The position numbers were made by a program, and so were the translations under genes. The notes beneath the pieces were generated by a model. The model was not told where the DNA came from. It worked only from the letters and a program-made list of their open reading frames with translations, and made no database searches. 36,696 nt of DNA, taken from Gemmatimonadota bacterium. GTDB lineage: Bacteria > Gemmatimonadota > Gemmatimonadetes > Longimicrobiales > RSA9. The stretch covers positions 1 through 36,696 of the forward strand of contig JADGQX010000015.1 of NCBI GenBank assembly GCA_017881445.1, in the 5' to 3' direction. Shown here piece by piece: positions 1 to 36,696 of the stretch (the stretch's first letter is position 1; the number at the start of each line of letters is the position of its first letter).

Positions 1-885
1 GCGCTCAATGGCGCGCTGTTCGCGCCGCGGCCTGTCCCCGCGGCGGCGGCGGAGGGCGATCCCGCCCGGCCCGGCGCCGCCGTGCGTCTGGGCTGCGCGG
101 AACGGTCCGGCGGCTCGCTGGCGCTCTTCCCGCACGGCGGGCTGGCCCTGGCGCGCGCGGGCTCACTCCGGCTGCTGGCGACCTTCGGGCGGGTGGCGGC
201 GGAGGGAACCGGCGGGCACCAGCACAACGACCTGCTGGCCTTCGAGCTGTCCTGGCGCGGGCAGCCGTTCGTGGTGGATGCCGGGAGCTACGTCTACACC
301 TCGTTGCCGGAGCTGCGCAACGCCTTCCGGCGCACCGCCGCGCACAGCACGATCGCCGTCGCGGGGCGCGAGCAGCGCCAGTGGCCGCCGGACAGGATCA
401 GCGTCTTCCTGGTGACGCGGGACGCCGAGGTGACGACGCGGATCATGGAGCCGGGTCGCCTGCAGCTGGAGTGTCGCTATCCGGGGGTGGTCCACCGCCG
501 GGAATGGCGCTGGACCGCGTCGCGCCTGGAGATCACGGACCAGGTGGAGGCGGATGCGCCCGCGTCGCTGGTGCTGAACCTTGCGGCAGGCGTGCAGGTG
601 GAGACGCCCCCGCGGCCCGAGGGCGACGGCGTCGCCTGCGGGCTGCGATCGGGCAGCGTGCGCGCGCGGGTGGTCATCGGCGCCGTCTCCGGGGCGGAAG
701 TCGTGCCGGGCGTCTACTCTGCCGGCTACGGGCGGCGGCTGCCGAACCTGTCGCTGGTGGCGCCATTGGAGGGTGGGCGCTGCGAGGTGAGCATCGAGTT
801 CGAGGGGGTGACCGGGGTGGAGGTGGAGGTGCCGGAGCATGCGCCGGGAGTGGGGGAGGGGGAGGGGGAGGGGAAGCATGACTGA
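1..885 (+). CDS. Heparinase II/III-like family protein, C-terminal part (5' truncated by window)
   Basis: Frame 1 is open from base 1 to TGA at 885; GGHQHNDLLAFELSWRGQPFVVDAGSYVYTS is typical of heparinase II/III-like C-terminal domains. Confidence 0.75.
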   Translation, partial: ALNGALFAPRPVPAAAAEGDPARPGAAVRLGCAERSGGSLALFPHGGLALARAGSLRLLATFGRVAAEGTGGHQHNDLLAFELSWRGQPFVVDAGSYVYTSLPELRNAFRRTAAHSTIAVAGREQRQWPPDRISVFLVTRDAEVTTRIMEPGRLQLECRYPGVVHRREWRWTASRLEITDQVEADAPASLVLNLAAGVQVETPPRPEGDGVACGLRSGSVRARVVIGAVSGAEVVPGVYSAGYGRRLPNLSLVAPLEGGRCEVSIEFEGVTGVEVEVPEHAPGVGEGEGEGKHD

Positions 886-1564
886 GCGCAGGCCGTTCCT
901 GGCGCTGGACACCTCGTCGCCGGTGGGGAGCGTGGCCGTCGGGCGCGGCGACCGGTTGCTGGCGGAGGTGGTGATGGGCGTAGGCGTGCGCCACGCCGAG
1001 GCGCTCATGCCCGCCATCGACTTCGCGCTGCAGCGCGCGGCGCTGACGCCGGCGCAGCTCGGGGGCGTGGTGGTGGCCGGCGGTCCCGGCTCGTTCACCG
1101 GCGTGCGCATTGCCGGCGCCGCGGCCAAGGGTCTGGTCCGCGCGCTGGATCTGCCGCTCTACGCCTACTCGGGGCTGCTGGCGCTGGCGGCGGGCGCCGC
1201 CGCCGAGGAGCGGCCGGTCTGCGCCCTGTTCGACGCCCGGCGGGAGGAGGTCTATGCCGCCGCCTACGCCTTCGGCGGCGGCGCCCCCCGCACGCTCATG
1301 GAGCCGGCGCCGCGCCCGCTGGAGGAGGTGCTGGCGGCGCTGGCCGCGGAGCACCCGCTCTTCCTGGGAGATGGCGCCCTCAAGCACCGGGAGCGGATCG
1401 TGGCGGCCGGCGGGCGCGTTGCTCCCGCCCATCTGGCGGTCGTCCGGGCGGCATCGCTACTGTGGCTGGTGGACGTCGATCCCTCCGGTCGCGTGGAGGA
1501 TGCGGCGGCGTGGGAGCCGGCCTACCTGCGACCTTCCGGCGCGGAGCGCATGGCGTGCGGCTGA
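878..1564 (+). CDS. tsaB: tRNA threonylcarbamoyladenosine biosynthesis protein TsaB
   Basis: LALDTSSPVGSVAV N-terminus and GGPGSFTGVRIAGAAAKGL motif; followed by overlapping rimI. Confidence 0.9.
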   Translation: MTERRPFLALDTSSPVGSVAVGRGDRLLAEVVMGVGVRHAEALMPAIDFALQRAALTPAQLGGVVVAGGPGSFTGVRIAGAAAKGLVRALDLPLYAYSGLLALAAGAAAEERPVCALFDARREEVYAAAYAFGGGAPRTLMEPAPRPLEEVLAALAAEHPLFLGDGALKHRERIVAAGGRVAPAHLAVVRAASLLWLVDVDPSGRVEDAAAWEPAYLRPSGAERMACG

Positions 1565-2043
1565 TGGAAGAGGTCACGATCCGGCGCATGGAGGGGCACG
1601 ACCTCGGCCGGGTCATGGACATCGAGCGCCGGTCCTACTCCATGCCCTGGACCGAGGCGACGTTCCGCGGCCTGTTTCGCCGCACGGACGCGGACCTCTT
1701 CGTGGCCGAGACGCTGGAGCTGGAAGTCACCGCCTACGCCGTCTTCTGGGCCGTGCTGGACCAGGGCGAGCTGGGCAACGTGGCCGTGGCGCCGGAGTGG
1801 CGCGGCCGCGGCATCTCGCGGCGGCTGCTGGACGCCGTGGTGCGCCGCGCCCGCGAGCGCGGGGTGCGCGAGCTGTTCCTCGAGGTCCGCGTATCGAACA
1901 ACACGGCCCGTCAACTGTATCAGAGTTATGGATTCCGCGAGGTCGGGCGCCGGCGCAACTACTACATGGAGCCCGTGGAGGATGCGCTGGTGATGCGCAA
2001 GGACCTGGACCCCGATCGGCCCGAGAGCACTTCCCTGGATTGA
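1564..2043 (+). CDS. rimI: Ribosomal protein S18-alanine N-acetyltransferase (GNAT)
   Basis: ATG overlaps tsaB stop (TGATG); GNAT motif VAPEWRGRGISRRLL and NNTARQLYQSYGF. Confidence 0.88.
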   Translation: MEEVTIRRMEGHDLGRVMDIERRSYSMPWTEATFRGLFRRTDADLFVAETLELEVTAYAVFWAVLDQGELGNVAVAPEWRGRGISRRLLDAVVRRARERGVRELFLEVRVSNNTARQLYQSYGFREVGRRRNYYMEPVEDALVMRKDLDPDRPESTSLD

Positions 2044-2052
2044 GAGCCGTCG

Positions 2053-3030
2053 ATGTCGACCTTTCCCGAGTACCGCCCGCGCCGGCTGCGGCGCACCGAA
2101 ACGCTGCGGCGCCTGGTCCGTGAGACCACCGTCTCCGTGGACGACCTGATCCTGCCGCTGTTCGCCGCCCCCGGCCAGAAGTTCCGCAAGCCCATCAGCT
2201 CCATGCCGGGCGTGGCCCAGACCTCCGTGGACGAGCTGCTGCGCGACGCCGCCGAGGCAGCGGAGCTGGGAGTCCCGGCCATCATCCTCTTCGGCCTGCC
2301 CGAATACAAGGACGAGACGGGCTCGTCGGGGGAGGACCCCAAGGGTCCGGTGCAGCGGGCGATCGCGGCCGTGAAGAAGGAGATCCCCGACCTCGTGGTC
2401 ATGACCGACGTGTGCATGTGCGAGTACACCTCGCACGGGCACTGCGGCGTGGTCCGCGACGGCTACGTCCAGAACGACGAGACCCTGGAGCTGCTCGCGC
2501 GCCAGGCGCTGTCGCACGCCCAGGCCGGCGCCGACATCGTCGCTCCCAGCGACATGATGGACGGGCGCGTCGCCGCCATCCGCCACGCGCTCGACGACGA
2601 GGGCTTCAGCAACGTCGCCATCCTGGCGTACGCGGCCAAGTTCGCGTCCGCGTTCTACGGTCCCTTCCGCGAGGCGGCCGAGAGCACGCCCCAGTTCGGC
2701 GACCGGCGCTCGTACCAGATGGACCCCGCCAACGGCGACGAGGCCATGCGCGAGGTGTTCCTGGATATCGAGGAGGGCGCGGACATCATCATGGTCAAGC
2801 CGGCCCAGACCTACCTCGACCTGGTCTACCGCGTGAAGCAGGAGACCGGCTACCCCGTGGCCGCGTACCACGTCTCGGGCGAGTACTCCATGATCATGGC
2901 CGCCGCGGAGCGCGGCTGGCTCGATGGCGACCGCGCCATGGAGGAGGCGTTGACCTCCATCAAGCGCGCCGGCGCCGACATGATCCTGACGTACTGGGCC
3001 CGGCAGTTCGCGAAGAAGCGGCGGAAGTAG
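2053..3030 (+). CDS. hemB: Delta-aminolevulinic acid dehydratase (porphobilinogen synthase)
   Basis: [16 protein letters not shown] cysteine-type metal site, [14 protein letters not shown] and [12 protein letters not shown] motifs. Confidence 0.97.
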
Positions 3031-3060
3031 TGTTTCGCGGGCACCCGATGCCCCGAAATG

Positions 3061-3177
3061 CCGCAAGCGCAAGCGCATGCGTTCACGTGCACGTGAGCCG
3101 GAGGCGCGCTCGCCCGCCGGAGGTCACCGGAGCGGCCAACCGGCCGTGCACGTGAACGTGCCCGCTTGCGCTTGCGG
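3061..3177. repeat. Long imperfect inverted repeat between hemB and the LysM gene (possible terminator or palindromic element)
   Basis: CCGCAAGCGCAAGCG (3061-3075) with CGCTTGCGCTTGCGG (3163-3177); CGTTCACGTGCACG (3080-3093) with CGTGCACGTGAACG (3145-3158); GCCGG (3097-3101) with CCGGC (3140-3144); TTTT follows at 3179-3182. Confidence 0.85.
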
Positions 3178-3231
3178 GTTTTGACTCGATGCGGTGGGCC
3201 GTTTCCCCACCTGCCGTCCGGGCTTATTCGA

Positions 3232-3260
3232 TTGACTCTCCCGAAGATGCGCCCTACTTT
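3232..3260 (+). promoter_or_regulatory. Sigma-70-like promoter for LysM gene
   Basis: TTGACT (3232-3237), 17-nt spacer, TACTTT (3255-3260), about 50 nt before the likely GTG start. Confidence 0.6.
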
Positions 3261-3309
3261 GGGATATCCTCCCCGGGGTGGATCGCACCCCTTCCGAAGG
3301 AGAGCCCCC

Positions 3310-4422
3310 GTGAGCGTGAGGGTTGGAACCTTGAGGCAGAGGCTCCTCGCCGGCGCACTGGTGTGTGCGGCCGCCATGACGGCTGCACCCGTGCGCGCCC
3401 AGCAGCGGGAGCAGCCCCGCGTCGATACCACGGTGGTCAAGGTGCACGTGGTCAAGCGCGGCGACACGCTGTGGGACCTGTCCAACACGTACCTGGGCTC
3501 GCCCTGGATCTGGCAGCGGATCTACGAGCGGAACCGCAGCCTGATCAAGAACCCGCACTGGATCTACCCGGGGCAGAAGTTCGACATCCCGGCACTGATC
3601 CGCGCGGCGGCGGCACTCGAGGCGGAGGACGCCCTGGCGGACAGCGCGGCGCAGCACAGTCGCTTCTATCGCCGGCTGGCGGCCGTGGACACGTCGAGCG
3701 GCGGCCCTGACGACAGGGCGTGGCCCGTGGTGGAGCGGTCGGAGTATATGGCCACTCCCTGGCTGGAGGATGCGGCGTCGCTGCCGGTGGTGGGCCTGAT
3801 GCTGGACCGGGTGCGGGTGGAGAGTCAGGCGGAGCGACTGGCGCAGCTCGCGATCCTGCAGGATCGGATCTACATCCGCGCGGAAGGCAATGCCGGGCCG
3901 CCCGCGGTCGGAGCCGAGATGCTGCTCGTGCGCGTGGAGCGGTGGCTGGCCCCGTACGGCAACGTGATCGAGCCGACGGCAATGCTGCGGGTGGAGCGGA
4001 GTGGGAACGGTGTTGCCGTGGCGAGCGTGATCAAGCAGTTCGGCCTGGTGCTGAAGGGACAACGCGCGCTGCCCGTGCCGGCGTTCCGGGCCCCGGCGGC
4101 GTCGCCGGCGCAGCTGGTGGAGCGGGGACCCGAGGGCACGCTCGTCGCTTTCCTGCGGGATCACCCGCTGCACACGACCGCGGACGTGGGCTTCGTCTCG
4201 CTGGGCAGCGCCGAGGGGTTGCAGCTGGGGGACGAGCTGATGGCGTTCGCGCCGGCCCGCCCGTCGCCGACCGAGGCGGGGACCGAGCTGCCGCCGGAGG
4301 ACGTGGCGCGGCTGCTGGTGATGAAGGTGGGGGAGCATTCGGCGACCGTGCGCGTGTTGACCATGCGGCAGCCGTCCCTGCGGTCCGGACTGAAGGTCCG
4401 GCTGGTGGCGCGGGTGCCGTAA
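3310..4422 (+). CDS. Exported LysM-domain protein
   Basis: GTG start after AAGGAG; signal peptide ending ...APVRAQ; LysM VHVVKRGDTLWDLSNTYLGSPWIWQRIYERN...IYPGQKFDIP. Confidence 0.8.
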   Translation: MSVRVGTLRQRLLAGALVCAAAMTAAPVRAQQREQPRVDTTVVKVHVVKRGDTLWDLSNTYLGSPWIWQRIYERNRSLIKNPHWIYPGQKFDIPALIRAAAALEAEDALADSAAQHSRFYRRLAAVDTSSGGPDDRAWPVVERSEYMATPWLEDAASLPVVGLMLDRVRVESQAERLAQLAILQDRIYIRAEGNAGPPAVGAEMLLVRVERWLAPYGNVIEPTAMLRVERSGNGVAVASVIKQFGLVLKGQRALPVPAFRAPAASPAQLVERGPEGTLVAFLRDHPLHTTADVGFVSLGSAEGLQLGDELMAFAPARPSPTEAGTELPPEDVARLLVMKVGEHSATVRVLTMRQPSLRSGLKVRLVARVP

Positions 4423-4455
4423 ACCGGGGGGGAAGGCTCGTGGTCGGTAACGGGA

Positions 4456-4483
4456 ACGGGCGTCGCGAGGCGCCCGTGTCTTT
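4456..4483 (+). terminator. Short hairpin with T-run, possible terminator or attenuator
   Basis: ACGGGCG (4456-4462) / CGCCCGT (4471-4477) followed by GTCTTT. Confidence 0.45.
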
Positions 4484-4486
4484 AGA

Positions 4487-5305
4487 ATGATGATCATGGT
4501 CCTGCATGCGGCCGCGCTGCTGCTCTACGCGACGGCCGCCGGGATCCAGGTCCTCTCGCTGGCGCAGGGACAGCGGCTGGCGCCGCGGGCCGGCGACGTC
4601 GTCCTGCTGGCCGCGGTGGCGTTGCACGCCGCCGGCCTGGCCACGTTCGTCGCCACCTACCAGGAGCTGCCGCTGGTCGGCCTGGCGCCCTCGCTCTCCG
4701 CGCTGGCGCTGCTCATCGGCCTGTCGCTGCTGGCGACCACGATCCTGCGCGAGAACCGCCCGGTCGGGCTGGTGCTCCTGCCCATCGTGAGCGGGCTGCT
4801 GCTGCTGGCGCTGCTGCTCCGCATCCGGCCCGCCGGGCGCGTGCTGGCGTTCCGCGGCTGGTGGCTGGCCTTCCACGTGGTGCTCGGCTTCATCGGCTAC
4901 GTGGGCCTCGCCGTCGCCTTCGCCGCCGGGCTGCTGTACCTGTTGCAGTTCCGCGAGCTGAAGGGCAAGCGCTTCGGCCGGCTCTTCCGCTTCTTTCCCT
5001 CGCTGGCGACCCTCGACCGCCTGGGCCGCTCGGGGCTGCAGATCGGGTTCCCCGCCCTGACGCTGAACCTGCTGCTCGGCTGGGCCTGGACGATCCGGTT
5101 CCGCCATACCTTCGCCTTTGCCACGCCGCAGGTCATCTGGGGCGTCATCACCTGGTGGATCTTCCTGGTCGCATTGCTGGTGGGCAGTCGCGGGGGAGCG
5201 CGGGCGCGACGGAGTGCGCTGGCCAGCGTCATCGGTTTCGCCCTCGTGGTCGCGGCCTACGTGATCCTGCGCATCGCGATCACGGGCGGCCGGCTATTCC
5301 TGTGA
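4487..5305 (+). CDS. Cytochrome c assembly (CcsA/HemX-like) integral membrane protein
   Basis: Eight or so predicted hydrophobic helices, FRGWWLAFHVVLGFIGYVGLAVAFAAGLLYLLQ motif, immediately upstream of hemA. Confidence 0.78.
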   Translation: MMIMVLHAAALLLYATAAGIQVLSLAQGQRLAPRAGDVVLLAAVALHAAGLATFVATYQELPLVGLAPSLSALALLIGLSLLATTILRENRPVGLVLLPIVSGLLLLALLLRIRPAGRVLAFRGWWLAFHVVLGFIGYVGLAVAFAAGLLYLLQFRELKGKRFGRLFRFFPSLATLDRLGRSGLQIGFPALTLNLLLGWAWTIRFRHTFAFATPQVIWGVITWWIFLVALLVGSRGGARARRSALASVIGFALVVAAYVILRIAITGGRLFL

Positions 5306-5321
5306 GCGCGAGCGGCCCGGC

Positions 5322-6632
5322 ATGCTGAAGGTCATCGGCCTCAGCCACCACACCGCGCCGGTGGAAGTGCGCGAGCGCTTCGTGTTCGACGCCGCCGAGG
5401 GCGAGCGCGCGCTGCAGGCGGTGACGCACGGGGAAGCGGCGGAGGCGGTCCTGCTCTCCACCTGCAACCGCACGGAGCTGTACCTGGGCCTGAGCGAGGG
5501 CGCCTCCCCCGACAGCGCCGTGGAGGTCCTGGCGCAGCACGCCCGCATCTCGGTGGAGGACGCGCGCGCCTACCTCTACACCTTCGAGGAGCGCCGCGGC
5601 GTCGAGCACCTGTTCCGCGTGGTATCCAGCCTCGATTCCATGATCCTGGGCGAGCCCCAGATCCAGGGGCAGGTCAAGAACGCGTACGAACGGGCGGTCT
5701 CGGCCGGCAACGGCACGCCCGACGGCGGCCGCGTGGTCGGGCCGCTGCTCTCGCGGCTATTCCAGCACGCACTGGCCGTGGGCGGCAAGGTGCGGAGCGA
5801 GACGCACCTGGGCACGGGCGCGGCCTCCATCCCGTCCGCCGCGGTGGAGCTGGCACGCAAGATCTTCGGCCCGCTCAAGGGGCTGAACGCCCTGGTGCTG
5901 GGCGCGGGCGAGATGAGCGAGCTCTCGCTGGAGTGCCTGCTGGGCGAGGGGGCGCGCGGCACGGTGGTGGCCAGCCGGACGGAGGAGCGCGCCCGGGCGC
6001 TGGCGCGGCGGCTGGACGCGGGCTATGCCCGCTTCGAGGAGTTCCCCCGCCTGCTGCGGGACGCCAACATCGTGGTGAGCGCGACCGCCGCGCCCCACGC
6101 CATCATCACCCGGGAGCTGGTGCTGCGGGCGCTGCCGAACGGCCCCGGCCACCCGCTGCTGGTGGTGGACATCGCGCTGCCCCGGGACGTCGAGCCGGAA
6201 GTGGGGGACATCCCGAACCTCTTCGTGTACGACATCGACGACCTGCGCCAGATCGTCGATGACAACGTCGAGCGGCGGCAGAAGGAGATCCCCCGGGCCG
6301 AGCGCATCGTGGAATCGGCGGTCGAGGACTTCTGGGCCTGGCACAGCTCCCGGGACGTCGTGCCGCTGATCCGCCAGCTGAGGGGGCGGGGTGAACAGTT
6401 GCGCGCCGCGGAGCTGGAGCGCGCCATGCGTCGGCTGAAGCACCTGGCGCCCGAGGACCAGGCGGCGGTGGAGGCCTTGACGCGGCAGCTCCTGAACAAG
6501 ATGCTCCACGCCCCGACGACCCGCTTGCGGGAAGCGGCGGCGAGCGGAGATGCGCTGGACGTGGCGGACGCGGCCCGTTACCTCTTCAAGCTCGACATGG
6601 AAGACCCACAGGGGAAAGGCCGGGTGGAATGA
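5322..6632 (+). CDS. hemA: Glutamyl-tRNA reductase
   Basis: VIGLSHHTAPVEVRE, LLSTCNRTELY, GEPQIQGQVK motifs. Confidence 0.97.
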   Translation: MLKVIGLSHHTAPVEVRERFVFDAAEGERALQAVTHGEAAEAVLLSTCNRTELYLGLSEGASPDSAVEVLAQHARISVEDARAYLYTFEERRGVEHLFRVVSSLDSMILGEPQIQGQVKNAYERAVSAGNGTPDGGRVVGPLLSRLFQHALAVGGKVRSETHLGTGAASIPSAAVELARKIFGPLKGLNALVLGAGEMSELSLECLLGEGARGTVVASRTEERARALARRLDAGYARFEEFPRLLRDANIVVSATAAPHAIITRELVLRALPNGPGHPLLVVDIALPRDVEPEVGDIPNLFVYDIDDLRQIVDDNVERRQKEIPRAERIVESAVEDFWAWHSSRDVVPLIRQLRGRGEQLRAAELERAMRRLKHLAPEDQAAVEALTRQLLNKMLHAPTTRLREAAASGDALDVADAARYLFKLDMEDPQGKGRVE

Positions 6633-7597
6633 ACAGGGTGCTGGTGACCGGTGGCGCAGGGTTCATCGGCAGTCACGTTGCCGAGGCGTACCTCCGGCGC
6701 GGCGACCGGGTGTGGGTGGTGGACGACCTGTCCTCGGGCCGACTGCAGAATCTGGCCGCGGGCATCGAGTTCGTGAAGATGGACATTGCCGATCCGGGCC
6801 TGGACGACCTGTTTCGCCAGGTCGGCGGCTTCGACGTGGTGAACCACCACGCCGCGCAGATCGACGTGCGCAAGTCGGTGGCGAGCCCCGCCGCCGACGC
6901 CCGCATCAACATCATCGGACTGCTCAACGTCCTGGAGTGCGCCCGCCGCCACCAGGCGGGTCGCGTGATCTTCGTGTCCTCCGGCGGCGTGGTCTACGGC
7001 GAGCCGGACGTGCGCCCCACGCCCGAGACCGCGCCCAAGGCGCCGCTCTCGCCCTACGGCGTGACCAAGCTCTCGGCCGAGTACTACCTCAACTACTACG
7101 AGCGCATCCACGCCCTGCCCTACGCGGCCGTGCGCTACTCCAACGTGTACGGCCCGCGCCAGGACCCGCACGGCGAGGCGGGCGTTGTGGCCATCTTCTG
7201 CGAGCATGTGATCGACGGCAGGCCCCTCACCATCTTCGGTGACGGCGAGCAGACGCGGGACTACGTCTTCGTGGGCGACGTCGTCGCGGCCAATCTGGCG
7301 CTCACCGACGCCGCACTGCCGCCGCCGGACGCCGTCGGCCTGGCCGGCGGCATCGACGCCCGGGCGTTCAACGTCGGGACCGGCGTCGAGACCACGGTCA
7401 ACGAGCTGGCGGAGCTCACCATGGACGTGGCCGGGCGGCGGGTCGAGGTGGGCTACGGTGCCGCGCGGCCCGGCGAGCTGCGCCACTCCTCGCTGGACAA
7501 CCGGCGGCTGCGTGCGCTGGGCTGGGCACCGCGCACTTCCCTGGGCGAAGGTCTGCGTCAGACCTACGAGCACATCAAGGGACAAGCCCAGGCATGA
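6629..7597 (+). CDS. NAD-dependent epimerase/dehydratase (UDP-glucose 4-epimerase-like SDR)
   Basis: VTGGAGFIGSHVAE, SSGGVVYGE, YGVTKLSAEYY (YxxxK), VRYSNVYGPRQDP. Confidence 0.9.
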   Translation: MNRVLVTGGAGFIGSHVAEAYLRRGDRVWVVDDLSSGRLQNLAAGIEFVKMDIADPGLDDLFRQVGGFDVVNHHAAQIDVRKSVASPAADARINIIGLLNVLECARRHQAGRVIFVSSGGVVYGEPDVRPTPETAPKAPLSPYGVTKLSAEYYLNYYERIHALPYAAVRYSNVYGPRQDPHGEAGVVAIFCEHVIDGRPLTIFGDGEQTRDYVFVGDVVAANLALTDAALPPPDAVGLAGGIDARAFNVGTGVETTVNELAELTMDVAGRRVEVGYGAARPGELRHSSLDNRRLRALGWAPRTSLGEGLRQTYEHIKGQAQA

Positions 7598-8316
7598 TCG
7601 CGCTGCTTCAGGTCGGAGGGCGGGGGGTGGGGGCCACGGGGATGGCCGACATGATCCTGCGCGGCAACCTCTCCACGCAGATCATCCTGGTCGTCACCGC
7701 GCTCTTCTCGCTGCTCAGCTGGATCATCATCGTCTGGAAGCTGTTGCAGCTGCGGCGGGTACACCGCCAGGGGCTGCGCTTCCTGGGCGCGGTCGAGCGC
7801 ACGCAGCGCCTGGAGGACGTGTACAAGTCCGTGCTGCGCCTGCCGGAGTCGCCCTACGTGGCCGTCTTCCGCCAGGGCATGAACTTCTTCAGCGAGCTGC
7901 GCCCGGGCGCGCTGCGCGAGAACGCCCCGCCCTCGGCGGGGCTGTCCGAGGCCCAGCTCCAGGCGCTGCGCCTCATGATGGAGAAGGAGCAGGAGGAGCA
8001 GGTCGAGGACATGTCCGGCGGCCTGGCCTGGCTCGCCGTCATCGGCGGCGTCTCCCCGCTGCTCGGCCTGCTGGGCACCGTCATCGGCGTCATGCACGCC
8101 TTCATCGGCATCGGTGAGGCCGGCACGGGCAGCATCAGCGCCGTGGCGCCTGGGATCGCCGAGGCGCTGATCACCACCGTAGGCGGGCTTGTGGTCGCCA
8201 TTCCGGCCATCATCGCCTACAACCTGTTCGTCCGGCGGGTGAACAGCTTCGACGGTGAGCTGGAGGGCTTCGCCAGCGAGTTCATCGGGGCGCTGGCGCG
8301 GGAGGGGAGGCTCTAG
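7594..8316 (+). CDS. tolQ: TolQ/ExbB-family proton channel subunit
   Basis: MotA/TolQ/ExbB core GGVSPLLGLLGTVIGVMHAFIGIG; start of Tol-Pal cluster. Confidence 0.9.
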   Translation: MIALLQVGGRGVGATGMADMILRGNLSTQIILVVTALFSLLSWIIIVWKLLQLRRVHRQGLRFLGAVERTQRLEDVYKSVLRLPESPYVAVFRQGMNFFSELRPGALRENAPPSAGLSEAQLQALRLMMEKEQEEQVEDMSGGLAWLAVIGGVSPLLGLLGTVIGVMHAFIGIGEAGTGSISAVAPGIAEALITTVGGLVVAIPAIIAYNLFVRRVNSFDGELEGFASEFIGALAREGRL

Positions 8317-8317
8317 C

Positions 8318-8740
8318 ATGGCATCCCGGCGCAGGCGGCGCGGTCAGGACTTCTCCCTGATGGCCGACGTCAACATGACCAATCTGGTCGACGTCGCCCT
8401 GGTCCTGCTCATCATCTTCATGATCACCGCGCCCATCATGCAGGGAGGCGTGCAGGTGTCGCTGCCCCGGGCGGACTCGCGACCGGTCACCAACACGTCC
8501 GGCGTGACCGTGTCCGTGGTGGCCGATGGCCGCATCTACGTGGGCGACGTGCCGGTCTCCACTTTCGAGGAGTTCCGCACGCTCTACCCGCAGTACGTGC
8601 GGGGCAAAGGGTTGCGGGAGGCCTACCTGCGGGCCGACAGCACCGTGCCCTACGGCCGGGTGCTCCAGGTGCTGGGCATGATGAAGAGGCTCGATGTGGC
8701 CGAGGTGGGGCTCGTGGCGGAGCCGCGGATGGAGCGGTGA
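8318..8740 (+). CDS. tolR: TolR/ExbD-family protein
   Basis: ADVNMTNLVDVALVLLIIFMITAPIMQGGVQVSLPRA; follows tolQ. Confidence 0.9.
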   Translation: MASRRRRRGQDFSLMADVNMTNLVDVALVLLIIFMITAPIMQGGVQVSLPRADSRPVTNTSGVTVSVVADGRIYVGDVPVSTFEEFRTLYPQYVRGKGLREAYLRADSTVPYGRVLQVLGMMKRLDVAEVGLVAEPRMER

Positions 8741-9477
8741 TGGACGTCGCCCGCATCCTGCGCGTGAACGCCCGGCCGGGAACCCGCCCGGGTGGCGCCG
8801 CCATCGCCGCCTCGCTGCTGCTGCACACCGCCATCGCCATGGCCGCCTGGTGGTCGCTGGGGCGCGGCCCGGCGGCGCCGCGGACCGAGTTCCGCGTGTA
8901 CCGCGTCAACATCGTCTCGCCGCCGCCGCAGGCCTACGGACCTCCCACGCTGGCCCCCCCCGTGGTCAATCCCTCGAAGGATGCCAGGCCCGATGCGAAG
9001 GCGGCGGCGCCGCCCGCGCCCGCCCCCGCGGCGGCCGCGAAGCTCGTGCAGAAACAGAGCGCCGCCGCGAAGAAGGCCGCCGACGCCGCCGCCAAGGGGA
9101 AGAGCAGCGCCCAGGCGCCGGCGAAGGGGTGGAAGCCGCATCCGGACGCCGCCGTCGGCGGCTCCGGCATCAACGTCCAGCTGCAGGGCGAGGAGTTCCC
9201 CTTTCCCGGCTACCTGGAGAACATCATCCTGCAGATCAGCCGCTTCTTCCGCTGGAACGGCTCCCCGGACCTGCGGGCGGAAGCGTACTTCGTCATCAAC
9301 CGCGATGGCTCGGTGGGCGACATCCAGGTCACCCGCTCTTCCGGCGACATCGGCTTCGACCTGACCGTGCGCGGCGCCATCGAAGCCGTCGGGCAGCGCA
9401 AGGCGTTCGGCCGCCTTCCCAGGGGGTTCGAGGGCGACCGCCTGCCCATCAGCTTCTACTTCCAGCCGCCCAGATGA
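8737..9477 (+). CDS. TolA/TonB C-terminal domain energy transducer
   Basis: N-terminal TM, Ala/Lys/Pro-rich linker, C-terminal GSVGDIQVTRSSGDIGFDLTVRGAIEAVG...; position between tolR and tolB. Confidence 0.82.
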   Translation: MMDVARILRVNARPGTRPGGAAIAASLLLHTAIAMAAWWSLGRGPAAPRTEFRVYRVNIVSPPPQAYGPPTLAPPVVNPSKDARPDAKAAAPPAPAPAAAAKLVQKQSAAAKKAADAAAKGKSSAQAPAKGWKPHPDAAVGGSGINVQLQGEEFPFPGYLENIILQISRFFRWNGSPDLRAEAYFVINRDGSVGDIQVTRSSGDIGFDLTVRGAIEAVGQRKAFGRLPRGFEGDRLPISFYFQPPR

Positions 9478-9481
9478 AGCG

Positions 9482-9755
9482 ACACCACATCTTACCGCCG
9501 AGTGCGCCGAGGACGCCGAGGAACGTCAAGCCGGGCGCGCTCCGACAGCCCGGTCAACGGCAGCATCATGCAAGGCAGCGATTCTTTTTTTGGGGTTTTA
9601 TCCGGCGGCCGCGGGCGCCGGGAGGTTGGTCTGGTGGCTGCGGGCGCCCGCAAGAAAAACAAATACAACAGCTTCGGACGCCCGGTGGCCAGCGGTCGGC
9701 CCGGCTCGGCGGGTGTCTCGGCGTCCTCGGCGTACTCGGCGGTAGGATGTGGTGT
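9482..9755. repeat. Intergenic inverted-repeat element A (39-nt terminal arms, 37/39 matching)
   Basis: Left ACACCACATCTTACCGCCGAGTGCGCCGAGGACGCCGAG 9482-9520; right 9717-9755 reads ACACCACATCCTACCGCCGAGTACGCCGAGGACGCCGAG in reverse complement; inner pair AGCCGGGC 9529-9536 / GCCCGGCT 9699-9706. Confidence 0.92.
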
Positions 9756-9779
9756 TTCCAGGCGTAATCGAGGGAATGG

Positions 9780-11138
9780 ATGAACATGAGGGCGGGGACA
9801 CTGGTTGCGGGGCTGCTGCTGGCGCTGGGCTCCGGCCTGGCCGCGCAGCAGGACACGACCCGGCTGCCCACCGGGGTGCGCCTCGGGCTGACTTACCAGA
9901 CGCTGCAACGGGCGAGGGTCGCGGTGCGGCCCTTCGGCTCGCCCGCGGCGCAGGCCGCGCTGGCCGCGGACGTCACGGGCATCGTACGCCGGGACCTGAA
10001 CTACAGCGACCGCTTCCAGATGGCGGACTTCATCCCCTCGGCGCTGGCGCAAGGCGGTGCCGTGGACTTCAAGGCCTGGAACGGCCTGGGCGTGGTCTGG
10101 CTCATCACGGGCGACGTGGTGCCCACCGGCTCCGGGCTGGCGCTGCACCTGGTGCTCTACGACGTGGTCTACGGCTCCGTGAAGCAGGCGCTGAACTTCC
10201 CGCTGCCTTCGCCCCAGTCGCCGGACTTCCGGCTGGCGGTGCACCAGGCGTCGGACATGGCCGTGCAGTGGATCACGGGGCAGCCCGGCATCGCCGCGAC
10301 CCGCATCGCCTACGTGGTGGGATCGCCCCAGGGCGGCTACGCCGTGCGGGTCGTGGACTCCGATGGCGAGGGCGCGCGCACGGTGGCCGGCGCGGCGGGC
10401 CACATCACGTCGCCGGCCTGGTCGCGCGACGGTGGCCGACTGGCGTTCGCCCGGGCCACGGGCTCGCACTGGGATGTGCTCGAGCGGGACATGGCCACCG
10501 GCGCCACCCGCGTGGTGCTTTCCCGCGACGGCCTGGTCTTCACCCCCGCCTACTCGCCGGACGGCCGGCGGCTGGCCTTCTCCTCCTGGAACGGCCGGGG
10601 CACGGAGCTGCAGGACTACGACGTCGTCCAGCGCTGCTGCCTGCGCCGGCTGACGCAGGGGAACGCGGCGGACCTCTCGCCCAGCTATTCGCCCGACGGC
10701 TCGCGCCTGGCCTTCAATTCCGACCGGCTGGGCCAGCCCGCGATCTACGTCATGCCCGCCGGCGGCGGGCCGACCGATCTGCTCTCGCCCTACACCTACG
10801 GAGAGCCCGGCTACTACACGTCGCCCGCCTGGGCGCCGGCCGGGAGCCAGGTGGCCTTCCACGGCCGCTCGCGCGGCGAATTCCAGATCATGCTGGCCGA
10901 TGCCTCGCGCCCCGGCGCCCCGGTCCAGCAGATCACGGCGGACGGCCGCAACGAGGATCCGAGCTGGGCGCCCGACGCCCGCCACATCGTGTTCAGCGGG
11001 GTGCGCGCGGGGGGCTCGGGACTGTATGTTATCGACGTCGCGACCGGACGGGTGCGGCCGGTGCTCACGGGCGGCCGTTACCGCGTCCCCGACTGGTCCC
11101 CGCGACTGCGGACGGGCGCTGGCGCCGGCACGCGCTGA
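9780..11138 (+). CDS. tolB: TolB beta-propeller periplasmic protein
   Basis: Repeated PAWSRDGGRLAF / PAYSPDGRRLAFSS / PSYSPDGSRLAFNSDR WD40-like blades; upstream of pal. Confidence 0.93.
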   Translation: MNMRAGTLVAGLLLALGSGLAAQQDTTRLPTGVRLGLTYQTLQRARVAVRPFGSPAAQAALAADVTGIVRRDLNYSDRFQMADFIPSALAQGGAVDFKAWNGLGVVWLITGDVVPTGSGLALHLVLYDVVYGSVKQALNFPLPSPQSPDFRLAVHQASDMAVQWITGQPGIAATRIAYVVGSPQGGYAVRVVDSDGEGARTVAGAAGHITSPAWSRDGGRLAFARATGSHWDVLERDMATGATRVVLSRDGLVFTPAYSPDGRRLAFSSWNGRGTELQDYDVVQRCCLRRLTQGNAADLSPSYSPDGSRLAFNSDRLGQPAIYVMPAGGGPTDLLSPYTYGEPGYYTSPAWAPAGSQVAFHGRSRGEFQIMLADASRPGAPVQQITADGRNEDPSWAPDARHIVFSGVRAGGSGLYVIDVATGRVRPVLTGGRYRVPDWSPRLRTGAGAGTR

Positions 11139-11186
11139 GCGCGGGCAGGACGACTACAAAAACAGGCAAGGGAAGGAGTTCCGGCG

Positions 11187-11789
11187 ATGGACCGACGCGT
11201 GGCGTTCGCGGTAATGGCGATGGCGATGGCGGGGGGACTGGCTGCGTGCCACAAGAAGGCTCCACCGGTCGCGCCCACACCCCAGGTGGACACGGCGGCA
11301 ATCCGGCGCGCGCACGAGGACTCGCTGCGGGCGGCGCAGGCTGCCGATGCGCAGCGACGCCTCGCCGCGGACGCCGAGGCCCGTGCGCGCGCGGCGGCCG
11401 CCGCGCTGGAGAGCGCTCGCGCGGCGCTGGCCGCCCCGATCTACTTCGAGTACGACCAGGCCACCATCAGTGACGAGGCCAAGGCGACGCTCGACCAGAA
11501 GGTCGCCATGCTCAGGGCCAACCCGGACCTCAAGCTGCGCATCGACGGCAACGCCGACGAGCGCGGCTCCGAGGAGTACAACCTCGCCCTCGGCATGCGC
11601 CGCGCCGAGGCCGCCCGGCAGTACATCGCCGGCTTCGGCATCGATGCGGCCCGCCTCGCCAGCATGAGCAATGGCGAGGACAAGCCGACGGACCCGGGTC
11701 ACGACGAGAGCGCCTGGGCCAAGAACCGGCGCGACGACTTCGTGATCACGGCGGGTGGCGAGAAGATCACTCTGCCCGCCGGTCAGTGA
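11187..11789 (+). CDS. pal: Peptidoglycan-associated lipoprotein (OmpA-like)
   Basis: Lipobox ...GGLAAC; OmpA-type IYFEYDQATISDEAKATLDQ and IDGNADERGSEEYNLALGMRRAEAARQYI. Confidence 0.95.
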   Translation: MDRRVAFAVMAMAMAGGLAACHKKAPPVAPTPQVDTAAIRRAHEDSLRAAQAADAQRRLAADAEARARAAAAALESARAALAAPIYFEYDQATISDEAKATLDQKVAMLRANPDLKLRIDGNADERGSEEYNLALGMRRAEAARQYIAGFGIDAARLASMSNGEDKPTDPGHDESAWAKNRRDDFVITAGGEKITLPAGQ

Positions 11790-12595
11790 CGGTGAAGCGC
11801 ACGTTCCGCCTGGGGTCGCTGGCGCTCTTGCTCGGCGTCGCCGCCCCCGGCTGCGCCACCAAGCACGACATCCGCGACCTGCAATCGCAGCTCGTGCTCA
11901 TGCAGGCGCGCCAGGACTCGCTCTTCCGCAGCGCGCAGCGCCAGAGCCGGGAGCTGCTCGATTCCGTCCGGGTCACCACCGACCTGCTGGTGCGGGTGCG
12001 CGGTGAGCTCGGCCACCAGCTGCTGGGGGTGGAGCAGCAGCTGGTGGCGGTGCAGGAGCTCACCGGCCAGAGCCAGCGCCGGCTGCAGGACCTGAACACC
12101 CAGCTGCAGCAGCGCCAGGAGGCGCTGGCCACGCCGCCGGTCAGCGACAGCGCGAGCCTCGGCGCCCCGGCCCCGCCGCCGCCATCGCAGGGCGTGGCGC
12201 TGCGCCCCGGCCCGCCGCCGTCCGCGGGCGAGCTCTATACGCTGGGCCAGGCCCAGCTGCAGAACGGCGCCTTCGGCACGGCGCGCCTGGCCTTCCAGCA
12301 GCTGCTGCGCAGCTACCCCGCCGACACGCTGGCGGCGGCGGCGCAGCTCGGCATTGCGGGCAGCTACGTCAAGGAGGACGCCACCCGGGCGCTACGAGAG
12401 TTCGACCGCGTGGTCGAGCAGTACCCCAGCTCGCCGCGGGCCCCCGCGGCGCTCTTCCGTGCGGGCGGTCTCCAGCGCGATCGGGGGAACGTTGCGCGCG
12501 CACGCGAGTACTTCCAACGCATCCTGGCCCGTTACCCCAGGTCGGCCGAAGCCGCGCAGGCCCGACGGGAGCTCGACCGGCTCCGCCGGCGCTGA
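11786..12595 (+). CDS. Tol-Pal system protein CpoB/YbgF (coiled coil + TPR)
   Basis: GTG start overlaps pal stop; LYTLGQAQLQNGAFGTARLAFQQLLRSYPADTLAAAAQLGIAGSY. Confidence 0.88.
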   Translation: MTVKRTFRLGSLALLLGVAAPGCATKHDIRDLQSQLVLMQARQDSLFRSAQRQSRELLDSVRVTTDLLVRVRGELGHQLLGVEQQLVAVQELTGQSQRRLQDLNTQLQQRQEALATPPVSDSASLGAPAPPPPSQGVALRPGPPPSAGELYTLGQAQLQNGAFGTARLAFQQLLRSYPADTLAAAAQLGIAGSYVKEDATRALREFDRVVEQYPSSPRAPAALFRAGGLQRDRGNVARAREYFQRILARYPRSAEAAQARRELDRLRRR

Positions 12596-12652
12596 GGCGC
12601 CGCCGTGAGCCGGGAGCGGGCGCACGGGCGCCCTCGACGAATGAGCGCGTAG

Positions 12653-13147
12653 ATGCGTTGCCCATTCTGTCATCAGACGGAAGATCGCGTGGTCGACTCG
12701 CGTACCAGCCGCGAGGGCCGCGCGGTCCGGCGCCGTCGCGAGTGCCTGAGCTGCGAGCGACGCTTCACCACCTACGAGTACGTGGAGGAGCGCGCCCTGC
12801 AGGTGCTCAAGCGCGACGGTACGGTCGAGCCGTACGACCGCGACAAGCTGCTGCGCTCGGTTCGGCTGCCCTGCGCCAAACGCCCGATCGCACCCCTGGT
12901 GGAGGCGATCGTCAACGAGGTGGAGGACGCCCTCAGCCATCTGGGCCAGGAGGAGATCGAGAGCCGCGTCATCGCCGAGATGGTGATGGAGCAGCTGCGC
13001 ACTCGCGACGACGTGGCGTATGTGCGCTTCGCGTCCGTATATCGGGACTTCCAGGACCTCGACGAGTTCCAACAGGAGCTCCGGGAGCTCAGCCTGCGCC
13101 GCGCGCGGGCCGCACTGAACGAAAACCAGGCGGAACTGCCGCTATAG
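12653..13147 (+). CDS. nrdR: Transcriptional repressor NrdR
   Basis: MRCPFCHQTEDRVVDSR ... RRRRECLSCERRFTTYEYVEE zinc ribbon plus ATP-cone. Confidence 0.97.
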   Translation: MRCPFCHQTEDRVVDSRTSREGRAVRRRRECLSCERRFTTYEYVEERALQVLKRDGTVEPYDRDKLLRSVRLPCAKRPIAPLVEAIVNEVEDALSHLGQEEIESRVIAEMVMEQLRTRDDVAYVRFASVYRDFQDLDEFQQELRELSLRRARAALNENQAELPL

Positions 13148-13166
13148 CCGCTTCGAGCCCATCGTA

Positions 13167-13958
13167 ATGAAGCTGAACCGCGCCGAGCACTCCGAGGAGA
13201 TGCCCTTCCTGGATCACCTGGAAGAGCTTCGCTGGCGCATCATCTGGAGTCTGGCCGCGCTCCTGCTCTCCACGCTGGCCGGCTTCTGGCTGGTCACGAG
13301 ATTCGATGTGCTGGGCCTGCTGATTCTCCCGATCCAGCCGTTCCTGAACGGCACCAAGCTGAAGTACCTCAACCCCACTGACCCCTTCTTCATCACGCTG
13401 AACCTCGCCATCACGGTCGGAATCCTGCTGGCGCTGCCCATCATCGTGTACCAGCTCTGGGCCTTCATCGCGCCCGCGCTGAAGAAGGAGGAGAAGCGGT
13501 CCATCGTGCCCGCGCTCTACATGGGCCTGGTCCTCTTCCTCATCGGCGCCGCCATCGCCTACTGGGGCGCCATCCCGCTGACGCTGCGCTTCATGATGAG
13601 CTTCCAGTCGTCCAGCCTGGAACAGAACATCATCGTCAGCGAGTACATGGGATTCGTGGTCAAGATCATCCTGGCGTTCGGTGCCGTCTTCGAGCTGCCC
13701 GTGGTCGTTCTCATCCTGGCGACGCTTGGGCTCGTCACCTCCGGCTTCCTCGTGAAGATGCGGCGTTACGCCATCGTCGTGGCCGCGGTCGCGGCTGCGC
13801 TGCTCACTCCAGGGGACGCCGTCTCCCTGACGATCTTCCTGATGGCTCCCCTGATGATCCTCTACGAGTTCAGCATCCTGCTGGCGAAGATGGTCGAGCG
13901 CCGGCGCGCCCGCGTGCATGCCGCCGACATGGCCGATCTCGCCGCCGAGGGGACGTGA
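13167..13958 (+). CDS. tatC: Sec-independent protein translocase TatC
   Basis: MPFLDHLEELRWRIIWSL and multiple TM helices. Confidence 0.95.
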   Translation: MKLNRAEHSEEMPFLDHLEELRWRIIWSLAALLLSTLAGFWLVTRFDVLGLLILPIQPFLNGTKLKYLNPTDPFFITLNLAITVGILLALPIIVYQLWAFIAPALKKEEKRSIVPALYMGLVLFLIGAAIAYWGAIPLTLRFMMSFQSSSLEQNIIVSEYMGFVVKIILAFGAVFELPVVVLILATLGLVTSGFLVKMRRYAIVVAAVAAALLTPGDAVSLTIFLMAPLMILYEFSILLAKMVERRRARVHAADMADLAAEGT

Positions 13959-16915
13959 TGTCCGTCTTGCGTTTTTCGACGGGTCGGACGGCGGCGGCGC
14001 TGGCGCTGGCCCTGCTGGGCGGCGCGGCCGGCCTTGCCGCGCAGCAGCCGACGACTGCGCCGCCGGCGGCGGCCAAGCTCAGCCCCCGCGACGCGATCCT
14101 GAAGCGGGTCAAGCAGTTGGACGCCAGGCCCGACACGGTGCACCGCGACTCCGCGGCGGCGGACTCGGCCGGGATCGCGACCCCGACCGCGGGCGATCCG
14201 GGGCGCGCAGCGACGGCCAGCGTGCACATCGAGGAAGACTCGATCATGAAGGCGCTGTCGCTGCTCGGGGGCTATACCGCCACCGAGTACACGGGCAAGG
14301 CGGCGCGCTTCGAGTCGGACACGGGCAAGCTCGTGCTGACCGGCCCCGCGCAGGTGGCGCAGGGCGCGCAGGCCATGACGGCGGAGTCCACGCTGATCTA
14401 CAACGAGAACACGCAGGTCGCGTGTGGCTTCGGCAAGCCGGTGCTCACCGGCGCCGGGCAGAGCAACCCGGTGAGCAGCGACCAGGTCTGCTACGACGTG
14501 GACAAGCGGCTGGGCGTGGCCTTCGGAGCGCGCACGAAGTTCCAGGAGGGCGCGACCGCCTGGTACGTGGACGGCCACAAGGTGTACCTGTCGGGATCGG
14601 ACAACGTCTTCGGCCGCGACGCGGAGTTCACGGACTGCGACCTGACGCAGCCGCACTACCACTTCACGGCCCGCGAGCTCAAGATCGTGAGGGGCAGGGT
14701 GCTGGTGGCGCGGGACGTCACCCTCAGCTTCGCCGACGTGCCCGTCTTCTGGCTGCCCTTCATGCTGCAGAGCATGGAGCAGGGGCGCCGCACCGGGCTG
14801 CTGATGCCGCGCTTCGACCTGAACGACATCGCCCGCACCAACGCCAACTACCAGCGCCGCATCCAGAACGTCGGGTTCTACTGGGCGACGAACGAGCACC
14901 TGGGCACGCTGCTGAGCATGGACTGGTTCAGCAACAACTACACGGCGCTGCACGGCGCCTTCGACTACAGCTTCAAGCGCCAGTTCCTGGAGGGCGGGCT
15001 GGAAGCGCGGCAGTACTGGCGCCAGAACGGCAGCACGGAGATGACGCTGGGCGCGCGCAACGGCTGGCGTCCGGACGAGCGCACCAACGTGCAGCTCAAC
15101 GTCAGCTACGCCACGTCCAGCTCCTTCGTGCTGGCGCAATCGTTCGACCCGCGGGAGCTGAACCGCAGCATCGACTCGAACCTGGCCCTCCAGCGACGCT
15201 TCGACTTTGGCTCGCTCGACTTCTCGGGCCGGCGCCAGCAGTACCTGCAGACGGATCGCGTCACCATGACGCTGCCGTCCGTTTCGTTCTCGCCCATGCC
15301 GGTTTCGCTCTTCAAGCGCGCGGACGGCTCGGCGCTGCTGACCTGGAACGGCAACGGCAGCTACACCGCGACCCGGGTGGACGGCACCAACTACCAGCTC
15401 AGCCCCGACCCGTCCACGCGCAACGCCAGCGGCTCCCTCGGCTCCTCGCTGAACCTGGGCAAGCTGTCCTGGTCGCAGTCGTTCAACTACACGGACGACC
15501 GCAGCCTGCTGCGGCCGGTGTTCCAGCGGACCGATCGCACCGCGGCGGGCAAGGACACGGTGGTGACTGTCGACTCGATCCCGGCCAGGGCCCGGGGGCA
15601 GGTCGGCTGGAGCACCTCGCTCAGCTTCCAGCAGCGGCTGATCGGCACCAGCTCCATCACGCCGAACCTGTCCATCAGCGGCCAGTCCATCAGCGTCGAC
15701 ACGGGCAACGTGCACACGGGCATGGTGGCCGGGCCGCGGCGCATGGACTTCGGCGCCAGCACGCAGATGGACGTGTACGGCTTCTGGCCGGGCGTCGGCC
15801 CCTTCAGCCGCGTCCGGCACAAGCTCTCGCCCTCGTTCAGCTACGGCTATTCCCCGGCGATCGATCCCAGCCGGTTGTCGGCGCTACAGGCGCAGGTGTT
15901 CGGCCGGGACAGCATCCGGGAGCGCAACAGCATCACCATCGGGCTGAACCAGACCTTCGAGGCCAAGTACCGCGAAAGCGCCAAGCCGGACTCGTCGGCG
16001 CCGGCGCAGGACACGACCACCAACCTCGAGGGCGAGCCACGGCGCCTGCCGCAGGCGCGCAAGATGACGCTGCTGTCGCTCAGCACGTCGAGCGTGGCCT
16101 ACGACTTCACCAACGATCCGCGCACGGGGCGCCGCATCGGCTTCCAGGCGCCGACCATGACCAACACGGTGGCCTCCGACCTGATCCCGGGGCTGCAGTT
16201 CACCCTGACGCACGACCTCTTCATCTACTCGGGGCCGGATTCGCTCGGGACCTCGCGTCCCCGGCACTTCTCGCCCTTCCTGACCAACGCGAGCACGTCC
16301 TTCTCGCTCAACGACAAGTCCTGGGTGTTCCGCATGCTGGGCCTGGCCTCTCACGCCTTTGCCCGCCCGGACCAGGAGATCCCCACGGTCGATACGGCCA
16401 CCAGCACCACCACGGCGGCCGCCGAGGCCAGCCAGGGGCTGGGCCAGAGCATCGTGCCCGGGGCCCACAACGCCTCGCCCACGCCGACCACCAGGGGGGT
16501 CGGCACCTGGAACGCGTCCTTCACCTACGACCTGTCGCGCCAGCGGCCGAGCGGCCTGCCGTCCACCAGCAACGGCATCTACACCGGCTGCAGCCCGATC
16601 TTCGGCGGCTGCAGCCAGTCCAGCTCGACCCAGATGGTGCGCGGCAACCTCAGCTTCCAGCCCACCACGGCCTGGCGGGTACAGTGGCAGACGGGGTACA
16701 GCTTCTCGGACGGCCGCTTCGCCGACCACGTGCTGACGTTCTCGCGCGACCTGCACGACTGGGAGGCCAACTTCGACTTCATCCGGGCCCAGAACGGCAA
16801 CTTCTCCTTCTCCTTCCGCGTCAGCCTCAAGGCGCAGCCGGACCTGAAGTTCGACTACTCGCAGCGCGGCGGCGATTCCTTCCAGCAGATCAACAACGGC
16901 TTCCCGAACCCGTAG
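13955..16915 (+). CDS. lptD: LPS-assembly protein LptD-like outer membrane protein
   Basis: Signal peptide, OstA-like region (ESDTGKLVLTGPAQVAQGAQAMTAESTLIYNENTQ), LSFADVPVFWLPFM...RRTGLLMPRFD motif, long beta-barrel. Confidence 0.85.
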   Translation: MMSVLRFSTGRTAAALALALLGGAAGLAAQQPTTAPPAAAKLSPRDAILKRVKQLDARPDTVHRDSAAADSAGIATPTAGDPGRAATASVHIEEDSIMKALSLLGGYTATEYTGKAARFESDTGKLVLTGPAQVAQGAQAMTAESTLIYNENTQVACGFGKPVLTGAGQSNPVSSDQVCYDVDKRLGVAFGARTKFQEGATAWYVDGHKVYLSGSDNVFGRDAEFTDCDLTQPHYHFTARELKIVRGRVLVARDVTLSFADVPVFWLPFMLQSMEQGRRTGLLMPRFDLNDIARTNANYQRRIQNVGFYWATNEHLGTLLSMDWFSNNYTALHGAFDYSFKRQFLEGGLEARQYWRQNGSTEMTLGARNGWRPDERTNVQLNVSYATSSSFVLAQSFDPRELNRSIDSNLALQRRFDFGSLDFSGRRQQYLQTDRVTMTLPSVSFSPMPVSLFKRADGSALLTWNGNGSYTATRVDGTNYQLSPDPSTRNASGSLGSSLNLGKLSWSQSFNYTDDRSLLRPVFQRTDRTAAGKDTVVTVDSIPARARGQVGWSTSLSFQQRLIGTSSITPNLSISGQSISVDTGNVHTGMVAGPRRMDFGASTQMDVYGFWPGVGPFSRVRHKLSPSFSYGYSPAIDPSRLSALQAQVFGRDSIRERNSITIGLNQTFEAKYRESAKPDSSAPAQDTTTNLEGEPRRLPQARKMTLLSLSTSSVAYDFTNDPRTGRRIGFQAPTMTNTVASDLIPGLQFTLTHDLFIYSGPDSLGTSRPRHFSPFLTNASTSFSLNDKSWVFRMLGLASHAFARPDQEIPTVDTATSTTTAAAEASQGLGQSIVPGAHNASPTPTTRGVGTWNASFTYDLSRQRPSGLPSTSNGIYTGCSPIFGGCSQSSSTQMVRGNLSFQPTTAWRVQWQTGYSFSDGRFADHVLTFSRDLHDWEANFDFIRAQNGNFSFSFRVSLKAQPDLKFDYSQRGGDSFQQINNGFPNP

Positions 16916-16999
16916 CCGGGTGACGGTTCCACGCGGAGACGCCGGGGAGCTGAGGCCATGGCCTTCGCTCCCCGCTCACATCCGGGCCTGGCTGGTTCA

Positions 17000-17173
17000 G
17001 TTCACGCAAAGAACACGAAGGGCCTAAGACAGTCGGCGTCGTCGCCCGCAGCTGACGGGGCGCTACAGGCATCTGTCTGTTTGTTCAACAGAAAACAACG
17101 ACGCGCGCGGGATTCGCCCGGTATGTCGATCGCCCCCATCGATGGCCTCGGCACTTCGCCCCTTCGCGTGAAC
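17000..17173. repeat. Intergenic inverted-repeat element B
   Basis: GTTCACGCAAAG (17000-17011) versus CTTCGCGTGAAC (17162-17173), continuing with CGAAG iterations; AT-rich core with CTGTT tgttc AACAG hairpin 17077-17091. Confidence 0.7.
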
Positions 17174-17249
17174 CGAGCCTGTCGACGCCCCTGGTGCATG
17201 GGTCCAGCGTGTCTCCGCTTTCGGGCTGTCGGCCTCCGCGCGCTGGCCT

Positions 17250-17255
17250 TATCTT
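17250..17255 (+). promoter_or_regulatory. -10-like hexamer for hutH, start codon only 7 nt downstream (possible leaderless mRNA)
   Basis: TATCTT CGCGCCC ATG. Confidence 0.45.
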
Positions 17256-17262
17256 CGCGCCC

Positions 17263-18801
17263 ATGCCTGCCCACATCGAGCTCCTGGGCGGTGGCCTCAC
17301 GCTCGAGCAGATCGAGCGCGTGGCCCGGCCGCCCTTCGATGACGTGTCCCTGTCCGAGGTGGCCCGCGGGCGCGTCGAGGCCGCCCGCGCCGTCGTGGAG
17401 CGCGCGGTCGCCGAGAATCGCGTCGTCTACGGCCTGACCACCGGCTTCGGCGCGCTGGCGGAGGTGGTGATCCCCCCGGATCGCATCCGCGAGCTGCAGC
17501 TCAACCTGATCCGCAGCCACGCCGCCGGTGTGGGCGCGCCGCTGCCCCGGGACGAGACCCGGGCGGTCACGCTGCTGCGCGCCAACGTGCTCTCCCTCGG
17601 CCATTCCGGCGTGCGCCCCGTCATCATCGAGCTGCTGCTCGAGCTGCTGAACCGGGGCGTGCATCCGGTAATCCCGGAGCGGGGCAGCGTGGGCGCGTCC
17701 GGTGACCTGGCGCCGCTGTCGCATCTGGCGCTGGTGCTGCTGGGCGAGGGTGAGGCGTTCGTGGGCCTGGACGGGCCCGGCGAGCGGCTGGACGGGGGAG
17801 AGGCGCTGCGCCGCGTCGGACTCGAGCCCGTCGTGCTCGAGGCCAAGGAGGGGCTGGCCCTCAACAACGGCACGCAGGTTCAGACCGGGATCGGCGCCCT
17901 GGCGCTGCTGGACGCCGAGCGGGCGCTGGAGACGGCGGACGTGGCCGGCGCCATGTCGCTGGAAGCGCTGCGGGGCACCCCCGTGCCCTTCGACGAGGCG
18001 ATCCAGCGGGTGCGCCCGCACCCGGGCCAGGCGGCCAGCGCGGCGCGCCTGCGGGCGCTGCTGGCCGGATCGGAGATCCGCGAATCGCACCGCCACGGCG
18101 ATCCACGCGTCCAGGACGCCTATTCGCTGCGCTGCATGCCCCAGGTGCACGGCGCGGCTCTGAACGCGCTCGGCTACGCTCGCCAGGTGCTGGAGGTGGA
18201 GGCCAACAGCGCGACCGACAACCCGCTGATCTTCCCCGAGGATGGCCGCATCCTCTCCGGCGGCAACTTCCACGGCCAGCCGGTGGCGCAGGTCCTCGAC
18301 CTGCTGGCCATGGCCTGTGCCGACGTGGGCAGCATCAGCGAGCGCCGCATTGCCCGGCTGGTGGATCCCGCCCTCTCCGGGCTGCCCGCCTTCCTGACGC
18401 CGGAGCCCGGGGTCAGCTCCGGGCTCATGATGGCGCAGATCGTGGCCGCGGCGCTGGTCACCGACCTGAAGCTGCGGGCGACGCCGGCCAGTACCGACTC
18501 GATCCCCACCGGCGCGAACAAGGAGGACCACGTCTCCATGGGCGTGGCCGCGGCCCTCAAGGCCCGGGAATCGGTGCGGCTGCTGCAGACCGTGCTGGCG
18601 CTGGAGCTGCTCACCGCCGCCCAGGCACTGGAGTTCGTGAAGCCGCTGCGTCCGGGGTTGGGCGTGCGCCAGGCGTACGAGCGCGTGCGCCAGCAGGTGA
18701 TGCCGCTGGCACGCGACCGCTCGCTCTCGCCGGACATCGAGCGCCTGGAGCGCGCGGTGCGCGCCGGCGCCTTCATCGGTCTCGCCCGGGAGGACGCATG
18801 A
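17263..18801 (+). CDS. hutH: Histidine ammonia-lyase
   Basis: GSVGASGDLAPLSHLAL (Ala-Ser-Gly MIO triad), VYGLTTGFGALA, NKEDHVSMG. Confidence 0.95.
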   Translation: MPAHIELLGGGLTLEQIERVARPPFDDVSLSEVARGRVEAARAVVERAVAENRVVYGLTTGFGALAEVVIPPDRIRELQLNLIRSHAAGVGAPLPRDETRAVTLLRANVLSLGHSGVRPVIIELLLELLNRGVHPVIPERGSVGASGDLAPLSHLALVLLGEGEAFVGLDGPGERLDGGEALRRVGLEPVVLEAKEGLALNNGTQVQTGIGALALLDAERALETADVAGAMSLEALRGTPVPFDEAIQRVRPHPGQAASAARLRALLAGSEIRESHRHGDPRVQDAYSLRCMPQVHGAALNALGYARQVLEVEANSATDNPLIFPEDGRILSGGNFHGQPVAQVLDLLAMACADVGSISERRIARLVDPALSGLPAFLTPEPGVSSGLMMAQIVAAALVTDLKLRATPASTDSIPTGANKEDHVSMGVAAALKARESVRLLQTVLALELLTAAQALEFVKPLRPGLGVRQAYERVRQQVMPLARDRSLSPDIERLERAVRAGAFIGLAREDA

Positions 18802-20042
18802 GCGCCATGCCCGGCGCGCCCGAGGACATGGTCCTGGTCACCGGCCTCAGCGAGCTGGTCACGGGCCTGTCGAGCGACGCGGGCGTGGGCGTACTGCGCG
18901 GCGTCGCCATCGCCCTGGGCGGCGGACGCATTGCCGCCATCGCGCCCGAGAGCGAGCTGGTCGGCCGCTACCCGGCGGCGCAGCGCGTGGACTGCGGCGG
19001 GGCCGTCGCCACGCCCGGGCTGGTGGACTCGCATACGCACGCCGTGTTCGGTCGCTGGCGCGCCGACGAGTACGAGCTGCGCGCCCGGGGCGAGTCGTAC
19101 ATGGAGATCGCCCGCAAGGGCGGAGGCATCAACGCGTCCGTGCAGGACCTGCGCGGGCGCTCGGAGGACGAGCTGGTCGAGCTGACGCGCCCGCGCCTGC
19201 GGGAGATGCTCGAGCGCGGCACCACCACGGCGGAAGTGAAGAGCGGCTACGGCCTGCGTACCGACGACGAGCTGAAGATGCTGCGCGCCATCGCGCGCCT
19301 GCACCAGGAAGGCCCGCTCGACCTGTTGCCCACCTTCATGGGCGCCCACGAGTTCCCGCCCGAGCACCGCGGCTCGGTCCGCGCCGGCTACGTGGACCTG
19401 CTCGTGGACGAGATGATCCCTGCGGTGGCGGAGGCCAGGCTCGCTCGCTTCTGCGATGTCTTCCTGGAGCCCGGCGTCTTCACGCCGGCGGAGGCCCGGC
19501 GCATCCTGGAGGCGGGGCAGGCCCACGGGCTGGGGGCCAAGCTGCACGCGGACGAGCTCGAGTCCGGCGGCGGCGCCGAGCTGGCCGTGGAGCTGGGCGC
19601 CGTCTCCGCCGATCACCTGGGCGCGGTGAGCGATGCGGGCGTGCGGGCGCTGGCGCGCTCAACCACGGTGGCCACGCTGCTGCCCGCGACGCTCTTCTTC
19701 CTGGGGCGCAAGCAGTACGCGCCCGCACGCCGGCTGCTGGACGCGGGCGCCACCGTCGCCCTGGCCACCGACTTCAACCCGGGCGCGTCGCCCTCGCCCA
19801 GCCTGCCGCTGGCCATGACTGCCGCCTGCTCGCAGATGGGCATGACCCCGCTCGAGGCGTTGGTCGCGGCCACCGCGGGTGGCGCCCGCGCCCTCGCCCT
19901 GGACGACGGTCGTGGCACCCTGGTCGCCGGTGCACCCGCCGATCTCGTGGTCTGGCGCGCCGACGACCACCGTATGATCCCCTATCGCTACGGCGTGAAC
20001 CTCGTTCAGGGAGTGTGGAAGCGCGGCCGCCGGGTGGTCTGA
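18798..20042 (+). CDS. hutI: Imidazolonepropionase
   Basis: SHTHAVFG metal site, ARKGGGINASVQ, KSGYGLRTDDELKMLR, ALATDFNPGASPSPSLPLAM; overlaps hutH stop. Confidence 0.95.
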   Translation: MSAMPGAPEDMVLVTGLSELVTGLSSDAGVGVLRGVAIALGGGRIAAIAPESELVGRYPAAQRVDCGGAVATPGLVDSHTHAVFGRWRADEYELRARGESYMEIARKGGGINASVQDLRGRSEDELVELTRPRLREMLERGTTTAEVKSGYGLRTDDELKMLRAIARLHQEGPLDLLPTFMGAHEFPPEHRGSVRAGYVDLLVDEMIPAVAEARLARFCDVFLEPGVFTPAEARRILEAGQAHGLGAKLHADELESGGGAELAVELGAVSADHLGAVSDAGVRALARSTTVATLLPATLFFLGRKQYAPARRLLDAGATVALATDFNPGASPSPSLPLAMTAACSQMGMTPLEALVAATAGGARALALDDGRGTLVAGAPADLVVWRADDHRMIPYRYGVNLVQGVWKRGRRVV

Positions 20043-20071
20043 TGCGCTTGTGACCGCGCCGCTTGCGCCCG

Positions 20072-20077
20072 TATCTT
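20072..20077 (+). promoter_or_regulatory. -10-like hexamer 6 nt upstream of TPR gene ATG (possible leaderless mRNA)
   Basis: TATCTT CGTCCC ATG. Confidence 0.45.
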
Positions 20078-20083
20078 CGTCCC

Positions 20084-22459
20084 ATGAAGTCGATCAACAA
20101 ACTCAAGGACCAGGCTCGCAATCACGAGCAGAAGGAGGAGTGGGAGAAGGCCGCCCAGCTCTATCTGCAGGCCATCCGCGCCGCCGAGGACGAGGGCGAT
20201 GCGGCCGGTGAGCTCGGCCTCTACAACCGCATCGGCGACATCTACCTGCGGCTGGGCAAGGCGACCGATGCCGTCGCCTTCTACGAGCAGGCCGCCGACC
20301 ACTACGCGGCCGACGGGCTGTACGCCAACGCCATCGCCCTCTGCAACAAGGCGCTGCGCCACCTCCCCGAGCGCCTCGAGCTCTACCGCAAGCTCGGCCG
20401 GCTGAGCGCATCCCAGGGCTTCTTCACCGACGCCCGTCGCTGGTTCGTCGAATACTCCGAACGCCAGATCCGCCGGGGGGCGCTGGACGAGGCCTTCACC
20501 GGCCTGCGCGAGCTCGCCGATCTCACCGACGACGCCGAGGTGCGCCAGCTGCTGGCCCGCCAGCTCCACGCCCACGACCGCACCGCCGAGGCGGTGGCCG
20601 AGCTCGCGCGCGCCTACGCCACGCACTTGCGCGCCGCCGACCTGATCGGCGCCGAGGCCGTGCGCGAGGAGGTGCGGGCGCTGGACCCCGACGCCGCCGA
20701 CACGCTGGACGAGCACCTCGAGGCGGCGCCGGCGGCGCGGGGAACCTTCGACGGGCTGCCCCTGCTCGACGAGCTCCCCCCCCTCGGCCTCGAGACCGCC
20801 GCCGGCGCCGCCGGCCTCGAGCAGGGCGCTCCGCCCCCGGTGGCGCAGGGCTCCGCGGACGTGGCCGCGCCGCCCGCGGCGCAGGCGCCACCTGCCCCGG
20901 AGGGGTTCGACCCCACCGCCATGGGCGAGCTGGGCGCGCTCACGGCTTCGCCCGCCGGGCCGGAGCCCGTCCCGGCCGAGGCCGAGGTCGAGGTCGAGCC
21001 CGAGCCCGAGCCCGAGGTCGAGCCCGTGCCCGAGCCCGAGCCCGAGCCCGAGCCTGAGCCCGAGCCCGAGGATCTGTCGCAGCCGCTGCCGCTGATGGCG
21101 CTGGACGAGCCCGAGGAGGGTGCGGGCGAGCCGGCGGAGATCGAGTACCTGCCGCCTCCGCTCCCCTGGCTGGACCTGGGCGACGAGGAAGATCTGGAGC
21201 CGCTGCCGCCCCTGCCCCTGCTGGAGGAGGAAGACCAGGACGCCGGCCTGCCGCCGGTCACGGCCCGGGTGGAGGAGGAGAATCCCTTCTCCCCGCCGCT
21301 CCCCATGCTCTGGAACATGGGCGACGACGACGAGGAGGAGGAGCAGGTCGCGGAGCCGCTACCGTTGCTGGAGGAGCCCATCCTCGGACCGCTGCCGCTG
21401 CTGGAGGAGCCTCCGGCCGGCGGCTCGCCGCTTCCGCCCCTGGAGATCCCGGGCCTCGAGCCCGCGCCGCCGCCGCTGCCGCCCTTCGAAGTCGCCCTCC
21501 CCGAGCCCGAACCTTCGCCCTGGGCGGCCGGCCTGGACGAGGACCCCTGGTGCGTGGCGCCCGAGGACGAGCTGTCCGGGGTGCGGCTGCTGTACGGGCG
21601 GGGGCAGCGCGCCGCCGGCCGCAACGCCTTCGAGCGGCTCATTGGCAACGCCGAGCGGGCGGGCGATGCGCGCCGTGCCCTGGAGCTGCTCGATGCCCTG
21701 GCCCTGGCGGAGCCCGACGACCTTGACGTGCACCACCGCCGCGTCGAGTGCGCTTACCGCCTGGGCGGGCCCCGGGCCGCCGTGCCCGCTCTGCTCGGGA
21801 TGGCCGAGGCGCAGGCCCGCGCCGGCCTTGAGTCCAAGGCCTCCGTCGTCTACCTGCAGGTGCTGGACATCGACCCGTTCAACGCCGTGGCCGGCGCGGC
21901 CCTCCGGCGGGAGCGGGACGCCCGCCCGCGGCCGGTGGACGACGGCGGCTTCATCGACCTGGGCGCCCTGCTGATGGAGGACGACGACTTCCAGGAGACC
22001 ACGCGCTTCGTGGTGCCGGGAGAGGTGCCCTCGGGCGACGAGGAGCAGGACTTCGTCGCCATGCTGGAGCAGTTCAAGGACAAGGTCTCCGAGCAGATGG
22101 GCGAGGACCCCCAGGCGCACTACGACCTGGGGCTCGCCTACAAGGAGATGGGCCTGCTGGACGAGGCCATCACCGAGTTCCAGGTGGCCCTGCGCGGCGG
22201 CGCCGACCGCCTCAAGGTGCTGGAGGAGCTCGGCCGCTGCTTCCTGCTCAAGGAGCAGCCCACCGTGGCGCTGCGCCTGCTGCAGCAGGCGCTCGAGTTC
22301 ACCGGACGGACCGAAATGGAGTACATGGGGGTCTTTTACCTGCTCGGGCGCTGCCACGAGGAGCTCGGCAGCGCTCAGGCCGCCCGCGATGCCTACGAGC
22401 GCGTGGTCGGCCTCGACCTCCAGTTCGACGACGTCGCCGAACGCCTCGCACGCCTTTGA
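20084..22459 (+). CDS. TPR protein with long acidic/proline-rich central region
   Basis: N-terminal TPRs (AAQLYLQAIRAAEDEGDAAGELGLYNRIGDIYLRLGKATDAVAFYEQAADHYA), C-terminal TPRs (AHYDLGLAYKEMGLLDEAITEFQVAL), low-complexity middle. Confidence 0.85.
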   Translation: MKSINKLKDQARNHEQKEEWEKAAQLYLQAIRAAEDEGDAAGELGLYNRIGDIYLRLGKATDAVAFYEQAADHYAADGLYANAIALCNKALRHLPERLELYRKLGRLSASQGFFTDARRWFVEYSERQIRRGALDEAFTGLRELADLTDDAEVRQLLARQLHAHDRTAEAVAELARAYATHLRAADLIGAEAVREEVRALDPDAADTLDEHLEAAPAARGTFDGLPLLDELPPLGLETAAGAAGLEQGAPPPVAQGSADVAAPPAAQAPPAPEGFDPTAMGELGALTASPAGPEPVPAEAEVEVEPEPEPEVEPVPEPEPEPEPEPEPEDLSQPLPLMALDEPEEGAGEPAEIEYLPPPLPWLDLGDEEDLEPLPPLPLLEEEDQDAGLPPVTARVEEENPFSPPLPMLWNMGDDDEEEEQVAEPLPLLEEPILGPLPLLEEPPAGGSPLPPLEIPGLEPAPPPLPPFEVALPEPEPSPWAAGLDEDPWCVAPEDELSGVRLLYGRGQRAAGRNAFERLIGNAERAGDARRALELLDALALAEPDDLDVHHRRVECAYRLGGPRAAVPALLGMAEAQARAGLESKASVVYLQVLDIDPFNAVAGAALRRERDARPRPVDDGGFIDLGALLMEDDDFQETTRFVVPGEVPSGDEEQDFVAMLEQFKDKVSEQMGEDPQAHYDLGLAYKEMGLLDEAITEFQVALRGGADRLKVLEELGRCFLLKEQPTVALRLLQQALEFTGRTEMEYMGVFYLLGRCHEELGSAQAARDAYERVVGLDLQFDDVAERLARL
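20979..21070 (+). repeat. In-frame hexanucleotide repeat (GAGCCC/GAGGTC)n encoding (PE/VE)n
   Basis: EAEVEVEPEPEPEVEPVPEPEPEPEPEPEPED in the TPR protein. Confidence 0.9.
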
Positions 22460-22484
22460 CAACCCCGGCAAATGCCGGTATTTT
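22456..22484 (+). promoter_or_regulatory. Sigma-70-like promoter for polyprenyl synthetase gene
   Basis: TTGACA (22456-22461), 17-nt spacer, TATTTT (22479-22484); -35 overlaps the upstream TGA stop. Confidence 0.75.
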
Positions 22485-22486
22485 TT
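22465..22486 (+). terminator. Small intrinsic-terminator-like hairpin inside the promoter spacer
   Basis: CCGGC AAAT GCCGG TATTTTTT. Confidence 0.6.
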
Positions 22487-22518
22487 GATGCTTCCGCGAC
22501 TTGGGCCTGAACGGGACG

Positions 22519-23502
22519 ATGCTTCGCACGCTGCCGAAACTGCCCCAGATCCAGCGCCCCGTTCGCGACCGTCTCGAGGCCGTGGTCGAGGAGTTGCGGC
22601 GCATCGTCCTGACCGATTTCACGCCCATCGAGGAGGTCAACGACCACCTCCTCTGGGCCCGCGGCAAGCTGTTCCGGCCCACGCTGCTCCTGCTCGCCAA
22701 CGAGCTGGGCGGCCGACGCCACCAGCGTGCCGTCACCCTCGCCTCCGTGGTCGAGCTCGTCCACCTGGCGACGCTAGTGCACGACGATTCCGTGGATCAC
22801 TCCGTGCTCCGGCGCGGCATGCCCACCGTGAACGCCCTCTGGAACCACCAGACGGCCGTCATCATGGGCGATTACCTCTACTCCCGCGCCGTCATGGAGC
22901 TGGCGCTCTTCGGCGAGAACGAGCTGATCCGGGTGCTGTCGCGTGCGGCCAACCAGATGAGCATCGGCGAGATGCGCCAGCTGGTCTCCGCCGACGCCAT
23001 CCGCTACACCGAGGCCGATTACGACCGGCTGATCGAATGCAAGACCGCCTCGCTCATGTCCGCGGCCTGCGAGATGGGCGCCGTCGCCGGCGATGCCCGC
23101 TGGAGGCAGCCCCTCGCCCGGTACGGCTTCCAGCTCGGCATGGCCTTTCAGATCGCCGACGACCTCATCGACTACACGGGCACCGAGGCCGTCACGGGCA
23201 AGCCGACCGGACAGGACCTGCGGGAGCACAAGATGACGCTCCCGCTCATCCATGCGCTTGGCGTCATGGATGCGGCCCCGCGACGCGAGGTGGAGGAGTT
23301 CTTCGCCGATCCCGAGCCGTCCGACGACGGGATCGCCAGAGTGGTGGCCCTCGTGCGCGAGCACGGCGGCCTGGAGTACGCCCGGGGTCGCGCCGAGGAT
23401 TTCGGCGCCCGGGCCGTGGATGCGCTCACTGGCCTGCCCGACGAGCCGGCCACGACTTCGCTGCGCGAGGCCGTGGCATACGTCATCGATCGGCGGCGCT
23501 GA
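22519..23502 (+). CDS. Trans-isoprenyl (polyprenyl) diphosphate synthase
   Basis: GKLFRPTLLLLANELGG, first acidic motif in LVHDDSVDHSVLRRG, second in IADDLIDYTG. Confidence 0.92.
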   Translation: MLRTLPKLPQIQRPVRDRLEAVVEELRRIVLTDFTPIEEVNDHLLWARGKLFRPTLLLLANELGGRRHQRAVTLASVVELVHLATLVHDDSVDHSVLRRGMPTVNALWNHQTAVIMGDYLYSRAVMELALFGENELIRVLSRAANQMSIGEMRQLVSADAIRYTEADYDRLIECKTASLMSAACEMGAVAGDARWRQPLARYGFQLGMAFQIADDLIDYTGTEAVTGKPTGQDLREHKMTLPLIHALGVMDAAPRREVEEFFADPEPSDDGIARVVALVREHGGLEYARGRAEDFGARAVDALTGLPDEPATTSLREAVAYVIDRRR

Positions 23503-23536
23503 TTGGCGGAACTCGTGCAACCCAGGACTGTAGAAC

Positions 23537-23812
23537 ATGATCGGTCCCCGCAGGCGTAGCTTGTCGCGGCTCCTGTGGACGATCGTCGTCGGCTTGTTCC
23601 TCGGCGCGCTCTTCACCAAGCTCGCGGTGCTCTACATGCCCGAGAGCGCGGCCCGGGAATTCCTGACCACGTCCGTCTCCGCGTCGATAGGGCCCCTCGG
23701 CATCGACCTGATCGCCGTCGCCTTCGCGGTCGGTCCGCTCACGCTCAACCTCAACGCGCTGAGCCTCGTCGGTATCCTGCTGGTGGCGCTCGTCATGCGC
23801 TCCTGGCTGTAG
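23537..23812 (+). CDS. Small membrane protein, DUF4321-like
   Basis: 91 aa, two hydrophobic segments, IDLIAVAFAVGPLTLNLNALSLVGILL pattern recalled from DUF4321; lies upstream of tatA. Confidence 0.55.
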   Translation: MIGPRRRSLSRLLWTIVVGLFLGALFTKLAVLYMPESAAREFLTTSVSASIGPLGIDLIAVAFAVGPLTLNLNALSLVGILLVALVMRSWL

Positions 23813-23841
23813 CTCGGCTCTGACCTCGGAAAGAAGGGCTT

Positions 23842-24243
23842 ATGTTCGGCAATCTCGGCATGGGCGAGATGATCTTCATCGGGGTCATCGTGCTCCTCGT
23901 CTTCGGCGCCAAGCGCCTGCCGGAGATCGGCGCCTCCATGGGCAAGGGCATCCGCGAATTCAAGAAGTCCATCAACGAGGTCACGGGCGAGCTGCAGGCG
24001 CCCCCGCCGACCCAGCAGTACGTGCCTCCGCAGCAGCCTCAGCAGTACGCGGTTCCGCAGCCGCCTCAGCAGTACGTGGCGCCGCCCCAGGCACCCCAGC
24101 AGTACGCCGCCCCCCAGGCTCCGCAGCAGTACAGCGCGCCGCAACAGCCGCAGCCGTACGGGACGCCCGCGCCGCCGACTCCCGCTGCGCCGGCCGCGCC
24201 CCAGGACGAGACGCAGCTGCCGCCCCGGCCGCCGCAGGTCTAG
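23842..24243 (+). CDS. tatA: Twin-arginine translocase subunit TatA/TatB with PQQY-rich tail
   Basis: [38 protein letters not shown]. Confidence 0.93.
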
Positions 24244-24282
24244 CAGCAGCCGGATCCGTTCCGCCGGAGTGACGTTGCCTTC

Positions 24283-24316
24283 CCCCTGCGCCTGCCTTTC
24301 CGCGGGTGCAGGGGGG
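24283..24316 (+). terminator. GC-rich hairpin downstream of tatA
   Basis: CCCCCTGCGCC ... GGTGCAGGGGG; no clear T-run. Confidence 0.5.
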
Positions 24317-24320
24317 CTTC

Positions 24321-24326
24321 TATAAT
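24321..24326 (+). promoter_or_regulatory. Consensus -10 element upstream of the cupredoxin gene
   Basis: TATAAT, only weak -35 candidate; would give a leader of about 180 nt. Confidence 0.55.
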
Positions 24327-24335
24327 CCCGTCGGT

Positions 24336-24489
24336 CCCGCCTTCCTGAGATAGGGCCACTTTCCGCACGACGAGGTGGGAAATCTGGACACGGAAACGCG
24401 GCGATCCCCCGACAGCTGATCCGTCAAACTCCTGAGGAAAGCAGCTCCGCCATTGCGGTAGAGTAACCCGCAGAGGGCAGGTGGCGGGC
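24336..24489 (+). ncRNA. Candidate structured 5' leader of unknown class
   Basis: Possible closing stem CCCGCC..CCTG near 24337-24348 with CAGGTGGCGGG 24479-24489; internal AGCTG/CAGCT and CCGC cattG CGG hairpins; ends about 20 nt before the ATG. Confidence 0.35.
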
Positions 24490-24510
24490 TCATGCTGTAA
24501 GGAGTCGACG

Positions 24511-24921
24511 ATGCGAAAGGCACTGGGAGGGATCGGGGTGGCGCTGCTGATGGGGCTCGTGGGCACGGTGAGTGCATCGGCGCAGGCACCGAAGGCTGCG
24601 GGGCACCTGGTCGTGGTGAAGATGGTGGAGGTGGCGGGGCAGCAGTTCCGCTTCGAGCCGGCGAGCATCACGGTTCAGCCGGGGGACACGGTGCGCTGGC
24701 TCCAGGAATCGGTGGCGCCGCACAACGTCCAGTTCGAATCGAAGCCGAAGGGTGCGCGGCTGGGCGGCGCGGACATGGGCGGCTACCTCACCTCGAAGGG
24801 CGAGGCGTACCAGCTGGTGATCGATGGGCGCTTCCCGTTGGGCACCTATGGCTACCTGTGCACGCCGCACGGGCCGATGGGTATGAAGGGCACGATGACG
24901 GTCGCGGCATCCGCCCCCTAG
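24511..24921 (+). CDS. Exported type-1 copper cupredoxin (plastocyanin/amicyanin-like)
   Basis: RBS AAGGAG; signal peptide ...SASAQA; copper ligand pattern APHNVQF ... YLCTPHGPMGMKG. Confidence 0.88.
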   Translation: MRKALGGIGVALLMGLVGTVSASAQAPKAAGHLVVVKMVEVAGQQFRFEPASITVQPGDTVRWLQESVAPHNVQFESKPKGARLGGADMGGYLTSKGEAYQLVIDGRFPLGTYGYLCTPHGPMGMKGTMTVAASAP

Positions 24922-24986
24922 GAGGCGGTACCCAGGCGCGCGACGAACCAGGGCGGACCGATATCGCCCAAGCGAGGGAGGGTCTC

Positions 24987-26414
24987 ATGGTTCGGACTCG
25001 TCGTTGGCTGGTCGTCGTTGCAGTACCCGTTGTGGCGGGCCTCTTGCCGGGCCCGGCGGTCGGAGCCGGTGTCCCGGCGGCGCCCGGCGCGCACGCCGGG
25101 CTCTGGCGAGGCGGGCGGGCGGTGGCACTGCGGGATGCGCCGGATGCTCCGATCCCGAGCTTTTCGCGGCAGACGCGGCTGCCATGCACCGCGTGTCACA
25201 CGACGTTCCCGCAGCTCACCGCGTTCGGCCGGCTGTTCAAGCTCAACGGCTACACGCTCACGGGAATCGAGCAGATCCGGTCGCAGCTGGACACCTCCCA
25301 GGCGCCCGTGCTGGCGCTGGACCTGATCCCCCCCGTGTCCGTGATGGCGGAGGCGGCCGTGTCGCACGTTTCGGAGGCGCCGGCCGGGACGCAGAACGAC
25401 CAGGTCGACTTCCCCCAGCAGCTCAGCCTCTTCATAGGCGAGGCCATCACGCCCAAGCTCGGCACCTTCCTGCAGTTCACGTACACGGCGGCGGATGGCG
25501 CCCTGGGCTGGGACAACGCGGACATCCGCTTTGCCAACCACACCACCTTCGCGTCGCAGCCGCTGATCTTCGGGATCACGCTGAACAACAACCCGACGGT
25601 GCAGGACGTGTGGAACACGGTGCCGGCCTGGGGCTTCCCGTTCGCGAGCTCGTCGGTGGTGCCGACGCCGGCGGCGGCGACCATGGTGGACGGTGGGCTG
25701 GGCCAGCGGGTGGCGGGGCTGGGCGCCTACGGCTTCTGGAACAACCTGCTCTATGCGGAGCTGAGCGTATACCGCTCGGCGCCGCAGGGCGGGCCGCACC
25801 CGGCGGACTCCACCTCCACGAGCACGATCCGGGGCGTGGCGCCGTACTGGCGCGTGGCGCTCAACCGGCAGTCGGGAGCGCAGAGCTTCGAGGTGGGCAC
25901 CTACGGCATGCAGGTGAAGCAGTACCCGGAGGGTGTAGCGGGCCCGACCGACCGGTTCCGCGACATCGCCTTCGATGCCCAGTACCAAGTGGAGTCCGGG
26001 CCGACGCTGGTGGCGCTGCACGGCACCTGGATCGACGAGAGCCAGACGCTGGACGCGACGGCGGGGGCGGGTGGCGCCGACAACGTGGTGGACCACCTGC
26101 GGACGCTGCGGGCGGACGGGTCGCTCTTCTGGCCCCAACGCCGGTTGGGGGCGACGCTCGGCTTCTTCACCACCAGCGGCGACGCCGACGCGGGGCTCTA
26201 CCCGGCGGCGGCCGTCAGCGGCAGCGGTACGGGGTCGCCCAACAGCACCGGGCTCATCGGCCAGTTCGACTTCAATCCGTGGCTGAACACGCGCTTCTCG
26301 GCCCAGTACGTCTGGTACGGCAAGTTCAACGGCGCGAGCACGAATTATGACGGCTCGGGCCGGAACGCGTCGGCCAACAACACGCTCTACCTGGTGGCCT
26401 GGTTGGTGTTCTGA
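24987..26414 (+). CDS. Fused monoheme c-type cytochrome/outer-membrane porin, Cyc2-like
   Basis: Signal peptide; IPSFSRQTRLPCTACHTTFPQLTAFGRLFKLNGYTL with CxxCH; then a ~400-aa region with alternating aromatic beta-strand pattern ending in aromatic residue (LYLVAWLVF). Confidence 0.72.
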   Translation: MVRTRRWLVVVAVPVVAGLLPGPAVGAGVPAAPGAHAGLWRGGRAVALRDAPDAPIPSFSRQTRLPCTACHTTFPQLTAFGRLFKLNGYTLTGIEQIRSQLDTSQAPVLALDLIPPVSVMAEAAVSHVSEAPAGTQNDQVDFPQQLSLFIGEAITPKLGTFLQFTYTAADGALGWDNADIRFANHTTFASQPLIFGITLNNNPTVQDVWNTVPAWGFPFASSSVVPTPAAATMVDGGLGQRVAGLGAYGFWNNLLYAELSVYRSAPQGGPHPADSTSTSTIRGVAPYWRVALNRQSGAQSFEVGTYGMQVKQYPEGVAGPTDRFRDIAFDAQYQVESGPTLVALHGTWIDESQTLDATAGAGGADNVVDHLRTLRADGSLFWPQRRLGATLGFFTTSGDADAGLYPAAAVSGSGTGSPNSTGLIGQFDFNPWLNTRFSAQYVWYGKFNGASTNYDGSGRNASANNTLYLVAWLVF

Positions 26415-26447
26415 TCGGGGGGCGCGGCAGGGGAGGGCGGAAAAAAG

Positions 26448-26476
26448 GGGCGCCCGGGCGATTCGCCCGGGCGCCC
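26448..26476. terminator. Bidirectional intrinsic terminator between convergent genes
   Basis: 13-bp perfect stem GGGCGCCCGGGCG/CGCCCGGGCGCCC with ATT loop, A6 before and TTTCTT after. Confidence 0.85.
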
Positions 26477-26498
26477 TTTCTTCCGCTCGGCCGCCGCC

Positions 26499-28328
26499 TC
26501 AGAGTCCGGCGTTGGCCGTGGTGTCCTTGGCGGGGCGCAGCACCTTGTCCCGATTGTCCACGATCTTGGCGGTCTGGCGCAGCGCGACCAGGAACTGCTG
26601 CCAGCGCTGCTCCGCCAGCGCCTGCGTCATGCGCGTGCGCTCGATCTCCTTCTGCTGGTCGAACTCCTGGCGGTTCGCCGGCTGCTTCTCGACCGTCTGG
26701 ACGACGAAGAGAATGTCGCTGGCCTCGACGACGCCGCTGACCTGGCCGGGGTTCAGCCCGAAGGCCGTGCCCACCGCCGCGTTGGCCTGGCCGAGCCCGG
26801 GGACGAAGTCGCGGTGGGTGAACGGACCGGCATCCCGCACCTGGAGGCCGTGCGTGGCCGCCACCTGGTCCAGGCTCTGGCCGGCGCGGATCTGGTCCAC
26901 GATCTGGCGAGCCAGGTCCCGCTCCCGCTCCAGCTTCTTCTGCAGCATGAGCACGGTGCGGATCGTGGGCGTGGCGGCCTGCAGCGGCTCCGTGCCCGCC
27001 TGCGTGCGGCTGACCAGCTCGAGCGTGTAGAAGGCGTTGGGACTCTCGAAAACCTGGCTGACTTCCTTGGGCTGCGCGTCGCCGAAGACCCAGTCCACCC
27101 CCTCGTCCACGCGGCCTACGCCCGGGATCGATGGGATTTCCTTGGTCAGGTTCGCGCTGCGCGGCGTGAGCCCCATGCGCTGGCCGACGTCCGCCAGCGG
27201 CCGGAGCTCGCCCTGCTTCTCCATGGTGTCGGCCCGCGCCAGCAGTTGGTCGAGGTGGGCGCCCGCGACGGTGACCGGCAGCAGGATGTGACGCGCCTTC
27301 GCCTCGTCCGCGGTCCGACTCTCCACCTCGATCAGGTGGTAGCCGAACTGCGTCAGCACCGGGTCACTCAGCTGGTTCAGGGGCAGCGAGAACACGGCCT
27401 GCTCGAAGGCCGGCACCGTCTGCCCCTTCTTGATCGCACCCAGCTCGCCGCCCTGCGCGGCAGAGCCCGGGTCCTTGGACACCTTCTTCGCCATCTCGGC
27501 GAAGTCGGCGCCCGCCGCGATCTGCTTCTTGACGGCCAGCAACGAGTCGCGCACCGCGGCCGTGTCTGCCGCCGTCGGCTCCTTGGCAATGGCCAGCGCC
27601 ACCACCCGGGCCACCGCCGGGCGCTGGAAGTCGTTCTTGTGCTTGTCGTAGTAGGCGGAGATCTCCGCGTCCGAAACGCTCACCTGGTTGTCGGCCACCA
27701 GCGCCCGCGGATCCAGCGCGATGAAGCGGATCCTGGCCGTCTCGTGTGCGTCCCGCCACATCGACCAGAGGTAGCTGTCCGGCACGTACACGCCCGACGT
27801 CACCTGGTAGTACAGCTTGCTGCGCGGAATCACGTCCCGGTAGTACGCCTCCAGCTGCAGCAGCAGCGTGTTGTCCACCGCCGGCGACGCCAGGAACTGC
27901 TGGTACTTGTGGATGTCGAACTGACCGTTGGTCTGGAAGGCCTTGTTCTCCTGGAACTCCGGCGGCGGTGCATACTTGGCCGCTTCCCGGACCTCCTCGT
28001 CCGTGACCTTGATCCCCCGGCGGTCCAGCTCCTGCCCGATCAGCTTCTGCATCACGATCTGGTTCCAGGCCGCGTCTTCCAACTGCTTGTTCACCGCCGA
28101 GGTGATCGGGTCCTGCCGCGACCGCTGCTCCTGGTCGTACAGGTTGCGGTACGTCGAGTTGAACTCCTCGTACGAGACCGGCAGGCCGTTGACCTTGCCC
28201 AGCACGCCGGGCCCGCCCTTGCCCCGGCCGGCGATGTCCATCCCCCAGCCAAACACCATGAGACCCACGAAGGCGACCGAGGTGATGATCATGATCACCT
28301 TCATGTTGTCCCGCATCTGACGCATCAT
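26499..28328 (-). CDS. PpiD/SurA-type peptidyl-prolyl cis-trans isomerase
   Basis: MMRQMRDNMKVIMIITSVAFVGLMVFGWG N-terminal anchor, SurA_N-like region, parvulin domain VSKDPGSAAQGGELGAIKKGQTVPAFEQAVFSLPLNQLSDPVLTQFGYHLIEV. Confidence 0.88.
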   Translation of the reverse strand: MMRQMRDNMKVIMIITSVAFVGLMVFGWGMDIAGRGKGGPGVLGKVNGLPVSYEEFNSTYRNLYDQEQRSRQDPITSAVNKQLEDAAWNQIVMQKLIGQELDRRGIKVTDEEVREAAKYAPPPEFQENKAFQTNGQFDIHKYQQFLASPAVDNTLLLQLEAYYRDVIPRSKLYYQVTSGVYVPDSYLWSMWRDAHETARIRFIALDPRALVADNQVSVSDAEISAYYDKHKNDFQRPAVARVVALAIAKEPTAADTAAVRDSLLAVKKQIAAGADFAEMAKKVSKDPGSAAQGGELGAIKKGQTVPAFEQAVFSLPLNQLSDPVLTQFGYHLIEVESRTADEAKARHILLPVTVAGAHLDQLLARADTMEKQGELRPLADVGQRMGLTPRSANLTKEIPSIPGVGRVDEGVDWVFGDAQPKEVSQVFESPNAFYTLELVSRTQAGTEPLQAATPTIRTVLMLQKKLERERDLARQIVDQIRAGQSLDQVAATHGLQVRDAGPFTHRDFVPGLGQANAAVGTAFGLNPGQVSGVVEASDILFVVQTVEKQPANRQEFDQQKEIERTRMTQALAEQRWQQFLVALRQTAKIVDNRDKVLRPAKDTTANAGL

Positions 28329-28384
28329 CGGACGACTGCTCCCGCCGGCGTGGGCGTGTTCGGAGTCGAGTTGGGAAACAGGCA

Positions 28385-28413
28385 AATCTAGCGAGCCTCC
28401 GGAAGACTTTCAA
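28385..28413 (-). promoter_or_regulatory. Promoter for ppiD-like gene
   Basis: Minus strand TTGAAA, 17-nt spacer, TAGATT. Confidence 0.55.
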
Positions 28414-28460
28414 CCCGCACCGGCGCATGAGGTTCCCCCGCCCCGGGCGGGACGTGCGCG

Positions 28461-28490
28461 TTGACATCCCCGCGCGGCGCGCCATATCTT
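28461..28490 (+). promoter_or_regulatory. Promoter for downstream TPR gene
   Basis: TTGACA (28461-28466), 18-nt spacer, TATCTT (28485-28490). Confidence 0.65.
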
Positions 28491-28540
28491 GCCTTCTCGC
28501 CCTAGAGCCCGTTAGCCCTTGATCCCCGTGGAGTTGGGCG

Positions 28541-30610
28541 ATGGCCGAGTCCCACCGCGACGAAATCGCCAAGCTGGAATCCATGTACGCCGCGAATCCG
28601 GAGGGGCGTGTCTTCACGCACCTCGCCGAGGCGTATCGAAAGGCCGGCGACCTGGTCCGGGCCCGTGAGGTGCTCGAGGACGGGCTGCGCCGGCACGCTG
28701 ATTCCGCGAGCGGCTTCGTCGTCCTCGGCCGGGTGATGCAGGACCTCGACCAGCCGACGGAAGCGGCAGGCGCCTTCGCGCGGGTGCTCGATCTGGACCC
28801 CGAAAACCGCGTGGCGCTACGAGCTCTCGGCGATCTCGCCCATGCGGCCGGCCGCACCGACGCAGCCCTCGCCCATTTCGAGCAGCTTCTCGTCCTCGAC
28901 CCTTCCGACGAGGCCGTCGAGGCACTGGTGACGGAGATCAAACGGGCAGCGGCCGCCGCGCCTGCCGCTGCCGTCGAGGAGCGTGGCGCCTCGCATCCCG
29001 TCGCCATGGAGGGATACCAGGCCACGTCGTATCAGTCGGAGGGCGAGGCTGCGACCGTGTCCTTCGAGGAAGCCGCACCGCCCGCGCCCGCGGCCGAGGC
29101 GGCCCCCGCGGCGGAAGTCGCGCCGCCGGTCTTCGACCTGGGGGGCCTGGCTGCCGCGGTGGAAGCCTCGCCGGCAGGCGCGCCCGAGCCCGCGGCGGAG
29201 CTGCCGTCGCTGGACGTTAGCTGGCCCGCGCCCGCCGGGGAGGATGAAGCCGCCTGGGCCGCGCCCGGGGGCGAGGCCGCTCCCGCGGCGGAGGCTGCCG
29301 CAGAGGCCGACGCGAGCGTGGTCGCGGAGCAGCCGCAGCCGGAGCAGGAGGCGCCGCAGACGCCGGAGCTCCCCGCCGCCGAATCCCCCGCGCCGCCCGC
29401 CTGGGGCCTGGCCGGTGAGGAAGCGGAAGGCCCGGTCGGCCCGGCCGGCGAAGAGCCGGCCGAGCTGGTGACCGAGACCATGGCCGAGCTCTACCGCAGC
29501 CAGGGCCACCTGGAGCGGGCGGCCGAGGTCTACCGCGCCCTTCTGCGGCAGCGCCCCGGCGACGAGCAGCTCGAGCGCAAGCTGCTGGAGGTCGAGCTGG
29601 CGATCCTGGCGCCGGAGCCGGTCGCGGACGCCGCCCCGGACGCGACGCCCGAGGCGGCTCCTGCGCCTTCGGAGGGATTCACGCCCGAGGAGCCCGAGGA
29701 CTTCGCCGCCGCGGCCGTGGAGGTGGTGGAGTCGCTCGCTCCTGCCGCGGAGGAGCCGCCGGAGTCGGCCCCGCTGGAGCCAATGACCGCGGAGGCCGTC
29801 GTGCCCGAGCCCGAGGTGGCTGAGCCCGGCTTCGCCGCGCCGGCCCTGGACGGGGAAGGCGCCGGCCTCACCGAGCTGCCCGAGGGTGCGGTCTGGGAGG
29901 AGCCGGTGCCCGCGGTGGAGTCGTTCGGCTACGCCGCCCTGGAGGCGGAGTCGTCGGTGGCCGAGGAGCCGTGGACGGATGCGGTGGTCGAGGAAGTCGC
30001 GCCGGCGGAAGCGCCGGAGCCGGTGTGGATGGGTGGCGGGGACGTGCCGGTCGAGGAGCCGACGCCGTACGCCTGGGAGGCGGGGCCGGCCGAGGAGGAC
30101 GCCGGGCCGCCGGTATCCGCGTACCTGCACGGCCTGCTGTCCTGGCGGCTCACGGTGGCGCCGGCCTGGGCGTCGTCGGAGCCCGCCGCGCCGGTGGAGG
30201 AGACGGGGTACTACGAGGCGCCGCCGGAGCCCGTGACCGACTGGACGGCGTCGCCCGAAAGCTACGAGCCGTACGTGCCGCCGCAGGAGTACGAGGCGCC
30301 GGGCTTCGAGACGTCGCCGCCCTACGAGGCGCCGGCATGGACCGGGTCCGCGCCCGAGCCGGCCGCGCCGACGTGGGCCGACGAGGCTGCGGCGGAGCCG
30401 TGGACGTCCGAGCCGAGTCTGCCGGTGGAACCCGTGGAGCCTGCGGCCACCGAGGACCTGGCCTGGCTGACGGGCCCGGACGGCCTGGCGCCGGAGGCGC
30501 CGGTGCAGCCCGCGGCGCCTGCGCCCCCCGGGCCGGATGCGCCGGAGGCGCCGGGCGACGACGACGACCTGGAGATGTTCCGGGCGTGGCTCCAGAGCCT
30601 GAAGAAGTGA
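28541..30610 (+). CDS. TPR protein with long Ala/Pro/Glu-rich disordered region
   Basis: N-terminal TPRs ([44 protein letters not shown]), isolated internal [34 protein letters not shown], remainder A/P/E-rich. Confidence 0.85.
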
Positions 30611-31065
30611 GGATCGCGGTCCTGCACGGACCTAACCTCAACCTTCTGGGCACGCGGGAGCCGGAGGTCTACGGGCGGGAGACGCTGGCCGGGATCGACG
30701 AGCGCATTCGTGCGCTCGCGGCGGAGCTGGGGATCGAGGTCGAGACGTACCAGTCCAATGTGGAAGGTGCGCTCATCGACCGCATCCACGAGCTGGCCGG
30801 CCGCGTGGACGGTTTCCTGATCAATGCGGGCGCTTACACCCACACGAGCATCGCGCTGCTGGATGCGCTCGTCGGGGTCGGGCGCCCGTTCGTCGAAGTG
30901 CATCTTTCCAACATCCATGGGCGGGAGGCGTTCCGCCGGCGCTCCTTGCTTGCGCCGCGCGCGGCCGGCATCGTCATGGGCTTCGGCGCCGACAGCTACC
31001 TGCTGGGGCTGCGGGGACTGACGCTGCGGTTGCGGGCGGACGCACGTGGAACGGAGGAGGCTTGA
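30607..31065 (+). CDS. aroQ: 3-dehydroquinate dehydratase, type II
   Basis: GTG start overlapping upstream [52 protein letters not shown]. Confidence 0.96.
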
Positions 31066-31766
31066 TGGCGGGGACGGGACGACGGAAGTCCGGGGGACAC
31101 GGGACGACCGCCGGGGCGGGAGCGGGGGCGGGGCAGGGTGAGGCGCCGCCGCGGACCGGACGCGCCGGACGGGGCGGCGCGGGCCCGGCGGCGGCAGGCG
31201 AGCCGCGCAACGGGCGGTCCCGCGAGCGGGCTTCCGCGCGAGCCGCGGCGGCGAGCAGCCTCGAGGAACCTGTGGCGGGGGGGCACGCCATGATCGACCT
31301 GGAGTTCCTGCGCGGCCTGATCGGCGCGGTGGATGCCAGTGGCATCGACTCGATCGAGATCACGCGCGCCGGCACGCGCATCCGCATCTCCAAGACGCCG
31401 CCGCCGGCGCCGGCCGGGGTGTCCGTCCAGGGAATGCCGGCCGTGATGAGCGCGCCGCCCCTGCAGCAGCCCGCGTCGGCGGCGCCGGCGCCGGCCGAGG
31501 AGCCCTCGGTGCGGACGGACCTGCTGGAGATCAAGTCTCCCATGGTGGGTACCTTCTATCGTTCGCCGGCGCCGGAGGCGCCGTCCTACGTGGAGGTGGG
31601 CAGCCAGGTGACGAAGGGCCAGACGCTCTGCATCCTCGAGGCGATGAAGCTCATGAACGAGCTCGAGTCCGAGGTGGAGGGGATCGTGCGGGCAGTGCTG
31701 GTGGAGAACGCGGAGCCGGTCGAGTTCGGGCAGGTGCTCTTCCGGGTCGAGCCGACGGAGCGATAA
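31065..31766 (+). CDS. accB: Biotin carboxyl carrier protein of acetyl-CoA carboxylase (alternative start ATG 31290)
   Basis: Biotinylation motif [31 protein letters not shown]-terminal 75 aa low complexity. Confidence 0.92.
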
Positions 31767-31803
31767 TCGAGGCGCGGCGCCCTGGCGCCGCCGGTCCGCA
31801 GCT

Positions 31804-31851
31804 CCGCCCCCGCTCGCCCCTCGCCTCGTGTGCGACGGCGCGCGGGGGCGG
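31804..31851. repeat. GC-rich inverted repeat in accB-accC spacer
   Basis: CCGCCCCCGC (31804-31813) / GCGGGGGCGG (31842-31851). Confidence 0.6.
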
Positions 31852-31905
31852 GGAGCGTCCGGCGGCGGCGCCCGGTCCCGCGCCGTTCCACGCGATAATG
31901 GTGCA

Positions 31906-33263
<1,358 letters not shown>

Positions 33264-33267
<4 letters not shown>

Positions 33268-33986
33268 GACTCGACGTCGCCTTCACGCCCGGGGAGCTGC
33301 CGCCGCCGGCGGTACTGGTCGATCAGACGGTCGTGGTCATCGACGTGCTGCGCGCCACCAGCACCATGGTCGAGGCACTGGCCAACGACGCCCGCGGCAT
33401 CACCGCGGTGGCCACCACCGAAGAGGCCGTGCGCATTGCCCAGAACATCGGCCGGGACGGCGCGCTGCTGACCGGCGAGCGCAAGTGCGTGCGCATCGAG
33501 GGGTTCGACCTGGGCAACTCGCCACTCGAGTTCACGGCGGAGCGCGTGGCGGGGCGGCAGCTCATCATGACCACCACCAACGGCACCGCGGCGCTGGCGG
33601 CGGTGACGGCTTCCCGGCGCGTGCTGATCGCGTCGCTGCTGAACGTGGATGCCGTGGCACGCGAGCTGGCCGTGGACGACGAGTCCATCACGCTGGTCTG
33701 CGCCGGCCGGGAAGGGCGTTTCGCGCTCGAGGACGCCATCTGCGCGGGTACCCTGGCCCTGCGCCTTTACCGCCGGCTCGGCCGGCGCCGCAACTGGAGC
33801 GACGCGGCGCTGGCGGCGGCGCAGCTGGCCCGGCGCTATCTTCCGTCCGTTGAGCGCACCCTGCGGCGCACGGCGGCGGGGCGGCAGCTCATGGAGCTGG
33901 GGCTGGGCGCCGACGTGACCTACTGCGCGCAGCTCGATCACTACGACGTGGTACCGAAGGTCCGCGACCGCCAGGTCGTGCTGTAG
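33264..33986 (+). CDS. comB: 2-phosphosulfolactate phosphatase family protein (ComB)
   Basis: [68 protein letters not shown]. Confidence 0.9.
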
Positions 33987-34006
33987 CACCCGCGGAGGGG
34001 TTGGCG

Positions 34007-36280
34007 ATGGCGAGCGTGGAGCGACGACGCGAGGTGCTGGGCCTGTGCCTCCTGGCCCTGGCCCTCTTCCTCCTCCTCAGTTTCGTGCCGGCCGGAGTCG
34101 CGGGAACCCGCTTCTTCGCCTCCGGCAACCTCATGGGGATCGTCGGCCTGGGCGTGAGCCACGGCGGTGCCGCGCTCCTGGGCGCCGGGCTGCCGGCATT
34201 GCCCGCCGTCCTGGCCCTGGTGGGCGCCGCCTGCTTTGCCTGGATCACCTGGGACAGCGCCTTCCGCTGGAGCGCGCTGTTCACCGCGCTGGCCGTGCTG
34301 CTCCCCGCCTTCCTGGCGCTCTTCACCCCCGCCCTGGCGGCGCCCGGGCTGGCGCTGCTGTCCGACGGCACCGCCGGCTGGATCGGGCGCACCGTGGCGC
34401 TGCCGCTGGTGGCACTGCTCAGTCCGCTGGGCGCCGGGCTGCTGCTGGCGTTCCTGGCCGTGGTCGCCTGCGTGCTCACCATCGGCGCCAACCCGCTGCG
34501 GCCCCTCGGCCGCCTCCTCCGGCGCCTGCTGCGCCGTGGCGGCAGTGGGCCGGACGGCATTCCCGGGGGCGACGTCGCCATCCCCGACGCGCTCGCCGCC
34601 CTGCCCGAGGACGACGATCCCTTCGGCGAGCTACCGGCGCCCGAGCCCGTGCTCGCGGGTGCGGACGCGGCGCCGCGGGCGGGGCGGAACGTCGGGGTGC
34701 GACGGCAGCGGAAGGAGACGGTGACGGCCTATCCCGACTCCGGCGACCCGTCCAGCCTCGACCTTCCGCCGCTCACGCTGCTGACGCCGCCCAAGCCGCG
34801 GGACATGGCCACCAGCGACGCCATTTTCGACGCCCTGGCCGAGGTGCTGGTCCGCACGCTGCGGACGTTCAAGGTCGAGGGGCAGGTGGTGGGCCGCACC
34901 ACGGGGCCGGTCATCACGCAGTTCGAGGTGGTGCCCGCGCCCGGCGTCAAGGTGAACCGCATCGCCGCCCTGGACGCCGACCTGGCACTGGCGCTCAAGG
35001 CCCCTTCGGTGCGCATCGTGGCGCCCATCCCGGGGAAGGGAGCCGTGGGAGTGGAGGTGCCGAATCCCGAGGCGGACATCGTCGTGCTGCGGGAGATCCT
35101 GGAGGCGCCGGCCTTCCAGAAGAGCAAGGGGCAGATGCCGGTCGGGCTGGGGAAGGACCTCACGGGACGGCCCTACGTGGCGGACCTGACCAAGATGCCG
35201 CACCTGCTGATCGCCGGAGCCACCGGCTCGGGCAAGTCGGTGTGCGTCAACACGATCATCACGTCGCTCGTATACCGGCACACGCCCCGCGACCTGCGCA
35301 TGCTGCTCATCGACCCCAAGATGGTCGAGCTGAGCATGTACGCCGACCTGCCCCACCTGCGCCACCCGGTCATCACCAACCCGCAGGACGCCGCCATCGC
35401 GCTCAAGTGGGCCGTCTACGAGATGGAGCGCCGCTACGAGATGCTCTCGGAGAACGGCGCCCGCTCGATCCTCGAGTTCAACCGCCGGCTGGCCGAGGGC
35501 CAGACGCTGCGGCGCTCCACGCCCGCGTCGCTGGACGAGACCGACCCCGAGCGCTGGATCTACCGCGAGGGTCCGCTGCCCTACATCGTCGTCGTGGTGG
35601 AGGAGCTGGCCGACCTGATGATGGCCGTACAGGCGGAGATCGAGAAGCCGCTGGCGCAGCTGGCGCAGAAGGCCCGCGCCATCGGCATCCACCTGATCGT
35701 GGCCACGCAGCGCCCCAGCGTGAACGTCATCACCGGGCTGATCAAGGCCAACTTCCCCTGCCGCTTGGCGTTCCGCGTGAGCGCCAAGGTGGACAGCCGC
35801 ACCATCCTGGATCAGAACGGCGCCGACGCGCTCCTGGGCAACGGCGACATGCTCTTCCTGCCCCCGGGCAGCTCCGACCCCGTGCGCATCCAGGGCGCCT
35901 ACCTCTCCACGGAGGAGACCGAGCGCCTGATGGCCTGGTACCGCGAGCAGGCCGTCGCCATCGCCTCCCCCAGGGAGCTGGAGGAGGACGTGCTCGAGAC
36001 CGTTCGCGCCCGCGAGGCCGAGGCCGGCGCCGACGAGGGCATGGAGGAGTTCGATGGCGAGCGCGACAAGCTGTTCCGCGAGGCGGCCGAGATCTGCATC
36101 CAGTTCTCCCAGGGCTCCACCTCGCTGCTGCAGCGGCGGCTCCGCATCGGCTATGGCCGCGCCGCCCGCATCATCGACCAGCTCCACAACGCCGGCGTGC
36201 TCGGTCCGCCCGACGGCTCGCGCCCCCGGGAGGTGCTGCTCGGCTTCGAGTCGCTCAACGCCATCTGCGGCGACACCTGA
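34007..36280 (+). CDS. ftsK: DNA translocase FtsK/SpoIIIE
   Basis: N-terminal TM segments, Walker A GATGSGKSVCVN, LLIDPKMVELSMY, C-terminal gamma-type winged helix QGSTSLLQRRLRIGYGRAARIID. Confidence 0.97.
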   Translation: MASVERRREVLGLCLLALALFLLLSFVPAGVAGTRFFASGNLMGIVGLGVSHGGAALLGAGLPALPAVLALVGAACFAWITWDSAFRWSALFTALAVLLPAFLALFTPALAAPGLALLSDGTAGWIGRTVALPLVALLSPLGAGLLLAFLAVVACVLTIGANPLRPLGRLLRRLLRRGGSGPDGIPGGDVAIPDALAALPEDDDPFGELPAPEPVLAGADAAPRAGRNVGVRRQRKETVTAYPDSGDPSSLDLPPLTLLTPPKPRDMATSDAIFDALAEVLVRTLRTFKVEGQVVGRTTGPVITQFEVVPAPGVKVNRIAALDADLALALKAPSVRIVAPIPGKGAVGVEVPNPEADIVVLREILEAPAFQKSKGQMPVGLGKDLTGRPYVADLTKMPHLLIAGATGSGKSVCVNTIITSLVYRHTPRDLRMLLIDPKMVELSMYADLPHLRHPVITNPQDAAIALKWAVYEMERRYEMLSENGARSILEFNRRLAEGQTLRRSTPASLDETDPERWIYREGPLPYIVVVVEELADLMMAVQAEIEKPLAQLAQKARAIGIHLIVATQRPSVNVITGLIKANFPCRLAFRVSAKVDSRTILDQNGADALLGNGDMLFLPPGSSDPVRIQGAYLSTEETERLMAWYREQAVAIASPRELEEDVLETVRAREAEAGADEGMEEFDGERDKLFREAAEICIQFSQGSTSLLQRRLRIGYGRAARIIDQLHNAGVLGPPDGSRPREVLLGFESLNAICGDT

Positions 36281-36310
36281 GTCACCTCCGGCAACCAGGG
36301 CGACGGAAGC

Positions 36311-36515
36311 CTCATCTCACGCGAAGTCACGAAGGGCCGAAGCCATCCCGTCCGCGGCCGCGGGACTCTCGGATTCCCCTGGCATGCCGGCGCCGCAGGA
36401 TGTTCTGGTTGTTGTTTAACAAAGAGAGGGGCGCTTCGGACGCCCGGAGGTCCGCGGTTACGCCGTGAGGCAGGACTTCGCTCCTTCGCCCCTTCGCCTC
36501 TTCGCGTGAGATGAG
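36311..36515. repeat. Intergenic inverted-repeat element C (16-bp perfect terminal inverted repeats)
   Basis: CTCATCTCACGCGAAG 36311-36326 versus CTTCGCGTGAGATGAG 36500-36515; 8-nt period CGAAG iterations at both ends; core GTTGTTGTTTAACAA. Confidence 0.9.
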
Positions 36516-36610
36516 CGTCGGGTCGCCCTGGGAGTTGAGGGTTCGCGCGGAAGTCGCCCGCGATGATATTCTACCGGCGCCCTTTCTTGCCCGAATTCCG
36601 CGAGGCTCCC

Positions 36611-36696
36611 GTGACGAAGCGCCTGCTCCTTTCGCTGCTCTCCCTTGCGCTGCTGGCCTCCTGCGCGCCGCCCCGGGGTCCCGCGCCGGCGGGCGG
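36611..36696 (+). CDS. N-terminus of a lipoprotein (3' truncated by window)
   Basis: GTG start; VTKRLLLSLLSLALLASCAPP with lipobox LLASC. Confidence 0.65.
   Translation, partial: MTKRLLLSLLSLALLASCAPPRGPAPAG

Follow-up and report, generated by a model that had tools for sequence, protein, structure and literature searches.

A plastocyanin-like cupredoxin encoded beside a Cyc2-like cytochrome-porin in a Gemmatimonadota genome: a probable electron-uptake pair

The window, the 36,696-nucleotide stretch analysed here, comprises contig C54 of a Gemmatimonadota genome in full and carries two adjacent genes, one for a secreted plastocyanin-like cupredoxin and one for a Cyc2-like fused monoheme cytochrome and porin, which probably form the outer-membrane and periplasmic part of a Cyc2-type electron-uptake chain, with Fe(II) as the most likely donor. 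The dissolved reductant would reach the heme through the pore, and the heme would hand single electrons to the cupredoxin as the first periplasmic acceptor. The cupredoxin would then deliver them to acceptors in the inner membrane whose genes lie in other parts of the genome: an oxidase of caa3 or cbb3 type, and an ACIII-like complex, of the kind associated with the porin, which would exchange electrons with quinones. The cupredoxin would hold the place of cytochrome c (Cyc1) or rusticyanin in known Cyc2 chains, such as that of A. ferrooxidans, in which Cyc2 passes electrons to rusticyanin, from where they reach either cytochrome c4 and the oxidase or, uphill, bc1.

This explanation is favoured by the Cyc2-type heme region and OprO/OprP-like 16-strand fold of the porin, by a carrier gene beside the porin in 57 of 88 loci and a cupredoxin there in 10 of 40 Gemmatimonadota loci, by the presence of ACIII, bc1 and COX1 genes among the neighbours of the porin, and by the oxidases and a particular pentaheme protein (on C189) of the host genome. 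It is weakened by a heme-region signature that differs from the published one at two positions, by nearest relatives that have no adjacent cupredoxin, by the 11 of 40 Gemmatimonadota loci that have no carrier, by the absence of RuBisCO from the host genome, and by the MtrAB-like conduit that this genome also encodes, which might handle iron in place of the pair.

The gene pair and its products

The host genome is 4.75 Mb in size and 99.6% complete, and the GC content of the window contig (0.712) is in line with the rest of it. Both genes of the pair are real. The cupredoxin gene (24511 to 24921, plus strand, ATG at 24511) encodes 136 residues and is preceded by a Shine-Dalgarno-like AAGGAG (24499 to 24504, plus strand); it comes first and is separated by a 65-nt gap from the cytochrome-porin gene (24987 to 26414, plus strand), which encodes 475 residues. 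This arrangement agrees with the preliminary description of this DNA, in which a secreted cupredoxin lay directly ahead of a cytochrome-porin. The cytochrome-porin is not a chance open reading frame, given its full-length homologues in the phylum and the 569 or more found in GTDB contigs. An Rfam search of 23.8-26.6 kb gave no match.

Upstream of the pair lies a TatA-like gene, and downstream a convergent gene for a PpiD/SurA-like chaperone. The A. ferrooxidans rus operon (cyc2-cyc1-cup-coxBACD-rus) likewise encodes a cytochrome-porin together with a small copper protein, but the window has two genes only, with the plastocyanin-like cupredoxin first and without adjacent cyc1 or cox. With these neighbours, and with the cox genes of the genome on other contigs, a rus-type operon was rejected.

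The pair had also been credited with a TATAAT of its own. The hexamer is present (24321 to 24326, plus strand), 190 nt before the first ATG and as the sole copy in the window, but it has no -35 partner, no sigma-70-type site was scored there, and about 0.7 copies are expected by chance in 36.7 kb on both strands at 71% GC, so it provides no evidence of a promoter and the claim of an own promoter is unsupported. Between the convergent genes, a strong hairpin with a 13-bp all-GC stem and T-rich tails on both strands (26448 to 26476) is likely a bidirectional terminator, as had been proposed; it is scored on the minus strand by the terminator tool, and the plus-strand tail, TTTCTT, was recognised by eye.

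The cytochrome-porin begins with a signal peptide, judged by eye, which is followed by the signature PIPSFSRQT (residues 55-63; 25149 to 25175, plus strand), the heme-attachment motif CTACH (residues 67-71; 25185 to 25199, plus strand) and PQL at residues 75-77, the whole heme region reading PIPSFSRQT-RLP-CTACH-TTF-PQL. AlphaFold2, given an alignment with 50 relatives, predicted short helices around the heme motif and then a beta-barrel of exactly 16 long strands (residues 117-474; 25335 to 26408, plus strand; pLDDT 82, pTM 0.79), and the C-terminal residue is F, in keeping with the initial reading of one CxxCH fused to a barrel with an aromatic end. The best Foldseek matches in the PDB are 16-strand porins (OmpU, Omp32, OmpF and others), with OprO (E 7.5e-8) and OprP (1.8e-7) ranking behind them. 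By sequence, the protein has no significant match in Pfam or NCBIfam, falls in no curated family there, and has no match in the PDB. In the alignment of relatives, seven acidic residues beyond the heme domain, D176, D207, D326, D330, E351, D401 and D455, show little or no variation. A search of that alignment for an invariant distal heme ligand found, besides H71, no His and no Met conserved at 93% or more, so no distal ligand is proposed.

Keffer et al. 2021 (PMC8406198) described the Cyc2 family as having a signature, AXPXFAR[QK][TY], ahead of the heme site and a 16-strand porin, with OprO and OprP as named structural relatives. The window protein shares with this family the signal peptide, a single N-terminal CXXCH followed by PXL, the predicted 16-strand barrel resembling OprO/OprP, and the length (475 residues, against at least 365 in the family); its signature, PIPSFSRQT, is related to the published one and departs from it at two positions, and its partner, a plastocyanin-like cupredoxin, is a further difference. 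With F or Y allowed at the fifth position, the full motif is carried by 18 of the 24 relatives from Bacteroidota and by 19 of the 20 from Pseudomonadota, and homologues about 50% identical to the window porin keep it intact. The published sequence features and the modelled barrel support the assignment of the protein as Cyc2-like, bar the two signature substitutions. Conduits of the MtrAB/PioAB type also lead electrons through an outer-membrane barrel, but they consist of two proteins with a decaheme cytochrome and 26 strands; with one fused protein, one heme and 16 strands, this type was ruled out for the window pair.

The cupredoxin has a signal peptide, recognised by eye, a Copper-bind domain (PF00127, 5.9e-19) and the predicted type-1 copper ligands H71, C117, H120 and M125, which are invariant across porin-linked cupredoxins. 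Its best sequence match in the PDB is a plastocyanin (1.6e-20), and its AlphaFold2 model (pLDDT 86) resembles plastocyanin with a TM-score of 0.84 on the target, so that domain, fold and H-C-H-M ligands are all of plastocyanin type. It has the fold and the H plus C-x2-H-x4-M ligands in common with plastocyanin and pseudoazurin, but it scores 68.3 bits against the curated plastocyanin equivalog TIGR02656, below the cut-off of 87.85, and its partner is a porin rather than a photosystem. The parallel drawn earlier with rusticyanin stands in so far as a small copper protein lies beside the porin, but not in the kind of protein. The ligand loop of rusticyanin is C-x4-H-x4-M, and a rusticyanin identity was rejected because the window protein has the C-x2-H-x4-M spacing known from plastocyanin and pseudoazurin. 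All of the 60 PDB matches listed are to plastocyanins, amicyanins or pseudoazurins, apart from one to a designed protein that is unrelated; rusticyanin is absent from them.

Distribution of the cytochrome-porin and the nature of the donor

A close form of the cytochrome-porin is present at full length in about 37 of 300 Gemmatimonadota genomes, a phylum from which Cyc2 homologues have already been reported in metagenomes; it is single-copy in the window genome and was not found in any of the 11 other sampled genomes of the host family. The best 80 of the at least 569 relatives belong to Gemmatimonadota, Bacteroidota, Chlorobiota/Ignavibacteriota, Acidobacteriota and Proteobacteria. Plasmid-borne homologues with 32-43% identity occur in Caballeronia, Ralstonia, Acidiphilium, Acidithiobacillus, Methylocystis and others. 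That of A. ferrooxidans YQ-N3 (plasmid CP084173.1, L040, 49686-51053) is annotated as hypothetical and is followed by a c-type cytochrome gene, and the homologue on an Acidiphilium cryptum plasmid equals it in identity, score and matched stretch.

Many Gemmatimonadota also encode a far more distant heme-porin form, which has mainly the heme region in common with the window protein and which, used as the query in the plasmid search, gave no match. At one locus (L046) this distant form (AIPAWARKYNMNCNGCH type, about 400 residues; 5546-6730) and the close form lie about 1.3 kb apart.

The hosts of the relatives are mostly not known iron oxidisers, which lends some weight to a donor other than iron: an uptake conduit with the same anatomy and wiring could be fed single electrons by a different source, for instance Mn(II), reduced humics or phenolics, or a partner cell. 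We consider this unlikely, yet deserving of serious attention. A 50%-identical homologue with a cytochrome c gene directly ahead of it is found in Melioribacter sp. MnB_16 (L051:3370-5187), whose record name presumably denotes a Mn-oxidising culture. The Cyc2 of Mariprofundus, which oxidises Fe(II), has its single heme at +208 mV, and a heme at about this potential is low for Mn(II) oxidation, which speaks against Mn(II) as the donor. In the literature, Cyc2 is nonetheless regarded as a candidate for the Mn(II) oxidase of Ca. Manganitrophaceae. Keffer et al. (PMC8406198) caution that function is uncertain outside the verified Cyc2 clades, but all three verified Cyc2 proteins oxidise Fe(II), in agreement with the preferred reading of an Fe(II)-fed chain.

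Carrier genes beside the porin

A six-frame census of neighbours covered 105 relatives from several phyla, of which the 88 with at least 700 nt on both sides of the porin were usable. A gene for a small cytochrome c or a cupredoxin lies within 700 nt of the porin in 62 of these 88 loci, and on the same strand in 57. The background density of carriers away from the porin is 0.016 per kb, giving about 0.03 expected per locus, a comparison that is somewhat favourable because the cytochrome profiles were seeded from the neighbours. Pfam confirmed cytochrome c and copper domains in sampled neighbours. The type of carrier varies by lineage, being a mono- or diheme cytochrome c or, in Gemmatimonadota, a cupredoxin. 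It is mostly a monoheme cytochrome c in Bacteroidota and a diheme one, reminiscent of cyc2-cyc1, in Gammaproteobacteria; the Methylocystis locus has three diheme cytochromes, and in Caballeronia a HiPIP gene precedes the porin and a c-type cytochrome gene follows it.

Of the Gemmatimonadota loci, 40 in all, a cytochrome c accompanies the porin in 17, a cupredoxin in 9, both in 1 and neither (within 800 nt) in 11; the remaining 2 are too short. The 10 loci in which a cupredoxin adjoins the porin occupy different branches of the porin tree, on which a quick method places four changes of the cupredoxin label, at least three of them forced by well-supported branches. Conserved linkage of the two genes, as envisaged in the preliminary description, is therefore borne out in part: cupredoxin linkage recurs but is not universal, and in most relatives a cytochrome c stands there instead.

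These loci also bear on whether a Cyc2-like porin may simply have the cupredoxin as an unrelated neighbour, engaged in copper handling or in another respiratory branch. The nearest relatives on the porin tree are mostly without an adjacent cupredoxin, several having a divergent cytochrome c, and the host genome has five other Copper-bind matches. Nevertheless, a similar cupredoxin (36-52% identity among the porin-linked ones) stands beside the porin in nine other loci of the phylum, on separate branches, and the low background density of carriers also makes a fortuitous neighbour improbable. Together with the predicted 16-strand barrel, the recurrent linkage supports the transfer suggested at the outset, in which electrons would pass from the heme of the porin to the periplasmic cupredoxin.

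The Cyc2-type porin is itself of a known kind, and what we rate as new is its pairing with a plastocyanin-like cupredoxin. Such a pairing is not described in the titles and abstracts of a partial survey of the literature on Cyc2 with cupredoxins or gene clusters, nor in a partial survey of that on iron oxidation and extracellular electron transfer in Gemmatimonadota.

Further out from the porin, ACIII-like genes are found in 11 loci, bc1 in 7 and COX1 in 2. Five Bacteroidota loci (L061, L066, L067, L069 and L085) have an operon-like series of cytochrome-porin, monoheme cytochrome c, pentaheme and molybdopterin protein, and beyond it four of the five carry two more ORFs, a four-heme and a copper-binding-like one. 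Porin, carrier and ACIII-like genes are adjacent in Bacteroidota and Acidobacteriota relatives, unlike in the window.

The host genome and the wider uptake system

A scan of the host genome for terminal oxidases found a caa3-type and a cbb3-type enzyme, both encoded on other contigs. RuBisCO is absent from this genome, making autotrophic growth on iron by the RuBisCO route unlikely. A pentaheme and a molybdopterin-type protein (ACIII-like) are encoded on C189 (L171:1704-4542, plus strand), in a set unlike the other ACIII copy of the genome, on C15. The C189 pentaheme shares 61-65% identity with the copy next to the porin in three Acidobacteriota genomes, two of which have further copies with 32-33% identity. 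Among the matches listed, no other of the 300 Gemmatimonadota genomes exceeds 45% identity to it, and none of 150 other genomes of the Acidobacteriota class has a match at E 1e-50. As all four genomes were reached via the porin, this co-occurrence of pentaheme and porin is suggestive rather than a controlled association. An origin of C189 by contamination was rejected, its GC content (0.70) being that of the host genome and not that of the Acidobacteriota loci (0.56-0.63); this, and the 77-78% identity of another gene on C189 to same-family genomes, indicates that C189 belongs to the host genome.

The host genome encodes many multiheme cytochromes. On C154 (L170:5053-8233, minus strand), a porin of the MtrB/PioB family (297 bits) has a ten-heme ORF next to it and is accompanied by a small monoheme cytochrome; this set is a predicted second, independent outer-membrane conduit of MtrAB-like kind. 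This inventory, and the fact that sequence does not reveal direction, would allow the window pair to work outwards, releasing periplasmic electrons by way of cupredoxin and heme to an acceptor outside the cell, for example Fe(III). This is very improbable, since electrons leaving plastocyanin-type copper centres, whose usual high potentials (about +0.3 to +0.4 V) favour inward flow, would have to move uphill to reach Fe(III) at neutral pH, and the recurrent bc1, ACIII and oxidase neighbours fit uptake.

The favoured uptake chain has its nearest model in Mariprofundus ferrooxydans, for which a Cyc2-Cyc1-ACIII chain has been proposed (reviewed in PMC5566968). Both would lead from an outer-membrane monoheme porin to a periplasmic carrier and an ACIII-like complex; in the window the cupredoxin takes the place of Cyc1, and the ACIII-like genes are unlinked.

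A broader reading is offered tentatively, as one we hold to be slightly on the doubtful side of even. The porin may be one module of a spreading, mix-and-match uptake system, in which the gate has been repeatedly re-paired with mutually unrelated carriers, a cytochrome c, a cupredoxin or perhaps a HiPIP, and feeds a travelling, dedicated ACIII-like quinone complex, and in which iron would supplement heterotrophy in Gemmatimonadota that have no RuBisCO. Cyc2 homologues outside the known iron-oxidiser phyla are one of the chief grounds for suspecting that microbes oxidise iron more commonly than cultures show. A homologue alone carries little information, but a conserved carrier, carrier switches and a co-resident ACIII-like complex turn it into a testable chain, which would sit in a common soil phylum, and with a cupredoxin as the partner the first electron-transfer step would be accessible with two expression constructs.
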